Shown here one piece after another: positions 1 through 64,000 of a DNA stretch of 64,000 nucleotides; position 1 is the first letter of the stretch; each line of letters begins with the position of its first letter. The stretch covers positions 62,001 to 126,000 of the forward strand of contig CALMFC010000014.1 in assembly GCA_937863415.1 (NCBI GenBank), written 5' to 3'. Made by a program: the position numbers and the translations under genes. The notes under the pieces are model-generated. The model did no database searches, was not told the origin of the DNA, and saw only the letters and a list, made by a program, of their open reading frames with translations. The stretch is from an uncultured bacterium. Lineage in GTDB: Bacteria > Patescibacteriota > Saccharimonadia > Saccharimonadales > Saccharimonadaceae.

Positions 1-89
1 TAGCCGAAAACACCCACAACGCCTAAGACAATAATAGCCATTAGGCTGCCGACTACAATGATTGATTTTCTGTTTATTTTAACCCCCAT
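1..89 (-). CDS. N-terminus of a membrane or secreted protein (partial)
   Basis: The ATG lies at 89-87 and the frame stays open to the window edge. The 29 visible residues start with MGVKINRKS and continue into a hydrophobic stretch (IIVVGSLMAIIVLGVVGVFG), that is a short positive N-terminus followed by one membrane segment or signal anchor. The start overlaps the last 11 nt of the CsoR-type gene, so the two are probably co-transcribed. By context it could be a metal-handling membrane protein, but the function cannot be read from this fragment. Confidence 0.6.
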   Translation of the reverse strand, partial: MGVKINRKSIIVVGSLMAIIVLGVVGVFG

Positions 90-372
90 TTTTACCTCGT
101 ATTGATGATAGTTCGTATAATTTAAGCAATTCGTCGATAGCCTTTTTCTGTTCAGTCTCTGAGCTTGAAGCAAGTTGGTCCTTAGAACAGGTTTTCAAAT
201 GATTTTCTAAAATCAGCTTATTCAATGAGCCAATCGACTTTTGTATAGCGAGGTTCTGGGTAAGAATGTCCATACAATATTCTTCGTTGTCTATCATCTT
301 TTGAACGCCACGCATCTGACCCTCAAGTATCTTTGCTCTATGCAACGCTCGTTTTTTTATGTCTGCAATCAT
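79..372 (-). CDS. CsoR/RcnR-family metal-sensing repressor
   Basis: This 97-residue all-helical protein has the family's conserved metal-site pattern: Cys in the segment YCMDILTQ, then His and Cys in NHLKTCS. That is the C-H-C arrangement of Cu(I)-sensing CsoR. I chose the internal ATG at 372 because the longer frame to 414 would place coding sequence over a perfect palindrome at 381-405 that looks like the operator. It probably represses itself and the overlapping downstream membrane gene. Copper specificity is inferred from the C-H-C set; a persulfide sensor is the main alternative. Confidence 0.85.
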   Translation of the reverse strand: MIADIKKRALHRAKILEGQMRGVQKMIDNEEYCMDILTQNLAIQKSIGSLNKLILENHLKTCSKDQLASSSETEQKKAIDELLKLYELSSIRGKNGG

Positions 373-380
373 ACGACAAG

Positions 381-405
381 TATAATACCCCCATAGGGTA
401 TTATA
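381..405 (-). promoter_or_regulatory. CsoR-type operator overlapping the csoR promoter
   Basis: Two perfect 10-nt arms (381-390 and 396-405) flank a 5-nt centre. Each arm contains the ATACCC/GGGTAT half-site typical of CsoR operators, and each includes a TATAAT/TATTAT hexamer that could be the -10 box. It lies 9 nt upstream of the chosen start, so repressor binding would occlude the promoter. Confidence 0.7.
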
Positions 406-426
406 CAAGCTCAAAATTTCATTACT

Positions 427-761
427 CTAGTAGGGGGATTACTACCGACCAATATGACGAATATGTAACTGACCTTGAAAGCAGACAGCAAGAATTGAAT
501 GACCGCCTAAAGATGCTAACGAGCGATAACAAGTCATTCCAACTTAACGCTTCTTATCTGTTAGATTTAGCTCAGAGAGCAGAAGAATTGTTTAAAGCAA
601 GCGATGAGGCGTTACAAAACAAGTTATTGGAATATGTGCTTTCAAACATTGAATTGAAAGACAAAAAGTTGTCTTATGTGCTTAACGACCCCTTTAAGAC
701 CATTGTTGAGACAAAGAAAAAAGCCCTTTCGGGCTCAAATTCAGATATTTGGTGCGGGTGA
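427..761 (+). pseudogene. C-terminal fragment of a large serine recombinase
   Basis: The last about 100 residues (from roughly RGITTDQY to the stop) are about 80 percent identical by eye to the C-terminus of the complete recombinase at 7684-9180, including the ends DIWCG and NIWCG. The catalytic N-terminal domain, recombinase domain and zinc ribbon are missing. The frame upstream of about 427 runs into the CsoR promoter, so the break is a deletion junction. This is the relic of an older element inserted at the same tRNA-Gly site. It cannot encode an active recombinase. Confidence 0.9.
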
Positions 762-772
762 AGAGACTCTAA
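745..772 (+). repeat. Left attachment site of the element
   Basis: This 28-nt block is identical to 9164-9191. It contains the tRNA-Gly CCA, discriminator and acceptor stem, plus part of the T arm in antisense orientation. The stop codon of the recombinase relic (759-761) falls inside it. Identity ends at 773. Confidence 0.8.
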
Positions 773-1010
773 GCTCCCGGCGCCTGTAGGCGCGGGAGCA
801 ATCTCGACTATTATTTGATTTTAAAGAGGTCGAGAGTTAGAGTTCAACACATACCAAATGCAAAACCCCAACGGCGAGGTTGGGGTATTACATTTGGTGC
901 AACATAGTTGACGCATTTCAAACGGCAGCTATGCTTGCTCAAGAAGATTACAAGCTAAAACATCTCGCCGAACAATTCCAGTTGTCGGGTAGCTTACTGT
1001 AATACAGTGT
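773..1010 (+). other. Left terminal non-coding segment with hairpins and a tRNA-Gly fragment
   Basis: No convincing gene. A GC-rich hairpin lies at 773-799. Near 826-846 there is an inverted 19-nt copy of the tRNA-Gly variable/T-arm segment. A long inverted repeat (about 856-897) has a 7-nt outer arm CCAAATG and a CCCCAAC/GTTGGGG inner stem. A short open frame with a plausible protein end (DAFQTAAMLAQEDYKLKHLA) stops at about 1002 and may be a gene remnant. The cluster of inverted repeats could belong to recombination or replication control. Confidence 0.5.
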
Positions 1011-1014
1011 AATT

Positions 1015-1380
1015 CTATACGTGCGTAAGCCACAACCCGACTGCCGCAGCCGAAAGAGATAGAATGGCAGTACCGAAAATCTGTGACATTACAGCCATAT
1101 AGCGACGTTCTTCAATTAAACGCACAGCCTCAAATATAGACGTACTAAAGGTCGTGAAGCCGCCGCAAAAACCAGTGCCAATTATCAGCAGCAGATTGTT
1201 ACTTGCCTCATTATTTAAAACGAAACCTGCCAATAATCCAAGAATAAATGACCCTATTACATTTATAATTAGCGACCCCCAAGGGAACTTACGACCAAGT
1301 ACCGTACGTATCGTACCGTCTGTTACAAATCGTAGAACAGCACCTAGCCCACCAAATACAGCAACCCACAAAGCTATCAT
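1015..1380 (-). CDS. crcB: Fluoride channel, CrcB/Fluc family
   Basis: This 121-residue protein has four hydrophobic helices and Fluc-family motifs: GGLGAVLRF near residue 10, GSLIINVIGSF near 35, and GTGFCGGFTTFSTS near 70. Fluc channels are small inner-membrane dimers that export fluoride down its gradient. The start overlaps the stop of the upstream crcB by 4 nt, so the two are translationally coupled. Paired crcB genes in other bacteria usually encode halves of a heterodimer, and I infer the same here. It is the last gene of the riboswitch-controlled operon. Confidence 0.93.
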   Translation of the reverse strand: MIALWVAVFGGLGAVLRFVTDGTIRTVLGRKFPWGSLIINVIGSFILGLLAGFVLNNEASNNLLLIIGTGFCGGFTTFSTSIFEAVRLIEERRYMAVMSQIFGTAILSLSAAAVGLWLTHV

Positions 1381-1895
1381 TTCTTGGTAACTTTCTCTGC
1401 GTGGTAAAAAGCAGCTATTTTAATGCCAATTGCACAGAGTAAGAGACCGCCCAAAATGCTGCTCGCTACAAATAGCGAGGCTGTAAAGACCGCACTGTGA
1501 CGAATAAGCTCATTGGTTTCTACTGCGAATGTACTATATGTAGTAAAAGCCCCAATATACCCCGTACCCAGCAATAGACGAAGTGCTCGTAAAGCTCCCT
1601 CGTCACGTCCACGTCTTGATAAACCCTCAAGCAGCATACCAAGCAGAAAAGCCCCCAGCAGGTTTACGAAGAGCGTTGATACGGGAAAGCCATCGTTAGC
1701 GGTTGGCAATATGGCTATCACCCCGTACCTTGCCAAAGCCCCTACACACCCGCCGATAAAAACTATGGCAAGCAAGACGGGTGTAAAATGAGGCGGCCAT
1801 CTATATACTCCTGGCTGTACAACATCAGGGTCAATAGGCAGTTCAGGATGCGTGTCTCGTGCAAAAATATCTTTTTGTTTGAATAACTTCATCAT
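1377..1895 (-). CDS. crcB: Fluoride channel, CrcB/Fluc family, with N-terminal extension
   Basis: This is a 172-residue Fluc homologue. About 50 hydrophilic residues precede the channel domain, followed by GGCVGALARYGV, FVNLLGAFLLG and GTGYIGAFTTYSTF, matching the family's glycine-rich, Asn and Phe/Thr-Ser-rich motifs. The extension is longer than usual (the family is normally about 120-130 aa). It overlaps both neighbours by 4 nt: the upstream MFS gene and the downstream crcB. It probably pairs with the downstream CrcB to form the channel. Confidence 0.92.
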   Translation of the reverse strand: MMKLFKQKDIFARDTHPELPIDPDVVQPGVYRWPPHFTPVLLAIVFIGGCVGALARYGVIAILPTANDGFPVSTLFVNLLGAFLLGMLLEGLSRRGRDEGALRALRLLLGTGYIGAFTTYSTFAVETNELIRHSAVFTASLFVASSILGGLLLCAIGIKIAAFYHAEKVTKK

Positions 1896-3127
1896 CGTGC
1901 CACCTTGCTTGGTACAAGTTGCTTTCTAAAAGAAAGCATAAGGGCGACGGCTACAAACGACAATATGGCACTAAAGTAGAATGGCATACTCGGATTTATC
2001 TTATCCCAGAGCAAGCCAGCAATAAGCCCCGCAGGAAGTGCCGCAAGTCCAATAACCATATTGTAAACGCCGTAGGCTCTACCCCTCGCTTCCTGCCCGA
2101 CCACATCGGCTATCAATGCCCGCCCAACACCCTCACTGGCTGCATAAAATACCCCGTATAAAGCAAACAACGGCCAAACCTGCCACGCACTGTTTGCAAC
2201 GGCAAATCCTAGATAGCAAAAGCCATACACCGCCCAGCCAATAGTTATGACGGGTATACGTCCTAGCTTGTCTGAAATGATACCCGCAGGTAATGCAAGC
2301 GACCCGTAAATGACATTGAGTACCGCATATGCAAGCGGGATAGCTACAATGCTTAATCCGAGATTTTGCGAACGAAGTATCAGAAAAGCATCCGACGAGT
2401 TTGCAATTGCAAAGACACCCGCAATTGCCGTAAACCAATAGAATGACTTGGCAAGCGGCACTTTGGTATTGATTTTTTCAGGACGTACTGTCTTTGTTTC
2501 CTTTATACCGAATTGCACTATGGCAATTGTTATAAGCAATATCAGAGCAGACAATATAAGTAACCAGCGGTAGTAGTGACTTGGTTCAATGTTATGTCTT
2601 GTAAATAAGATAATCAAACCACTCAGAATAAGTGGTCCGAGTGCCGAACCAAACGTATCAAGCATACGGGCAATACCAAAACTACGCCCACGAGTAGCTT
2701 TTTCGGCAGCATTAGCTACCAGCACATCTTTTGGCGGGTCTTTTATACCTTTGCCAATACCGTCCATAAACCGTAGACCAAACACCGCCAATGGAGCAGA
2801 GACAAACGCTAATGCACCTCGGCCAATCATTGAAAGCATATAACCAGCTGCTACAATCGGCTTTTGACGTTGAAACCTGTCCGACAAACGCCCTGCTATC
2901 ACCTTAAAGCCGCTTGATGCTGCTGTTACCAAACCCTCGGCAACACCCACTACTGTTTTATCTAACCCAAGTATTTGCGTAAGGTATAGCGGCAAAATAG
3001 GAATAAATATATCTTGGCTTACGCCGCCAAAGAAACTAGCAAAGCCAACCGCTAGTATTGTCCGTTTACCTTTTTTGACCTGCTCGGTTCGTTTCTGATT
3101 TTCTATATCTATTCTTTGTTTCGTCAT
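1892..3127 (-). CDS. MFS transporter, first gene of the fluoride-riboswitch operon
   Basis: About 411 residues with roughly 12 membrane helices. The loop between helices 2 and 3 has the MFS signature region (GRLSDRFQRQKP), and a second copy occurs in the C-terminal half (GIISDKLGRIPV). A GTG at 3130 precedes the ATG at 3127; I use the ATG. The gene follows a fluoride riboswitch and overlaps crcB by 4 nt, so its expression should respond to fluoride. The substrate is unknown; it may help fluoride or halide tolerance or export an inhibited metabolite. Confidence 0.88.
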   Translation of the reverse strand: MTKQRIDIENQKRTEQVKKGKRTILAVGFASFFGGVSQDIFIPILPLYLTQILGLDKTVVGVAEGLVTAASSGFKVIAGRLSDRFQRQKPIVAAGYMLSMIGRGALAFVSAPLAVFGLRFMDGIGKGIKDPPKDVLVANAAEKATRGRSFGIARMLDTFGSALGPLILSGLIILFTRHNIEPSHYYRWLLILSALILLITIAIVQFGIKETKTVRPEKINTKVPLAKSFYWFTAIAGVFAIANSSDAFLILRSQNLGLSIVAIPLAYAVLNVIYGSLALPAGIISDKLGRIPVITIGWAVYGFCYLGFAVANSAWQVWPLFALYGVFYAASEGVGRALIADVVGQEARGRAYGVYNMVIGLAALPAGLIAGLLWDKINPSMPFYFSAILSFVAVALMLSFRKQLVPSKVAR

Positions 3128-3155
3128 CACATCTTTCTCAAGCTACTTTGGTAAT

Positions 3156-3236
3156 AAAAAACGCCCACGTAAAAAAGTATTACGTAGACGCTATCAGCTC
3201 AATTGAATGGGCGGTTAATGGCGAGCATCATCGCCG
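3156..3236 (-). promoter_or_regulatory. Fluoride riboswitch (crcB motif) with terminator expression platform
   Basis: Reading the minus strand from about 3236, the sequence follows the crcB-motif consensus in order: GGCGATGATGCTCGCC, then AACCGCCC, then GAGCTGATAGCGTCTAC. The long-range pairing GATGC/GCGTC is present. The last aptamer strand CGTCTACGTAA also pairs with TTACGTGGGCG (3162-3172), followed by six T, giving a terminator hairpin. Fluoride binding should therefore sequester the terminator stem and turn the operon on. One C-A mismatch in the P2-like helix is the only weak point. Confidence 0.92.
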
Positions 3237-3254
3237 ATTGGTTCTTAAAATAGC

Positions 3255-3812
3255 TTACTTCTTTTGGTTCTGAACGGCAATAGTATCAGTTTTAAAGCGA
3301 CCGTCAATTATAGTCTTCGTAAGGTAAACAATACTGCCCCCAATCAATCCTGTTAGCAATCCACCTAAAATATCAACGGGATAGTGTATGCCCACGAAGA
3401 CACGAGCAAATCCGATAAGCAATGCACATCCCAATATAATTACTCCCACTTTTTTAAACTGTGTGAATAACAGCAGACCAAATGCAATAGCGGCTGTAGC
3501 TGTTGTGTGGTCGCTCGGAAATGACTTGCCAGCAGCGTGAGCTACAAGCTGATATAAATGATGGTCAACGAAGGGTCTGTGGTCAACATAGAGATGAGCG
3601 GCGATTTGCAATAAAAGATACGAAACGGCTAAAGTTGCTGAAAAATATGTTAACTGTCGCCATTGTCGCTTATAAAATAAATAAGCCGCACAACAAGCAG
3701 CCGTTGCAAAAACCGCAAAAATTAAGTAGCTGGCACAGAATACCATCGCCTCATCAAGCAAGTGATTTTTTCCTGCCCATCCGTTAATAAGAAAAAGTAG
3801 TCGTTCGTTCAA
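3255..3812 (-). CDS. PAP2-family membrane phosphatase
   Basis: This 185-residue membrane protein has about six helices and the three PAP2 motifs: a short HRPF motif near residue 93, PSDHTTATAA near 118 and ARVFVGIHYPVD near 155. The family hydrolyses lipid phosphates such as undecaprenyl diphosphate at the outer face of the membrane. The start appears to be TTG. Its stop lies about 20 nt upstream of the fluoride riboswitch on the same strand. It may be cargo linked to cell-envelope recycling; a second PAP2 gene lies at 30028-30507. Confidence 0.85.
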   Translation of the reverse strand: MNERLLFLINGWAGKNHLLDEAMVFCASYLIFAVFATAACCAAYLFYKRQWRQLTYFSATLAVSYLLLQIAAHLYVDHRPFVDHHLYQLVAHAAGKSFPSDHTTATAAIAFGLLLFTQFKKVGVIILGCALLIGFARVFVGIHYPVDILGGLLTGLIGGSIVYLTKTIIDGRFKTDTIAVQNQKK

Positions 3813-4025
3813 TATAGCACTTTCTGTTTTAGATTACCGTTACTCATATTGTACAACATTAGCCGATACCCTTTTATCGGCTAAGCAATCTTACTCGCCT
3901 TTGACTGAGTATTCTAGCTCAACCATAGGGGGGTAGTACTCTTTACTTATACAAAAGTATACTCCGCGGTATAAATGCCGAATTTTCGGGGGTCGTTTGA
4001 CCAAGCGTTTTTCTGAGCCGTATAT
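3813..4025 (-). other. Gap with a hairpin and a G-rich CsoR-like half-site
   Basis: No gene seen. A near-perfect hairpin with TTAGCCGA/TCGGCTAA arms lies at about 3860-3887. A sequence near 3931-3947 resembles one half of a CsoR box but lacks a convincing second half. Confidence 0.4.
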
Positions 4026-4226
4026 TTAGTCGGCTTTTTTATTCTTCTCAAGCAGTTTCATTATGTCTTCACGCCGATAGCGTCTATCACGGCGTGTACC
4101 AAAACGTACGGCTACCAAGTAGCCTTTTTCATCCCACGCCCTAAGAGTATTCGGATGGCAATTCAGCAGCTCACACGCTTGTTTGAGCGTGAGTAGCTTC
4201 GGCTGTTTTTGCTCTGATTGTGTCAT
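4026..4226 (-). CDS. MerR/excisionase-type helix-turn-helix protein
   Basis: About 66 residues with a single winged HTH: LTLKQACELLNCHPNTLRAW is the HTH, and the wing follows as VRFGTRRDRRYRREDIMKLL. This layout is that of excisionase-family and MerR-like DNA-binding proteins carried by mobile elements. I prefer the ATG at about 4226 (MTQSEQ) over the one five codons upstream, though either is possible. It is divergent from the 534-aa gene, so it may regulate that gene or act as the recombination directionality factor. The latter is inference. Confidence 0.75.
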   Translation of the reverse strand: MTQSEQKQPKLLTLKQACELLNCHPNTLRAWDEKGYLVAVRFGTRRDRRYRREDIMKLLEKNKKAD

Positions 4227-4279
4227 ACTATAACTATACACGACTTACCAGAAACGTGTTTTGAGAGAAGTGATGACGT

Positions 4280-5884
4280 ATGAGCTTACACGGCAAAGAA
4301 AAAATCTATTTTTTTATCAACAGACTGATTGACGAACGTGAAGTTACCGAAGACGGTAAGCCTATTGGTTTGCACCCTGCAAACGACTTGAACAACAACT
4401 ATGCACCGATGGACTTTGTGCAGATGGTTGAAAAGATAGAAAAAGAGCACAACGCCGCTCGGCTGATTGCTATGCCCACTGACCAAACCTATAACAAATA
4501 TCTTGTTGAGCTGCTGCCTGATTTTGATAACTATGTAGCCGAACTTCGCAAAGACCCGAAATACCTTGATTGGATAGGCGAAAAGCCTGAAACCGATAAA
4601 CTAAAGTCCGAGCCAATATCCGTAAACCACGCTCGCAAAAATGGCGTGATGACAGGTAAAGAGAAGATACAGGCTGTTGTTGAAGATATAAATAACAAGT
4701 ATCAGGGTTTAGTTACTGGCAACACCGTATTGCTACATTCAGGCAACCTAGAAGAACGAGGCTTACAGCTACACGAGCAACAGCAAGTATTGGACATTCT
4801 GGCAAAGGACAAAAAAGTCATAAAGTACATTGCTAAGAGCGAGTACGAAAGCCGAGCCGATATACACCCAAGAGACCAAGTTGATATTTTAGAGGTATCA
4901 ATGGACGAGGCAGAGGCAAACGATATGTTTGACAAGCTGCTTGAGCAACAGCAATATCAAGTTGAAGTATTACCGACCTTTGCCAAACTAGCAGATGAAC
5001 TGCTCGGCGATGCTGAGTTAGAGCATCAAAAAGACGTTTACCTACTCAGGCTGTTCTATAACCGAGCTATCGCTATCCTTGATGCAGTAGTATCGGCAGG
5101 GGTTGTGATTGAAGATGACAAGCTGGACTTTGCGTACGTGCGGCTAACTGCCCTTATAGAAGACGTGCTTAGTAAGCCGACAATGAAAGACTGGCAGAAA
5201 GATGCACCCGAACTATATGAAACACTGCTTGGACACGCCGAAGACATTGGCGAGGGTTGGCAATATAGTCGTACCGAAGTGTTGAAACACTACGCCAAGT
5301 TACAAAAGTCTTGGATGCTCAACAGCCACGTTGAGTTTGAGCTTGATGACAAACTGACAGCTGCATTTGCAGAAATTGACGAACTGATAGCGGCTCATAA
5401 AAAGGCTGCTCGTGAGGCAGCTGATAACTGGTACAAACGGGCTGATGCTTTCGCAAAAGACTTTCGTAAGGGCAAGCTCGTTATAAACAAAGAGCCGAAA
5501 CCACAACCTAACTACCCTGATGACGCTCCTGCACACTTTGACGATGACGAAGAAGAACAGCCGAGCGAGCCAAATAACACCGAAACGGCTCAAGATAAGG
5601 TTCGCTTTGACACAAAAGCGAGCAAGCTAACCTATAACAGCAAGTCGTGCGAAATACCTGATGAAACGCTGGAATACTATATCTGCAAGCTGGTCTTCAA
5701 GAACCGTAGGTCAGCCGCAAAAGAAGATGACATACTTGAATACACTGCAAAAAGCCAAGACAGCCAACGAGCCGTTTATGATGCAATGCTAAGGATAAAC
5801 AAAAAGGCTAATAAGCAACTAGGCACTCCAAAGTTACTAAGCTATAAAGCAGCAAAAGTGCGAATAACTGCAAAATATCAGTAG
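4280..5884 (+). CDS. Unrecognised 534-aa protein with C-terminal winged-helix-like domain
   Basis: I do not recognise the family. The protein is soluble, acidic and largely helical. Residues about 420-440 form an acidic linker rich in Asp, Glu and Pro. The last about 95 residues (from VRFDTKASKLTYN to KVRITAKYQ) resemble a response-regulator-type winged helix, with an ETLEYYICKLVF helix and a KLLSYKAAKVRI hairpin. This suggests DNA binding. Position between the HTH gene and the replication-like genes suggests a role in element replication or maintenance. Confidence 0.75.
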   Translation: MSLHGKEKIYFFINRLIDEREVTEDGKPIGLHPANDLNNNYAPMDFVQMVEKIEKEHNAARLIAMPTDQTYNKYLVELLPDFDNYVAELRKDPKYLDWIGEKPETDKLKSEPISVNHARKNGVMTGKEKIQAVVEDINNKYQGLVTGNTVLLHSGNLEERGLQLHEQQQVLDILAKDKKVIKYIAKSEYESRADIHPRDQVDILEVSMDEAEANDMFDKLLEQQQYQVEVLPTFAKLADELLGDAELEHQKDVYLLRLFYNRAIAILDAVVSAGVVIEDDKLDFAYVRLTALIEDVLSKPTMKDWQKDAPELYETLLGHAEDIGEGWQYSRTEVLKHYAKLQKSWMLNSHVEFELDDKLTAAFAEIDELIAAHKKAAREAADNWYKRADAFAKDFRKGKLVINKEPKPQPNYPDDAPAHFDDDEEEQPSEPNNTETAQDKVRFDTKASKLTYNSKSCEIPDETLEYYICKLVFKNRRSAAKEDDILEYTAKSQDSQRAVYDAMLRINKKANKQLGTPKLLSYKAAKVRITAKYQ

Positions 5885-5971
5885 TGAAATGTGAGCGAAC
5901 TGTGAGCCAGTGAGCGTCTAGGTTGGCTCGTATGCCGTGTAGGTAGTCTCGTTAGTGAGGCTACTTTTTAT
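5885..5971 (+). terminator. Short direct repeats then a hairpin terminator
   Basis: Three GTGAGC hexamers spaced about 10 nt apart occur at 5891-5916 and look iteron-like. An imperfect hairpin at 5943-5964 is followed by five T, a likely terminator for the 534-aa gene. Confidence 0.5.
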
Positions 5972-6190
5972 ATGGCAACGAAGAATAAACCACTACCAGC
6001 AGAACCACAAGACAATGCCGCAAACAAAGGCGTGGCTGCTGAGTTGAGCGATGAGGCTATACACAACCTCACTGGTTTCTTTGACGTGCTTATACAAATG
6101 GACTTTGCCTCAAGGCAACGTAATGAACAAAGGAATGAAAGTGATGATTTTCTACAAGATACTACGAATAACACTCAACAAACTGATTAG
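5972..6190 (+). CDS. Small hypothetical protein (72 aa)
   Basis: Hydrophilic, Asn/Gln/Asp-rich 72-residue frame (ends NNTQQTD) with a central amphipathic helix (HNLTGFFDVLIQMDF). The ATG follows directly after a terminator-like hairpin and lacks a clear Shine-Dalgarno, so translation is uncertain. The frame at 6051-6263 overlaps it and looks less protein-like. No family recognised. Confidence 0.4.
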   Translation: MATKNKPLPAEPQDNAANKGVAAELSDEAIHNLTGFFDVLIQMDFASRQRNEQRNESDDFLQDTTNNTQQTD

Positions 6191-6252
6191 CCTACTTCTT
6201 TCGGCTTGGTCTTGGGCAAGCAATAAGGAAATAGCGATGGAGCGAAAGAAAA

Positions 6253-6564
6253 ATGACCGTTAGCGAAGTAAGCATCACGCCAGTCAAACCGACTGACGGG
6301 CTTGTAGCTTTTGCCAGCTGCCTAATTGATGGGCAGTTGTTCATTGGCTCGCTTGGCGTACACCAGCGACTAGACGGTACAGGCTATCGCATAACCTACC
6401 CAACTAAGAAAGTTGGCTCACACCAGCTCAACTACTTTTATCCAGTAACTAAAGAGGCTGGCAGAGTGATTGAGCAAGCAGTTATTGCTAAGTGCGTTGA
6501 GTTATTTGAAAGAAGTGATGAACGATATGGTAGACACAGTAAAACTACTCATACCCGTACATAA
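6253..6564 (+). CDS. SpoVG-like protein
   Basis: This 103-residue protein follows the SpoVG fold pattern: VSEVSITPVKPTDGLVAFAS, then a strand pair around LFIGSLGVHQR, then ITYPTKKV and a C-terminal helix AGRVIEQAVIAKCVELF. SpoVG family proteins bind nucleic acid. On plasmids and phages they often sit near replication genes, as here. The stop overlaps the start of the next gene by about 47 nt in another frame. Its role in the element is inferred only. Confidence 0.7.
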   Translation: MTVSEVSITPVKPTDGLVAFASCLIDGQLFIGSLGVHQRLDGTGYRITYPTKKVGSHQLNYFYPVTKEAGRVIEQAVIAKCVELFERSDERYGRHSKTTHTRT

Positions 6565-7660
6565 TCCGCTGGTCTTTGATGGCAGCAGGTTTACGCCTAT
6601 CACGCTTGAGCAACTTGTGAATAGCAGAGGCTACGGTAAGACGTTTCTCAACCCCTCGCCTACATACGCCAAGATGGGCAAGTATATGCCACGACTGACA
6701 ATGTACAAGCGAGTGCGAAAGTTCGGTGCGGTAACGTATGAACTAGCAGTTGAGTTTTCAGCACCAAAGATGTTGTTTGGCAACAACTTTGATGAACTGA
6801 CAGAAAACGATTTTGACGCTCTGCTCACAGCACTGCAAAGTGCCTTACACGAATTGCTCGGTCATCGGTTCTTCAAACCACAGCTTGCTCACGCTGATAT
6901 TGCAGCTTGGCATCCGTCTAAGAACATTGTGTTTCTTGACTACACATCGTGCCAAACAATCCTCAATACAATGGGCAAGCTGGATGTGAGCAAAACCTAC
7001 GATTTTCAGAAAACTGATTTTCGTGATGGACACGTTGTTCACATCCACGCCAACTCGCTTGATATAGCCTTTTACGACAAAATGGCTGACCTGCTAAAAG
7101 CAAAGAAAAGCAACAAACGGGCTTTTGAAAAAGACAGCTCGGTACAGCTCAATTTGCTTGAGGGTCTATCCGAATACCGACCAATGGAAGTATTCAGATA
7201 TGAAGTACGTTTTGTCGGTAGAGCCTCTATCAAGCGAGCCTACCCAGACTTGGAACAATGGACATTTGAAAGCCTATTCAATATGAAGTTGTGTCAAAAC
7301 ACACTACTCAAGCACTGGAAAAAGCTGACCGCCAACGTAGATATGTTGGCACTGGATGTAAAGCAGCCGTATGAGCTTTTACAAAACTACCTTGAGGCAA
7401 ACGATGATGTTACCCCACAAGCCGCACTTGCGGCAGTAGCAGGTATGCTCATCGCAAGCCAAGCAGGTGTTGTCGGCTTGCGAAACACGCTTGAGGCTCG
7501 CTATGGCAAACAGGCGTGGTATCGCATAAAACCGCTGCTAAATGCACCGCAAGCACATCGTTATACGGCTTTCGTACATATAGACGAGGCACTGCAACGA
7601 TATACCCCAACAAAAATGTCAGAGTTTCTATCAAACATTGAAAATACTGGTAAGTTATAG
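6518..7660 (+). CDS. Candidate replication initiator, filamentous-phage gpII-like
   Basis: About 380 residues. The centre has HVVHIHANSLDIAFYDKMAD, where H175-I-H177 is an HUH-like metal-binding pattern, followed by a positively charged segment and VFRYEVRFVGR. This arrangement resembles gene II/X (Phage_CRI-like) rolling-circle initiators of filamentous phages and small plasmids. I did not identify a certain catalytic tyrosine. The frame extends upstream to 6470, but the ATG at 6518 has a better-placed purine-rich site. An alternative is an unknown element-specific DNA-binding protein. Confidence 0.55.
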   Translation: MNDMVDTVKLLIPVHNPLVFDGSRFTPITLEQLVNSRGYGKTFLNPSPTYAKMGKYMPRLTMYKRVRKFGAVTYELAVEFSAPKMLFGNNFDELTENDFDALLTALQSALHELLGHRFFKPQLAHADIAAWHPSKNIVFLDYTSCQTILNTMGKLDVSKTYDFQKTDFRDGHVVHIHANSLDIAFYDKMADLLKAKKSNKRAFEKDSSVQLNLLEGLSEYRPMEVFRYEVRFVGRASIKRAYPDLEQWTFESLFNMKLCQNTLLKHWKKLTANVDMLALDVKQPYELLQNYLEANDDVTPQAALAAVAGMLIASQAGVVGLRNTLEARYGKQAWYRIKPLLNAPQAHRYTAFVHIDEALQRYTPTKMSEFLSNIENTGKL

Positions 7661-7683
7661 TAAGTTAGTAAGGAGTAAACATT

Positions 7684-9180
7684 ATGGACGCAAAGATAAT
7701 CCTAATCGCACGAGTTTCAGATATTGAGCAGCGTAAAGCATTACCTGCTCAGAAGTTACGGCTTGAAAGATACGCCGAACAAAAGAAACTACCATACGAG
7801 TATCACGAGTTTGACGAGAGTGCTCATAAAGAGGCACGTCAAAAGTTCGCTAAGCTCGTTGAACACATCCACAAACAAACTGGCTTATGCTACGTGGTCT
7901 TTGACAAGATAGACCGCTTTACCCGTGATAGTAGCCAAGAAGAAGTAAAGGCATTGCAACAGCTTGTAAAGCTCGGCAAAATTGAGCTGCACTTCCCTCA
8001 CGACAGTTTATACATAGACCAAAACTCATCCGCTGCCGATTGGTTTAGGCTCGGTATTGGTATGGCACTCGCAAAATACTACTCAGACAGTATTCGTGAT
8101 AACGTCAAACGCCGCTTTGAACAAATGCTCAGTGAGGGTATATGGGTACACAGAGCACCCGTTGGCTACAAGAACGTACTAAAAGGCGGTACGCCACAGA
8201 AACCCATCAAAGACATTGAGGTTGATGACACTAAGGCTCACTACATCGTAAAAGCCTACGAGATGCGAGCAAGAGGTATTTCATACGCAGTTATCGCAAA
8301 GGAACTGCGTGAGATGGGCTTTCGCAGTAACATCGCTGGCAGTAAAGCACCGAGCAAACAGTTTCTTGAGCGAATACTGAGCAATGAGTTTTATTGTGGC
8401 TTTATGGTTCACGCTGGCAGACGCTACCCGCACAAGTACCCACCTCTCATCAGTCGTGGCTTGTACAATCAGGTGCAACGTGTCCGAGATGAGCGTAAAC
8501 ACGAGATGACCAAGTACGATAGCAAAGACTTTACCCTGAAAAAGATAGTAAAGTGCGGTAAATGCGGACGTGCAGTATCGCCATTCAAGGCTCGCAACAA
8601 CGTCTATTTGCGATGTGCCAACTCAAAGTGCGATAATCCAAATACAGCCGTTAGCCTCGTTATTGATGAAGTTACGGCAGATATAGGATTTATAGACGTG
8701 CCTGAGAAGTGGTTAGATAAAGTCATTACCGAGCTGCGTAACCGTCATAACGACCAGCAGCTATACTTCACGCAAAACATTGAGCAGACCCGTGCTGAGT
8801 ACGACAAACTCAAGGAAAAGATGCGAAAGGTTTACTATGACTTGCTTGAGGGTCGTATTACACAGACATTCCACGATGAAATTGCAACTGAGCTAGAAAA
8901 GAAACAGCAGGAGCTAAATGACCGCCTAAAGTTGCTAACAAGCGACAATAAAGACTTTCAAGTTACTGCATCCTATCTGTTAGACTTGGCTCAACGAGCT
9001 GAACAGCTGTTCAATGAGAGCGATGAGGGGCTTAGACAGAAGTTGCTAGAATACGTACTTTCAAACATTGAACTAAAGGACAAGAAGTTGTCTTATATAC
9101 TAAACGACCCCTTTAGAACAGTCGTTGAGACAAAGAAAAAGACCCTTTCGGGTCATAATTCAAATATTTGGTGCGGGTGA
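7684..9180 (+). CDS. Large serine recombinase (integrase)
   Basis: This 498-residue protein has a resolvase catalytic domain at about 1-150 (ARVSDIEQ with the nucleophilic Ser; DRFTRD), a recombinase domain at about 165-280 (GIWVHRAPVGYKN), a zinc ribbon at about 293-320 (KCGKCG...CANSKC) and a coiled coil at about 360-430. It catalyses site-specific strand exchange between attP and attB. Its final codons TGG TGC GGG TGA lie in the 3' end of tRNA-Gly, so the attachment site overlaps the stop codon. A Shine-Dalgarno (AAGGAG) precedes the ATG. Confidence 0.95.
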   Translation: MDAKIILIARVSDIEQRKALPAQKLRLERYAEQKKLPYEYHEFDESAHKEARQKFAKLVEHIHKQTGLCYVVFDKIDRFTRDSSQEEVKALQQLVKLGKIELHFPHDSLYIDQNSSAADWFRLGIGMALAKYYSDSIRDNVKRRFEQMLSEGIWVHRAPVGYKNVLKGGTPQKPIKDIEVDDTKAHYIVKAYEMRARGISYAVIAKELREMGFRSNIAGSKAPSKQFLERILSNEFYCGFMVHAGRRYPHKYPPLISRGLYNQVQRVRDERKHEMTKYDSKDFTLKKIVKCGKCGRAVSPFKARNNVYLRCANSKCDNPNTAVSLVIDEVTADIGFIDVPEKWLDKVITELRNRHNDQQLYFTQNIEQTRAEYDKLKEKMRKVYYDLLEGRITQTFHDEIATELEKKQQELNDRLKLLTSDNKDFQVTASYLLDLAQRAEQLFNESDEGLRQKLLEYVLSNIELKDKKLSYILNDPFRTVVETKKKTLSGHNSNIWCG

Positions 9181-9191
9181 AGAGACTCTAA
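9164..9191 (+). repeat. Right attachment site inside tRNA-Gly
   Basis: Identical to 745-772. It includes the tRNA 3' CCA, the acceptor strand and part of the T stem and loop. The recombinase stop codon at 9178-9180 lies inside. Confidence 0.8.
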
Positions 9192-9244
9192 CTCTCGACC
9201 TCTTCCTTGGCAAGGAAGCGCTCTAACAACTGAGCTACACCCGC
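9169..9244 (-). tRNA. tRNA-Gly (GCC)
   Basis: 76 nt with encoded CCA. Acceptor GCGGGTG/CACCCGC, D stem GCTC/GAGC, anticodon stem CTTCC/GGAAG with loop TTGCCAA, and T stem GAGAG/CTCTT. The T loop is TTAGAGT rather than TTCGANT, so position 56 is A. The D loop reads AGTTGTTAGA, so position 19 is T where G is normal. The usual G19-C56 tertiary pair appears to be replaced by U19-A56. Confidence 0.95.
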
Positions 9245-9300
9245 ATAGTGTGTAAGTGAACTGTAATGTGCGATTGGGCTGTGTTTGGTTGATTCCTTGG

Positions 9301-9402
9301 CCTGGCAAGTCAGGTCACGTTCCGTGACCCCGCAACTACGTCTATGAAAACAAGTTTTCAAGAGTAGGTTGCCTTGCGAACTGCCACTGGCAGTTCTCAC
9401 TC
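9301..9402 (-). repeat. R1 structured repeat, copy a (tRNA-Gly)
   Basis: On the minus strand it contains the hairpin GAACTGCC/GGCAGTTC, then GCAAGGC, then a terminal hairpin GGTCAC-GGAAC-GTGACC. The first about 30 nt match the tRNA-Leu copy at 10451-10484. It follows directly on a 24-nt duplicate of the tRNA-Gly 5' end. Confidence 0.75.
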
Positions 9403-9423
9403 TAACAACTGAGCTACACCCGC
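9400..9423 (-). repeat. Duplicate of the tRNA-Gly 5' end (24 nt)
   Basis: Identical to the first 24 nt of tRNA-Gly, including the unusual T19. It begins 179 nt upstream of the complete gene and continues into R1 copy a instead of the anticodon arm. Confidence 0.85.
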
Positions 9424-9694
9424 TCGTCACAGTCGATTATAAATCTCCCGAACTATTCATTCAAATGCATAGTTCTTTGAGATTATCATCGCTGCTCCTC
9501 TCAAATCATTAAACAGATAAGTCTTGGTTTAATGATTTGGGTTAAACAGCGCCCCTTTGGCTGAACAGTAAGGGTCACGATCCGTGAATCCACAACCTCG
9601 GCATCCCATCCGTACGCTCTTAAGGATTATATGGAAAGGGGGTGTGATTTGCAAGTAGTGAAAGAGGGTTGTTCTGTTATAATAACCAGGTGAT
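9424..9694. other. Intergenic region with a hairpin and R1 copy b fragment
   Basis: No gene seen. A 13-bp hairpin (CAAATCATTAAAC arms) lies at about 9504-9541. On the minus strand about 9547-9606 repeats the right half of R1, with the terminal element TTCAC-GGATC-GTGACC, but without tRNA sequence. A TATAAT-like box near 9678-9684 probably serves tRNA-Cys. Confidence 0.55.
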
Positions 9695-9768
9695 GGCGCG
9701 GTGGCGGAGTGGTTACGCGGAAGTCTGCAAAACTTTTCATGCCGGTTCGATTCCGGTCCGTGCCTCCA
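9695..9768 (+). tRNA. tRNA-Cys (GCA)
   Basis: 74 nt with encoded CCA. Acceptor GGCGCGG/CCGTGCC, anticodon stem GAAGT/ACTTT with loop CTGCAAA giving anticodon GCA, normal T loop TTCGATT and G18-G19 in the D loop. Confidence 0.95.
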
Positions 9769-9780
9769 AATATTAACAAC

Positions 9781-9809
9781 TTGGCAGTACATATATTCTC
9801 AGCTATAAT
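9781..9809 (+). promoter_or_regulatory. Promoter of the HNH gene, leaderless spacing
   Basis: TTGGCA (9781-9786), 17-nt spacer, TATAAT (9804-9809), then only 6 nt to the ATG at 9816. The transcript would start at or next to the start codon. Confidence 0.7.
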
Positions 9810-9815
9810 TAAGCT

Positions 9816-10307
9816 ATGAGCAGGGGTAGGTCTTGGACAGATGAGGATTTAAGAAAAGCTGTATCTAGTTCTTCGAGTATATGAGGAGTAATAAAGTCAC
9901 TTGGTCTTGTGCCAGCTGGTGGCAACTACGTACAAGTATCAGCTCGCATAAAGTATCTAGGATTAAACAGCACACACTTCAAGGGTCGGGGTTGGAATAA
10001 AGGAACAACGTACCATACAAATACACGTCCAGATTTAGAGTCTATTTTGGTTTTAGGTAGTACCATACAAAGTTATAAACTAAAGAAACGACTATACGAA
10101 GTTGGCTTAAAGTTACCAATGTGTGAACTTTGTGGTTGGGCTCAGAAAAGTGTAGATGGTAGGGTGCCATTAGAGCTAGATCATATTAACGGTAATCATA
10201 GCGACAACCGTTTAGAGAATTTACGTGTACTTTGTCCAAATTGCCATAGCCTTCAACCTACTCATCGTGGTAAAAATAAGAGGGTAGCATTTGCGCGGAT
10301 GTCGTAA
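9816..10307 (+). pseudogene. HNH endonuclease interrupted by one TGA
   Basis: The frame runs from an ATG with a leaderless promoter through 163 codons, broken only by TGA at 9882-9884 (codon 23), where related proteins usually carry a residue such as Arg; a CGA to TGA change would suffice. After it come the DNA-recognition segment and a complete HNH domain: CELCGW, LELDHINGNHSDNRLENLRVLCPNCH. A GTG at 9909 could start a 132-aa product with an intact HNH domain. The stop codon lies 15 nt inside tRNA-Leu. Family members are free-standing or homing-type nucleases. Confidence 0.75.
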
Positions 10308-10379
10308 TTGGTAGCCGAGCAGCACTTAAAATGCTGTGGTCGAAAGGCCGTGCGGGTTCAAGTCCCGCTCCGCGCACCA
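10293..10379 (+). tRNA. tRNA-Leu (TAA)
   Basis: 87 nt with long variable arm and encoded CCA. Acceptor GCGCGGA/TCCGCGC, anticodon stem CAGCA/TGCTG with loop CTTAAAA, variable arm TGGTCGAAAGGCCG, T loop TTCAAGT. The 5' end overlaps the HNH frame by 15 nt. Confidence 0.95.
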
Positions 10380-10415
10380 ACTAAAAGAGCTCCACTTGTG
10401 GGGCTCTTTTAGTTG
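10380..10415 (+). terminator. Terminator after tRNA-Leu
   Basis: Perfect AACTAAAAGAGC/GCTCTTTTAGTT arms around a short GC-containing loop, with internal T run. It lies directly after the tRNA CCA. Confidence 0.8.
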
Positions 10416-10418
10416 GTT

Positions 10419-10540
10419 TGTGGGGTTCGACTTAAACCCGCCGAGTCGTGCGAGTGAGAACTGCCTAGTGGCAGTTCGCAAGGCGATGTCACGGATGAGT
10501 TTTACTCATCAGACTGACTCGCGGGGTCGCGGAACGTGAC
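10419..10540 (+). repeat. R1 structured repeat, copy c (tRNA-Leu)
   Basis: Order of elements: GGGGTTCGA, CCGAGT, hairpin GAACTGCC-TAGT-GGCAGTTC, GCAAGGC, GATG, a variable hairpin, and the terminal hairpin GGTCGC-GGAAC-GTGACC. The same order occurs in the tRNA-Gln copy. It ends exactly where a duplicate of the tRNA-Leu 3' end begins. Confidence 0.8.
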
Positions 10541-10561
10541 CAAGTCCCGCTCCGCGCACCA
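10541..10561 (+). repeat. Duplicate of the tRNA-Leu 3' end (21 nt)
   Basis: Identical to the last 21 nt of tRNA-Leu including CCA. It begins immediately after the R1 hairpin and ends 182 nt beyond the end of the complete gene. Confidence 0.9.
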
Positions 10562-10562
10562 A

Positions 10563-10592
10563 TAAAATAAGTCCTATTTAGGACTTATTTTA
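10563..10592 (+). terminator. Second terminator, after the tRNA-Leu 3' duplicate
   Basis: TAAAATAAGTCC/GGACTTATTTTA arms around a TATTTA loop. Each 3' tRNA end in this locus is followed by its own, sequence-unrelated terminator. Confidence 0.75.
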
Positions 10593-10649
10593 GTAGCATA
10601 TATCTGCTATAACAATTTCATAAAATTGTCGAAACACAACGTCACTCGG

Positions 10650-10694
10650 AAAAGTGTATATACACACTTTTCTCTCGTCTCCTTGTGTTATAAT
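10650..10694 (+). promoter_or_regulatory. lemA promoter with upstream inverted repeat
   Basis: TATAAT lies at 10689-10694. Upstream, 8-nt perfect arms AAAAGTGT/ACACTTTT (10650-10657, 10664-10671) reach into the -35 position, as a repressor operator would. A GGGGG-type ribosome site precedes the ATG at 10730. Confidence 0.5.
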
Positions 10695-10729
10695 AAAGGC
10701 ATATATTTGTAACGAGTAAGGGGGATAAA

Positions 10730-11293
10730 ATGACAGTTCTTTGGATCATATTGGGAATTATCGTATTAATTGGCCTGTTTTTGTGGGCTACATATAACGC
10801 ATTAGTTAAACTGCGCGTTCGGGTTGATGAGGCCTGGAGCGACATCACTGTTCAGCTGAAACGACGTTTGGATTTGATTCCAAATCTAGTTACCACTGTT
10901 AAGGGATATGCCAAGCACGAAAAAGGTGTTTTTGAAGCAGTCACCGAAGCTCGCGCTAATGCGCTTAACGCCAAGGGTGTCAAAGAGACTGCAGCTGCCG
11001 AGAATCAATTCGAAGGCGCACTAAAAAGCCTATTTGCAGTTGCTGAAGCTTACCCAGACCTAAAAGCCAGCCAGAACTTTGTTGAGTTACAACAAGAACT
11101 TGTTGACACCGAAGATAAAATTCAAGCATCACGCCGATTTTATAACGGTGGTGTACGCGATCTAAACACCAAGATTCAAACATTCCCACACAACATTGTG
11201 GCAGCTATGTTCAAGTTCCTATCACGCGACTTCTTCGAACTAGATGACGCCGAGCAAAAAACAGCCGAAAAACCAGTCGACGTAAACTTCTAA
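10730..11293 (+). CDS. lemA: LemA family protein
   Basis: 187 residues: an N-terminal membrane anchor (about 2-25), then a helical domain with the family segment [33 protein letters not shown] split over residues 23-57 and the later [21 protein letters not shown] region. LemA proteins are membrane-anchored helical bundles of unclear function. They are often next to HtpX, as here (19 nt apart), so the two are probably an operon for membrane protein quality control. Confidence 0.93.
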
Positions 11294-11312
11294 TTTAGCG
11301 AGGCGTTGATTC

Positions 11313-12188
11313 ATGTATAAGGCCATCGCTGCTAATAAACGCAACACCATTTTAATTATGGCTGTGTTTGTTGGTATTATTAGCGCGATTGGCTGGGCCG
11401 TTAGTTATTACTACGGCAACACCAGCATTACATATTTCGTCATAGGCGGAGCTGCCGTTTATGCGATTATTCAATACTTCCTAGCATCCAAGCTGGCTGT
11501 TGCAATGACCGGTGCCAAAGAGATAAAAAAACGCGATAATCCCAGATTCTATCGCATAGTTGAGAACTTAGCGATTACGACCGGGATGAACACGCCAAAG
11601 GTATATATTATCGACGATCCAGCACCAAATGCGTTTGCGACCGGTCGTGACCCAAAACATGCGATTGTTGCGGCTACTACTGGGTTAATCGAGATTATGG
11701 ACGACAATGAACTTGAAGCCGTTATGGCCCACGAGATGGGACATGTTCAAAACTACGACATTAGGGTTAGCATGATTGCGTTTGGATTAGTTAGTGCAAT
11801 TGGTATTCTGTCGGACATCGTCATTCGAATGATGTTCTTTGGAGACAGTCGAAACAACAACAGCAACCCAATTATGCTGGTCGTTGGGATAATTGTTATA
11901 ATTTTGGCACCGATAATCGCTGTTATTGTCCAGATGGCTATTAGTCGACAACGCGAATATCTGGCCGATGCATCGGGCGCCATGACCACCAGAAATCCTG
12001 AAGCCTTGGCCTCTGCATTAGGAAAACTTGGAACTTATGGACGCCCGATGAGACACCAGTCTACGGCAACGGCACACTTGTTTATCGCAAATCCAATGAA
12101 ACCTAGTTTTTTTAGCAAACTCTTTAGCACACACCCTCCGCTTGAAGAGCGCATCGCTAGGCTTCGCAAGAACGCCAACAAGTTCTAG
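11313..12188 (+). CDS. htpX: HtpX-type membrane zinc metalloprotease
   Basis: 291 residues (normal for HtpX). Two membrane helices at about 15-60, the zinc motif AHEMGH at about 139-144, a further hydrophobic pair at about 155-215, then REYLADASGA, which carries the third zinc ligand Glu. C-terminal HPPLEERIARL is typical. It cleaves misfolded membrane proteins on the cytoplasmic side. Genes downstream follow after 11 nt. Confidence 0.95.
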   Translation: MYKAIAANKRNTILIMAVFVGIISAIGWAVSYYYGNTSITYFVIGGAAVYAIIQYFLASKLAVAMTGAKEIKKRDNPRFYRIVENLAITTGMNTPKVYIIDDPAPNAFATGRDPKHAIVAATTGLIEIMDDNELEAVMAHEMGHVQNYDIRVSMIAFGLVSAIGILSDIVIRMMFFGDSRNNNSNPIMLVVGIIVIILAPIIAVIVQMAISRQREYLADASGAMTTRNPEALASALGKLGTYGRPMRHQSTATAHLFIANPMKPSFFSKLFSTHPPLEERIARLRKNANKF

Positions 12189-12199
12189 AATGTAGTAAT

Positions 12200-15549
<3,350 letters not shown>

Positions 15550-15567
15550 GAGGTTTACTATAGATTT

Positions 15568-16290
15568 ATGACACAAGCATTTGGCATTAAGGGTAGTGGT
15601 GTATCGGTATCAATTAATAAAACACCGATTCTTAATGATTTGAGTTTTGGTGTGCGATCGGGTTCGATAACGGGGCTAATTGGCCCCAGCGGATCGGGCA
15701 AGACGACACTTATGCGAAGTATTGTTGGTGTTCAAAAAATTAGTGACGGTATGCTGACGGTTTTGGATTTACCAGCTGGTGACAAAAGATTAAGTTACAA
15801 AATCGGCTATGTAACTCAAAACGCGGTGGTCTATGACGATTTAACAGTCGTTCAGAATTTGCGTTATTTTGCGGTGTTGGCACAATCAAGTCGTGAACAA
15901 GTTGATGAAATAATCACAAAAGTACAATTGCAAAAACAACGTGATCAAATCGTCAGTAGTTTATCGGGTGGTCAACGCGCACGCGTTTCACTGGCTGTGG
16001 CATTACTCGGCTATCCAGAGTTATTGGTGCTCGACGAACCAACAGTTGGATTAGATCCAGTTTTACGTCAAGAATTATGGCAATTATTTAGTACGCTTGC
16101 CAGTCAAGGTAAAACGCTACTGATATCCAGCCACGTCATGGACGAGGCCGATAGGTGCGATGAACTGTTGTTGCTACGTGATGGCAAAATACTGTGGAAT
16201 CATTCGCGTGAACGCCTGCTACAGACCACCAAGACGGATTCGGTTGGCGATGCGTTTATCAGAATCATTTCGATGAAAGGTAAAGCGTAA
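15568..16290 (+). CDS. ABC transporter ATP-binding protein
   Basis: 240 residues with Walker A GPSGSGKTT (about 38-46), Q loop GYVTQNA, signature LSGGQRARV (about 132-140), Walker B LLVLDEPTVGLDP (about 151-163) and the H-loop His in SSHVMDEA. It powers the ABC-2 permease encoded 1 nt downstream. A TACTAT box ends 5 nt before the ATG. Confidence 0.95.
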   Translation: MTQAFGIKGSGVSVSINKTPILNDLSFGVRSGSITGLIGPSGSGKTTLMRSIVGVQKISDGMLTVLDLPAGDKRLSYKIGYVTQNAVVYDDLTVVQNLRYFAVLAQSSREQVDEIITKVQLQKQRDQIVSSLSGGQRARVSLAVALLGYPELLVLDEPTVGLDPVLRQELWQLFSTLASQGKTLLISSHVMDEADRCDELLLLRDGKILWNHSRERLLQTTKTDSVGDAFIRIISMKGKA

Positions 16291-17027
16291 TGTTTCATAT
16301 CAGAATGACATTCGCAACGGCCGGACGAATACTGCGTCAGCTATCGCATGATCCAAGAACTATCGCGCTGATATTTGTTGTGCCGTGTGTATTAATGGCG
16401 CTATTTCGATGGCTTTATGATGGTAATCTGGCGGTCTTTAATAATATCGCACCAGCATTACTGGGTATTTTCCCATTTGTCATCATGTTTATCATCGCTT
16501 CAATTACAACTTTGCGTGAGCGAACCGGTGGGACAATGGAGCGTTTGATGGCTTCGCCAATTGGCAAGTTGGATTTGATTCTGGGGTACATGATTGCGTT
16601 CGGACTGCTGGCGGTTATCCAAGCATTACTAGCTAGTACATTAGTTTTGTATGGACTCGGCCTAGAGGTAAGTGGTCCGCAGTGGTTCTTGATTATTATG
16701 GCACTGGCTGACGCATTATTAGGTACGGCGCTTGGCCTACTTGTCAGTGCGTTCGCCAAGACTGAATTTCAGGCAGTGCAGTTTATGCCAGCCTTTATCA
16801 TTCCTCAGATTCTAATCGGTGGGCTGTTAATGCCTCTGTCACAGATGCCCGAAGTCCTAGAGTTTATTGCTTACTGTCTGCCACTGACGTATGCGATTGA
16901 CGCGCTAAACATTGTTGTGACAAATGTTGATTTGACGATGGAAGCCTGGCGCGATTTAGTGGTTGTAATTGGTTGTGTTATTTTGGCAATATTACTGGGC
17001 GCGTTAACTTTACGTAGACGGCGCTAG
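16290..17027 (+). CDS. ABC-2 type transporter permease
   Basis: 245 residues with six hydrophobic helices and the ABC-2 signature layout: RERTGGTMERLMASPIG between helices 2 and 3 and LLMPLSQMPEVLEFIAYCLPLTYAIDAL near the end. Its start overlaps the ATPase stop. The pair most resembles drug or lipid exporters; the substrate is not known. Confidence 0.94.
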   Translation: MFHIRMTFATAGRILRQLSHDPRTIALIFVVPCVLMALFRWLYDGNLAVFNNIAPALLGIFPFVIMFIIASITTLRERTGGTMERLMASPIGKLDLILGYMIAFGLLAVIQALLASTLVLYGLGLEVSGPQWFLIIMALADALLGTALGLLVSAFAKTEFQAVQFMPAFIIPQILIGGLLMPLSQMPEVLEFIAYCLPLTYAIDALNIVVTNVDLTMEAWRDLVVVIGCVILAILLGALTLRRRR

Positions 17028-17389
17028 TGATGAAAAAGATTAGCATTCACTCCAAAAAAATACTAATTGGAGTTACTGGCGGGTTGGTCGTTTTAGTCGG
17101 ATTAATCATGGTGCCATATCCAGGCCCAGGTTGGTTGGTTGTGTTTGCAGGTCTCGCGATTTTGGCGACCGAATTCGAATTTGCTCGTAAGTGGCTAGAG
17201 TATGGTCGTCATAAATACGACCAGTGGACCAAATGGTTATTAGCGCAACACAAATCAATTCAAATATTGGTTTTGTTGCTCGTAGGTTTGATTACAATAA
17301 CGACAGTATGGTTAATGAACGGGTTCGGTATATTAGACAATGTCCTAAGCACCAACATAGACTGGCTACACTCACCGTTTATTAGGTAG
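17027..17389 (+). CDS. PGPGW-type (TIGR02611-like) transmembrane protein
   Basis: 120 residues: helix at about 12-27, the motif PYPGPGWLVVFAGLAIL at about 28-45, a charged linker EFARKWLEYGRHKYDQW and a second helix pair at about 85-105. The PGPGW motif is the family hallmark. The start overlaps the upstream permease stop. Function unknown. Confidence 0.88.
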   Translation: MMKKISIHSKKILIGVTGGLVVLVGLIMVPYPGPGWLVVFAGLAILATEFEFARKWLEYGRHKYDQWTKWLLAQHKSIQILVLLLVGLITITTVWLMNGFGILDNVLSTNIDWLHSPFIR

Positions 17390-17395
17390 CTCAAA

Positions 17396-17426
17396 TAAAA
17401 TACCTCGCGAGAAGCGAGGTATTTTA
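17396..17426. terminator. Bidirectional terminator
   Basis: ATACCTCGC/GCGAGGTAT hairpin with A run before and T run after, between the end of the ABC operon (plus) and the end of the RRM gene (minus). Confidence 0.9.
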
Positions 17427-17441
17427 AGTGTTGGTAATAAA

Positions 17442-17771
17442 TTACCAGCTACGTTGGCGGAATGAACCACCACCGTTGCCACCACGGTCACCACCGCCGA
17501 AGTCGCGTTTTGGACGATCTTCTTTTGGTCGTGCTAGACCAACGCTAATTGCGCGACCGTCAAGCTCTTTGCCATCTAGTTCGTCAATTGCTTTTTGGTT
17601 GCTAGCTTCGTCTTTGTATTCAACAAATCCGAAACCTTTTGAACGACCGCTGTCGCGGTCAGTGATAACTCGTGCGCTTTCGACTTCTCCGATTGTCTCA
17701 AAGAAAGCCTTCAATGTGTCATCAGTAGTGCTGTATGCAAGGCTACCGATGAATAGATTTTGCTGTGCCAT
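17442..17771 (-). CDS. RRM-type RNA-binding protein
   Basis: 109 residues. One RRM at 1-80 with RNP2 LFIGSLAY (near 6-13) and RNP1 KGFGFVEY (near 45-52), then a Gly/Arg-rich tail (GGGDRGGNGGGSFRQRSW). Such small glycine-rich RRM proteins bind RNA and are often cold-induced. It stands alone with a terminator behind it. Confidence 0.95.
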   Translation of the reverse strand: MAQQNLFIGSLAYSTTDDTLKAFFETIGEVESARVITDRDSGRSKGFGFVEYKDEASNQKAIDELDGKELDGRAISVGLARPKEDRPKRDFGGGDRGGNGGGSFRQRSW

Positions 17772-18285
17772 ATTGTGTATGCTCTTTTCTTCTATTCTGA
17801 TTCATAATATATCGTCAGATCGACCGCTCTTTGCGATGTTTGCGAAGAAGAGAGTCTACCTGATAAGAGGTAAGCGCCCGCCTTTTGCCTTAATACGCGT
17901 GTGCTTCTGAACATCATTATTTAAGCATAGTATCTGCATAAATGCTAGTATAAGCATTTAAAGTTCACGGTTTCCAATTCACAGTTCACAATTAGTTTCC
18001 AATCTTCGATTCGCAAGCACGGCGCAGCCTCGAGCCATCTTGAAAACTGTAATTTGAAAATTCCCTGAAAATCGACAACTGTAAATTGTGAACTGTCTAT
18101 CATGCTTGTGTTTTTAATTGAAATGATTAATAATATCACTAGAGCTGGTGCGCCAAAGGGGTACCTTTGCGCTAAAACAAACACAGTTTTTAAAACAAAA
18201 TCGTGCCCCGGGTGGGCGCGTAGCAGCCGAATAAAATCTCGTCCATGGCAACAGGGGCGAGATTTTGATACAATGTATCAGGTTT
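17772..18285. other. 514-nt gap full of inverted repeats
   Basis: No gene seen. Arms 17981-17993 and 18084-18096 (ACAGTTCACAATT and its complement) enclose about 90 nt. A hairpin GCGCCAAAGG/CCTTTGCGC with a GGTA loop lies at 18150-18172, framed by TTGTGTTTTT and AAACAAACACA. Perfect 9-nt arms AAAATCTCG/CGAGATTTT occur at 18233-18241 and 18258-18266 just upstream of tRNA-Ala. A TACAAT box near 18270 is the likely tRNA promoter. Confidence 0.6.
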
Positions 18286-18362
18286 GGGGCATTGGCGCAG
18301 TTGGCTAGCGCGCTTCCATGGCATGGAAGAGGTCATCGGTTCGAATCCGATATGCTCCACCA
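18286..18362 (+). tRNA. tRNA-Ala (GGC)
   Basis: 77 nt with encoded CCA. Acceptor GGGGCAT/ATGCTCC, anticodon stem CTTCC/GGAAG with loop ATGGCAT, T loop TTCGAAT. Confidence 0.93.
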
Positions 18363-18366
18363 AAAA

Positions 18367-18765
18367 TTACCTAATATTACTTAGAAACTCAACTCGTATG
18401 CCACCTGTTGGTATAACCTCTTCATCCCCATCAATGTATGTTGGCGAAATTGTTTCGCTGGTGAAAAAATTATATCGCACTAATTCCTGTGGTACAAAGA
18501 TACGGATATCGTTGTTCCCAAGTACTGTTGCACTACATGCTACCCGTGCAAACGCATCAAATAACCGGTCTCCATGTTTGTTTAATGGATCAAATGGTTC
18601 ATAAGTTGGGTCTAATTGTTGTAGTGGCATGATTTCAACTTTTGCCATCGGGTCAAATGGATTGTCTCTGTCGCTAATAGTTTCTCCACTTGCAACTGCA
18701 AGGCATTCATCATGCGTTAGTGTAATAATAACCTGATCTTTTATTGTATCGAGTTTAGATTCCAT
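18367..18765 (-). CDS. Hypothetical protein
   Basis: About 132 residues from the ATG at 18765; the frame extends 12 codons further upstream. Soluble, mixed alpha/beta, with DECLAVASGETISDRDNPFDP and FVPQELVRYNF as the most protein-like segments. No family recognised. It ends 5 nt from tRNA-Ala on the other strand. Confidence 0.65.
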   Translation of the reverse strand: MESKLDTIKDQVIITLTHDECLAVASGETISDRDNPFDPMAKVEIMPLQQLDPTYEPFDPLNKHGDRLFDAFARVACSATVLGNNDIRIFVPQELVRYNFFTSETISPTYIDGDEEVIPTGGIRVEFLSNIR

Positions 18766-18860
18766 AAGTGTTAGTATCTTACTTTGTTTCGCGTTTCGCA
18801 AGCATAGGGTTAATCACTAGTACTGTTTATTGAATCGTGAATCATATAAGATAGAGGCAT

Positions 18861-20144
18861 ATGTTTAGCAAAATCATCCAAATTAAACTCGAATCATTAG
18901 TTAAGCGCTATCTGGCCAAACATTCTGATATTAAACTAGTTGTTGTTGCGGGTAGTGTTGGCAAGACGACCACTAAGGTTGCGATTGCGACGATTTTATC
19001 GCAGTCGTTTCGAGTACGTTTGCATGAGGGTAACCACAATAGCGAACTTAGCGCACCGCTAGCGATATTAGGTATTGATTATCCTGATAAAATTCGTAGT
19101 GTTGGCGCTTGGATTAATGTTTTCAGGGCAGCAAAAGAGCGCATCAAGAGCCCTACGGATGTTGACATTATTGTTCAAGAGTTGGGGAGTGATCGTATCG
19201 GTCAGATTGCACATTATCGCAAGTATTTACGTCCGGATATTGGGGTTGTAACTGCAATTTCGCCAGAACACATGGAATTTTTTGAAACGATGGAAAACGT
19301 GGCCAAAGAAGAGATGGGTGTTGCTAACTTTTCGAAACAAGCACTTATTAATCGTGACGATATTGATGGCGAATACGCCAGGCACCTGACTAACGCAGAC
19401 GTATCAACCTATGGCACTAGTGCTACGGCCGAATATCATTTTATTAGTCAGGATTTCTCTTTGAAAGACGGTTACAAGGGGCAATTTATTGCCTCTGACC
19501 TAGATAAACCTGTCGAGGTCTCAGTTCAGATTGTCGGTGAACATAGCCTTAGGTCAGTTGTAGCAGCATTTGCAGTAGGGTTAAAAATGGGAATGGACGC
19601 TAAATCTATCGCCAAGGGGCTAGCCGCAATCACAGCGGTTCCAGGCAGAATGAATATACTGCGTGGAATCAAAAACAGTATTTTAATTGACGATACATAT
19701 AACTCAAGTCCGCTTGCCGTTAAGTCGTCGCTTCAAACACTATATCAACTGTCTGCGCCACAACGGATTGCAGTTCTTGGCAGTATGAACGAATTAGGAG
19801 CTAGTTCGGCCGAAGAGCACAAAAAGGTCGGTGAGTTATGTTACCCGAACGAACTAGCCTGGGTTATTACGGTCGGCGATGAAGCCGAAAAGTATCTAGC
19901 ACCAGCCGCCAAAGCAAACGGTTGTCAGGTTAAAAGTTTTAAAACTGCAGTTGCGGCTGGCGGGTTTGTGCGTGGAGTAATCGAGACTGGTTCTATTGTG
20001 CTTTTCAAAGGCTCACAGGGTGGAATATACGTCGAAGAAGCGCTGAAGGTTGTGCTGCAAAGTGCAGCCGATGATATCAAACTTGTTCGCCAAACACCCG
20101 CTTGGATCAAGACAAAAACTGAATTCTTCTCAAACCTTTCCTAA
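18861..20144 (+). CDS. Mur ligase family protein (MurF-like, no N-terminal domain)
   Basis: 427 residues. The ATP-binding P loop GSVGKTTTK lies at 31-39, much nearer the N-terminus than in MurF, so the UDP-binding N-terminal domain is missing. Later motifs are the Mur-ligase His segment ISPEHMEFF, IVGEHSLRSVVAAFAVG, the substrate/ATP region IDDTYNSSPLAV, and IAVLGSMNELG. Mur ligases form amide bonds on peptidoglycan precursors. This one could be a shortened MurF or ligate another substrate. Confidence 0.85.
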   Translation: MFSKIIQIKLESLVKRYLAKHSDIKLVVVAGSVGKTTTKVAIATILSQSFRVRLHEGNHNSELSAPLAILGIDYPDKIRSVGAWINVFRAAKERIKSPTDVDIIVQELGSDRIGQIAHYRKYLRPDIGVVTAISPEHMEFFETMENVAKEEMGVANFSKQALINRDDIDGEYARHLTNADVSTYGTSATAEYHFISQDFSLKDGYKGQFIASDLDKPVEVSVQIVGEHSLRSVVAAFAVGLKMGMDAKSIAKGLAAITAVPGRMNILRGIKNSILIDDTYNSSPLAVKSSLQTLYQLSAPQRIAVLGSMNELGASSAEEHKKVGELCYPNELAWVITVGDEAEKYLAPAAKANGCQVKSFKTAVAAGGFVRGVIETGSIVLFKGSQGGIYVEEALKVVLQSAADDIKLVRQTPAWIKTKTEFFSNLS

Positions 20145-20153
20145 ATAGGAACT

Positions 20154-20289
20154 CCAATAACCACCTATGTTAATTTGGGAGATTGTGAAATCGGTTGCAA
20201 TAACCGATTTCAGCCGAACGCTTTAATAATGCTCCTTGCGGAGCATTATTAAAAAAGTGTGCTCCCAGGTTAATATAGGCGGTTATTGG
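20154..20289 (+). ncRNA. R2 three-way-junction repeat, copy 1
   Basis: Outer arms 20154-20181 and 20262-20289 pair over most of their length (CCAATAACC/GGTTATTGG perfect). Inside are helix A (GAAATCGG/CCGATTTC), the conserved joint AGCCGAACGC, helix B (TTTAATAATGCTCC/GGAGCATTATTAAA) and the joint AAAGTGTG. It lies between the Mur ligase and leuS. The core is shared with 25190-25335 and 51155-51310, but the outer arm sequence is not. Confidence 0.75.
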
Positions 20290-20321
20290 GCTTACCTCTG
20301 TTCGATAGTTTGTTTTTTTGT

Positions 20322-20327
20322 TATACT
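20322..20327 (+). promoter_or_regulatory. leuS -10 box
   Basis: TATACT ends 8 nt before the leuS ATG at 20336, leaving almost no leader. Confidence 0.5.
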
Positions 20328-20335
20328 GGCGGAGT

Positions 20336-22768
20336 ATGAAGCGCTATAATCCGTCCGAGATTGAACCTAAATGGCAAAAAGTTTGGGAAGATGACAAGGT
20401 CAATCAGGTGACCGTTGATGACACGCGCCAGAAAATCTATATTTCGCCGATGTTCCCATACCCTAGTGGTACTGGCATGCATACAGGCCATGCGTACGAA
20501 CACTCTATTGTTGATGCAATCGCTAGATTCCATCGTCAACTTGGCAAAAACGTCATGAACCCGATGGGTTGGGATGCATTTGGCTTGCCAACCGAAAATT
20601 TCGCTATCAAAACCGGTACATCGCCGGTTGATGCAACCAACAATTTTATCGAGAACTTTAAACGCCAGATTAAAAGATTAGGTTCCAGCATTGACTGGAG
20701 CCGTGAGATTAATACATCTGACCCTGAATATTATCGCTGGACGCAGTGGATATTCACGCAATTATTTGAACGCGATCTGGCTTATCAAAAAGAGGCTTTG
20801 CAGTGGTGGTGCCCAGTTGATAAGACAGTGCTTGCTAACGAGCAGGTGATTAACGGACGTTGTTGGCGCTGTGGCAGTGTCGTCGAGAAGAAATCGATGA
20901 ATCAGTGGTTTTTCAAAATTACCGATTATGCAGATGCATTATTAGATGAAATTCCTAATCTAGATTGGCCAGATAAAATTAAAACTGCTCAGACTAACTG
21001 GATTGGCAAATCTGTCGGTGCCGAAATTGATTTTAGTGTCGCTGGTACAGATGATACCATTATGGTCTTTTCTACTAGACCAGACACGATATTTGGTGCC
21101 ACGTTCATCGTTCTAGCGCCCGAACACCCACTAGCAAGTAAGCTTTTAACCTCTGAATACAAAGAATTTGGCGAAAGTTACATCAGAGATGCCGTTAAAA
21201 GTTCTGAAATTGACCGAATGAATGAAACTCGCGAAAAATCAGGCGTTTTTACGGGAAGTTTCGCAATTAACCCCGCAACCGGTTCAGAAATTCCAATTTG
21301 GATTGCCGATTACGTACTGGGTGGATACGGAACGGGTGCAATCATGGCAGTACCAGCGCACGACGAACGCGATAATGAGTTCGCCGAAAAATTTGAGCTG
21401 CCAATCGTACAGGTTGTCGAGAAACCATCCAAGGATTCTGATGCTGGATTATATACGGGCGAGGGTGTGTTGGTGAATTCTGGACAATATAACGGTACGC
21501 GTAGCGAAGATGCACGCGAACAAATCGTTAGCTGGTTGGAACAGCAAGGTTTGGGTCGCAGTAAGACTACCTATAAAATGCATGATTGGCTAATTAGTCG
21601 TCAACGTTATTGGGGGGCACCGATTCCAATTATTCATTGTCCAGATCACGGCGCAGTGGCGGTGCCAGCAGATCAACTGCCAGTTGTGTTACCTGAAATC
21701 GAGGACTATGCACCGAAAGGCGATGGATTGTCAGCACTTGCTAGGGCAACAGACTGGGTTAATACAACTTGTCCAACTTGCGGCGGCCCAGCCAAACGCG
21801 AAACCGACACGATGGACGGATATGCGTGCAGTAGTTGGTATTTGTTGCGTTATACGGATCCGAAAAATGATGAACAAGCTTGGGATCCAGCGATAGCTAA
21901 TTACTGGGCGCCAGTTGACTATTACGTTGGTGGCGATCATGCGGTTGCGCACTTGCTATACGTCCGTTTTTGGACACATGTATTTAACGATATGGGATTA
22001 ACCGGCTTTAAAGAACCAGTTAAAAAGCTGGTATATCACGGTTACATTAACGCCGAAGACGGTCGCAAGATGAGTAAAAGTCTGGGCAATGTGATTGATC
22101 CGCTGGATATAATCGATAAGGGTTACGGAGCCGATGCTTTGCGTACATACGTACTATTTATGGGCCCGATTGAGCTGGATGCAGCCTGGGATTCACGCGG
22201 TATCGCCGGAGTTTATCGGTTTTTGAACCGCGTTTGGGTGTTAACCCAAGAGTTTATCGAATCAGACAAGAATTTCACTGGCAATGATGATGCGGTCCGT
22301 AAGCTAAGGCATGCTACTACACGTAAAGTCACTGATGACATCAACCGATTAAGTTTTAATACAGCGATTTCGGCGTTAATGGAATACACCAACGAGCTAT
22401 ATAAACTTAAAATCAAAGGTTTTTCGAACGAAATTTGGCTTGACGCTCTACGGACACTTAGTCAGCTAATTTCACCATTTGCACCACATTTAGGGGAAGA
22501 GTTAAACCAAGAGCTTGGTGGTGAAAAACTAGTCCAGAACACTGATTGGCCTGTTTGGGATAATAGGTTTATCGTCAGCGATACCATTACTGTAATCGTG
22601 CAGGTTAACGGCAAACTAAGGGCTAAATTGACCGTCGATAAAGACATCAGCAAAGACGATGTCGAGAAGTTAGCGTTAGAGAACGAGAACGTTGCGATAT
22701 TTGTGGGCGACAAAAAACCGACCAAGGTAATTTACATACCTGGTCGATTAGTGAATATTGTCGTCTAG
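20336..22768 (+). CDS. leuS: Leucyl-tRNA synthetase
   Basis: 810 residues. The class I motif appears as PYPSGTGMHTGHAYEH (near 40), a zinc-type Cys set WWCPVDKTVLA...CWRCG near 160-185, the editing domain CP1 at about 220-410, the WYLLRYTDP region near 500 and GRKMSKSLGN near 575, where KMSKS stabilises the adenylate. It charges tRNA-Leu; one substrate, tRNA-Leu(TAA), is at 10293. I use the ATG at 20336 because the -10 box lies between it and the TTG/ATG starts upstream. Confidence 0.97.
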   Translation: MKRYNPSEIEPKWQKVWEDDKVNQVTVDDTRQKIYISPMFPYPSGTGMHTGHAYEHSIVDAIARFHRQLGKNVMNPMGWDAFGLPTENFAIKTGTSPVDATNNFIENFKRQIKRLGSSIDWSREINTSDPEYYRWTQWIFTQLFERDLAYQKEALQWWCPVDKTVLANEQVINGRCWRCGSVVEKKSMNQWFFKITDYADALLDEIPNLDWPDKIKTAQTNWIGKSVGAEIDFSVAGTDDTIMVFSTRPDTIFGATFIVLAPEHPLASKLLTSEYKEFGESYIRDAVKSSEIDRMNETREKSGVFTGSFAINPATGSEIPIWIADYVLGGYGTGAIMAVPAHDERDNEFAEKFELPIVQVVEKPSKDSDAGLYTGEGVLVNSGQYNGTRSEDAREQIVSWLEQQGLGRSKTTYKMHDWLISRQRYWGAPIPIIHCPDHGAVAVPADQLPVVLPEIEDYAPKGDGLSALARATDWVNTTCPTCGGPAKRETDTMDGYACSSWYLLRYTDPKNDEQAWDPAIANYWAPVDYYVGGDHAVAHLLYVRFWTHVFNDMGLTGFKEPVKKLVYHGYINAEDGRKMSKSLGNVIDPLDIIDKGYGADALRTYVLFMGPIELDAAWDSRGIAGVYRFLNRVWVLTQEFIESDKNFTGNDDAVRKLRHATTRKVTDDINRLSFNTAISALMEYTNELYKLKIKGFSNEIWLDALRTLSQLISPFAPHLGEELNQELGGEKLVQNTDWPVWDNRFIVSDTITVIVQVNGKLRAKLTVDKDISKDDVEKLALENENVAIFVGDKKPTKVIYIPGRLVNIVV

Positions 22769-22769
22769 A

Positions 22770-23225
22770 TTAACGGGTTTTAATAGAGGGAAGCGTAGGT
22801 TCGGGGTTGCCTTGAATTGGCGAAGGTATAGTATTCTCGGGACTACCTTGCTTGACCGCCGGCAATTCAGTATTCGCAGGATCGTCGTAGGCGCTTTCCA
22901 TTGGTAGCTGGACGTTATCAAATTCACCATTTTCCACGGCGATTTGGTGGTCAATTTGGTCACTTTGATTAATGAGGTCTTGAATTTTTTGCTGTTGAAC
23001 GTCATCAGAGTGTTCAATTGCGTTACCAATCTTGCTACCCAAAGCCATGCCAGTAAGGACAGTAGCGGCAACCATTGCACCACCACCTAGCTTCATGAGG
23101 AATCGCGTCGATTTACTATGAGACGACTCTTTAGCTTTTGATTCTTCTGCTCTTGGCTGTTCGCTCATTATTTTTTTGGCCCTCTGAGCGGCCTCATGGT
23201 GTTCTCTTGTGGTGGAATCATTCAT
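22770..23225 (-). CDS. Single-pass membrane protein of unknown function
   Basis: 151 residues. A charged N-terminus (about 1-42), one helix LGGGAMVAATVLTGMALGSKIG (about 45-66, split here for its two halves), then a Pro/Glu/Asn-rich tail. It probably anchors an extracytoplasmic tail. It overlaps nothing and converges with leuS. No family recognised. Confidence 0.7.
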   Translation of the reverse strand: MNDSTTREHHEAAQRAKKIMSEQPRAEESKAKESSHSKSTRFLMKLGGGAMVAATVLTGMALGSKIGNAIEHSDDVQQQKIQDLINQSDQIDHQIAVENGEFDNVQLPMESAYDDPANTELPAVKQGSPENTIPSPIQGNPEPTLPSIKTR

Positions 23226-23276
23226 GTATGCATCATACCACTAATGCTAATAAAAGTCAATGTTATAACATAAACC

Positions 23277-23305
23277 TTGAGGTCGGGGTGGTTTTCTAGT
23301 ATAAT
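23277..23305 (+). promoter_or_regulatory. Strong promoter for rpmF-nusB
   Basis: TTGAGG (23277-23282), 17-nt spacer, perfect TATAAT (23300-23305). Start of transcription would be about 40 nt before rpmF. Confidence 0.85.
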
Positions 23306-23348
23306 GAACCTAAGTTTTAACATATAAACCTACAAAGGAGTACTTTAC

Positions 23349-23498
23349 ATGGGACAACCGAAAAAACAGAGTAGCCCGCGCAAAACCGGTCTACGCCGAA
23401 GCCATCTTCGTCTCGAGCTTGCTCGTCGCGTTAACGCCAAATCTCCAGTCAAAGCGCGAACAACTCGCAAAGAAACTGGCAAAGCAATAGCAAAGTAA
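23349..23498 (+). CDS. rpmF: Ribosomal protein bL32
   Basis: 49 residues beginning MGQPKKQSSPRKTGLRRSH, the basic N-terminal pattern of bL32 (pPK...S.rR...RR.H). It lacks the Cys zinc ligands of some bL32 forms. An AAAGGAG ribosome site lies 8 nt upstream of the ATG. It leads the nusB-NUDIX-rnc cluster; rpmF near rnc is a common bacterial arrangement. Confidence 0.88.
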   Translation: MGQPKKQSSPRKTGLRRSHLRLELARRVNAKSPVKARTTRKETGKAIAK

Positions 23499-23545
23499 TT
23501 TTTGCTATTACCTTAAAACAATAATCAAAGAAAGAATCAAACGCT

Positions 23546-24004
23546 ATGGCATCCAATCGCCACCTCGGTCGCATCGTTGCACTGCAAACGCTATACGAAT
23601 ATGAGTTTCGGGTTCAATCCGATGACTCGTCGGCTGATATTGATGATATCTTGGCTCGGAATCTGCACAGATACGAGTCAGCTATTGACGATCGGGGATT
23701 TGTAGAACAACTGGTCAAAGGGGTTTTAAAGCAACAGGATGACCTGGATGCCAAAATACAGCCTATTGCACCAGATTGGCCAATTAGTCAGATAGCTAGA
23801 ATCGATCGTAACATTTTGAGGATTGGTGTTTATGAACTATTACACCAAGCCAAAAAAGTACCACCAAAAGTGGTAATAAATGAGGCGGTTGAACTGGCAA
23901 AAGCGTTTGGTTCTGATAACTCAAGCAAGTTCATTAATGGGGTGCTAGGCACCGCATTTCGAACTCTTGTAGAGGAACAATCAGATGCAACCACCTCAGT
24001 TTGA
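23546..24004 (+). CDS. nusB: Transcription antitermination factor NusB
   Basis: 152 residues with the NusB fold signatures: [16 protein letters not shown] at the start, the [23 protein letters not shown] segment (about 91-113), and [25 protein letters not shown] (about 115-139). It binds boxA RNA with S10 to support rRNA transcription. The 3' end overlaps the NUDIX start by 20 nt. Confidence 0.95.
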
Positions 24005-24479
24005 TAAATTCAAAAAATACTTTAATCGCAAGAAACCTTCAATTCAAGAGATAGTCCGCGAACCAACCGCTGGCGGTGTGGTATTTCGTCGCGACGCTAA
24101 TAATGGCGTTGAGATTTTGTTAATTCAAGATTCCAAGGATCGCTGGACTATTCCAAAGGGTCATATCGAAGAAGGCGAAACTGCTCAAGAGACTGCAAAA
24201 CGCGAAATAGGCGAAGAGGCAGGCCTACACCAGACCGAAATATTAGGCTGGTTAGGTAAAATACACTTTAGGTATCGTCGTGTCGATAAGTTAGTACTTA
24301 TGACCACTCAGATTTATCTAGTCAAAGCACTGGGTGACACAGATGCGATTCAAAAAGAAGAGTGGATGAATGATATAAAATGGTTTAAATTTAATGATGC
24401 ATTAGACAAAATAGAATATGAAGATATTGGTAAGCTAATGCTAATGGCAATGAAACGAATTAGACAGGAGAAACTATAA
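23985..24479 (+). CDS. NUDIX hydrolase
   Basis: 164 residues. The NUDIX box [20 protein letters not shown] starts at about residue 59, with the Glu residues that bind Mg2+. Sequence before it (AGGVVFRRD) and after fits MutT/Ap4A-type enzymes. It hydrolyses a nucleoside diphosphate-linked compound; the exact substrate is unclear. Coupled to nusB by overlap and to rnc by 1-nt spacing. Confidence 0.92.
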
Positions 24480-24480
24480 T

Positions 24481-25185
24481 ATGACAGGAATGCAAATTGC
24501 TCCGTATCAGGACTTTGCAAAGGCGAAACTAGGATTTGAATTCAACGATATTCAACTTCTTGTTACTGCTTTGACACATCGAAGTTATGTCAACGAGCAC
24601 AAAAAAAGCGTAAGCGAACACAATGAACGATTAGAATTTTTGGGCGATGCGGTACTAGAGTTAATTGTGACTGATTATTTATTCCATAACTTCTCTGAAC
24701 CAGAAGGGATCTTGACTAGTTGGCGCGCAGCCTTGGTACGCACTGAAAGTATCGGTGAAGCCGGCGCCAAATTAGGTTACGAGCCGTTGGTTCGAATGAG
24801 CCGCGGCGAAAAGAATGGTAGTGATCGTGCCCGCCAGCAGATTTTAGCAAACGCGTTCGAGGCGGTAACTGGTGCTATTTATTTGGAGCGTGGTTATGAC
24901 GACGCGGCTAAGTTTATCCATAAACATATAATCAGTAAACTAGATGGGATTTTGGAGTCTGGCAGTTGGCGCGACGCCAAGTCTCATCTGCAGGAAGTTG
25001 CTCAACACGAGGATAACCAAACTCCTCAATACCGTTTAATGGATGAGGTTGGTCCAGATCACGACAAGATTTTTACATTAGGTGTTTACGTCGGTTCAAA
25101 ACTCATGGGCAAGGGTAGTGGAACCAGTAAACAAATTGCTCAACAAGCTGCTGCCGCCGCTGCCTTAAAGAAGTATGGAAAGTAG
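24481..25185 (+). CDS. rnc: Ribonuclease III
   Basis: 234 residues. The catalytic domain has NERLEFLGDAVLEL (about 48-61), with Glu/Asp metal ligands, and a second ligand set in ANAFEAVTGAIYLE (about 121-134). A C-terminal dsRNA-binding domain begins near 160 (AKSHLQEVAQ) and ends SKQIAQQAAAAAALKKYG. It processes rRNA precursors and structured RNAs. It may also act on the repeat RNAs in this window; that is speculation. Confidence 0.96.
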   Translation: MTGMQIAPYQDFAKAKLGFEFNDIQLLVTALTHRSYVNEHKKSVSEHNERLEFLGDAVLELIVTDYLFHNFSEPEGILTSWRAALVRTESIGEAGAKLGYEPLVRMSRGEKNGSDRARQQILANAFEAVTGAIYLERGYDDAAKFIHKHIISKLDGILESGSWRDAKSHLQEVAQHEDNQTPQYRLMDEVGPDHDKIFTLGVYVGSKLMGKGSGTSKQIAQQAAAAAALKKYGK

Positions 25186-25189
25186 TCTG

Positions 25190-25335
25190 AATCTTTGAGA
25201 CTAGTCAGCTCACAAGAAGAGACTGTGAAATCCGAGGCGTACCCGAGGGTTTCTGCCGAACGCTTAAAATAAACTCCATACGGAGTTTATTTTAAAAAGT
25301 GTGCTCTTCGAGTGAGTTGACTGGTTTTAAAGATT
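25190..25335 (+). ncRNA. R2 three-way-junction repeat, copy 2
   Basis: Outer arms 25190-25221 and 25304-25335 pair over about 30 bp; four positions are G-T or T-G on the plus strand and would be A-C mismatches on the minus strand. Helix A GAAATCC/GGGTTTC, joint TGCCGAACGC, perfect 14-bp helix B TTAAAATAAACTCC/GGAGTTTATTTTAA, joint AAAGTGTG. It lies between rnc and rpsP. Confidence 0.78.
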
Positions 25336-25430
25336 CGTTAACGGCTTGATTGACATCAGGGGCCAAACAGTGTAAACTTGAACAAGTCGTAAATAATTTT
25401 TAAAGTGAAGTAAAAGGAAAAGTATCATTT

Positions 25431-25874
25431 ATGCTCGCAATTCGTTTGCAACGCGTCGGTCGTCAGGGCTACGCAACTTATCGTTTAGCTGTTCAAGAGG
25501 CAAGTCGTCACCCATCTAGCGGTCGTGTTGTTGCTTACGTTGGTAGCTATAATCCACACACCAAGGTCGCTAATATCCAAGCGGAACTAGCGCAAAAGTA
25601 CCTTGATAATGGCGCTCAGCCTACTCCACGTGTCGTTAAATTACTAGCAGATGCGGGTGTTAAGCTGCCTAAGTGGGTCAAAAAGGCTGACGTCAAGACT
25701 AAATCAATTCGTCACGCCGAAAAACTTCGCCGAAATCGTCCAGCGGTTGAAACTCCGGTTGAGGAAACCCCTGTCGAAGACACACCAGGCGAGGAACCTG
25801 CAGTTGAAGAACCAACTGAGGCTACCGAAACTCCAGCCGAAGATACTCCGGCTGAACCAGAAAAAGCTGAATAA
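25431..25874 (+). CDS. rpsP: Ribosomal protein bS16 with acidic C-terminal extension
   Basis: 147 residues. The first about 80 are bS16 (MLAIRLQRVGRQGYATYRLAV; GRVVAYVGSYNPH; DNGAQPTPRVVKLL). The remaining about 60 are an acidic repeat-like tail of Glu, Pro, Thr and Ala built on PVEETPVED units. bS16 is a small-subunit protein needed for 30S assembly; the tail is not part of the usual 80-90-aa protein. Confidence 0.96.
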   Translation: MLAIRLQRVGRQGYATYRLAVQEASRHPSSGRVVAYVGSYNPHTKVANIQAELAQKYLDNGAQPTPRVVKLLADAGVKLPKWVKKADVKTKSIRHAEKLRRNRPAVETPVEETPVEDTPGEEPAVEEPTEATETPAEDTPAEPEKAE

Positions 25875-25876
25875 TT

Positions 25877-25900
25877 AAAACGCCCAACCGGGCGTTTTTA
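25877..25900 (+). terminator. Terminator after rpsP
   Basis: AAAACGCCC/GGGCGTTTTT hairpin with AACC loop, directly after the stop codon. Confidence 0.92.
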
Positions 25901-25975
25901 AATTGATAAATTTTGCTTGTGCTACAATAGATTTACACGGTACCAGTAAGTAAGACGGGGTTATGGAGGGCTAAT

Positions 25976-26410
25976 ATGTCAACAATAGACCAACAATTCA
26001 TAGAATATATCGTAAAATCGCTAGTCGGACATCCAGATGATGTGGTTGTCGAGCGTTTAATCGACGAAAAAGGTGTGTTACTAACACTAACTGTTAATCC
26101 AGAGGATTTAGGACGTGTCATTGGTAAGCGTGGCGTTACAGCCCAGAGCTTACGTACACTGCTACGTGCACTTGGAACCAAAAATGACGCAAGGTACAAT
26201 CTAAAAATTGCCAATAATGACGAAGATCGCGAACGTTATGAGTCAAGTAGACCCGCTAAATCAGACTCCAGTGAAGGTTCGCCCGAACAAGTTGCACCAG
26301 AAGCCGAGGTCCCTGAGGAGAACTCAACGGATGAGGCTGTGGATAACAGCTCTGATTATTCAAAAAAGACTCGTGAAGAGCTTGCAGAATTAGACGACCT
26401 CGATATATAA
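25976..26410 (+). CDS. khpA: KH-domain RNA-binding protein (KhpA-like)
   Basis: 144 residues. Residues about 1-80 match KhpA: FIEYIVKSLVGHPDDVVVE, then the KH core LGRVIGKRGVTAQSLRTLLRA with the GKRG loop. The rest is an acidic Ser/Glu/Pro tail ending ELAELDDLDI. It sits in the rpsP-khpA-trmD order common to many bacteria. KhpA binds RNA in the cytoplasm and influences cell division in other phyla. Confidence 0.9.
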   Translation: MSTIDQQFIEYIVKSLVGHPDDVVVERLIDEKGVLLTLTVNPEDLGRVIGKRGVTAQSLRTLLRALGTKNDARYNLKIANNDEDRERYESSRPAKSDSSEGSPEQVAPEAEVPEENSTDEAVDNSSDYSKKTREELAELDDLDI

Positions 26411-26471
26411 CCCCTGTTCCAGGGCTTGAAGCACTGCCTCATTCGGTCTACAATTCTTTTCACGAAAAGTC

Positions 26472-26618
26472 TTGTTGTTACTCATTTCGCTATGCTATAA
26501 TAAACATTAGTACAAAGCACATGACTTTGAACTGCGAGAAGCTCTAATGCGAGAGCAACAAAGTATATTGTTGAGAGCCTTATATGTGTAAAAAACCGCC
26601 CATCTAGGGTGGTTTTTT
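26472..26618 (+). ncRNA. Candidate leader or small RNA upstream of trmD
   Basis: A promoter (TTGTTG 26472-26477, TATAAT 26496-26501) would start an RNA near 26508. The RNA has arms CACAT/ATGTG around a GCTCT-AATGCG-AGAGC hairpin and an ACAA/TTGT hairpin. It ends in a strong terminator (AACCGCCC/GGGTGGTT plus six T, 26590-26618). The terminator stops 16 nt before trmD. It could be an attenuator or an independent small RNA; I could not match a known class. Confidence 0.6.
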
Positions 26619-26634
26619 GTTATGATGGTAACTG

Positions 26635-27288
26635 ATGATAAAAATTCAAGTAATTACTTTGTTTCCAGAGATGTTCGACGGTGTGTTGAATAACTCGATG
26701 ATGTGGAAAGCTCAGGACCAAAAATTGGTCGAGTTTCGCATGGTTAATCTACGTCAGTTTGGGATTGGCCCTAGGCAGCAGGTTGACGATACGCCATATG
26801 GGGGTGGAGATGGCATGTTATTAAAACCCGAACCTCTGTTTGCAGCGATAAAGGAATCCAAGGCATACGACTCAGGTGCAAAGGTGGTGCTAATGACGCC
26901 ACGTGGGCAGCGCTGGGTGCAGGCAACCGCTAAACAGTGGGCTGATGCGAATGACGGTTATATCTTTGTTTGTGGCCGTTACGAGGGCTACGATGAGCGA
27001 ATACTTAGCTTAGTTGATGAGCAGATTAGCGTTGGCGATTATGTGCTAACTGGCGGCGAGCTGCCGGCAATGACGATTATCGACAGTATCGTCAGATTAA
27101 TTCCGGGAGTGCTAGGTGGCGAGAATAGCGCCGAGATTGAAAGCTTTAGCGACGGTGAGACACTAGAGTTTCCTCAATACACCAAACCAGCTGAATTTAA
27201 CGGCCTAAAAGTTCCTGACGTACTACTTAGCGGTAATCACGCCGAGATCGCCAAGTGGCGCGAGGCAAACTCGTTTAAGTCTAAATAA
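26635..27288 (+). CDS. trmD: tRNA (guanine-N1)-methyltransferase
   Basis: 217 residues, near the family's usual 230-250. Motifs: FPEMFDGVLNNSMM, DDTPYGGGDGMLLKPEP (about 50-66), the knot region CGRYEGYDERI (about 110-120) with YVLTGGELPAM following. It methylates G37 in tRNAs from S-adenosylmethionine. A TATGAT box ends 8 nt before the ATG, so it may also have a near-leaderless promoter past the upstream terminator. Confidence 0.96.
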   Translation: MIKIQVITLFPEMFDGVLNNSMMWKAQDQKLVEFRMVNLRQFGIGPRQQVDDTPYGGGDGMLLKPEPLFAAIKESKAYDSGAKVVLMTPRGQRWVQATAKQWADANDGYIFVCGRYEGYDERILSLVDEQISVGDYVLTGGELPAMTIIDSIVRLIPGVLGGENSAEIESFSDGETLEFPQYTKPAEFNGLKVPDVLLSGNHAEIAKWREANSFKSK

Positions 27289-27293
27289 GCAAA

Positions 27294-27313
27294 ACGCTCT
27301 CATAAAGAGAGCG
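27294..27313 (+). terminator. Hairpin after trmD
   Basis: ACGCTCTC/GAGAGCG arms with ATAAA loop just past the stop. No strong T run follows, so termination may be partial. The next 170 nt to 27480 hold no gene that I can see. Confidence 0.55.
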
Positions 27314-27484
27314 CATCACTTGTTGTGGTGAATGTCGTAGAGCGAGCGACACAACATATGTTTTTTTGGAGTTATGTTTGTTTTTTGTAACGTTCGCTTA
27401 TTGGTACTTTACTGTAAGAATTAAAAAAGCGCAAGCGTAATTGCAAAATCAACAACATTTGGTGGAAAACAGGGGCGAACGATG

Positions 27485-27490
27485 TATACT
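27485..27490 (+). promoter_or_regulatory. -10 box with leaderless spacing
   Basis: TATACT ends exactly 6 nt before the ATG at 27497; TTGGTG lies about 19 nt upstream. Confidence 0.55.
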
Positions 27491-27496
27491 AGGGCT

Positions 27497-27973
27497 ATGA
27501 GATTATTTGTCAAAGCTACCAAACCAACTCCACCCAAAACCAAAGACACCGTAAAAATCGCATATTTATATGTTGGAATATTGCTATTACTACTAGTGAC
27601 TCAGATTTTTACATTCAAAGGTTTGCTAAATTTGGCTGAAAGCTGGGGTATGCCTGGCGGAGTGCTGTTTTCTAATTGGCTAATTGCGGTACTAATTTTT
27701 GCCGAGATATTCGCATTACCGTTTCTACTTAGGTTAAGACTAAGTCCGTTGGCCAGAATAATGAGTATGGTAATGACCTGGATTGTACCTGTTATTTGGG
27801 TATTTATCTCACTTTGGATTAACATGTCCGTGAACGCCATTTCAAATGTTGGTATGTTAGGAACATTGGTCCAACTAGTGCCTGGATGGTGGGTAACGTT
27901 TATTGCTATTGCTATCGGAATTTTGGCCGCCTGGGCAAGTTGGGGTATGTGGCCAAAAAATAATAAGAAATAG
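27497..27973 (+). CDS. Small membrane protein, four helices
   Basis: 158 residues from the ATG at 27497, chosen because the -10 box would otherwise lie inside the gene. Helices at about 22-40, 57-78, 88-107 and 124-146. No catalytic motif. Not recognised; homologues, if any, are probably lineage-specific. Confidence 0.75.
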   Translation: MRLFVKATKPTPPKTKDTVKIAYLYVGILLLLLVTQIFTFKGLLNLAESWGMPGGVLFSNWLIAVLIFAEIFALPFLLRLRLSPLARIMSMVMTWIVPVIWVFISLWINMSVNAISNVGMLGTLVQLVPGWWVTFIAIAIGILAAWASWGMWPKNNKK

Positions 27974-28036
27974 TTGTTGATTTACACCGAACAAGGTATG
28001 ATTGAGGTATTAAAGAAGGAGTAAGGAGTAAGGGTT

Positions 28037-28582
28037 ATGGAGTTTGTTAATAAAATCGAAAATATGGTTGGGGGGTGGTTAAAGTCAGTACCTCATCTGC
28101 CGGCTGCGGGACAAAAATGGCTAGGTGTTAATGTTTGGTGGATCGTGCTAATCGGGGTTATCCTGAGCGGTATTGGTCTGTTGATGTCACTAGGTGGAAT
28201 TTTCACTGCGATGACATTCATTGGCGCAACCACAACCTATTACGGTGCTTTGGTAGCAGAGTCGTACACAGGTATGTGGTTTGTATCAGCAATAGTTTCT
28301 TTAATATTTAGTGCAGTGTCAGTCTTGATCTTGGCATTAGCAATTAATCCGCTCAAGAATCTACAAAAGAAAGGCTGGTCACTACTGTTCCTTTCTTGGT
28401 TAGTTAATGCTGTCGCGATTGTCGTCAACATTGTTTTGTCATTTAGCGTATTGACACTAATCATGGGTATCATCTTTGGTGGAATCGTCTTGGCGATTAG
28501 CGCTTACTTCATTTTTGAAATTCGCGGACAGTTCCAGGGTTCAACCAAGAAGGCCAAAGCGGCTACCGCAGCAACTAAATAA
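28037..28582 (+). CDS. Membrane protein of unknown function, four helices
   Basis: 181 residues with helices at about 35-58, 70-100, 112-135 and 137-160, and a basic Lys/Ala tail (TKKAKAATAATK). A GGAGTAAGGAG purine stretch precedes the ATG, so it has a normal ribosome site. No family recognised. Confidence 0.78.
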   Translation: MEFVNKIENMVGGWLKSVPHLPAAGQKWLGVNVWWIVLIGVILSGIGLLMSLGGIFTAMTFIGATTTYYGALVAESYTGMWFVSAIVSLIFSAVSVLILALAINPLKNLQKKGWSLLFLSWLVNAVAIVVNIVLSFSVLTLIMGIIFGGIVLAISAYFIFEIRGQFQGSTKKAKAATAATK

Positions 28583-28599
28583 AAATCAGCTGACTATAT

Positions 28600-28632
28600 A
28601 AATGTCGAGTCCTATTCCAGGCTCGACATTTA
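28600..28632. terminator. Hairpin between membrane protein and MFS gene
   Basis: AAATGTCGAG/CTCGACATTT perfect 10-bp stem; the 3' side ends in a short T run. Confidence 0.7.
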
Positions 28633-28657
28633 GTTTCTGGCCTAGGATAGCAGGGCG

Positions 28658-28663
28658 TATACT
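28658..28663 (+). promoter_or_regulatory. -10 box with leaderless spacing
   Basis: TATACT ends 6 nt before the MFS start at 28670. Confidence 0.55.
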
Positions 28664-28669
28664 GATGAT

Positions 28670-30028
28670 ATGAATAGGCACCAACGCTTGATCTTGATTA
28701 TTGCAATTTTGGCTTCGTTTGTGGCGTTTTTAGACGGTTCGGTCGTTGGCGTTGCTTTGCCTGCGATTAGTGAACAGCTAGGTGGTGGACTACTGACCCA
28801 ACAGTGGGTAAATGACGCCTATTTGATTACACTAGGAACGTTGATTTTAGCGGCAGGATCGCTGTCGGATATATTCGGTCGTAAAAAGATTATTACGATT
28901 GGGTTGTACGGCTTTTTAATAGCGTCAATTCTGTGCGCAATAGCGCCGACAGGAGTATTTTTGATTTTAGCTCGCGGTTTACAGGGCGTTGCTGGAGCAT
29001 TACTGGTACCGTGCTCACTAGCGTTAATAATTAGCGCATTTTCGGGTAAAGCCCAGGGGAAAGCAATTGGCACTTGGACTGCCTGGACCAGTGTTGCTTT
29101 TGTGGCTGGGCCATTAATTGGCGGATTGATGGTTGATTTCGTGTCGTGGCGACTGGTGTTTGCTATCAATGTTATTCCGATTGTAGCGGCACTTTGGTTA
29201 TTGCGATCGACCGAAATTGCTAATGTAACTAGTCAAAGGAGTCGGATTGACTTCACGGGCATATGGTTAGGAATCGTGGCGCTAGGCGGAATTGTCTATG
29301 CACTGATTGAACAGGGTCATTATGGATGGTCGAATCCGATAATTTATGGCACGTTTAGCATTGGACTAGTTGCTATGGTCGCGTTTTTGATACATGAGCG
29401 TCGGACGCCTAGTCCGATGTTGCCGCTGACGCTATTTTACGTTCGGAACTTTAGTTTTGGCAATATAGCGACGTTTATGATTTATGCTGCGCTGTCATTA
29501 CAGGGATTTTTGTTAGTTATATTCTTGCAGCAAGCGGCGGGGTATTCGGCACTGGCAGCCGGCATGGCGTCCATTCCAATTACATTGATATTAATTGCAT
29601 TGTCGTCCCGATTCGGAGCGCTGTCGGGTACTTACGGTCCCAGGTTCTTTATGGCGGCTGGACCGACTATAAGTGGTATCGTTGCGCTAATGCTATTGAT
29701 GGTACAAGTGCCGGCAGATTATGTTACGCAGCTGCTACCTGGAATAGTTGTATTTGGTTTGGGTCTAGCTATGACGGTCGCACCGCTGACATCTGCCATA
29801 CTTGGATCAATCAAACAGTCGCAGGCGGGGATTGGGTCGGCTGTTAATAACGCTGTTTCTAGGATTGCCGGATTACTAGCAATTGCCGCTATCGGAATTT
29901 TTATCGGTACAAGTGTTGATTTGGCTGGGTTTCATATCGGAATGATAATATGTGCTATATTACTTATGCTAGGTGGCGTTGTATCGGCGGTTAGTATAAG
30001 TAATGAATTAGTTGTTGAGGAGAAATAA
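28670..30028 (+). CDS. MFS drug:H+ antiporter, 14-helix (DHA2/EmrB) type
   Basis: 452 residues with about 14 helices. DHA2 signs: FLDGSVVGVALPAI in helix 1, WVNDAYLITLGTLILAAGSLSDIFGRK through the helix 2-3 loop, and LQGVAGALLVPCSLALI in helix 4-5. Likely exports toxic organic compounds using the proton gradient. The stop overlaps the ATG of the following PAP2 gene. Confidence 0.9.
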   Translation: MNRHQRLILIIAILASFVAFLDGSVVGVALPAISEQLGGGLLTQQWVNDAYLITLGTLILAAGSLSDIFGRKKIITIGLYGFLIASILCAIAPTGVFLILARGLQGVAGALLVPCSLALIISAFSGKAQGKAIGTWTAWTSVAFVAGPLIGGLMVDFVSWRLVFAINVIPIVAALWLLRSTEIANVTSQRSRIDFTGIWLGIVALGGIVYALIEQGHYGWSNPIIYGTFSIGLVAMVAFLIHERRTPSPMLPLTLFYVRNFSFGNIATFMIYAALSLQGFLLVIFLQQAAGYSALAAGMASIPITLILIALSSRFGALSGTYGPRFFMAAGPTISGIVALMLLMVQVPADYVTQLLPGIVVFGLGLAMTVAPLTSAILGSIKQSQAGIGSAVNNAVSRIAGLLAIAAIGIFIGTSVDLAGFHIGMIICAILLMLGGVVSAVSISNELVVEEK

Positions 30029-30507
30029 TGGACATTTTTATAATCTTTATTGCCAAGTATTTTATTGTGATTCCGATCATCGCTGCAATATTTGTTGCTT
30101 GGCGATTCAAGAATCGAAAAGATATTTTGAAATTTATTTTGGTCGTATTAGTTGGTGGAATTTTGTCGTTAATCTTAGCTAAGGTTGCTTCGATGCTGTG
30201 GTATAACCCAAGACCATTCGTGGTCGGGAACTTTACTCCACTCATTCCGCACGCTGCTGATAACGGCTTTCCCTCAGATCATGTTTTGCTGGCATCATTC
30301 CTTGGTTGGACGATACTGAGGTACTCTAAGAAGATTGGCATTGGGGTGCTTGTTGTGGCTGCAATAATTGGAATCTCTAGGGTGATGGCTGGTGTTCACC
30401 ACCCAATTGATGTTATTGGTAGTTTTGTGGTTAGTGGTCTAGTTGTTGGATTGATGGTGTTAGCCGAATATCTTATTAAGCGAAGAATAGGCCAAGTTAA
30501 AACGTAG
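30028..30507 (+). CDS. PAP2-family phosphatase (undecaprenyl-diphosphatase-like)
   Basis: 159 residues with about five helices. PAP2 motifs: YNPRPF (about 56-61), GFPSDHVLLAS (about 76-86) and SRVMAGVHHPIDVIG (about 117-131), containing the catalytic His residues. Probably recycles undecaprenyl diphosphate at the membrane. Co-transcribed with the MFS gene. The copy on the mobile element (3255-3812) is a distant relative. Confidence 0.88.
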   Translation: MDIFIIFIAKYFIVIPIIAAIFVAWRFKNRKDILKFILVVLVGGILSLILAKVASMLWYNPRPFVVGNFTPLIPHAADNGFPSDHVLLASFLGWTILRYSKKIGIGVLVVAAIIGISRVMAGVHHPIDVIGSFVVSGLVVGLMVLAEYLIKRRIGQVKT

Positions 30508-30728
30508 TCTGAGGCGCCTGTTGATCGTTCATGTCTTGCTCGGCGAACCCACTGATTTAGACGTTTTGTGACTTCGGGTGAAGGTTGTTTTTTGTTCATA
30601 GGGTTATCATAACAAATAAGTATTCGTTAGTACGAACAGTTGTTTAGTTGTTGTTCAGTCTGTTTTGGCTGGGGCGGAGGTGTTAAATACTTTTTCTTGG
30701 CTTGGGTTAGTGATCGCGTTCCAGAAGT
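30508..30728. other. Gap containing a stray tRNA-Gln 3' fragment
   Basis: No convincing gene. At 30666-30680 a 15-nt stretch equals the antisense of the tRNA-Gln 3' end including CCA. A small minus-strand frame from 30599 (MNKKQPSPEVTKRLNQWVRR) has a plausible start but runs into the PAP2 gene. Confidence 0.5.
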
Positions 30729-31184
30729 TTAAATTTGCGCTTTTTGAATTTTCTTTTGAATTTCTTCCAACCGAGATAGATCCATCTCTGGACCCTCAAG
30801 TGTCGTGATCCAGCCACGGTATTCCTCGACAAACTCTTTTTCTTCACTCCATACACCGGTCTGAGAGGCAAGTTCACCGTATAGCGGGTATAGTTTTGCA
30901 TGAACATGTGCAACACCAGTTCCTTCAAATACCATTGCTACGCGTTTTACGTCTAATGCTTTCTCAAGAAGCTTAGCCACCTTTTTGACAGCATTCATAA
31001 ATTCCGTATATAGCTCAGAATTCAGGTCAAATATATAATCTCCGGGGTTATATTTAGGAATAACAACAGTTAATCCGGGCGTATTTGGAAACGGCGTAAG
31101 AAAAGCTATGAAACTCTCGTTCTCCCATACTTTGTAGCTAGTAATATCGTTGCGTATAATTTTATCAAAAATTGTATCAGTCAT
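30729..31184 (-). CDS. HIT-family protein with HxHxK motif
   Basis: 151 residues. HIT fold segments: FIAFLTPFPNTPGLTVVIPK near 25-45 and the active-site region GTGVAHVHAKLYPLYG near 103. The histidine triad reads H-V-H-A-K, so the third His is Lys while the first and the presumed nucleophilic second His remain. This variant is found in a HIT subfamily. It likely hydrolyses a nucleotidyl phosphoramidate or dinucleotide; the substrate is unknown. I use ATG at 31184 over a TTG at 31205. Confidence 0.88.
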   Translation of the reverse strand: MTDTIFDKIIRNDITSYKVWENESFIAFLTPFPNTPGLTVVIPKYNPGDYIFDLNSELYTEFMNAVKKVAKLLEKALDVKRVAMVFEGTGVAHVHAKLYPLYGELASQTGVWSEEKEFVEEYRGWITTLEGPEMDLSRLEEIQKKIQKAQI

Positions 31185-31199
31185 AGTTTCGATTATATC

Positions 31200-31228
31200 A
31201 AACAAAAGAACCTCTGATTCGAGGTTCT
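31200..31228 (-). terminator. Terminator after the tRNA-Gln 3' duplicate
   Basis: On the minus strand AGAACCTC/GAGGTTCT followed by TTTTG. It closes the small unit that starts at tRNA-Gln. Confidence 0.75.
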
Positions 31229-31243
31229 AAAGCATAAGCGTCT

Positions 31244-31264
31244 TGGCTGGGGCGGAGGGATTCG
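31244..31264 (-). repeat. Duplicate of the tRNA-Gln 3' end (21 nt)
   Basis: Identical to the last 21 nt of tRNA-Gln, from the T loop to CCA. It ends 189 nt past the gene's own 3' end and is preceded directly by the R1 terminal hairpin. Confidence 0.9.
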
Positions 31265-31390
31265 GTCACTTTCAGCGACCCCGAAACTTCACGATTGCAA
31301 TCATAGATTGCATCGGAAGGTTTCCTTGCAGATTGCCACTCGGCAATCTTCACCCCCTCATGCCACTCGGGGCTTCGAACCCTACGGTCT
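31265..31390 (-). repeat. R1 structured repeat, copy d (tRNA-Gln)
   Basis: Minus strand: GTAGGGTTCGA, CCGAGT, hairpin GATTGCC-GAGT-GGCAATC, GCAAGG, GATG, a variable hairpin, and GGTCGC-TGAAA-GTGACC. Same order as copy c; the first hairpin differs by paired changes (ACTGCC/GGCAGT against ATTGCC/GGCAAT), so pairing is conserved rather than sequence. Confidence 0.8.
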
Positions 31391-31393
31391 CAG

Positions 31394-31432
31394 TTATATA
31401 AAAAGACCAAGCAAATACTTAGTCTTTTTATA
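31394..31432 (-). terminator. Terminator after tRNA-Gln
   Basis: Minus strand: TATAAAAAGAC/GTCTTTTTATA arms right after the CCA. Confidence 0.8.
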
Positions 31433-31507
31433 TGGCTGGGGCGGAGGGATTCGAACCCCCGAATGTCGGCACCAAAAGCCGATGCCTTACCACTTGGCGA
31501 CGCCCCA
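31433..31507 (-). tRNA. tRNA-Gln (TTG)
   Basis: 75 nt with encoded CCA. Acceptor TGGGGCG/CGCCCCA, anticodon stem TCGGC/GCCGA with loop TTTTGGT, T stem GGGGG/CCCTC with loop TTCGAAT. Flanked by partial copies of itself on both sides. Confidence 0.95.
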
Positions 31508-31725
31508 TTAGGTTGAGGTGAAATGTACAGACAGGTATACGTATGTCGACGGTGGCTTTCGGTGCTAAATTGGCACTCATTCTATCTTGTTGTCCGAGGA
31601 CAACGGGCCGACGCCTTACCACTTGGCGACGCCCCAGTATTGGTAGTTGGTAGGTAGTAGTTGGTAGGTGGTGCAGTCAACAACTACGGAGGTGATTATA
31701 GCACGGGGTGGGGTGTGTGCTCAAG
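31508..31725 (-). other. Upstream region with a tRNA-Gln 5' fragment
   Basis: No gene. At 31606-31636, on the minus strand, about 31 nt repeat the 5' part of tRNA-Gln up to the anticodon stem with two differences. An unrelated hairpin (TTGTCC/GGACAA) then replaces the anticodon loop. Downstream 31637-31670 has short TTGGTAG-type tandem repeats. Confidence 0.65.
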
Positions 31726-32076
31726 CTACAATGGGTTAACTATGTAATCAAGCAGAACTTTGGCTTGATTTTGGTCTGGGTCGTGTGCGCCGTATAGCAG
31801 AGTAACTTTGTCGTGGGTTTTTATCAGGTCTTTTAGTTGTTTGACGGCTGGATTGGCGTCGAGTTCGGCTTGGTATTTGGTTTTAAACTCGCTGTAACGT
31901 TCGGGTTGGTGGCCGAACCACTTACGTAACTCATCAGTCGGTCCGACTTCTTTGATCCATTCGTCTAGTGCGGCTTTTTCTTTACTAACGCCACGGGGCC
32001 ACAGTCGATCGACTAATACGCGGTAGCCATCAGTCTCGGCTGGCTCATCATAAATACGTTTAATTTGGACTGTCAT
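31726..32076 (-). CDS. DUF488 (YeaO-like) protein
   Basis: 116 residues matching the YeaO pattern: IKRIYDEPAETDGYRVLVDRLWPRG at the start, LDEWIKEVGPTDELRKWFGH in the middle, VTLLYGAHDPDQNQA near the end. A small cytoplasmic family of unknown biochemical role. It stands alone. Confidence 0.92.
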   Translation of the reverse strand: MTVQIKRIYDEPAETDGYRVLVDRLWPRGVSKEKAALDEWIKEVGPTDELRKWFGHQPERYSEFKTKYQAELDANPAVKQLKDLIKTHDKVTLLYGAHDPDQNQAKVLLDYIVNPL

Positions 32077-32161
32077 TACTCTATTATACTCTTTACCATG
32101 CGCGGTCTATTGTTATGGTCGTGGTTATGGTAATATGTAGCCAATAATCAAGGGGGTAATT

Positions 32162-32803
32162 ATGGATCAAGAGCCTAAATTAGACGAAACATCAGCAAAA
32201 AAGCCCGTAAAACCTAAACGAAACTCAAAATGGCTACTAATGTTGCCACCAGCGGTGTTGCTACTGGTTGCTGCGGCTGCAGCTGGAGCTTATTTTTGGC
32301 AACAGGCTATTATTGATTCTAATAACAAAGAAATGAGTAGTTTGCGCGATCAAGTTGAAAATCTGAAAGCGCAATTAGCCAAACAAGAAAAACCAGCCTC
32401 AACTAGTGAACCTAAAACAGCTGTGTCTGTACCGAACAGCCAAACTCGCGACAACACCGAAGCTGCAATTGAATCTGGTAATTATGCAGCACTGTTAAAT
32501 GTTTTCGCGGATAAGGTAGATTATTTGATTGCGGCCAGCGAAGCGGCGGGCGAGCATACGGCGGCTCAGGCAGTTGAAGATTTAAAGTATCTAGATTCAG
32601 CATCGTCGCCATGGGACTTTAATTTGCCAACTAGCGAGCTAGAATCTTATGCTGCTTCGCCTTATTACGGCAAATACTTCCCAGCAACTGGCGCTGTAGT
32701 AGGCAAATCAGCAGATAACAAGGTCGTTTCACTAATCTTTAACTCAGACGGTAAAATTGTCACATTATTCATGGCAGCTGACGCGACGTTACTGAACGAA
32801 TAA
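32162..32803 (+). CDS. Single-pass membrane protein, unknown extracytoplasmic domain
   Basis: 213 residues. Cytoplasmic basic N-terminus (about 1-25), one helix rich in Ala/Leu/Val at about 26-48, a short coiled coil (SSLRDQVENLKAQLAKQ), a Ser/Thr/Pro linker and a globular domain of about 110 residues with YLIAASEAAGEHTAAQAVEDLKYL. No family recognised. GGGGG precedes the ATG. Confidence 0.75.
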   Translation: MDQEPKLDETSAKKPVKPKRNSKWLLMLPPAVLLLVAAAAAGAYFWQQAIIDSNNKEMSSLRDQVENLKAQLAKQEKPASTSEPKTAVSVPNSQTRDNTEAAIESGNYAALLNVFADKVDYLIAASEAAGEHTAAQAVEDLKYLDSASSPWDFNLPTSELESYAASPYYGKYFPATGAVVGKSADNKVVSLIFNSDGKIVTLFMAADATLLNE

Positions 32804-32854
32804 ACCGCGTTTGACACTAAGTGCTATAATTAGATCAGAAACAAAGGAGGCTAA

Positions 32855-33532
32855 ATGTCCAATCTATTAAAACTGACTCGTAGTTATGACGAGGTCGGTA
32901 ATATCCGCACGTTTATTTTCGAGACCGGTGGTCTAGAGTGGCAAGCGGGGCAGTATCAATACTATCTATTACCAAAAATTGTGGGTGAAGACGGTGAAAA
33001 AGGTCGATTCTTTACGATCTCTAGCGCACCGAGCGAACACGAAATCCATATCTCGACTCGCGTGACCGACAGTAAATTCAAACAAGCACTAAATAATCTG
33101 CAACCCGGTGACACTATCGAGCGCAAAGATATCGAAGGTGACTTTACATGGGAAGACGAATCCGATAAACGCGTGGTTTTGGTAGCAGCCGGTATTGGTT
33201 CGACGCCATATCGCAGCATGTTGCTTGAGCGTCACGCGACTGGCAAGCCACTGTCGGCAACACTGCTATATTATAGTCGCGATAACGACATTGCGTTTAG
33301 GAACGAACTAGATGAATTGGTCGAACAACACCCAGAGTTAACCGTCAGTTACATAATTGGCCAATCTGTTACGGCAGATAGTATTATGCAAAATGCGCCG
33401 GAATACAAAAACCAAACTGTGTATATTTCAGGCCCAGAACCAATGGTTGATTCAATTGGCGAAGACTTAAAGGCTAGTGGAGTAGATTTGAAACAAGATT
33501 GGTTCCCAGGCTACGACGAGTCTAGCTTCTAA
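32855..33532 (+). CDS. Ferredoxin-NADP reductase-type flavoprotein
   Basis: 225 residues. FAD-binding barrel with RFFTISSAP (about 50-58), the RxYS-type flavin motif, then the nucleotide-binding part with VLVAAGIGSTPYRSML (about 107-122) and ISGPEPMVDSIGEDL near the C-terminus. Transfers electrons between NAD(P)H and a protein or small acceptor. No partner domain is fused. AAAGGAGG precedes the ATG. Confidence 0.9.
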   Translation: MSNLLKLTRSYDEVGNIRTFIFETGGLEWQAGQYQYYLLPKIVGEDGEKGRFFTISSAPSEHEIHISTRVTDSKFKQALNNLQPGDTIERKDIEGDFTWEDESDKRVVLVAAGIGSTPYRSMLLERHATGKPLSATLLYYSRDNDIAFRNELDELVEQHPELTVSYIIGQSVTADSIMQNAPEYKNQTVYISGPEPMVDSIGEDLKASGVDLKQDWFPGYDESSF

Positions 33533-33610
33533 TAAGCATAAGCTTGAACTTGTTTTTGCGCATCAGGCAAAAATAACATATAATACACCTAAATTGCATG
33601 GAGGTGTAAT

Positions 33611-34099
33611 ATGGCCAAGGTTATCAAAGAGGAAACAATCCAGGCTCAGGTAATTAGCCCGATCTATTCAGCGTGGCGAATCACAGCCGTTGGTGCGGCA
33701 CTAGGTGCTGTTTACTGGGGTTTAACAGCGTTAATTGATTACTTTATTATTACACCCGTATTTTGCAGATCGGCCGGTAATACAACCGTTTGTTTGAATT
33801 CGGTGTCGGTATCTGGTGATATCGCTACGATTTTGGTCGCCGTCATCGGTATTGCTATTATGATTCGCCTGCGTATTATGCAGCCGTTAATTATTGCAGT
33901 TGCCTCGGCGGCGGTGCTTTGGGGGCTGGGCGGTTGGACTAATGGTCTGGCGTGGGGTGAAATAGTTGCTTGGAGTGCATTGCTGTACGGATTGGCGTAC
34001 CTGCTGTTTTCGTGGATTGCGCGCTATAACCGAATTGTTCCTGTTCTGGTGTACATAGTCGCTATAATTTTGATTATTCGAATTATGTTGGTTTTATAG
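33611..34099 (+). CDS. Membrane protein, function unknown
   Basis: 162 residues, about five helices beginning near residue 25. Two Cys residues (FCRSAGNTTVCLN) lie in the first loop. GGAGGTG ribosome site. No family recognised. Confidence 0.75.
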   Translation: MAKVIKEETIQAQVISPIYSAWRITAVGAALGAVYWGLTALIDYFIITPVFCRSAGNTTVCLNSVSVSGDIATILVAVIGIAIMIRLRIMQPLIIAVASAAVLWGLGGWTNGLAWGEIVAWSALLYGLAYLLFSWIARYNRIVPVLVYIVAIILIIRIMLVL

Positions 34100-34133
34100 T
34101 TTAGCGTTGCCAGTTGTCGGTACGTTTAGGTGG

Positions 34134-34139
34134 TATACT
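34134..34139 (+). promoter_or_regulatory. rmuC -10 box with leaderless spacing
   Basis: TATACT ends 6 nt before the ATG at 34146. Confidence 0.55.
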
Positions 34140-34145
34140 AAACAC

Positions 34146-35219
34146 ATGGATCAAACTGCTTTAATCGTGATTTTGGGTGTAGTAATTGTTGGCTTTGCCA
34201 TTATTTTGTTTGTATTAAATCAACGCATGAAAGAGCTGAAAAGTTCAAGTGCTGTCGAGTTGTTAAAAAGTGACGTCACAGAACTGTCACGTGGTATTAA
34301 TGATTTGCAAAAATCAGTTGGCGATAAATTAGAACGCAGTAGTTCGTCGATGCAGGTTTCAATGCAAAAACAACTTAGCGAAAGCGCAAAGTTGGTTGCG
34401 GATGTGTCTAGTCGTTTAGCCAAGTTAGACGAAACTAATCGCCGGGTGGTTGACGTGGCCGATGAACTAAAGACTTTGCAAAATGTCTTGCAGAACCCTA
34501 AACAGCGCGGTGTTTTTGGTGAATATTATCTGGAATCAGTGCTTGAAAACATACTGCCAACCAAAAATTATCAAATGCAGTACAAGTTCAAAGACAATGA
34601 AACAGTTGATGCTGTTGTGTTCCTCGACAAGGGTCAGATATTACCAATCGATAGCAAGTTCAGCCTAGAAAACTATAATCGTATGGTGTCAGTCAAAGAC
34701 AAACCAGACCGACAAAAACTACTCGACAAGGTTCGAATGGATTTAAAGAGTCGTATCGATGAAACCAGCAAATATATTCGTCCAAGCGAAGGCACCATGG
34801 ACTTTGCATTTATGTTCATACCTAGCGAATCACTGTATTACGACTTATTAATTGGTGATGTTGGAACGGGTTCGAGCGCTAGAGATTTGATTGAGTATGC
34901 CTTTCGTGACAAAAAGGTGATCATCGTTAGCCCGACTAGCTTTATGGCGTACTTACAAACAGTCTTACAGGGCCTGCGAAGTTTGCAGATTGAAGAGCAA
35001 GCCAAGGATATCCAAATTAGGGTCGGCAAACTAGGCCAACATATCGGCAAGTTTGAAGAGTATATGAAACGCCTGGGCAATGCGTTAGGCGTAACTGTTA
35101 ATCACTATAACTCGGCACATAAAGAGCTAGGTAAGGTAGATAAAGACATTATCAAGATTGCCGGCAATGACTCGTCAGTTGAGCCGCTACTAATCGATCG
35201 CCCCCGCGACGATGAATAA
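34146..35219 (+). CDS. rmuC: DNA recombination protein RmuC
   Basis: About 357 residues: N-terminal membrane helix (about 4-24), a coiled coil (about 28-115), then the RmuC nuclease-like domain with NPKQRGVFGEYYLESVLENILP (about 120-141), VDAVVFLDKGQILPIDSKFSLENY and FAFMFIPSESLYYDLL. The PIDSKF segment is family-typical. RmuC limits DNA inversion and rearrangement in other bacteria, which matters in a genome with many inverted repeats. Start chosen from the -10 box. Confidence 0.94.
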   Translation: MDQTALIVILGVVIVGFAIILFVLNQRMKELKSSSAVELLKSDVTELSRGINDLQKSVGDKLERSSSSMQVSMQKQLSESAKLVADVSSRLAKLDETNRRVVDVADELKTLQNVLQNPKQRGVFGEYYLESVLENILPTKNYQMQYKFKDNETVDAVVFLDKGQILPIDSKFSLENYNRMVSVKDKPDRQKLLDKVRMDLKSRIDETSKYIRPSEGTMDFAFMFIPSESLYYDLLIGDVGTGSSARDLIEYAFRDKKVIIVSPTSFMAYLQTVLQGLRSLQIEEQAKDIQIRVGKLGQHIGKFEEYMKRLGNALGVTVNHYNSAHKELGKVDKDIIKIAGNDSSVEPLLIDRPRDDE

Positions 35220-35334
35220 GCTTTATATAACTCGACGCTCCCCGCCACCACAGTTAGATACTTTTACATATCCTTCTTCGCGAATAAAAGAACCTCGCTT
35301 TGAATAGCGAGGTTCTTTGGCGAGGCGGTGTCGA
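35220..35334. other. R4 repeat fragment and bidirectional terminator
   Basis: At 35258-35283 about 24 nt match one arm of repeat R4 (ACTTTTACATATCCTTCTTC). At 35287-35318 the hairpin AAAGAACCTCGC/GCGAGGTTCTTT serves rmuC and the converging aquaporin gene. Confidence 0.75.
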
Positions 35335-36177
35335 TTAGCGACGGTCGCTTGCGCCGTCTGTTTCGACCTGGATAAGGTCGTGGATGACAAAACCGATGAT
35401 TGCACCAACAACTGGAGCGATGGCGTATACAAGGATTGGCCATAGTTCCCAGGCAAGTCCGTTAGCTGCAAGAGCTGCGGCAGGGTTAACAAATGTTAAT
35501 CCGGTGTTTGCTGTAGTTAGAAGTAGTGCTGTAACTGATCCAGCTACTAACAGTGCCACTAGAAGGCTTAGGCCATAGGTGAATCCCATGACAACCTTGT
35601 CGCGAACACTTCGCAACGCTGCTGCAAAACCGAAACCTAGGATGGTTGTACCTAGAAGTTCAGCAAACAGAACGTACCATTCGTGACCACCAGGCAGTGT
35701 TGCTGCGTGGAATAGTGTTGGTGACGATGCGTATAGGCTGGTAGCATCTGTTGCAGAGTTTTGCAAAAATGCGTTTAGTGTCAAGAAAGCAACTGCAGCA
35801 CCTACGGCTTGAGCTACGATGTAGCCAACTGCTCGTACCCAGTTGATTCGACGAGTTACCCATGCGGCAACCGTCAAAGCTGGGTTGAAGTGTGCACCTG
35901 AGAATCCTCCGATAATCATCGCGATACCGATGATTGCGAACGCTACGAATAGTGGCTGCCCTTGCACAGTCAAAATTGAAGCGATTAATAGGAACGTACC
36001 TACAAATTCAGCAAGAATTGCGCCAAGAAATGGCGATTTGTTGAATTTGACACCGAACAGAACAACCTGCTTGTTCTTGCTGGCGGCCGCGCTTACTGTT
36101 TTTGATTTAGACTTTGCTGCCGTCGACTTTTTTGCAGTCGCTTTTCTGGCAGGTGAGCTAGCTTTTTTAGTAGCCAT
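35335..36177 (-). CDS. MIP/aquaporin channel lacking the filter arginine
   Basis: 280 residues. An N-terminal Lys/Ala/Ser-rich tail (about 1-40) precedes six helices. First NPA box: SGAHFNPALTVAAW near 95. Second: TFVNPAAALAANGL near 228, where the normal NPAR Arg is Ala. The Arg forms the selectivity filter in nearly all aquaporins, so transport properties may differ. The family passes water, glycerol or small neutral solutes. GGAGG-type ribosome site. Confidence 0.9.
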   Translation of the reverse strand: MATKKASSPARKATAKKSTAAKSKSKTVSAAASKNKQVVLFGVKFNKSPFLGAILAEFVGTFLLIASILTVQGQPLFVAFAIIGIAMIIGGFSGAHFNPALTVAAWVTRRINWVRAVGYIVAQAVGAAVAFLTLNAFLQNSATDATSLYASSPTLFHAATLPGGHEWYVLFAELLGTTILGFGFAAALRSVRDKVVMGFTYGLSLLVALLVAGSVTALLLTTANTGLTFVNPAAALAANGLAWELWPILVYAIAPVVGAIIGFVIHDLIQVETDGASDRR

Positions 36178-36261
36178 GTATTTTCCTCCTTAAGTGAAAC
36201 ATGGCCATAGTATAACACAATGTCAATAAAACAAACACAAGTGATATGGGTTAATAAATGG

Positions 36262-36267
36262 TATAAT
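36262..36267 (+). promoter_or_regulatory. -10 box with leaderless spacing
   Basis: TATAAT ends 7 nt before the ATG at 36275; no ribosome-binding site fits between. Confidence 0.6.
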
Positions 36268-36274
36268 TAATGAC

Positions 36275-36514
36275 ATGGCATTATTTATTAGACAAGACGA
36301 ACAACGATCAAAAATCCAAGATAGAATAACTGCAGAATTGCAGGAAAAAGCTAGGCAAAAGGCACTAGAGACCGAACGACCTGATGGAGTTAAGGATTCT
36401 GCGTATATCAAAAACACTCAATCAACAACTAATTTCGCCTGGATATGGATAATTATTGGCGTAATCGCTGTTGGCATTATCATATGGTTGACGATTTTAA
36501 GTGTTCAAGGTTAG
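36275..36514 (+). CDS. Small single-pass membrane protein
   Basis: 79 residues. A charged helical half (QDEQRSKIQDRITAELQEKA) is followed by one C-terminal helix WIWIIIGVIAVGIIIWLTIL. It is probably a tail-anchored protein with a cytoplasmic helix. No family recognised. Confidence 0.7.
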   Translation: MALFIRQDEQRSKIQDRITAELQEKARQKALETERPDGVKDSAYIKNTQSTTNFAWIWIIIGVIAVGIIIWLTILSVQG

Positions 36515-36549
36515 AATAAGCATAAGCTTAATGGAGAAACGTAAACAAA

Positions 36550-37824
36550 ATGGATAATAATCCCGACAAACAACCAAACGATGAGGTAGATAAATCTCAA
36601 CCACCAGTAGATAATCAAATGCCCGATGTTAATTCGATGCCAAATTTTGATGAAGAACCTGCCACCAGTAAAGACTCGACTGAGACACCGAAACCTGCCG
36701 AAACCAATCCGATTGTTGATGTACCTGCCGAAAATCCAGTACCCACCTCTTCACCGTTCGGACCTCCGATTGAGAACCTAGGAACACAACCTGGATTTGA
36801 TTCAACATCACTTGAAACACCGGTTGTTAACAGTTCATCGGCTAGCGCGACTCCTACAAAACCAATCAGTGATATTGCACCGCCAACTCCTGTGGCGACA
36901 ACTCCTAATGTAATTGAACCTGACACTCCAGCTGACACCGATCCTACACCAGCTGTAGCGCCAGTACCTGCTGCTAGTTCAAACCAAGTTGTAGATGAAA
37001 AGAAGGCTGCCAAAGAGGGTAAAAAGACATTTATCAAACTGCCAAAACAAAAGAAAAGCCGCAAAGGCCTACTAGCGTCAATAATTGCACTCGTGGTGAT
37101 AATTGGTGGATTGGGCGGTGGGTATTTTTATCTCAAGACTAGCGCTGATGCAGCGGCCGATAGCTATACAACCAAAGCCAAAACCTATCTAAATGAAGTT
37201 TATACTACGGCCTCGGAAAGTACTACTGGCGATCCAGCTGACATAAAGTCTAAGATCGATGGAATTTCGAAACCAATTCTAGAGAATCCGCCACTTAGTG
37301 ACGTTGACTTCATTAGCTCAAAACATGCCGAAGCTGTAAAGCTGAACAGCCAAGTCGTGGCGCAGGTAAGCGCACTTACTACAACTTTGCTTGACCTAAG
37401 CGACACGTACACATTTGTATCCGAATACGACACGCTGTCAAAGGAAGCAACAACAGTATCAGGTACGGTTACCAGTGATAGCACCAAAGACGAGACCTTG
37501 AAAATGCTAGCAGATTACCAAGCAGTCTTAGAAAAAATGCAGACGTTGGTTGCAGGAGCTTCGCTACCTGACACCCTAAAGGACGCACAGGCTAACCTAA
37601 AGACTGCCCTAGATGACGAAATAACCGCAACCAAAGCTCAGATTACGGCATTTACGGCCGACAAGGACACTGAATATAAACAGGCCAAGACAGATCTAGC
37701 TACTGCCGCAGCCAAAGAAGCGGATGCATTAGATCAGATCAAGACCGTTAACGAATCAATTCCGGGTCAAATTACTTCAGCAACTGACGCCTTGAAAGCG
37801 TTTATAGCTGGTATCAAAGGCTAA
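36550..37824 (+). CDS. Membrane-anchored protein with Pro-rich N-terminus
   Basis: 424 residues. About 1-160 is a low-complexity Pro/Thr/Asp/Ala region, then basic KLPKQKKSRKG, one helix LLASIIALVVIIGGLGGGYF near 176-196 and about 225 extracytoplasmic residues predicted mostly helical. Such architecture suggests a cell-surface or envelope-spanning role. No family recognised. Confidence 0.75.
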   Translation: MDNNPDKQPNDEVDKSQPPVDNQMPDVNSMPNFDEEPATSKDSTETPKPAETNPIVDVPAENPVPTSSPFGPPIENLGTQPGFDSTSLETPVVNSSSASATPTKPISDIAPPTPVATTPNVIEPDTPADTDPTPAVAPVPAASSNQVVDEKKAAKEGKKTFIKLPKQKKSRKGLLASIIALVVIIGGLGGGYFYLKTSADAAADSYTTKAKTYLNEVYTTASESTTGDPADIKSKIDGISKPILENPPLSDVDFISSKHAEAVKLNSQVVAQVSALTTTLLDLSDTYTFVSEYDTLSKEATTVSGTVTSDSTKDETLKMLADYQAVLEKMQTLVAGASLPDTLKDAQANLKTALDDEITATKAQITAFTADKDTEYKQAKTDLATAAAKEADALDQIKTVNESIPGQITSATDALKAFIAGIKG

Positions 37825-37889
37825 CTAATAAATAAAGTAGCTTGAATTAGCCGATAACAGGTTGATTTACGCTATAATGTTAAACAGTT

Positions 37890-38897
37890 ATGCAAAGTAT
37901 TGATGATATACGTACGGATTATTTGGCGCAAATCGCCAAAAGCGACACGCCTAGGGAGCTACTGAAGTCTGCCGAGTTAAAGAATTTATATTCTGCAATT
38001 GGAACTATGCCACCTGAGGAACGCGGCGAGTATGGTCGTAGTATAAATCATCTTAAAAAAGATCTTGAATCAGCTGTTTTGGACCGCGAATCGTTGCTCG
38101 AAGATGCTACGGTTGAGCCGATTGATGTGACTGCTCCATGGGACAAAAATAGCGGTAAATTGGCGCTGCTACCTACCGTACAGGGTACTATGCATCCATT
38201 AATGCGTGAGCTTGAAGTTGTTATCGATATTTATACTCGTATGGGGTTTGAGGCGATTGAATCGCGCCAAATTGATGACGACCATCATATGTTTGAAGCT
38301 CTTAATTTCCCAGAAGGTCATCCAGCACGAGATGGCTACGACACATTCCGAACCGAGGAAGGATTTATTCCTCCAGCACACACCAGTACGATGCAAAACC
38401 GCATACTAAAGTCAGGAAAAGACAAATTAGAGTCCGGTGGCCAGATTGCTGCGGTCAGCTACGGCCGTGTGTTTAGGAACGAAGATGTTGATGCGACTCA
38501 CGAACACACTTTCTATCAGTGTGAGGGTGTTTTTGTTAGTCGAACCGCTAATTTAGGCGAACTAATTGGAACTTTACGTAGTTTTTTTGAAACTTATTAT
38601 GGACAAAACCTCAAAACCAGAACTCAGCCTAGTTACTTTCCATTTACCGAGCCAAGTCTAGAGTTTGCAATTGAAAAACCAGCTGCTATTGGCGGTAAGC
38701 CAGGCGAATGGTTAGAGATGTTAGGCTGCGGAATGATTCATCCAAACGTGCTTGAAGCTGCCGGTATTGATCCAACCAAATATCGAGGTTTTGCCTGGGG
38801 TGGTGGGATTGAACGGCTAGTGATGTTAAAGTACGGTATCGAAGATTTACGTCATTTTGAATCTGGTAGATTACAGTTTTTGAGGAAATTCGCATGA
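37890..38897 (+). CDS. pheS: Phenylalanyl-tRNA synthetase alpha subunit
   Basis: 335 residues. An N-terminal coiled coil, then class II motif 2 (VSYGRVFRNEDVDATHEHTFYQCEG split around residues 192-213) and motif 3 (FAWGGGIERLVMLKYGI, near 305). HPL.RE in the middle binds the acceptor. Forms an alpha2-beta2 enzyme with PheT. The pheT start overlaps its stop by 4 nt. Confidence 0.97.
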   Translation: MQSIDDIRTDYLAQIAKSDTPRELLKSAELKNLYSAIGTMPPEERGEYGRSINHLKKDLESAVLDRESLLEDATVEPIDVTAPWDKNSGKLALLPTVQGTMHPLMRELEVVIDIYTRMGFEAIESRQIDDDHHMFEALNFPEGHPARDGYDTFRTEEGFIPPAHTSTMQNRILKSGKDKLESGGQIAAVSYGRVFRNEDVDATHEHTFYQCEGVFVSRTANLGELIGTLRSFFETYYGQNLKTRTQPSYFPFTEPSLEFAIEKPAAIGGKPGEWLEMLGCGMIHPNVLEAAGIDPTKYRGFAWGGGIERLVMLKYGIEDLRHFESGRLQFLRKFA

Positions 38898-41392
38898 TAG
38901 TTTCAGTTAACTGGTTAAAAAAATATGTTGATATCGACTTATCGATCGATGAGCTGGCGAAGTTAATTGGTGCACGCCTGGTAGAGATTGAACAGGTGAT
39001 TGAACTTGGCAACAAATATAAAGACGTTGTGGTCGCTAGAGTCGTTGAAGCGAATAAACTAGAGGGTTCAGATCATTTGAACGTGACCAAGATTGATGAT
39101 GGCGGTGTTAATAAAACGGTAGAGCGCGATTCGAACGGACTGATTCAGGTAGTTTGTGGTGCCGACAACGTACGAACGGGCATGTTGGTTGCGTGGCTGC
39201 CACCTGGGTCAATTGTTCCAGAAACATTCAGTACGAAATCGCCAGTTACTTTAACAGCCAAAGATTTAAGAGGCGTTATTAGCAATGGAATGTTAGCTAG
39301 TGCGCGTGAATTAAACTTGGGTGACGGGCACGATGGGATTATCGACATAACAATTGATGGCGTAAATCCAGGCGACAGCTTTGCGGATGTATATGAATTA
39401 AACGACTATCTACTAGACATCGAAAATAAGTCCCTAACACACCGTCCAGATGCCTTTGGAATTATTGGTTTTGCGCGCGAGGTGGCTGGTATTTGTGGCA
39501 AAGACTTCCATAGTCCTGATTGGATGTTGGATCTAGATACCGAAATTAGCCCAATGGGCGCGACAGTTAATGCACCAAAAATTGTCATTGAGGATCCAAA
39601 GCTATCTGGTAGATATCAAGGCGTTGTATTGGATCAATCTGGGGTAGGTCATTCGTCTAACGAGCTGACACTAATTGGGTCATATATTGCTCGTTGTGGC
39701 ATTAGGCCTATAAATCCGATTGTTGATGTGACTAACTATCTAATGTTGCTAACTGGGCAACCACTACATGCCTTTGATTACGATAAGTTGTTAGCGGTAG
39801 CAGGAGAAAATGCTGAAATTCATGTACGCCTGGCAAAATCTGGCGAAACACTAAAGCTACTAGACGGAAACGTAATTAATCTTGATAGTGATGACATTGT
39901 CATTGCCGATGCTAATCAGCCACTTTCGCTAGCTGGCGCTATGGGTGGGGCGGATACAGTAATTGACGATAGCACCAAGCGGGTTTTCCTGGAGGGTGCT
40001 ACATTTAATCTGTATAATCTGCGATCAACCCAGATGCGTCACGGTATTTTTAGTGAGGCAATTACTAGATTTACCAAGGGGCAACCAGCGGCGCTGACGG
40101 CGCCGGTGCTAGGCGAAGCGGTAAAATTATTGCAAAGTTCGGCTGATATGGAGGTTATTAGCCAAGTTAGTGAAGATTATCCTGGCAAACTAGAGACCGC
40201 ATCGATTACGGTTGGTCTAACTCAAATAAATGACGTTTTAGGAACTGATTACACGTCGAAGCAGGTTGTTAAGGTGTTAGAGAGCGTCGAATTTGGTGTT
40301 AACGAAAACTCAGATGAACTAGAAGTTACGGTGCCGTATTGGCGAGCTGACATACATATTCCAGAAGATATTATCGAAGAGATTGGACGATTAATTGGTT
40401 ATGACAATATTAGCGCTACTTTGCCTAACCGCGACTTTAAGGGCGTAGACATTAGTGATTTAGATAAACTACGTACGGACATAAGGCAAATATTGTTGCG
40501 AGGTGGCGTCAACGAGGTGCTGACGTATAGTTTTGTGCATGGCGATATCTTGCGTAAGGTTGGCCAAAATCCAGACGATTCGTACAAAATAATCAACAGC
40601 ATCAGTCCAGAACTGCAGTTTTATCGCCAGTCGCTAACTCCTAGTTTATTGCAGCTGGTGCATCCGAATATTAAAAGCGGCTATGATGATTTTGCTCTGT
40701 TCGAGTTAAATAAGGTTCATCCAAAACAGCTAGGAATGACAGACGAAGACGTTCCGACTGAAGCTAACTCATTAGCGCTAGTGATTGTTTCGAAAAAATC
40801 AAATACTGGATCGGCTTTTTATCAGGCGAAAAACTATGCATCGTTTTTAGGTAAATTATTAGGATTAGAGCTGTCATTTGCGACGATCGATCAAAATCAC
40901 GAACCTTGGGCATTGGCACCGTTTGAACATAGACGCAGTGCATCGGTGACTGATATAAATTCAGGCGAAAGATTAGGGGTGGTCGGCGAATACCGCCACT
41001 CTGTCAGTCGAGGATTTAAATTACCTGAGTATTCAGCTGGGTTTGAGTTTGATGTTGACGCTATCCTAAGAGCTAGCCAACAAGTAAAAAACAACTACAA
41101 GCCTTCAAGTCGCTATCCGTCAACCGAGCGCGACATATGTTTCCAGCTTGATGTAGATGTTCCGTATAGTGATATCCACAGTGCTACAGTTGGTTCGCTA
41201 GATAAGTCTGGACTTGAATATTTGGTTGAACCGATTGATATATATGAACTACCAGATTCTGACAAGAAAAACGTTACCGTTAGAATTAAGCTAACTTCGG
41301 CAGAACGAACACTAACTGGTGATGAAGTTACGAATGTTATTGACGACACCGCTAGCGAGGTTTGTGCTGCGATTAATGCCATAGTCGTTTAG
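38894..41392 (+). CDS. pheT: Phenylalanyl-tRNA synthetase beta subunit
   Basis: 832 residues, slightly above the usual 790-810. EMAP/tRNA-binding domain at about 40-155, B3/B4 editing domain at about 210-400 (PINPIVDVTNYLML; GQPLHAFDYDKL), B5 domain at about 405-480, class II-like core (IPEDIIEEIGRLIGYDNI) and C-terminal FDX-ACB domain starting near YPSTERDICF. Functions only with PheS. Confidence 0.97.
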   Translation: MIVSVNWLKKYVDIDLSIDELAKLIGARLVEIEQVIELGNKYKDVVVARVVEANKLEGSDHLNVTKIDDGGVNKTVERDSNGLIQVVCGADNVRTGMLVAWLPPGSIVPETFSTKSPVTLTAKDLRGVISNGMLASARELNLGDGHDGIIDITIDGVNPGDSFADVYELNDYLLDIENKSLTHRPDAFGIIGFAREVAGICGKDFHSPDWMLDLDTEISPMGATVNAPKIVIEDPKLSGRYQGVVLDQSGVGHSSNELTLIGSYIARCGIRPINPIVDVTNYLMLLTGQPLHAFDYDKLLAVAGENAEIHVRLAKSGETLKLLDGNVINLDSDDIVIADANQPLSLAGAMGGADTVIDDSTKRVFLEGATFNLYNLRSTQMRHGIFSEAITRFTKGQPAALTAPVLGEAVKLLQSSADMEVISQVSEDYPGKLETASITVGLTQINDVLGTDYTSKQVVKVLESVEFGVNENSDELEVTVPYWRADIHIPEDIIEEIGRLIGYDNISATLPNRDFKGVDISDLDKLRTDIRQILLRGGVNEVLTYSFVHGDILRKVGQNPDDSYKIINSISPELQFYRQSLTPSLLQLVHPNIKSGYDDFALFELNKVHPKQLGMTDEDVPTEANSLALVIVSKKSNTGSAFYQAKNYASFLGKLLGLELSFATIDQNHEPWALAPFEHRRSASVTDINSGERLGVVGEYRHSVSRGFKLPEYSAGFEFDVDAILRASQQVKNNYKPSSRYPSTERDICFQLDVDVPYSDIHSATVGSLDKSGLEYLVEPIDIYELPDSDKKNVTVRIKLTSAERTLTGDEVTNVIDDTASEVCAAINAIVV

Positions 41393-41471
41393 CCTAGAAA
41401 GCGCTTGTTTGAAAAACACCTGGCTGAGTGTATGATGGGTGTAGATATGCTTATGCTTTTGAAGGTTGATC

Positions 41472-42449
41472 GTGAAAAAGACAGCTAAGGTTGTAGCCTT
41501 TTTATTAGTGCTGGCTGCGGTGGTTGTAGGCTCGGTGTTTTTGCTACAGGGGCTTAACTTTGATGTTATTAATTCTCAGGGCGAAGTAGCCAACAAAGAG
41601 CGTGATTTATTGTTTTTTACATTGGGACTTAGTTTAATCGTAGTCATACCCGTTTTTGTCATGTTAATTGTATTTTCTTTGAGGTACAGAGAAGGTAATA
41701 AGAAAAAAGCAGTTTATAAGCCAGATTGGGACTTTAACTGGGTGCTTGAAACAATCTGGTGGGGGATTCCAATCGTTATCATAGGAATCTTGAGTGTAGT
41801 GACGTGGATATCTACTCACGACCTTGATCCATATAAACCACTTGATTCGGACGTTAAGCCAGTATCAGTTCAGGTTGTGGCACTGCAGTGGAAGTGGCTG
41901 TTTATTTATCCAGAACAAGGCGTAGCTAGTGTTAATCTGTTGCAGATTCCAGAAAAAACTCCAATCAACTTTACGATTACATCTGACGCTCCAATGAATT
42001 CACTATGGATTCCAAGTCTCGGCAGTCAGATTTATGCTATGAGCGGCATGTCGACTAAGCTACATTTAATGGCTGATACAGTCGGTGACTATAAGGGCTC
42101 ATCTGCAAATATTAGCGGAGAAGGCTTTGCGTCTATGCGGTTTATTGCTAGGTCTAGCACTCAGTCAGATTTTGACGCCTGGGTAGCGAAATTACGCTCA
42201 TCGAACCAGACTCTTGATTTAGTTAGTTATGACAAACTTGCTGAACCTGGTGCTGTTAGTGAGCCGATTGGGTACCGTCTGGGTGATCCGCATTTATATG
42301 ATAGGATAGTCCTAAAGTACATGATGCCTCCGCGCCAAAGCGGATCACATGCGTTACCCGCTAAACATGGCGAACATGAGATGAAAAATAAAGATATACA
42401 AAACATGGGTGCGCACAATATGGATATGATGAAAATGGATGGAATGTAA
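41472..42449 (+). CDS. cyoA: Quinol oxidase subunit II (CyoA-like)
   Basis: About 325 residues. Signal-like first helix and two membrane helices (about 8-28 and 45-70), then the cupredoxin domain: [52 protein letters not shown]. The CuA-binding Cys and His of cytochrome c oxidases are absent, so this is a quinol oxidase. The tail is rich in His and Met ([21 protein letters not shown]), unusual for CyoA. The start is GTG 41472 or TTG 41466. First gene of cyoABCDE. Confidence 0.93.
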
Positions 42450-44455
42450 TGAATGAGCTAATTAATTTCGTATTCGGCAGGCTGAGTCTAGATTATCTAC
42501 CCAAAGATATCATTACCCAGGTCACAGTTGTTGTGATTACCGTTTTAGGCATTGCTGCAGTTGTCGCCATGTTCAAGTTCAAGTTATGGAAATGGGTCTG
42601 GAAAAACTGGATTACGAGTTTAGATGCTAAAAAAATTGGCGTAATGTATCTGATAGTGGCTGGCATAATGCTGATTCGTGGTGTAGCAGATGCATTGATG
42701 ATACGCGCCCAGCAGGTATTAGGGTCTGGTGGTAGCGGCGGTGAGTTTATTAGTTCGGATACCTTCCAACAGGTCTTTTCGGCACACGGCACGATTATGA
42801 TTTTTTTCGTTGCAATGGGGTTAATGTTTGGTTTGATTAACTTAGTTCTACCACTAATGTTAGGCGCACGCGACGTCGCATTTCCGTTCTTGAACTCGGT
42901 TAGTTTTTGGCTGTTTACAATGGGTATGATACTAGTCAACATGTCATTAATTGTTGGTGGCTTTTCGATTGGTGGATGGTTAGGCTACCCACCACTAACA
43001 GAACTGGCGTATAGTCCTGGGCCAGGTGTTGATTATTGGATATGGGCTTTGCAGATTGCTGGTATCGGTAGTTTGCTGTCCGGTATTAACTTTTTAGTTA
43101 CGATTTTGAAACATCGAGCACCGGGTATGACGATGATGAAGATGCCAATCTTTGCCTGGAGCGTTCTGGTTATGGTACTACTAGTCATATTTGCCTTTCC
43201 GATATTAACAGCGACTTTAGGTATGCTTGGACTAGATAGGTTGATGGGGATGCATTTCTTTACGTCAGACTTTGGTGGTAACCCAATGATGTATATCAAC
43301 TTAATTTGGGCATGGGGTCATCCAGAGGTGTATATATTAGTGCTGCCGGCCTTTGGAATATTTTCTGAAATTGTTGCGACATATTCGCGCAAGAAATTGT
43401 TTGGTTATAAAACCATGGTGGTGGCGCTGTTTGCGATTACTTTCTTGTCGTTTACGGTTTGGTTACATCACTTCTTTACGATGGGGTCCGGAGCCAACGT
43501 CAACGCTTTCTTTGGAATTACGACAATGATTATTGCTATTCCGACAGGTGTCAAAATATTTAACTGGTTGTTTACGATGTATAGGGGTAGAATTAGTTTT
43601 AAATCTCCGATGCTGTGGTTCTTGGCGTTTGTTATAACCTTTACGATTGGCGGAGTAACCGGTGTACTACTGGCTGTTCCAGGAATTGACTTTCAGGTTC
43701 ATAACAGCCTATTCCTAGTTGCCCATTTCCATAACGTTATTATTGGCGGGGTGGTGTTCGGATACCTGGCTGCGATTACTTATTGGTTCCCAAAGATATT
43801 TGGCTTTAAGTTGAATGAACGATTTGGTCGTTATGCGGCGTATTGCTGGACGATTGGGTTCATGGTCGCGTTCTTGCCGCTATATGCGCTTGGATTTATG
43901 GGTGCGACTAGACGGCTTGATCATTATGATGCATCTACTGGTTGGCAAGTACTGTTTGTCGTAGCTGGTATTGGGGTATTGATTATCGCGCTTGGTATTT
44001 TCTTCCAAATATTGCAACTAGTTGTTAGTATTTGGCAGCGTAAAAAGAACCTAGATCTAACTGGTGACCCATGGAATGGACGGACACTAGAGTGGTCAGT
44101 ACCATCACCAGCTCCGTTTTATAACTTTGCAGTAACGCCAGTTGTCACGAGTCGTGATCCTTTCTGGGAAGAAAAGCAACGCCTAAAAATAAGTGGCGAA
44201 AAATCAGCAAAACCGGAGTACAAAGATATCTATCTGCCAAAGGATAGTGGCATGGGGATTATTATTGCTGGCTTTGGCTTTCTGGTTTGCTTTGGATTAA
44301 TTTGGCATATGTGGTGGTTAGCCGTTGTTGGTTTGATTGGAGCGATAGTTTGCATAATTATCAAGACCGGCGATGACGATAATGAGTATAAGATTACTGC
44401 GGCCGAAATTGAGCTACTAGATATTTCCAATCGTCGGAAGAAGGCAGCGCTATGA
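42449..44455 (+). CDS. cyoB: Quinol oxidase subunit I (CyoB-like), heme-copper catalytic subunit
   Basis: 668 residues, about 15 helices. Key ligands: heme b His in [10 protein letters not shown] (near 110), CuB His and cross-linked Tyr in WGHPEVY with the channel Glu (near 290), two CuB His in WLHHFFTMG (near 340), and the heme His pair in [11 protein letters not shown] (near 428). [11 protein letters not shown] has the D-channel Asp. Reduces oxygen to water with quinol electrons and pumps protons. Overlaps cyoA and cyoC. Confidence 0.97.
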
Positions 44456-45060
44456 GCCTACGTCAACTAACAGTCGCTGAAACTGGCGTTCAGGCTGAAA
44501 AACTTCGCCAGGGTCCAACTGCACTTGGTTTTTGGATTTATCTAATGACCGATTTGATTCTGTTTGCGAGTTTGTTCGCGACCTACATCGTACTACTGCA
44601 CGGCACATACGGAGGTCCATCTGGCAAAGACATATTTGACATGCCGTTTGTTTTGGCTGAGACTATCATACTGTTGACCAGTAGTTTCGTGTGTGGTCTG
44701 ACCATGATAGCTCTACGAAAGGCTAACAAACAACTGGTCCTGGTCGGACTGGGCGTAACCTTTGCGCTGGGTGCTGCCTTTTTGGCGCTAGAGCTATACG
44801 AGTTTACTAACCTTGTAATTGATGGACATAGCTGGCAAGCAAGTGCCTATCTGTCGGCCTTTTTCACGCTTGTAGGTACACATGGCGCCCATATAGCAGT
44901 TGGACTGCTTTGGATACTGGTAATAGCTTGGCAGGTCTTTAGGCGCGGATTTACGAAAGGCGTAGTGCGTCGATTGACTTCATTTAGTTTATTCTGGCAT
45001 TTCCTAGATTTAGTGTGGATATTCATCTTTACGATAGTTTATCTGATGGGGGTAATATAG
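44452..45060 (+). CDS. cyoC: Quinol oxidase subunit III (CyoC-like)
   Basis: 202 residues, five helices. [22 protein letters not shown] and the [19 protein letters not shown] segment with HGxH match CyoC, as does [23 protein letters not shown] at the end. Supports stability of subunit I. Start overlaps the cyoB stop by 4 nt; cyoD follows immediately. Confidence 0.95.
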
Positions 45061-45432
45061 ATGACTAAGTCTAAATCGACTCACGTTTACAGTATTGTAC
45101 CGGCAATTACGGGCTACGTATTAGCCCTTAGCCTGACACTTACAGCGTATTTTGTGGTAGTTAATCATTGGTATAGTGATTTTTGGGCGATGGTTGTGAT
45201 ATTTGCGCTGGCAATTACTCAGCTAATCGTTCAACTGGTGTTTTTCTTACACTTCGGTAAGGAAAGTCGACCGCGTTGGAACCTAACTGCCTTTTGGTTT
45301 ATGTTGATATTTTTGATTATTATCGTTGCAGGGTCGATTTGGATAATGAACAGTCTTAATTACAATATGATGCAAATGACACCAGAACAAATGGATCTAT
45401 ACATGCAGGATCAAAGTGGCGCAGGGTTCTAG
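45061..45432 (+). CDS. cyoD: Quinol oxidase subunit IV (CyoD-like)
   Basis: 123 residues, three helices; QLIVQLVFFLHFGKESRPRWN is the CyoD signature between helices 2 and 3. Assembly subunit of the oxidase. The 3' end overlaps the cyoE frame. Confidence 0.93.
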   Translation: MTKSKSTHVYSIVPAITGYVLALSLTLTAYFVVVNHWYSDFWAMVVIFALAITQLIVQLVFFLHFGKESRPRWNLTAFWFMLIFLIIIVAGSIWIMNSLNYNMMQMTPEQMDLYMQDQSGAGF

Positions 45433-46303
45433 TTTGGCAACGTTCAAAGATTATTATTCGATAGTGAAGCCCGGTGTACTGTACGGTAATGCATTAACTG
45501 CCGCCGCTGGTTTTTTGTTTGCTAGTGCATACTTCAAGGTATTTGATATTTGGTTATTTATTGCGACCATGGTTGGAACAACTTTTGTAATTGCATCTGC
45601 ATGTGCTTTGAACAATTTCTTAGACCAAGACATTGATAGTAAAATGGCCAGAACTAAAACCCGAGTGTTAGTGGCAGGTAAGGTTGATGGATTTAAGGCT
45701 GTAATTTTATCAGCGGTACTGGGCTCATTGGGTCTAGTAATCTTAATTTTATTTACGAATTTATTAGTTGTCGCTGTTGGAATCATGGGATTTATAGTCT
45801 ACGTAGTGCTATATGGTATGTTGTCCAAGCGTCTATCTATTCACGGTACATTAGTCGGTAGCGTGTCTGGAGCTGCACCCATCTTGGCTGGATACGTAGC
45901 GGTTTCAGGTGTTATAGATCCGGCGGCGGTGATAGTTTTTTTGATTTTGTTCTTGTGGCAGATGCCAGAGTTTTATTCGATAGCGATTTATCGCCGCAAA
46001 GAATATAAAGCTGCCGGAGTCCCTGTTATGAGCGTGGTAAAGGGCGTTGACTCGACTAAAATTCAAATATTCTTGTATACGTTCGCCTTTGTGATTGCGA
46101 CTACTTCATTAACATTTTTTGGCTACACAGGTTATATATATCTGATTGTTATGTCAGGTTTGGGGTTATATTGGTTGCACCTTGGTTATTTGGGGTTAAA
46201 AGAGGGTAGTAAAGATGCATGGGCACGTCAGATGTTTCGCTTCTCGTTGATAATTCTACTGGCTTTTTGTGTGATAGTGTCGGTTGGTCCGTTATTACCG
46301 TAA
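45416..46303 (+). CDS. cyoE: Protoheme IX farnesyltransferase (heme O synthase)
   Basis: About 295 residues, UbiA-type fold with nine helices. First Asp-rich motif NNFLDQDIDSKMARTKTR (near 66-83) and second region YRRKEYKAAGVPVM (near 192-205). Converts heme B to heme O for the bo-type oxidase, so the operon makes its own cofactor step. GTG 45416 overlaps cyoD; a TTG at 45434 is an alternative start. Confidence 0.95.
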   Translation: MAQGSSLATFKDYYSIVKPGVLYGNALTAAAGFLFASAYFKVFDIWLFIATMVGTTFVIASACALNNFLDQDIDSKMARTKTRVLVAGKVDGFKAVILSAVLGSLGLVILILFTNLLVVAVGIMGFIVYVVLYGMLSKRLSIHGTLVGSVSGAAPILAGYVAVSGVIDPAAVIVFLILFLWQMPEFYSIAIYRRKEYKAAGVPVMSVVKGVDSTKIQIFLYTFAFVIATTSLTFFGYTGYIYLIVMSGLGLYWLHLGYLGLKEGSKDAWARQMFRFSLIILLAFCVIVSVGPLLP

Positions 46304-46307
46304 GTGG

Positions 46308-46313
46308 TATAAT
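46308..46313 (+). promoter_or_regulatory. -10 box with leaderless spacing
   Basis: TATAAT ends 6 nt before the ATG at 46320. Confidence 0.6.
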
Positions 46314-46319
46314 CAAAAT

Positions 46320-46595
46320 ATGATTATAATTTTACATCTACTCATCGCATTCACTAGTATTATTTTAGCTACTTTTGCATTAATTAAACCCAGTAAATTT
46401 ATCCTGAAGTTAAGCGTTGGATCTGTTGGTCTGACGCTGGTAAGCGGTGTGTATTTAGTGATGATTGCACCGGCACACATGCTACAGGCCTGCACGGCGG
46501 GGGTTGTATACCTTGCGGTTACGGGTGCCGCGATTATTTTTGCTAACATAAGGTATGCGAAATTAGTTAAACAGCCAGCTACTAGTAACAGATAA
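46320..46595 (+). CDS. Small membrane protein, three helices
   Basis: 91 residues, nearly all hydrophobic with helices at about 3-21, 27-45 and 51-77. It follows cyoE but has its own -10 box. No family recognised; association with the oxidase is only positional. Confidence 0.7.
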   Translation: MIIILHLLIAFTSIILATFALIKPSKFILKLSVGSVGLTLVSGVYLVMIAPAHMLQACTAGVVYLAVTGAAIIFANIRYAKLVKQPATSNR

Positions 46596-46675
46596 TCACT
46601 CGTGTATCTGTCGAAAAATATACTTCAGTTTGCTATACTAAAGACTAATAAGTTCATGAGAGGAATATATTTTAT

Positions 46676-47308
46676 ATGGCGACACCAAAGGCGCAGAGAA
46701 TTGGAATTTGGATTATTGCAATTGCACTAACAATAGGAACACTAGGTTCTTTCTTGGTGATTGTCTTATCAAACGAAAATCAAAAAATTGATCAAGCCCA
46801 GCAACAAAAGTTGCAATCAGACTATAACAAAGAAATTGCTGATTATCAGGCAAAAGTAGACGCTCAGGCTAAAGAGTTGTCACCCAAGTATTACGACGAA
46901 TTTAGCAAATACGAGAGCATGCCTGCGAAATTCGACGCATCGTCAGTCAAAGAACTTACAACAAAAGATTTGAAAGTAGGTGATGGTGAAACTGTCAAAG
47001 ATGGTACGTCGTACAGCGCATACTATATCGGCTGGAATCCCGACGGTGTAATCTTTGATCAGTCGATTGATGGAGATAGTCTTAAGGCGCCACTTAGTAG
47101 TGGTAAATATATTGAGGGTTGGAACAAAGGCGTAATTGGCATGAAAATCGGCGGTGTTAGAGAGGTAACGATACCGTCAGATATGGCATACGGAGCTGCA
47201 GGAAGTGGAGACAAAATCGGTCCAAATACTCCTATAAAGTTCATAATTATGTTGATTCCTCCAGTAGAGGCCATTCCAACGCCCGACCTCAGTAAGTACT
47301 ACCAGTAG
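46676..47308 (+). CDS. Membrane-anchored FKBP-type peptidyl-prolyl isomerase
   Basis: 210 residues. One N-terminal helix (about 10-30), a Gln/Lys-rich coiled coil (about 35-75) and an FKBP domain: DGTSYSAYYIGWNPDGVIFDQS split near 107-128, GWNKGVIGMKIGGVREVTIP near 149, and IKFIIMLIPP at the end. Expected to fold proteins outside the membrane. Standing between cyo and trxB. Confidence 0.93.
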   Translation: MATPKAQRIGIWIIAIALTIGTLGSFLVIVLSNENQKIDQAQQQKLQSDYNKEIADYQAKVDAQAKELSPKYYDEFSKYESMPAKFDASSVKELTTKDLKVGDGETVKDGTSYSAYYIGWNPDGVIFDQSIDGDSLKAPLSSGKYIEGWNKGVIGMKIGGVREVTIPSDMAYGAAGSGDKIGPNTPIKFIIMLIPPVEAIPTPDLSKYYQ

Positions 47309-47394
47309 CGTAGGTACGCTAGAACTAGCGTGTTGAAAATCGGACGAACACTATATATACTATAGCAATTAAGCACTAACAGAAAAGAGACTAG

Positions 47395-48342
47395 ATGGAC
47401 GAAAAAATACGAGATGTTGTCATGATTGGGGCTGGACCAAGTTCACTTGCGGCCGGGATATATACTACCCGTGAAGATATAGACACTGTAATTTATGAAA
47501 AGGCAGCAATCGGTGGCTTGGCAGCTGTTACTGACATGATTGATAATTACCCTGGCTTTCCGGATGGCGTCGAAGGTATGACTTTGTCTAGCCAATTAGA
47601 GAAACAAGCCGAACGTTTTGGTGCGCAGGTTGAGTTTGGTGACGTAAGTGAAATTCGCGACGAAGGCGACACGAAAATCGTTGTTGTTGACGGCAATGAG
47701 GTTAAGGCCAAGACAGTTCTAATCGCAACAGGCAGTGATTACAATAAAATTGGTGTTCCTGGCGAAGCAGAGTTTTATGGACGAGGTGTTCATTATTGTG
47801 CGACATGCGACGGCGCGTTTTATCGTGACAAGCGTCTGGTTGTAGTCGGTGGTGGAAATTCTGCCTTGCAGGAAGCTATATTTTTGACGCGCTATACTAC
47901 ACACATAGATCTATTAGTGCGAAGTACTATCAAAGCAAGTGAAGTTTTAATTCATGATTTACAAAAATTTGTTGATGAAGGAAGGGTAACTATACATATA
48001 GGTACTACTACTGACGAAATCGTAGCCACTGACGGTAAAGTTACATCGGTTCGTGCGACCAAAGACGGCGAAAGCATATCGATTGAAACCGACGGCGTGT
48101 TTGTGTTTGTCGGACTTAAGCCTAATACTGCATTCCTGGCTGGGAGTGGTGTAGAGCTGGACGAAATCGGTCTAGTCAAAACTGACACTAGAATGCAAAC
48201 TAATATCAAAGGTGTTTTTGCTAGCGGTGATGTTCGTAGCGGTGCAACTATGCAAATTGCGAGCGCAGTGGGCGAGGGCGCGACAGCTGCTCTAAGCATC
48301 CGTGAATACCTAGATGAACTTGGCAAGGATCACGGCAAGTAA
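47395..48342 (+). CDS. trxB: Thioredoxin-disulfide reductase
   Basis: 315 residues. FAD site MIGAGPSSLAAGIYTTRE (near 12), redox-active CATCDGAF (near 140), NADP site VVGGGNSALQEAIF (near 156), FAD site GVFASGDVRSG (near 275). In the first GxGxxG the usual Ala is Ser (GPSS). Reduces thioredoxin with NADPH. Confidence 0.96.
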   Translation: MDEKIRDVVMIGAGPSSLAAGIYTTREDIDTVIYEKAAIGGLAAVTDMIDNYPGFPDGVEGMTLSSQLEKQAERFGAQVEFGDVSEIRDEGDTKIVVVDGNEVKAKTVLIATGSDYNKIGVPGEAEFYGRGVHYCATCDGAFYRDKRLVVVGGGNSALQEAIFLTRYTTHIDLLVRSTIKASEVLIHDLQKFVDEGRVTIHIGTTTDEIVATDGKVTSVRATKDGESISIETDGVFVFVGLKPNTAFLAGSGVELDEIGLVKTDTRMQTNIKGVFASGDVRSGATMQIASAVGEGATAALSIREYLDELGKDHGK

Positions 48343-48394
48343 CCTAGCATGGTACAATATTGGCATAGTTTAATAACAGAAACATAGGAGAATT

Positions 48395-48925
48395 ATGGCG
48401 GATTTTAATCAGATTTTAACACCAGGTGATGTAGACGCGGGTGTAGTTAACGTTGTTGTTGAGATTCCAGAAGGTAGTAATAACAAGATTGAGTGGAATC
48501 GTAAAAAGGCCGTTTTTCAGCTGGACCGCGTTGAACCAGCAATATTTGCTAAGCCGACAAACTATGGTTTTATACCGCAGACTTTAGACGAGGATGGCGA
48601 CGAGCTTGATGTATTAATTTTGACAGACGAACCATTGTCAACTGGAATTTACTTAGAAGCTAAAGTCGTTGGCGTTATGAAATTCGAGGATGACGGTGAG
48701 GTAGATGACAAAATTATTGTTGTACCAGCCGACGATCGTAGTACCGGCGATGCTATTCAAACACTCGCAGACATTCCTAAACAGAAAATTGATCAAATCA
48801 CTCATCACTTTACGCACTATAAAGACCTCAAGAAACCAGGCTCTACGACCGTTAAGGGCTGGGGTGATATAGACGAGGCCAAATCAATCATCCACGCCGC
48901 AATCGATCGCTGGAATAATCAATAA
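48395..48925 (+). CDS. ppa: Inorganic pyrophosphatase (family I)
   Basis: 176 residues. Active-site features: VVEIPEGSNNKIEWN, YGFIPQTLDEDGDELDVLIL (about 55-74) with the metal-binding Asp cluster, VVPADDRSTGDAI, and FTHYKDLKKPGSTTVKGW. Hydrolyses pyrophosphate and drives synthesis reactions. GGAGAA ribosome site. Confidence 0.96.
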   Translation: MADFNQILTPGDVDAGVVNVVVEIPEGSNNKIEWNRKKAVFQLDRVEPAIFAKPTNYGFIPQTLDEDGDELDVLILTDEPLSTGIYLEAKVVGVMKFEDDGEVDDKIIVVPADDRSTGDAIQTLADIPKQKIDQITHHFTHYKDLKKPGSTTVKGWGDIDEAKSIIHAAIDRWNNQ

Positions 48926-48927
48926 AT

Positions 48928-49596
48928 TTATCTCATCATCGCAACGATAGCGTAGCGACCATCGGTTTTTTGGTTGCCTTTTAGAAATTCACTGTGCGAA
49001 TAGAATCGACCATCAGTTGTCGTGTCGGTCGGATCGTTTATTATGTTAGGCGAAATTATACCAGCCATTTTTAGCTGTTCTAAAACGACGTCTTTGAAAT
49101 CACGATTATCAAAAGCAAATAATGGATAATTGTCTTTACCCGGGGCCGGCGTAAGTTGGACCTGGAGTGCGCTCGGGTCAGAGCGGTAGTTATCGACTAG
49201 AAACTTGATTGATTGATACGCACCATTTTGTTCTAAGCTGTGACGTCCAATGTGTGACAACATTAAGATATGTTTATGGGGGTCAAAAACTATCATTCCT
49301 ACACAATCCGCCAGGGGTAGAAATAGGGCGTGATTAGGCTGCCTGGTGACGAGCGCATCGGCCGGATTGATATCGCCGTCGAGCATACCTAAATTTTTGT
49401 CTTGCGTTCCAACTTCACGATATCGACAGAAGTCATTTGTGTTGTAAGTTACGGCGACACGAGTCGTGTCATCTATAGATATTCTATAAGTATCAAGAAA
49501 CGATTTAATGTTATCGTTTCTAGTTTTAGTGTCTGTGCCACTTTTGAAACCCATATCCCCGTCAGCGACAGTTGAAAGTGCAGTAACTAGCTTCAT
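48928..49596 (-). CDS. PgeF/YfiH-family (laccase-domain) protein
   Basis: 222 residues. Zinc/ligand segments: ADALVTRQPNHALFLPLADCVGM (near 77-99) and LSHIGRHSLEQNG (near 112). The YfiH family is a peptidoglycan-editing purine nucleoside enzyme group. The usual HAGWRG segment is changed to HIGRHS. The start overlaps the rel stop by 4 nt, so they are an operon. Confidence 0.85.
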   Translation of the reverse strand: MKLVTALSTVADGDMGFKSGTDTKTRNDNIKSFLDTYRISIDDTTRVAVTYNTNDFCRYREVGTQDKNLGMLDGDINPADALVTRQPNHALFLPLADCVGMIVFDPHKHILMLSHIGRHSLEQNGAYQSIKFLVDNYRSDPSALQVQLTPAPGKDNYPLFAFDNRDFKDVVLEQLKMAGIISPNIINDPTDTTTDGRFYSHSEFLKGNQKTDGRYAIVAMMR

Positions 49597-51128
49597 TTCT
49601 TTTTCTTAATAGCTTTTTGTCTGATAATTGCGGCGGCGCCGGTTATACTTTCAATTACGCCCAGTTGCCGTAATTGAGCGCGGAGTTTGGTGCGGGCATG
49701 GGTGGTGGTAACTAAGTCTTGCCAGGCCTGTTTAGGTAGTGCTAATTTACGAGTTACAACCTCAACAACGTCGCCGTTTTGCAATGGTTTGTCGAATGGG
49801 TGAATCTTGCCATTTACTCTAAAACTATAGGTGTGTTTTGCGACGTCGCTATGTACTAAATATGCAAAGTCAAGCGGTAGAGCGCCGTCGTGCAGGTTAT
49901 AAATGTCGCCTTTGGGTGAGTAGACGAAAATTCTATCTCCAAACAGGTCTACATTTAATTGGTCCTGAGAAATGTCCTCGTTATCTTTCAGTTTGTCGGC
50001 GATTTCTTGCAACTGATTTATCCATTGCATATGAGACGGCAAAGTTGAGCTTTTCTTCTTTTTTACATAATCTTTGGATGATTTTTGGTCATGATAGTGA
50101 AAACTAGCCGCCAGTCCGCGCTCAGCGTATTCATGCATGTCTTTGGTTCGTATCTGGAACTCAACGATTTGTTTGTTGGGAGTAATTACGGTTGTGTGTA
50201 GACTTTGGTAACCATTTGGTTTAGGCGTTGCGATGTAATCTTTGATACGACTAATCATTGGTTGGTATAGGCCGTGCAAGATACCAAGCACTAAATAACA
50301 ATCGTCTTTTTTGTCGACCAGTATCCTGAGTGCCATTAAATCGTATATATCTTCGATGTTGTTATTAACTTTTTTGAGCTTTTTGTGCAGACTGTACAAG
50401 CTTTTAACTCGACCATTAATTTCGGCGTCTATGTTATGAGCTTTGAGAGCAACTTCGACTTCAGCCCTGACAGCGCCGAGTTTTCGGGTGCTTTTACCTA
50501 GTCGTTTTTTCATTAGGATTTGTAGTTTTTTGAATTCATTTGGATCAAGATAGCTAAACGCCAACTCCTCAATCTGCATCCGTACACGGCCCATACCAAG
50601 TCGATCGGCCATTGGCCCAAAAACTTCTAGTGATTCACGCGCAATTTTAATTTGCTTATCTTTGGGCATGTGCTGCAAAGTCGACAGGTTGTGCAAACGA
50701 TCGGCTAGTTTGATGATTATCACCCTGACGTCCTGACCAATCGCAATCAAAAGCTTTGACAGGTTGTCCTTGGTTTGGGGCAAATAGTTAGCGAGATCTT
50801 GCATGCCTGATCGCGCCTGCGAAACTTTTGTAACGCCGTCAACCAAAAATGCTACTTTTTGACCGAATAAACTTTCGATTTGTTCTAATTTCGCATCAGT
50901 ATCCTCGACCGTATCGTGCAAGATTCCAGCTAGAACACTGTCGATGTCCATACCCCACTCAACTAGGGTGGCGGCTACGGCAATAGGATGAGTTATGTAA
51001 TCTTCGCCACTTTTACGCTTTTGGCCAGTGTGGGCCTTTGTGGCAAAGTCGATTGCATGGTCAAGTTCAAGAACCTGGTTCTTGTCGTAAAAGGGTGTTG
51101 CTAATTCAATCAACTCACTCTTAGTCAT
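49593..51128 (-). CDS. rel: Bifunctional-type Rel/SpoT protein without ACT domain
   Basis: 511 residues, against about 700-740 for long Rel. HD hydrolase domain: AHTGQKRKSGEDYITHP and ILHDTVEDTDA (near 65). Synthetase domain: GRVKSLYSLHKKLKK and YIATPKPNGYQSLHTTV (near 300). TGS domain: DRIFVYSPKGDIYNL to DVVEVVT (about 385-455). The C-terminal regulatory region is reduced and the ACT domain missing. It makes and degrades (p)ppGpp. Confidence 0.93.
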   Translation of the reverse strand: MTKSELIELATPFYDKNQVLELDHAIDFATKAHTGQKRKSGEDYITHPIAVAATLVEWGMDIDSVLAGILHDTVEDTDAKLEQIESLFGQKVAFLVDGVTKVSQARSGMQDLANYLPQTKDNLSKLLIAIGQDVRVIIIKLADRLHNLSTLQHMPKDKQIKIARESLEVFGPMADRLGMGRVRMQIEELAFSYLDPNEFKKLQILMKKRLGKSTRKLGAVRAEVEVALKAHNIDAEINGRVKSLYSLHKKLKKVNNNIEDIYDLMALRILVDKKDDCYLVLGILHGLYQPMISRIKDYIATPKPNGYQSLHTTVITPNKQIVEFQIRTKDMHEYAERGLAASFHYHDQKSSKDYVKKKKSSTLPSHMQWINQLQEIADKLKDNEDISQDQLNVDLFGDRIFVYSPKGDIYNLHDGALPLDFAYLVHSDVAKHTYSFRVNGKIHPFDKPLQNGDVVEVVTRKLALPKQAWQDLVTTTHARTKLRAQLRQLGVIESITGAAAIIRQKAIKKKK

Positions 51129-51154
51129 ACTAGATTTAGTATAGCAGTATATGA

Positions 51155-51310
51155 TTGAAGCTTGGAGTAATGACTATACTACTCTGGGAGCACTCTTTTT
51201 TAATAAAAGCTCCACTGGAGCTTTTATTAAAGCGTTCGGCTGAAATCCATAGGGACAACTATGGATTTCACAGTCTCCCCGAATAGTATAGTCATTACTC
51301 CAAGCTTCAA
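51155..51310 (-). ncRNA. R2 three-way-junction repeat, copy 3
   Basis: Minus-strand orientation. Outer arms 51155-51190 and 51275-51310 pair over about 36 nt with two differences; one is G-T only on the minus strand. Helix A GAAATCCATAG/CTATGGATTTC, joint AGCCGAACGC, helix B TTTAATAAAAGCTCC/GGAGCTTTTATTAAA, joint near AGAGTGCTC. It occupies the divergent gap between rel and gap. Confidence 0.78.
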
Positions 51311-51393
51311 AATTCGAGTGCTTTGCACATTTACGTTAGCGGTATATACTTATGTCTAGATATGCTAATGCTTAAAAAGGAGTGGTAAATTAA

Positions 51394-52413
51394 ATGGGTC
51401 AAGTAAAAATTGCAATAAATGGGTTTGGGCGGATCGGTCGCAATGCATTCAAGATAGCTTTTGAACGCAGCGACATCGAGATTGTTGCTATCAATGATTT
51501 GACCGACACGAAAACTTTAGCTTACTTATTAAAACACGATAGTAATTATGGAACCTATCATCATCAAGTAAGTCATGACGACGAGAATATTATCGTAAAT
51601 GGTCGTTCGATTCGCGTGTTATCTGAACGTGACCCTGCGTTGTTACCATGGGGTGATTTGGGCGTTGAACTGGTGATCGAATCAACTGGGTTTTTTACAG
51701 ACAAAGAAGGTGCCTCAAAACACATTAGTGCTGGCGCAAAGCGAGTTGTTCTAAGCGCACCAACCAAAAGCGAGGATGTTGACACGATTGTTTTAGGTGC
51801 GAATGAGGATAAAATCGGAAATTCAACGGAAGTTATTAGTAACGCAAGCTGTACCACTAATTCACTCGGTATGATAATGGCGATTTTGGACGCAGAGTTT
51901 GGGGTACAAAAGTCACTTTTAACTACGATTCATAGCTACACCGCCAGTCAGGCTTTGCAAGACGCACCTTCCAAAAAAGATTTACGCGATGGCCGTAATG
52001 CGGCAGAAAATATCGTGCCATCGACGACTGGCGCAGCGATTGCTGTTACTAAGACCCTACCTCAGTTAGCTGGTAAATTTGATGGACTGAGTGTACGTGT
52101 GCCGACACCTGTCGTCTCAATTAGTGATGTAACAGTGCTACTGGAGCGTGACACAACCGTCGAAGAAATCAACCAAGTATTTACGGACGCTGCCAAAGAG
52201 CCATTCTACCAAGGGATATTAGGTGTCAGCAGTGAGCCACTGGTGAGCAGAGACTATCTTGGAAGTAGTTATTCAGGAGTTGTTGATTTGTTGCTTACGA
52301 AAGTCGTTGGCGGCAACCTCGCCAAGGTTATGGTATGGTACGACAACGAGTGGGGTTATAGCAACAGACTGGTCGAATTAGTGGCAGATGTTGGCCGAAG
52401 CTTGCATAACTAA
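51394..52413 (+). CDS. gap: Glyceraldehyde-3-phosphate dehydrogenase
   Basis: 339 residues. NAD fold INGFGRIGRNAFKIA at the start, catalytic Cys in SNASCTTNSLG (about 150), and WYDNEWGYSNRLVEL near the end. Glycolysis: oxidises and phosphorylates glyceraldehyde 3-phosphate. AAGGAG ribosome site; heads the carbon block. Confidence 0.97.
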   Translation: MGQVKIAINGFGRIGRNAFKIAFERSDIEIVAINDLTDTKTLAYLLKHDSNYGTYHHQVSHDDENIIVNGRSIRVLSERDPALLPWGDLGVELVIESTGFFTDKEGASKHISAGAKRVVLSAPTKSEDVDTIVLGANEDKIGNSTEVISNASCTTNSLGMIMAILDAEFGVQKSLLTTIHSYTASQALQDAPSKKDLRDGRNAAENIVPSTTGAAIAVTKTLPQLAGKFDGLSVRVPTPVVSISDVTVLLERDTTVEEINQVFTDAAKEPFYQGILGVSSEPLVSRDYLGSSYSGVVDLLLTKVVGGNLAKVMVWYDNEWGYSNRLVELVADVGRSLHN

Positions 52414-52425
52414 CACCATAACGCT

Positions 52426-52431
52426 TATACT
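52426..52431 (+). promoter_or_regulatory. rpiB -10 box with leaderless spacing
   Basis: TTGCAT (52402-52407), 18-nt spacer, TATACT (52426-52431), then 6 nt to the ATG at 52438. Confidence 0.6.
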
Positions 52432-52437
52432 TTAATT

Positions 52438-52887
52438 ATGAAGATATATCTTGGTAGTGATCATCGTGGCTTTCATTTAAAAGAAAAAGTTTTTGCATAC
52501 CTGGTTAAACGTGGCTATGAGGTTGAGGATGTTGGCGGTCAGGTACTTGACCCAGATGATGATTTCCCAGAATTTGCACAAGCTGCGGCACTAAAAATCA
52601 TCGGTAGTGACAACAAAGATCCACGAGCGATTTTGCTTTGTGGCGGTGGTCAAGGAATGGCTATGGCAGCTAATAGGTTTAAGGGCATCAGGGCAAGCGT
52701 TATTTGGGATGCTTTCGAGGCTAAAATGACGCGTAATGATAACGACAGTAACGTGTTGTGTTTGCCGGCCAGGGTCCTAGAAAATGATGATAAAGCCTGG
52801 GAAGGTATTATTGAAACATGGTTGTCGACGCCATTTGCAACAGCGGCACGTTATACTCGGCGGAATGCGCAGATTGACGAGTTATAG
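52438..52887 (+). CDS. rpiB: Ribose-5-phosphate isomerase B
   Basis: 149 residues. YLGSDHRGFHLKEKV at the start, the catalytic Cys region LLCGGGQGMAMAANRFKGIRASV (near 70), and TRNDNDSNVLCLPARVL. The family His of the HND motif is Arg here. Interconverts ribose and ribulose 5-phosphate. rpe follows after 2 nt. Confidence 0.93.
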   Translation: MKIYLGSDHRGFHLKEKVFAYLVKRGYEVEDVGGQVLDPDDDFPEFAQAAALKIIGSDNKDPRAILLCGGGQGMAMAANRFKGIRASVIWDAFEAKMTRNDNDSNVLCLPARVLENDDKAWEGIIETWLSTPFATAARYTRRNAQIDEL

Positions 52888-52889
52888 AC

Positions 52890-53534
52890 ATGAGCGTAAT
52901 TGCACCATGTATAACCGTTGAAAGCGAAGAGCAGTTTAAGGCTGCAGTTGAGCGTATTCAACCTTTTGCAAAGCGTGTACATATCGATATTAGCGATGGT
53001 GAATTTGCACCTGTATTTTTACTGGCAACAGATAAACTTTGGTGGCCCAAAGAATGGGTAGTTGATATTCACGCCATGGTAGCTCGCCCAACCGAGCATG
53101 TTGATGCGCTGATAGCACTAAAACCAAACCTAATTACCTTTCATGTTGAGACTGGTGTTAACTTACCGCCGATTATGGAAAAGATTAGACAGGCTGGGAT
53201 TAAAGCTGGTATTGCGCTACTGAAACAAACCGTTCCAATGACTGTGGCGGGGGCAATTGGAGCAGCTGATCATGTCATGATTTTTTCTGGAGATTTAGGA
53301 CATTATGGCGGGACTGCTAGCATGATGCAGCTTGAGAAAGCGCGGCTTGTTCGTGCCATTAAACCTAATGTAGAAATTGGTTGGGATGGCGGTGTAAGTG
53401 TTGATAATGCCTACACCTTAACTCAGGGTGGTATCGATGTACTTAATGTCGGTGGGGCAATTGCAAACAGTGATAATCCAGCCGGTGTTTATGCTAAACT
53501 AGAACAAGAGATAAGTAAACGCGGAGTAATATAA
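52890..53534 (+). CDS. rpe: Ribulose-phosphate 3-epimerase family protein
   Basis: 214 residues, TIM barrel. HIDISDGEFAPVF (near 32) is the metal Asp motif, HAMVARPTEHVD and TFHVETG follow, then EIGWDGGVSVDNAYTLTQGGIDVLNVGGAI near 168. The active-site signature is looser than in typical Rpe. Pentose phosphate pathway by context. Overlaps tktN by 1 nt. Confidence 0.83.
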   Translation: MSVIAPCITVESEEQFKAAVERIQPFAKRVHIDISDGEFAPVFLLATDKLWWPKEWVVDIHAMVARPTEHVDALIALKPNLITFHVETGVNLPPIMEKIRQAGIKAGIALLKQTVPMTVAGAIGAADHVMIFSGDLGHYGGTASMMQLEKARLVRAIKPNVEIGWDGGVSVDNAYTLTQGGIDVLNVGGAIANSDNPAGVYAKLEQEISKRGVI

Positions 53535-54397
53535 TGGGTGGGCAATTAACGCTGTCGCAGTTGGATCAAAAGGCTAATGATATTCGCGAGGATATCATCC
53601 GAATGTTAGAGGCGGCTGGCAGTGGCCATAGTGCTGGGCCTTTGGGCTTGGCTGACGTTTTCTCGGCACTATATTTTAATATATTAAACATCGATCCCAA
53701 AAACCCCGAATGGCCAGATCGCGATATTTTTTTGCTGAGTAATGGACACACTGTGCCGGTTCAGTATGCTGCGATGGCTGAGGCTGGTTTTTTTGAAAAA
53801 GAAGAGTTATTAACGCTACGCAAACTCGGTAGTCGCCTGCAGGGTCATCCAGAACGCGATATGTTACCGGGTCTTGAAAATACTAGCGGACCTTTGGGTA
53901 GTGGTCTGTCACAGGGTGCTGGGTACGCATATTCGTTACAGTATTTAGATGATAATAAGCATAGATTTGTTTATGTAATGATGGGGGACGGCGAGCTAAA
54001 TGAAGGCAATATTTGGGAAGCGGCTATGTTTGCGGGCAAAAATAAATTGTCACAGTTAATAGCCTTTGTTGATCGGAATAATATTCAAATTGACGGTAGC
54101 ACCGAGGATGTTATGCCACTCGAGGATTTACGAGGTAAATGGGAGTCTTTTGGCTGGCATGTACTTGAAATTGACGGTCATAACATTGAAAGCATTATAG
54201 ACGCTGCCAGCATGGCTCGAGCCATTACTAACCGTCCAAGTGTGATTATTTGTCATACTATTCCTGGGAAGGGTGTTGATTTCATGGAATATGATTATAA
54301 GTGGCACGGAGTTGCGCCGAATAGCGAACAGGCCAAGGCGGCCCTAAAGAAACTACGGACACTGGACGGTAAGATTACTTCGGGGGATTTTGAGTGA
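53534..54397 (+). CDS. Transketolase, N-terminal (thiamine-diphosphate) subunit
   Basis: 287 residues. GSGHSAGPLGLADVFSALYF (near 29), GLSQGAGYAYS and GDGELNEGNIWEAAMFA (near 152), the ThDP/Mg motif. Only the first transketolase domain is present. The second is encoded by the next gene, overlapping by 4 nt: a split transketolase. Confidence 0.95.
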   Translation: MGGQLTLSQLDQKANDIREDIIRMLEAAGSGHSAGPLGLADVFSALYFNILNIDPKNPEWPDRDIFLLSNGHTVPVQYAAMAEAGFFEKEELLTLRKLGSRLQGHPERDMLPGLENTSGPLGSGLSQGAGYAYSLQYLDDNKHRFVYVMMGDGELNEGNIWEAAMFAGKNKLSQLIAFVDRNNIQIDGSTEDVMPLEDLRGKWESFGWHVLEIDGHNIESIIDAASMARAITNRPSVIICHTIPGKGVDFMEYDYKWHGVAPNSEQAKAALKKLRTLDGKITSGDFE

Positions 54398-55392
54398 TGT
54401 CATACCCTTTAAATCCAGATTTATTTAATGAAGATGTTTTGCAAGAGCCAATTAGGCTTGGATTTGGACGTGGATTAAAGTCAGCTGGCGAAAGTAATGA
54501 GTCAGTTGTAGCGCTATGTGCTGACTTGACCGAGAGCACACAAATGCATTTATTCCGTGATGCTTTTCCGGATAGGTTCATAGAAATTGGCGTTGCCGAG
54601 CAAAATCTTGTTACTGTCGCATCGGGATTAGCGCGCGCGGGTAAGATACCGTTTACTAGTAGTTATGCGGCATTTAGCCCAGGGCGTAACTGGGAACAGA
54701 TACGTACAACCATAGCGCTAAACGATCAAGCAGTTAAGGTTGTCGGTAGTCATGCCGGTGTTAGTGTTGGGCCTGATGGTGCAACTCATCAGATGCTAGA
54801 AGACATAGCATTAATGAGAGTTTTGCCTAATATGATTGTTATTTGTCCAGGCGACAGCATTGAGGCTGAAAAGGCTACTCGATTGATAGCTGAAAACGGT
54901 AAACCAACATATATTAGGTTAGCGCGCGAAAAGACACCTGTTTTTAGCGTAGGTGATTCGCCGTTTGAAATTGGCAAAGCTTACGTCCTTCGTGATGGTA
55001 GCGACGTTAGTTTAATGGGAACTGGAACGATGACCTATCAGCTACTAGTGGCCGCTAAAATATTAGCTGAGCAAGGAATCGAAGCGCAGGTGGTTCATGT
55101 GCCAACTGTTAAGCCACTAGATAACGACGCAATTCTCTCTAGTGCACGACATACCGGGCGTGTAGTTACTGCTGAAGAGGCTCAAGTTGCAGGTGGGTTT
55201 GGTGGTGCGGTTGCCGAACTTCTTGGCGAGAAATTACCAACACCACTACTGCGAATTGGGATGAAAGATAGATTTGGTGAATCAGGTACCGCTAATGAAT
55301 TAATCGAACATTTTGGTCTGTCGGGTAGTCGTGTCGCAGAAGATGTTAAGAAATTTATTGAATCAACACCCCAATACCACAGGGAATACTAA
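54394..55392 (+). CDS. Transketolase, C-terminal subunit
   Basis: 332 residues. Pyrimidine-binding domain with DLTESTQMHLFRDAFPDRFIEIGVAEQNLV (near 45-75), SHAGVSVGPDGATHQMLEDIALM (near 117) and a C-terminal transketolase domain (VVTAEEAQVAGGFGGAV). Partner of the upstream subunit; transfers two-carbon units between sugar phosphates. Confidence 0.95.
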   Translation: MMSYPLNPDLFNEDVLQEPIRLGFGRGLKSAGESNESVVALCADLTESTQMHLFRDAFPDRFIEIGVAEQNLVTVASGLARAGKIPFTSSYAAFSPGRNWEQIRTTIALNDQAVKVVGSHAGVSVGPDGATHQMLEDIALMRVLPNMIVICPGDSIEAEKATRLIAENGKPTYIRLAREKTPVFSVGDSPFEIGKAYVLRDGSDVSLMGTGTMTYQLLVAAKILAEQGIEAQVVHVPTVKPLDNDAILSSARHTGRVVTAEEAQVAGGFGGAVAELLGEKLPTPLLRIGMKDRFGESGTANELIEHFGLSGSRVAEDVKKFIESTPQYHREY

Positions 55393-55404
55393 CAAGGAGG
55401 ACAC

Positions 55405-56316
55405 ATGGGATTAACAATTAGTCAAATTAGAGAAAATACCACCAGGGCCAGACACTTAATGCAACGAACGCGTGCACAACACTTTTCGGTGGGAGCCTTT
55501 AATATTGATAACCAAGATATTTTAATTTCGATTATGCGGGCTGCTCAGGCGAAAAACTCGCCGGTATTGGTCGAGATTACCCAGGGTGAGGTAGATGATT
55601 TAGGCATCGATAACGTTAGAGACATGGTTGATAATTATAAGGTTGAATATGGCGTAGAGGTTTATTTAAACCTAGACCACAGCCCGTCCATTGAATCTTG
55701 TAAGCGTGCAATTGACGCTGGCTATGAATTTATCCATATTGATATATCCCAGGCTAACAAAGAAGCGAGTGACGAAGAGATTATTAGATCAACCAAAGAA
55801 GTTGTTGAATATGCTAAGTTTACAGGTGCCATGGTCGAAAGTGAGCCGCATTACTTTGCTGGTAGCAGTAACGTACATGAAGAGGCGTTTGATTACGAAG
55901 AAATCAAGAAAACTTTTTCAACGCCAGAAGGCGCCAAAGCTTTCATTGATGCAACCGGAATCGATACATTTGCAGTTGCTGTCGGCAATCTGCACGGTAC
56001 ATATCCAGTTCCAAAAGAATTAGACCTAGATTTATTGCAACGAATTCGTGACAACGTGTCTGTTCAATTAAGTCTACACGGCGGAAGTGGTACGCCAGCA
56101 CACTACTTTGAGTCAGCAGCAAAAATTGGTGTTAGTAAGGTAAATATCAATAGCGATTTGCGCTATGCGTTTCGAACGGGACTCGAAAAGGTTCTTGCCG
56201 ATAATCCATCAGAGTTTGCTGTTGCTAAAATCATGGAACCAGTACGTGACGCTGTTCAGGCAGTTGTAGAAGAAAAGGTTGATTCGTTTGGTTCAGCTGG
56301 CAAAGCTGTGCTTTAG
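55405..56316 (+). CDS. fba: Class II fructose-bisphosphate aldolase
   Basis: 303 residues. GAFNIDNQDI (near 31), zinc ligands in YLNLDHSP (near 93) and HGGSGTP (near 226), with AVAVGNLHGTYP near 190. Cleaves fructose 1,6-bisphosphate to triose phosphates. AAGGAGG ribosome site. Confidence 0.95.
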   Translation: MGLTISQIRENTTRARHLMQRTRAQHFSVGAFNIDNQDILISIMRAAQAKNSPVLVEITQGEVDDLGIDNVRDMVDNYKVEYGVEVYLNLDHSPSIESCKRAIDAGYEFIHIDISQANKEASDEEIIRSTKEVVEYAKFTGAMVESEPHYFAGSSNVHEEAFDYEEIKKTFSTPEGAKAFIDATGIDTFAVAVGNLHGTYPVPKELDLDLLQRIRDNVSVQLSLHGGSGTPAHYFESAAKIGVSKVNINSDLRYAFRTGLEKVLADNPSEFAVAKIMEPVRDAVQAVVEEKVDSFGSAGKAVL

Positions 56317-56327
56317 TGATGTTTTTT

Positions 56328-56422
56328 CTAGGCGGGTCCTGTCGTCCGGTTCACCCCTTCTTTTTAAATTTCTTCGAAATTCTAAAAAGCGGGCGTTGCC
56401 CCACCGGACACCACCCGCTTAG
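56328..56422 (+). ncRNA. R3 structured repeat, copy 1
   Basis: Outer arms GCGGGT/ACCCGC extended by CTA/TAG. The core TCCTGTCGTCCGGTTCACCC, a TTCG-loop hairpin, GGGC-GTT-GCCC and ACCGGACACCACCCGC recurs at 60857-60983. It follows fba by 11 nt. Confidence 0.7.
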
Positions 56423-56475
56423 CTAAACTGTGCAGCAAAGCTATCTATTATTTTACTGCGCTACGTAAATTGTTA

Positions 56476-56590
56476 GTTTTTGTGGCTATGTACTTTTATG
56501 TATCCCCTGGAGCCCGAGTTCAATAAGGCGCCGGGGCCCTTATTGGACCCGGCGTGAAGAAGGATATGTAAAAGTATGTAGACATGAAAA
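56476..56590 (+). ncRNA. R4 long-hairpin repeat, copy 1
   Basis: Arms CTATGTACTTTTATGTATCC and GGATATGTAAAAGTATGTAG pair with four T-G/G-T positions on the plus strand, and pairing continues outwards (TTTTTGTG/CATGAAAA). Inside, CAATAAGG/CCTTATTG closes a GC-rich loop. Core repeats in reverse at 62986-63087. It lies between the converging fba and tal genes. Confidence 0.75.
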
Positions 56591-56613
56591 CGACGTAAAA
56601 CAAGTTTAAGCAA

Positions 56614-57687
56614 TTAAATCTTTGTCTGAATTGCAGCTATAACCGAGTCGAATGATGACTGGAATTTCTCGACTCCTTGCTCTTCTAGAACTCGACTAAC
56701 GTCATCGATATCAATACCTACTGCGGCGATCGCTTTGAAGGTTTCCTGCGCATCTCGGATATCATCAACTGTAATTGAAGGTGCGCCTTCGGGTAGGTGA
56801 TCGATAATTCCTGCGATGGTAGCCTCTGGTAGCGTGTTAATTGAGTGCGGAGCGATCAAGTTGGTAACGTATAGTAAATCGTCATAACTAGGGTTCTTGG
56901 TGGATGTAGAGGCCCAAAGTAGTCGTTGAACGGCCGGTCCAGATGAATCTTCGGCGGCGGCTTTGGCGAAGTTGTTCAAGAATATGCCATAAGCTAATCT
57001 GGCCTGGGCGATAGCGGTTTTGCCGCGAAGGGCAAGTGCCTCGTCTGTGCCGATTGCCTCCAGTCTCTGATCCACCTCTGTGTCAACCCGGCTGACGAAA
57101 AATGACGCAACGCTTCGGGATTTATTATTAGCGTCTGATTGGTGACTTGAAATATGAGCGGCAACAACTTGTTCGTAGTGGTCGAGGCTAAAAATTAATG
57201 TAACGTTGACGTTAACTCCCTCGGATAGCAATGTACCAACGACTGGAATACCAGGTTCTGTGGCTGGCACCTTTATCATTAGGTTTGGCGTATTCACTTC
57301 TTTCCAAAGTTGCCTTCCTTGTTCGATGGTCAAACCCGTGTCCCTAGCGAGTTTCGGCGATACCTCAAGTGATATGTAGCCGTCTAAACCGTTCGATTCT
57401 TCCCAGATAGGTTTAAATAGTTCGGATGCTGCCTTAATATCATCAATAACTAGTCGCCAGTAGATATCTTCTGCTGACATTCCTTGACCGGCTAGTTCAT
57501 GAATTTGATTATCGTATAAACTGCTAGCAGAAATTGCTTTCTCTAAGATTGTTGGATTAGATGTTACACCCCTGACCCCGTCGTTAATAAATTGCTGTAG
57601 CCGTCCGTCTTCGATCATATCTCGACTTAGGTTGTCTAACCACGGACTTTGTTTGTAGGTTTGATAGAGTTTTTGTAAGTTATTCAT
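56614..57687 (-). CDS. tal: Transaldolase
   Basis: 357 residues (the long TalB-like bacterial type). GVRGVTSNPTILEKAIS near 39-55, the Schiff-base Lys in NLMIKVPAT near 142, and NVNVTLIFSLDHYEQV near 167. Non-oxidative pentose phosphate pathway. Divergent from the first pfkB gene. Confidence 0.95.
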   Translation of the reverse strand: MNNLQKLYQTYKQSPWLDNLSRDMIEDGRLQQFINDGVRGVTSNPTILEKAISASSLYDNQIHELAGQGMSAEDIYWRLVIDDIKAASELFKPIWEESNGLDGYISLEVSPKLARDTGLTIEQGRQLWKEVNTPNLMIKVPATEPGIPVVGTLLSEGVNVNVTLIFSLDHYEQVVAAHISSHQSDANNKSRSVASFFVSRVDTEVDQRLEAIGTDEALALRGKTAIAQARLAYGIFLNNFAKAAAEDSSGPAVQRLLWASTSTKNPSYDDLLYVTNLIAPHSINTLPEATIAGIIDHLPEGAPSITVDDIRDAQETFKAIAAVGIDIDDVSRVLEEQGVEKFQSSFDSVIAAIQTKI

Positions 57688-57711
57688 TTGTCTTTAGTAT
57701 AGCAAATGTCG

Positions 57712-57717
57712 TATCAT
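57712..57717 (+). promoter_or_regulatory. -10 box with leaderless spacing
   Basis: TATCAT ends 7 nt before the ATG at 57725. Confidence 0.45.
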
Positions 57718-57724
57718 AGTGCAT

Positions 57725-58690
57725 ATGGTTAGGATTTGTGCACTTGGGGCTGCCTCTCAAGACGTATTTTTATCAGGAAGCGACGCCGTATCGGGTCGTG
57801 ACCCCAAAACGGGTGAGGTTACCGAGTCATTTCCTTTGGGTGCGAAAGTTGATGTCGAAGAAGCAGTTTTTAATACTGGTGGCGGAGCGACTAACGCAGC
57901 CGTAACATTCGCTCGTCAAGGCCTGCGCAGTAGTTTCATTGGCAAAATTGGTAATGACATGGCTGGCCATGCTGTGATTGAAGAACTTGATAATGAAAAT
58001 ATTGATACCAGGCAGGTTATTTATGATAAAACGCGCGGTACTCAATATTCGACAGTTATTTTGTCCGATAGTGGCGAAAGAACTATTCTGATTTATCGAG
58101 GTGTCGCCAATACTCACACGCCGAGTGATTACGAGAATATAGATTTCTCTAATTACGACTGGCTGTACGTTTCTTCGTTTGCTGGGGCAATGGATGCACT
58201 AGATACGGTATTTACTAATGCTAAAAAGCACGATGTTAAAATCGCTTTTAATCCAGGCGAGGGTGAATTAGATCAAATGGATAAATTGAAACCGCTTCTT
58301 GAGGACGTTGATATTTTGATTGTCAATAAGCAAGAGGCTCAGCAAATAGTCGAGGGTACAACCACAGAAGAACTGGCTAGACATGGGTTAAATTATGTTT
58401 CTATCATGGTCGTGAGTGACGGACCGAACGGCGTTGTTGCGACTGATGGTAAAACTATTGTTACGGCTGGTATGTACGAAGATGTTCCTGTGATTGACCG
58501 CACTGGCGCTGGTGATGCTTTTGGGTCTGGTTTTTTAAGTCAAATAGCCCAAGGCAGGTCGCTTAAAGATTCAGTTGTATTTGCTAGTGCTAATTCAACG
58601 TCCGTTGTGTCAGCAATTGGTGCCAAAACTAAAATTTTATATCGTGGTGCAGAGCTTCATGCTATGCCCCTAAGCGAAAAGCCGTTTTAA
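57725..58690 (+). CDS. PfkB-family carbohydrate kinase
   Basis: About 321 residues. NTGGGATNAAVTFARQG (near 55), the catalytic DRTGAGDAFGSGF (near 256) with anion-hole GAGD and base Asp. Ribokinase-like; phosphorylates a sugar, sugar phosphate or nucleoside. Context suggests a sugar kinase feeding the pentose/glycolysis block. I use ATG 57725 over GTG 57719. Confidence 0.92.
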   Translation: MVRICALGAASQDVFLSGSDAVSGRDPKTGEVTESFPLGAKVDVEEAVFNTGGGATNAAVTFARQGLRSSFIGKIGNDMAGHAVIEELDNENIDTRQVIYDKTRGTQYSTVILSDSGERTILIYRGVANTHTPSDYENIDFSNYDWLYVSSFAGAMDALDTVFTNAKKHDVKIAFNPGEGELDQMDKLKPLLEDVDILIVNKQEAQQIVEGTTTEELARHGLNYVSIMVVSDGPNGVVATDGKTIVTAGMYEDVPVIDRTGAGDAFGSGFLSQIAQGRSLKDSVVFASANSTSVVSAIGAKTKILYRGAELHAMPLSEKPF

Positions 58691-58694
58691 AATT

Positions 58695-60221
58695 ATGGCT
58701 AGATTCTTACAGACACTATTATCAGCTAGCGAACCAATGTTTAGCGTTGGTATGGCAAAGCTAGAGCAAACCACGGGGCACAGCGGTGTTGACACTAGGC
58801 TGATTGCTGACATTACCAGTAAGGCTCATGATGTAATGAGACGACTTGGCCTAGACCCAAGAGATAGTACTGGGCACGAAGTGTTCTTGGCGCTAATTGC
58901 GGCGGTTAGACGTGATGCGGCTGAATCACTTCTGGTTGACTGTGATTTTGTAATGTTACCGATTGACGGTCAGATTGTCTCATTTAATTTAATTGACGTC
59001 ATTGAAAACAGCCACTTTGGTTTATCGTTTGAGAACCAAAGCTTATCACATGGTCAGCGTAGTTTGCGTGGCGAGATCGTTAAACGTTATAACGAGCATC
59101 TTAGAACGGATGAGACTGTTACTCGTGAGATTGCTTCTAGTATCGGACTGTTACCCGAATCCGATTTATGGTACAATGAAACAAACGCACGACAAATACA
59201 AACACGAAACAAGGAGACAAAAATGGTACCACATGTTCTTAGCGTAGGCGATATTATTACTAATGCATTCATTAAGGTGCCTGACGATCAAGCTCAGGTA
59301 AGTACTGACGACGAGGGCTACAAACGACTTAGTATCGAGCTGGGGGCGAAATTATCATATGATTACGTTGATATTGTTGAGGCAGCCGAGTGTGCGCCAA
59401 ACGCAGCCGTGTCTTTGTCGAGGCTGGGCCTTAGCTCTAGTCTAATGACCTGGATGGGCGACGATGCACCGGGTAAAGCAATGCTAGAGTATTTAAAGGG
59501 TGAGAATGTTGGCATAGAAGAAGCGACTGTCGAAAACGGCGTCAAATCAAACTATCACTACGTTTTGCGTTATGGAGCGGATCGTACTAAGTTGCAGCGG
59601 TTCGAGGATTATTCATACGATTGGCGCGAACCATCTAAAAAGCCTGACTGGTTGTACTTAGGAGTCCTAGGCGAAAAAACATGGCCACTACACGAAGCCA
59701 TTATGAAATATCTTGAAGAAAATCAAGAAATAAAACTTATCTTTCAGCCAGGTATGTATCACTTGAGATGGGGTACGGAAAAGCTGAAAGCGTTTTATGA
59801 CCGTGCGTACATTGTTATTTTGAATCGCGAAGAGGCAGCTCAAGTAACTGGAGGAAATCGTGATGACATGACATCGTTAGTTCAGGATATGCACGAGCTA
59901 GGCGTAAATGTGGTTGTTATAACTGATGGCCCAGAAGGCGCTTATGCGTCAGAAGGTGACAAAATCCTATTTATGCCAATTTATCCTGATATTAAAGAGC
60001 CTTATGACCGAACCGGCGCTGGCGACGCATTCGCTTCGACCCTAACTGCAGCCTTAGCGCTAGGTGAAACACTTGAGACAGCTTTGATGTGGGCGCCAAT
60101 TAACAGTATGAACGTGTCGCAGTACATCGGTGCTCAAAAAGGGCTATTATCTAAGGATGAAATATTGAAATATCTAGAAAATGCGCCCGAAGATTATAAG
60201 CCAAAGGTGTATGAAGGATGA
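58695..60221 (+). CDS. Fusion of an unknown N-terminal domain to a PfkB-family kinase
   Basis: 508 residues. About 1-170 is an unrecognised domain containing AHDVMRRLGLDPRDSTGHEVF. PfkB kinase from about 180: AECAPNAAVSLSRLG and the catalytic DRTGAGDAFAST (near 438). An ATG at 59223 is preceded by an AAGGAG ribosome site and a TACAAT box at 59172-59177, so the kinase part may also be made alone. Starts 4 nt after the first pfkB gene. Confidence 0.85.
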   Translation: MARFLQTLLSASEPMFSVGMAKLEQTTGHSGVDTRLIADITSKAHDVMRRLGLDPRDSTGHEVFLALIAAVRRDAAESLLVDCDFVMLPIDGQIVSFNLIDVIENSHFGLSFENQSLSHGQRSLRGEIVKRYNEHLRTDETVTREIASSIGLLPESDLWYNETNARQIQTRNKETKMVPHVLSVGDIITNAFIKVPDDQAQVSTDDEGYKRLSIELGAKLSYDYVDIVEAAECAPNAAVSLSRLGLSSSLMTWMGDDAPGKAMLEYLKGENVGIEEATVENGVKSNYHYVLRYGADRTKLQRFEDYSYDWREPSKKPDWLYLGVLGEKTWPLHEAIMKYLEENQEIKLIFQPGMYHLRWGTEKLKAFYDRAYIVILNREEAAQVTGGNRDDMTSLVQDMHELGVNVVVITDGPEGAYASEGDKILFMPIYPDIKEPYDRTGAGDAFASTLTAALALGETLETALMWAPINSMNVSQYIGAQKGLLSKDEILKYLENAPEDYKPKVYEG

Positions 60222-60826
60222 GGTATCAAATTTGTGTATCTGGTGCCGCTTCAGGCGAAACTGTCAAAACTTCGCATAAATTAGCTTATGATTTAGGCGT
60301 TGCTATCGCTAAAGCTGGTAAAACTCTGACGACAGGAGCAACTGTTGGCTTGCCGTGGTACGCTGCTCAGGGTATGTTTAGTGTCAAAGATCGCAAGGGT
60401 GTATCAGTTGGTTTCTCACCTGCTAGTTCATTCCGTGATCACGTGGCGTCATACAAACTTCCAACCGTAGAGTTTGATTACATCAACTTTACTGGTATGG
60501 CGTATGTTGGGCGTGATGTTCACCTAGTGCGTAGTAGTGATGCAATTATTACCGTCGGTGGTCGTATGGGCAGTTTGCACGAACTATCAACGGCGCTTGA
60601 AAGCCGTAAGGTTTGTGGAGTGTTACTTGGAAGTGGTGGTCTGGCTGACTACACACCTACACTACTAGAAAACATTGAAGCACCCGGCGCCAAAGACGTC
60701 ATTTACGACACCGACCCGTTCCGCCTAGTTGACAAGGTTATTGCAGCTTTGGACGAGAAATACGATGACTTTGAGCACGATGGTACTGACGATGCGATCG
60801 CACATCGTCGATCTGGCAATGGTTAG
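60218..60826 (+). CDS. LOG/TIGR00725-like nucleotide-binding protein
   Basis: 202 residues, Rossmann-like: ICVSGAASGETVKTSHKLAYDLG at the start, TTGATVGLPWYAAQGM near 39 and VGGRMGSLHELSTALE near 111, which replaces the PGGxGTxxE motif of cytokinin-activating LOG enzymes. Related to lysine decarboxylase-like proteins; real substrate unknown. Overlaps the kinase stop by 4 nt. Confidence 0.85.
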   Translation: MRYQICVSGAASGETVKTSHKLAYDLGVAIAKAGKTLTTGATVGLPWYAAQGMFSVKDRKGVSVGFSPASSFRDHVASYKLPTVEFDYINFTGMAYVGRDVHLVRSSDAIITVGGRMGSLHELSTALESRKVCGVLLGSGGLADYTPTLLENIEAPGAKDVIYDTDPFRLVDKVIAALDEKYDDFEHDGTDDAIAHRRSGNG

Positions 60827-60856
60827 TATCGGAACGACTACTAGTATAAACTAAAA

Positions 60857-60983
60857 CCTAAACCTAAAGTCCTCCTCCCTAGTCCTGTCGTCCGGTTCAC
60901 CCCTTTTTTAAATTCCTTCGGAATTATAATAAGTGGGCGTTGTCCCACCGTACACCACCCGCAGTGAGAATTCTAGGTTTAGG
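60857..60983 (+). ncRNA. R3 structured repeat, copy 2
   Basis: Outer arms CCTAAACCTA (60857-60866) and TAGGTTTAGG (60974-60983) are a perfect pair unrelated in sequence to copy 1. The core matches copy 1, with TTCG-loop stem changes C-G for T-A and GGGC-GTT-GTCC for GGGC-GTT-GCCC. Confidence 0.72.
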
Positions 60984-61003
60984 CTGCTCTCTATACAAAC
61001 TGT

Positions 61004-61009
61004 TATAAT
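61004..61009 (+). promoter_or_regulatory. uvrB -10 box with leaderless spacing
   Basis: TATAAT ends 6 nt before the GTG start of uvrB at 61016. Confidence 0.6.
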
Positions 61010-61015
61010 GGCTAG

Positions 61016-62983
61016 GTGACAAAATTTAAGCTATCTTCTGAATTTAAACCAACCGGCGACCAGCCAACGGCCATCAAGCAACTAATTGATGGTCTAGATT
61101 CTGGTGTCCGTGAGCAGACTTTGCTAGGTGTGACCGGTAGTGGTAAAACTTTTACGATGGCAAATATCATACAAGATCGACAGGTTCCGACGTTAGTTAT
61201 TGCTCATAATAAAACCTTGGCCGCGCAACTTTATAGTGAATTCAAATCGTTTTTTCCAGACAACGAAGTTCATTATTTTGTAAGTTATTTTGATTACTAT
61301 CAACCCGAAGCCTATATGGCCAGTAGTGACACGTACATCGAAAAAGATAGTAAGATTAATGACGAAATTGATCGCCTGCGTCATGCTGCAACTAGCGCAC
61401 TGTTAACGCGCCGAGACACGATTATTGTCGCAAGCGTCAGTTGTATTTATGGAATTGGGTCACCTGAGGATTATGCCGAAATGGCCATCACAGTTAAATT
61501 GGGTGAGCGGCGTTTGCAAGATAAATTTGTACGGCTTTTAACTGACATTCAGTATCAGCGTAATGACATTGATTTTCATCGTGGGACGTTTAGGGTTAAG
61601 GGCGACGTAGTTGATGTGTTTCCGGCAGGTAGTGATATCGCCTATAGAATTGAATTTTTTGGTGACAAAATCGATCGTTTGACCAAGATTGATCCGTTAA
61701 CTGGTGAGATTTTGGGTGAGCCAACTGAAATTTCGATATTTCCAAGTAGCCACTATGTAACTCCCAAAGAAAAGCTAGCTAAAGCTATCGAAAACATCAA
61801 AGTTGAATTTAAAGAGCGTGTTGAGTGGTTTGAAAAGAATAATAAACTACTTGAAGCGCAGCGTCTGTCGCAGCGGACCAAATTCGATATCGAAATGCTA
61901 GAAGAGACTGGATTTGTAAAAGGTATCGAGAACTACAGCAGGTATCTAACAAACCGTGAACCAGGTGAACAACCTGCGACGTTAATGGATTATTTTGACG
62001 ATGATTTTTTGCTACTGGTTGATGAGAGCCATATGACGTTGCCACAGGTTCGTGGAATGTATAACGGCGACAGAGCGCGCAAGGAAGTTTTGGTTGATTA
62101 TGGATTTCGTTTGCCTTCCGCTCTTGATAACCGACCGCTAACGTTCGCTGAATTTGATAAACACATCCACCAAGCAATTTATGTGTCGGCTACGCCCGGT
62201 GATTATGAATTAGCTCACAGCCCTGAGCCGGTTCAACAAGTAATTCGTCCGACCGGACTAATTGATCCAGAAATTATTATTAGACCAACCAAAGATCAGA
62301 TCGATGATTTAGTGGCCGAAATCCGCGATAGGACATCGAAGGGCCAGCGAGTACTAGTTACAACTTTGACCAAGCGCATGGCCGAGGATTTATCGACATA
62401 CCTGCAGGAGTTAAATATAAAAACAGCCTACATCCACAGTGAAGTTGACACGTTAGAGCGGGGCGATATTTTGCGTGATCTAAGGTCTGGTGTTTACGAC
62501 GTTTTGGTTGGAATTAACTTGCTGCGCGAGGGGTTAGATTTACCCGAAGTAAGTTTGGTTGCGATTTTGGATGCCGACAAAGAAGGGTTCCTAAGAAGTG
62601 CAAATGCCTTAATTCAGACTATTGGACGTGCTGCGCGCCATATTGAAGGAAAAGTAATGATGTATGCCGATCGAGTTACTGACTCGATGCAAAAAGCGAT
62701 TGACGAGACCAATCGTCGTCGTTCAATTCAAACGGAGTATAACCTAAAACACGGTATTACGCCTGAAGGAATTGCCAAAGAGATTGACGAAGGGTTACGA
62801 GCCTTGATTCCGAAAAAAGAAGACGACAGTCGCAAACTTAATCTCAAGAAGATTCCGAAAGATGAATATCCGAGTTTAATCCGTGAATTAACGGGCCAGA
62901 TGGAGCTTGCAAGCGCCAATTTAGAATTTGAAAAGGCGGCTGAGCTGCGCGATATGATCGCGGATATTAAGGCAAAGTTGTAA
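61016..62983 (+). CDS. uvrB: Excinuclease ABC subunit B
   Basis: 655 residues. Walker [14 protein letters not shown] (near 39), the beta-hairpin region [11 protein letters not shown] (near 91), DESHMTLPQ (near 337), helicase motifs [20 protein letters not shown] (near 495) and QTIGRAARH, and a C-terminal UVR motif ([13 protein letters not shown]). Verifies damage and loads UvrC in nucleotide excision repair. GTG start. Confidence 0.97.
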
Positions 62984-62985
62984 GT

Positions 62986-63087
62986 CTTTTTTCATATCCT
63001 TCTTCACGCCGGGTCCAATAAGGGCCCCGGCGCCTTATTGAACTCGGGCTCCAGGGGATACGTAAAAGTACATAGGCATGAAAAGCG
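62986..63087 (-). ncRNA. R4 long-hairpin repeat, copy 2 (inverted)
   Basis: Minus strand repeats the R4 core from GTATCCCCTGGAGCCCG through GGCGTGAAGAAGGATAT, nearly identical to copy 1. The outer stem is shorter: one arm lost about 14 nt, and CTTTTCAT/ATGAAAAAAG can close the helix instead. Directly after the uvrB stop. Confidence 0.72.
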
Positions 63088-63303
63088 GTTAGCGACTAAT
63101 TGAAGCCAAGCACTATAACCTCTTGCAAAGTAATCATAAGTGTGCTAATATAAAAGTATTGCATTCGATGAATGTCGAGCCTCTTTCAAAGACACACCTA
63201 GATGTGCCACCGAAATATCCTCTCGCTGTTCTCACCGAGGATATTTTAATCCTTTGATTGCATAAGCAAATCAAATATATAACTAGAAAGGTCATTATTT
63301 AAT
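63088..63303 (+). promoter_or_regulatory. Long leader of the DEAD-box helicase gene
   Basis: Promoter TTGCAA (63123-63128), 17-nt spacer, TAATAT (63146-63151). The leader of about 145 nt contains a hairpin CACACC-TAGA-TGTG and a perfect 10-bp stem AAATATCCTC/GAGGATATTT (63213-63246) followed by TAATCC. AAAGG precedes the ATG. Such leaders are common for cold-shock RNA helicases, where structure melts or refolds with temperature; this is inferred. Confidence 0.6.
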
Positions 63304-64000
63304 ATGGCATATCAACAGCGCCGTTCAGGCGGCTCAAATAACGCACGTCCGCAAAGTCGTGGGCGAAGTTTCGGTGGAAACCGAAGTGGTGGACGTGGTG
63401 GAAACCGCGGACCAGCCAAAAAGTTCATTCACCCAAGTAAATTTATTAACCAAGCCGTCGCCAAAGCTGACGAGGTGGAGTACGTTGCGACTAATAAGTT
63501 CGCCGACTTCCCTTTTAGTGCAAGCTTGCACCACAACATTGCGAAAAAAGGCTATGAAATCCCAAGTCCGATTCAGGATCAGGCGATTCCTCATATTATT
63601 GACGGAAAGGACGTTATTGGTCTAGCTAATACTGGCACAGGTAAAACTGCAGCGTTCCTACTGCCAATTATCGAACGCCAAACAGGTATTTCGCTGCGAC
63701 CAAGCGTCCTTATCATCGCCCCAACGCGTGAACTTGCGCAGCAAATTGACGAACAATTCCGAGAATTCGCGACTGGCCTAAATCTATACTCAGCCTTAGT
63801 TGTTGGCGGAATGAGTGTCGATAGGCAGGTTCGTGAACTTAAGCGTCGTCCACATTTTATCATTGGTACACCGGGACGGCTTAAAGATTTGATTAATCGT
63901 CGCTACATCAAACTTGATTCTATGACCACACTAGTACTAGATGAGGCAGACCGCATGCTTGATATGGGATTCCTGCCTGATATCCGTGCGATTGTAGGTG
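63304..64000 (+). CDS. DEAD-box RNA helicase (partial, continues past the window)
   Basis: 232 residues visible. An N-terminal Arg/Gly-rich tail (about 1-42) precedes Q motif IPSPIQDQAIP (near 94), Walker A ANTGTGKTAAF (near 112), PTRELAQQ (near 141), GTPGRL (near 188) and DEADRMLDMGF (near 209). Unwinds RNA, usually in ribosome assembly or RNA decay. Confidence 0.96.
   Translation, partial: MAYQQRRSGGSNNARPQSRGRSFGGNRSGGRGGNRGPAKKFIHPSKFINQAVAKADEVEYVATNKFADFPFSASLHHNIAKKGYEIPSPIQDQAIPHIIDGKDVIGLANTGTGKTAAFLLPIIERQTGISLRPSVLIIAPTRELAQQIDEQFREFATGLNLYSALVVGGMSVDRQVRELKRRPHFIIGTPGRLKDLINRRYIKLDSMTTLVLDEADRMLDMGFLPDIRAIVG

Follow-up and report, generated by a model that had tools for sequence, protein, structure and literature searches.

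What are the three similar palindromes that recur in this part of a Saccharibacteria genome, and does the pairing preserved in their stems mark them as a structured RNA, as a preliminary description proposed? In the window (the whole stretch of DNA analysed, 64,000 nucleotides long), the copies lie at 20154-20289 (+), 25189-25336 (+), and 51155-51310 (-), within a base or two of the places first given for them, and are made up of the following parts.

20154-20181, plus strand: copy 1, 5' outer arm, 28 nt, pairing with 20262-20289 (24 Watson-Crick pairs, 3 G-T, 1 A-C)
20179-20264, plus strand: copy 1, core GAG...CTC, three-way junction (fold z = -13.6; covariance-model match 2.4e-38)
20187-20211, plus strand: copy 1, helix A hairpin GAAATC..GATTTC (fold, covariation)
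20213-20221, plus strand: copy 1, conserved joint GCCGAACGC (joint scan of the window, column conservation)
20222-20253, plus strand: copy 1, helix B hairpin, terminator-like, with a CTCC..GGAG tip and an A/T base (fold)
20262-20289, plus strand: copy 1, 3' outer arm (arm pairing)
25189-25221, plus strand: copy 2, 5' outer arm, immediately 3' of the stop codon of rnc (arm pairing; rnc confirmed)
25219-25306, plus strand: copy 2, core (fold, covariance-model match), at an rnc-rpsP site that is empty in the same-genus genomes examined
25227-25253, plus strand: copy 2, helix A (fold)
25255-25263, plus strand: copy 2, joint GCCGAACGC (joint scan)
25264-25295, plus strand: copy 2, helix B (fold)
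25304-25336, plus strand: copy 2, 3' outer arm (arm pairing)
51275-51310, minus strand: copy 3, 5' outer arm, 36 nt, 34 Watson-Crick pairs (arm pairing)
51188-51277, minus strand: copy 3, core, between a divergent relA/spoT-type gene and gap, at a site that is empty in relatives
51242-51269, minus strand: copy 3, helix A (fold)
51232-51240, minus strand: copy 3, joint GCCGAACGC (joint scan)
51199-51231, minus strand: copy 3, helix B (fold)
51155-51190, minus strand: copy 3, 3' outer arm (arm pairing)

The core strand of every copy folded, as had been described, into a long arm capped by a three-way junction with two hairpins. The fold z scores against dinucleotide shuffles were -13.6, -11.5, and -16.8 for copies 1, 2, and 3 (all ≤ -11.5), and none of the 200 shuffles made of each copy equalled its stability. 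Two other features of the preliminary description stood in part. A perfect GCCGAACGCTT joint is present at three places in the window and no others, one per copy, but the other two joints said to be shared vary between copies, TTGTGAAATC reading CTGTGAAATC in the other two copies and AAAGTGTG reading AAAGAGTG in copy 3. Similarly, the arm imperfections, all of which were said to be G-T on the core strand, are nearly so (G-T mismatches number 3, 4, and 1 in copies 1, 2, and 3), but the arm of copy 1 also contains one A-C, the other two copies having none. The arms of the window copies had no further match of at least 11 nt anywhere in the window. The Rfam scan proposed at the time (Rfam 15, 4227 families, gathering thresholds, whole window) gave no match at any of the three copies, and nothing meaningful appeared at low thresholds for copies 1 and 3. 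We therefore set aside a known Rfam class, and our searches brought up no named class that has this core, as the preliminary description had supposed. The Rfam matches in the window were tRNAs and one fluoride riboswitch only, the latter at 3178-3244 on the minus strand (RF01734, 47.9 bits).

The core is ~85 to 90 nt long, reads GAG-A-C-TGT-helix A-AGCC-G-A-ACGC-helix B-AAAG-TG-CTC, and forms a three-way junction at the tip of an inverted-repeat arm of 28 to 34 bp. In an alignment of 80 copies with 38 named pairs, fitted to a model built from ten of those same sequences, standard pairs filled 93.6% of the cells at the 38 pairs, compared with 65.0% after shuffling; 874 cells had changed on both sides, compared with 234; and the covariation score was 0.734, compared with 0.179 (slid controls all scored below 0.13). 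Thus, the combination of a conserved core and covarying arms first seen in the window is borne out by very strong covariation across the family. The lone pair that closes the junction, formed by the base just 5' of TGTG and base 4 of GCCNAACGC, occurs as C-G in 53 copies, G-C in 11, A-U in 8, U-A in 5, and U-G in 2 and is unpaired in none. The junction linkers are single nucleotides, and several unpaired bases are invariant or nearly so, namely, the TG after the lone-pair base, GCC, the linker A, and the AAAG after helix B. Covariation of this kind is what is looked for in a structured RNA, but fold-back copying of DNA can produce it too (cf. PMC8794818).

The genome from which the window comes (G000; 847.5 kb) contains 10 exact matches to the core pattern, compared with 0 for the reversed pattern, and 14 full-length covariance-model matches (E of ~1e-27 or better), which include the three window copies. 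Overall, the covariance model found ~90 copies, distributed patchily among the genomes of one GTDB family, in which 16 of 101 genomes carry the element. A class-wide sample gave 25 positives among 393 genomes, all but one within that family (the exception was weak and matched the hairpin only), and in a phylum sample of 380 genomes the matches fell only in the same family, with none convincing elsewhere. This search of relatives, which had been suggested with the preliminary description, thus placed every convincing copy in one GTDB family, and named records carrying the same core are nearly all Candidatus Saccharibacteria. Among the genomes listed, the positives within the genus are only G000 (14 copies), G157 (4), and G185 (1), and the rnc-rpsP site of copy 2 and the relA-gap site of copy 3 lack the element in the relatives examined. 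We concluded from the patchy distribution and the empty orthologous sites in same-genus genomes that the element is mobile. Two copies (L041 and L051) are identical over ~143 nt in two unrelated genes, an RNase HII/UPF0102 open reading frame (ORF) and dnaX, and their identity stops exactly at the arm ends.

Comparison of copies within genomes showed that what moves is usually the core. The median arm is 31 bp long (interquartile range, 28.75 to 34), and in within-genome pairs with a core identity of at least 0.90, the mean arm identity was 0.54, compared with 0.42 ± 0.08 for shuffled 24-mers. Cores can be 94 to 98% identical, yet the arms of those same copies are usually unrelated. In L011 and L015, for example, the cores are 98% identical and identity runs from GAGACTG to GCTC, with unrelated arms beyond, whereas L020 and L022 have the core and the 5' arm in common and differ in the 3' arm, which pairs perfectly in one of the two and has mismatches in its counterpart. 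Together with L041 and L051, these pairs indicate that the element can travel with its arms or acquire new ones; that is, the core is copied between sites, and the arms are usually new at each site and sometimes travel whole. No sequence outside the core is conserved across copies, which implies that there is no conserved promoter, and the outer arm columns of the alignment show no conservation, the ends being copy specific and without a common tag.

Part of the answer to where new arms come from lies in the adjacent genes. In each of four loci with a verified gene, one arm of the element contains the end of the adjacent gene, its final codons and stop codon, and the opposite arm carries these letters inverted.

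Host-derived arm at rplU, genome G295: ATCAAGTAG
Host-derived arm at rplU, genome G199: TTAAGTAG
Host-derived arm at tuf, genome G199: ACCAAGTAG
Host-derived arm at a signal-peptidase gene, genome G414: TGGTTTTAG

In tlyA of G041, the reading frame passes through the element, and one arm consists of host coding sequence that the second arm repeats in inverted form; relative to solved TlyA structures, the insertion amounts to ~35 to 36 residues, close to the length of the core and a single arm, and the residues on the PDIVLIDVSF side belong to the host and are conserved. The arms of copies 2 and 3, in contrast, could not be matched to the flanking sequence of relatives, and the spacer lengths suggest that both arms came with the element; the insertions in TsaD and TopA likewise look like those of a whole palindrome. 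It is therefore not the case that one arm is always host sequence, as copies 2 and 3 and the movement of L041/L051 with their arms demonstrate, nor did the element insert into the loop of a preexisting host palindrome, since the host arm at tlyA, rplU, and tuf is ordinary coding sequence. The host-derived arm is on the 5' side at some loci and on the 3' side at others, so that a simple fold-back of one polarity does not fit everywhere. At four loci (L076, L078, L139, and L074), the arm extends 8 to 9 nt into coding sequence, or about the last two codons and the stop.

The stems within the core also change in a concerted way. Between close pairs of copies (core identity, 0.90 to 0.99), the core helices showed 35 double Watson-Crick changes and 1 single change, and unpaired positions differed in the same pairs at 12 of 750; these pairs share ancestry (mostly in genome G075), so that the independent events are fewer than 35. 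Several of the double changes are A-T to T-A and cannot pass through G-T. In two copies of G075 (L057 and L058), the lower half of helix B differs by perfectly compensated changes, with little change in the tip (GACTTCC..GGAAGTC) or in helix A. One-step perfect stems and multibase compensatory changes are expected of template switching during DNA replication, which can yield concerted stem changes even where no RNA is under selection (PMC8794818). That single changes are nearly absent is as template switching predicts, the alternative being very strong selection on the folded strand. The strand-specific G-T excess noted in the window holds for the whole family, with a G-T:A-C ratio of 154:61 in the arms on the core strand (P = 2e-10) and 16:6 in helix A; helix B, at 14:16, has no strand bias. 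With gene contexts taken, here and for the placement counts below, from simple ORF calls, the arm ratio was 39:9 for codirectional sense copies, 23:11 for codirectional antisense copies, 22:8 for copies antisense within coding sequences, 42:22 between convergent genes, and 22:8 between divergent genes. The excess thus tracks the core strand in every gene context, and host read-through RNA therefore does not explain it. A stage in the life cycle of the element at which the core strand is folded would do so, through either selection or fold-back synthesis on that strand that fixes G-T misincorporations.

Placement relative to host genes was varied. Out of 87 copies, 22 lie between convergent genes, 35 between codirectional genes, and 13 between divergent genes, and 17 lie in ORFs, 14 of them antisense (a small number of these ORFs are probably not real). 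In-frame inserts with protein-family or structural support were found in MnmA (two species), TlyA, a UPF0020-type methyltransferase (two), and Fpg and also in DnaX, RNase HII joined to UPF0102, TsaD, TopA, and Der, and RSAE/RSAG and HSS are among the motifs that recur in the encoded peptides. In one genus (g8), element-free relatives have a terminator soon after the stop codon of rplU and of tuf, and element-bearing loci mostly have helix B alone in its place (the exception is G064 at rplU). It is from this comparison that helix B of copy 1 takes its terminator-like label, and the substitution suggests that helix B can act as a terminator. A simple terminator scan of the window did not call helix B. 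One decayed copy, in G007, has kept helix B and lost helix A.

Taken together, these results favor, with a probability that we put at roughly 0.6, a mobile noncoding DNA palindrome resembling the Rickettsia palindromic elements (RPEs), in which fold-back copying of the core strand both creates the stems and mends them. As the element spreads, this strand would be present in folded, single-stranded form, and its end would fold back on the closing GAG/CTC pairs and be extended by a polymerase, which would copy the opposite arm or, at some loci, the adjacent host DNA for ~25 to 30 nt, so that the new stem is perfect. Helices A and B would be rewritten, and both kept perfect, by fold-back or template-switch copying of the same kind, and the enzymes may be those of ordinary replication or repair. 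We propose that hosts tolerate the copies because these are intergenic hairpins or terminators or encode polar peptide inserts rich in Ser, Arg, and Glu. A tentative version, which we hold to be possible at less than even odds, dispenses with any enzyme of the element's own: the folded three-way-junction single strand would be integrated, its arms and stems would be rewritten by host fold-back synthesis, and the palindrome itself would be the replicating entity. The folded core strand could conceivably act as RNA at some point in the life cycle.

The preliminary description had instead taken covariation and wobble pairs as the mark of a structured RNA, in which the core strand would be transcribed into a three-way-junction RNA, its stems kept by selection for folding, and perhaps spread as RNA in the manner of a SINE. 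The very strong covariation, which extends to the lone junction pair, the invariant unpaired bases of the core, and the G-T excess on the core strand are all what such an RNA would show, but we consider this reading unlikely. The element is mobile, lies in any orientation to genes, and is translated in frame within proteins, mostly from the opposite strand; there is no conserved promoter or other sequence outside the core; the G-T bias does not depend on which way host genes are transcribed; and the stems change concertedly, with single-sided intermediates almost absent. A reverse-transcriptase retroelement is also unsupported, since RVT_1, present in G157 and G075, is absent from six genomes (G000, the genome of the window itself, and G054, G041, G083, G095, and G038).

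An alternative is that a conventional transposase, since lost or undetected, moves the element in trans, as with ordinary MITE- or REP-like sequences, and that the arms then drift fast under selection for pairing. This would agree with the mobility and size observed, with the joint movement of palindrome and arms in L041/L051, and with head-to-head pairs that recall REPIN-like arrangements. It is nevertheless improbable, as the arms are not a shared terminal repeat, drift cannot yield unrelated arms beside 98% identical cores, and a direct target duplication of at least 3 nt was seen in 1 of 74 copies, compared with 1.5 expected. A Y1 (HUH) transposase had no match in G000, which has 14 copies, and its presence elsewhere does not follow the element, so that a REP/RAYT system was rejected on these grounds as well as on those of size (~140 bp) and the absent tag; DDE/MITE transposition was rejected for want of conserved terminal inverted repeats and target duplications. 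A dedicated mobilizer from outside Y1 and RVT_1, the two enzyme families searched, is possible. Lastly, the copies might be a host cis element, a bidirectional terminator or stabilizer of mRNA 3' ends copied around for its usefulness, which would fit the 22 of 87 copies between convergent genes, the replacement of ordinary terminators by helix B at most of the g8 rplU/tuf element loci, and the retention of helix B in the decayed copy. This is very unlikely, since termination would be harmful at the 13 copies between divergent genes and the 17 in ORFs, the terminator scan missed helix B in the window, and helix A, the junction, and the arms are left unexplained.

RPEs are mobile, ~100 to 150 bp long, and found between genes or in frame in metabolic and housekeeping genes, where they encode a conserved peptide (PMC10969869, PMC3733652). 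The Saccharibacteria element likewise is a mobile palindrome of similar size that is intergenic or inserted in frame in protein genes with a conserved peptide, a likeness in how the two work. It belongs to an unrelated phylum and adds to the RPE pattern a three-way-junction core, copy-specific arms, inverted host flank, and concerted stem changes. REP, BIME, and REPIN sequences are also intergenic palindromes near gene ends, sometimes in inverted pairs, with proposed roles in termination and mRNA stability (PMC3733652), but REPs, associated with RAYT proteins, are 20 to 40 bp long with a GTAG or CGTC tag. Template-switch mutations that create or mend RNA hairpins resemble our case in their one-step perfect stems and compensatory multibase changes but are known as a mutation process in RNA gene evolution and not as the life cycle of a mobile element (PMC8794818). 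The repetitive and double hairpin elements of fungal and sponge mitochondria are mobile, lie in spacers and variable parts of genes, include frame-keeping inserts, and have no known transposase (PMC2800124). Despite this likeness, they are organellar, smaller, and without a three-way-junction core, and homology is not expected. Integron attC sites, which function in folded, single-stranded form, are imperfect palindromes whose stems vary; they are conserved at their outer ends, and the Saccharibacteria element is the reverse, with a conserved center and variable outer arms. We know of no explanation for how short palindromes such as RPEs enter protein genes without disrupting them. Cores that are 94 to 98% identical beside different matching arms, some of them copied from the flanking gene, and two-sided stem changes make a role for fold-back synthesis in mobility directly testable. 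They also warn that a mobile DNA palindrome may generate covariation, which is usually taken to prove a structured RNA. Some tiny Saccharibacteria genomes carry in-frame selfish inserts in MnmA, TopA, Der, TsaD, DnaX, and TlyA.

Several minor observations concern the arrangement of copies. Neither a suspected tRNA (L124:3478) nor, in one viral-contig pattern scan and two distant BLAST searches of phage and plasmid records, a phage or plasmid vehicle was found. A gene cassette was rejected: although in G064 and in G075 a gene is bracketed by a pair of elements, it is not the same gene, and copies mostly occur singly. One contig (L141, G083:C5:1-613) starts at an element inside tlyA, so that assembly from short reads may fail at palindromes of this kind, with the risk of too low a copy count. 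In G038, the element peptide forms the linker between the RNase HII and UPF0102 domains of a single ORF (L041:1141-2301, minus strand), as if the element had fused two neighboring genes. Elements also occur in G041 and G083 as head-to-head inverted pairs, ~20 to 30 bp apart with their 5' arms abutting (L059, L060, L061, and L130), and by the end of a ribosomal protein gene, these two sister species (L128 in G041 and L032 in G083) carry elements with different arms at what is apparently the same site, in opposite orientations.
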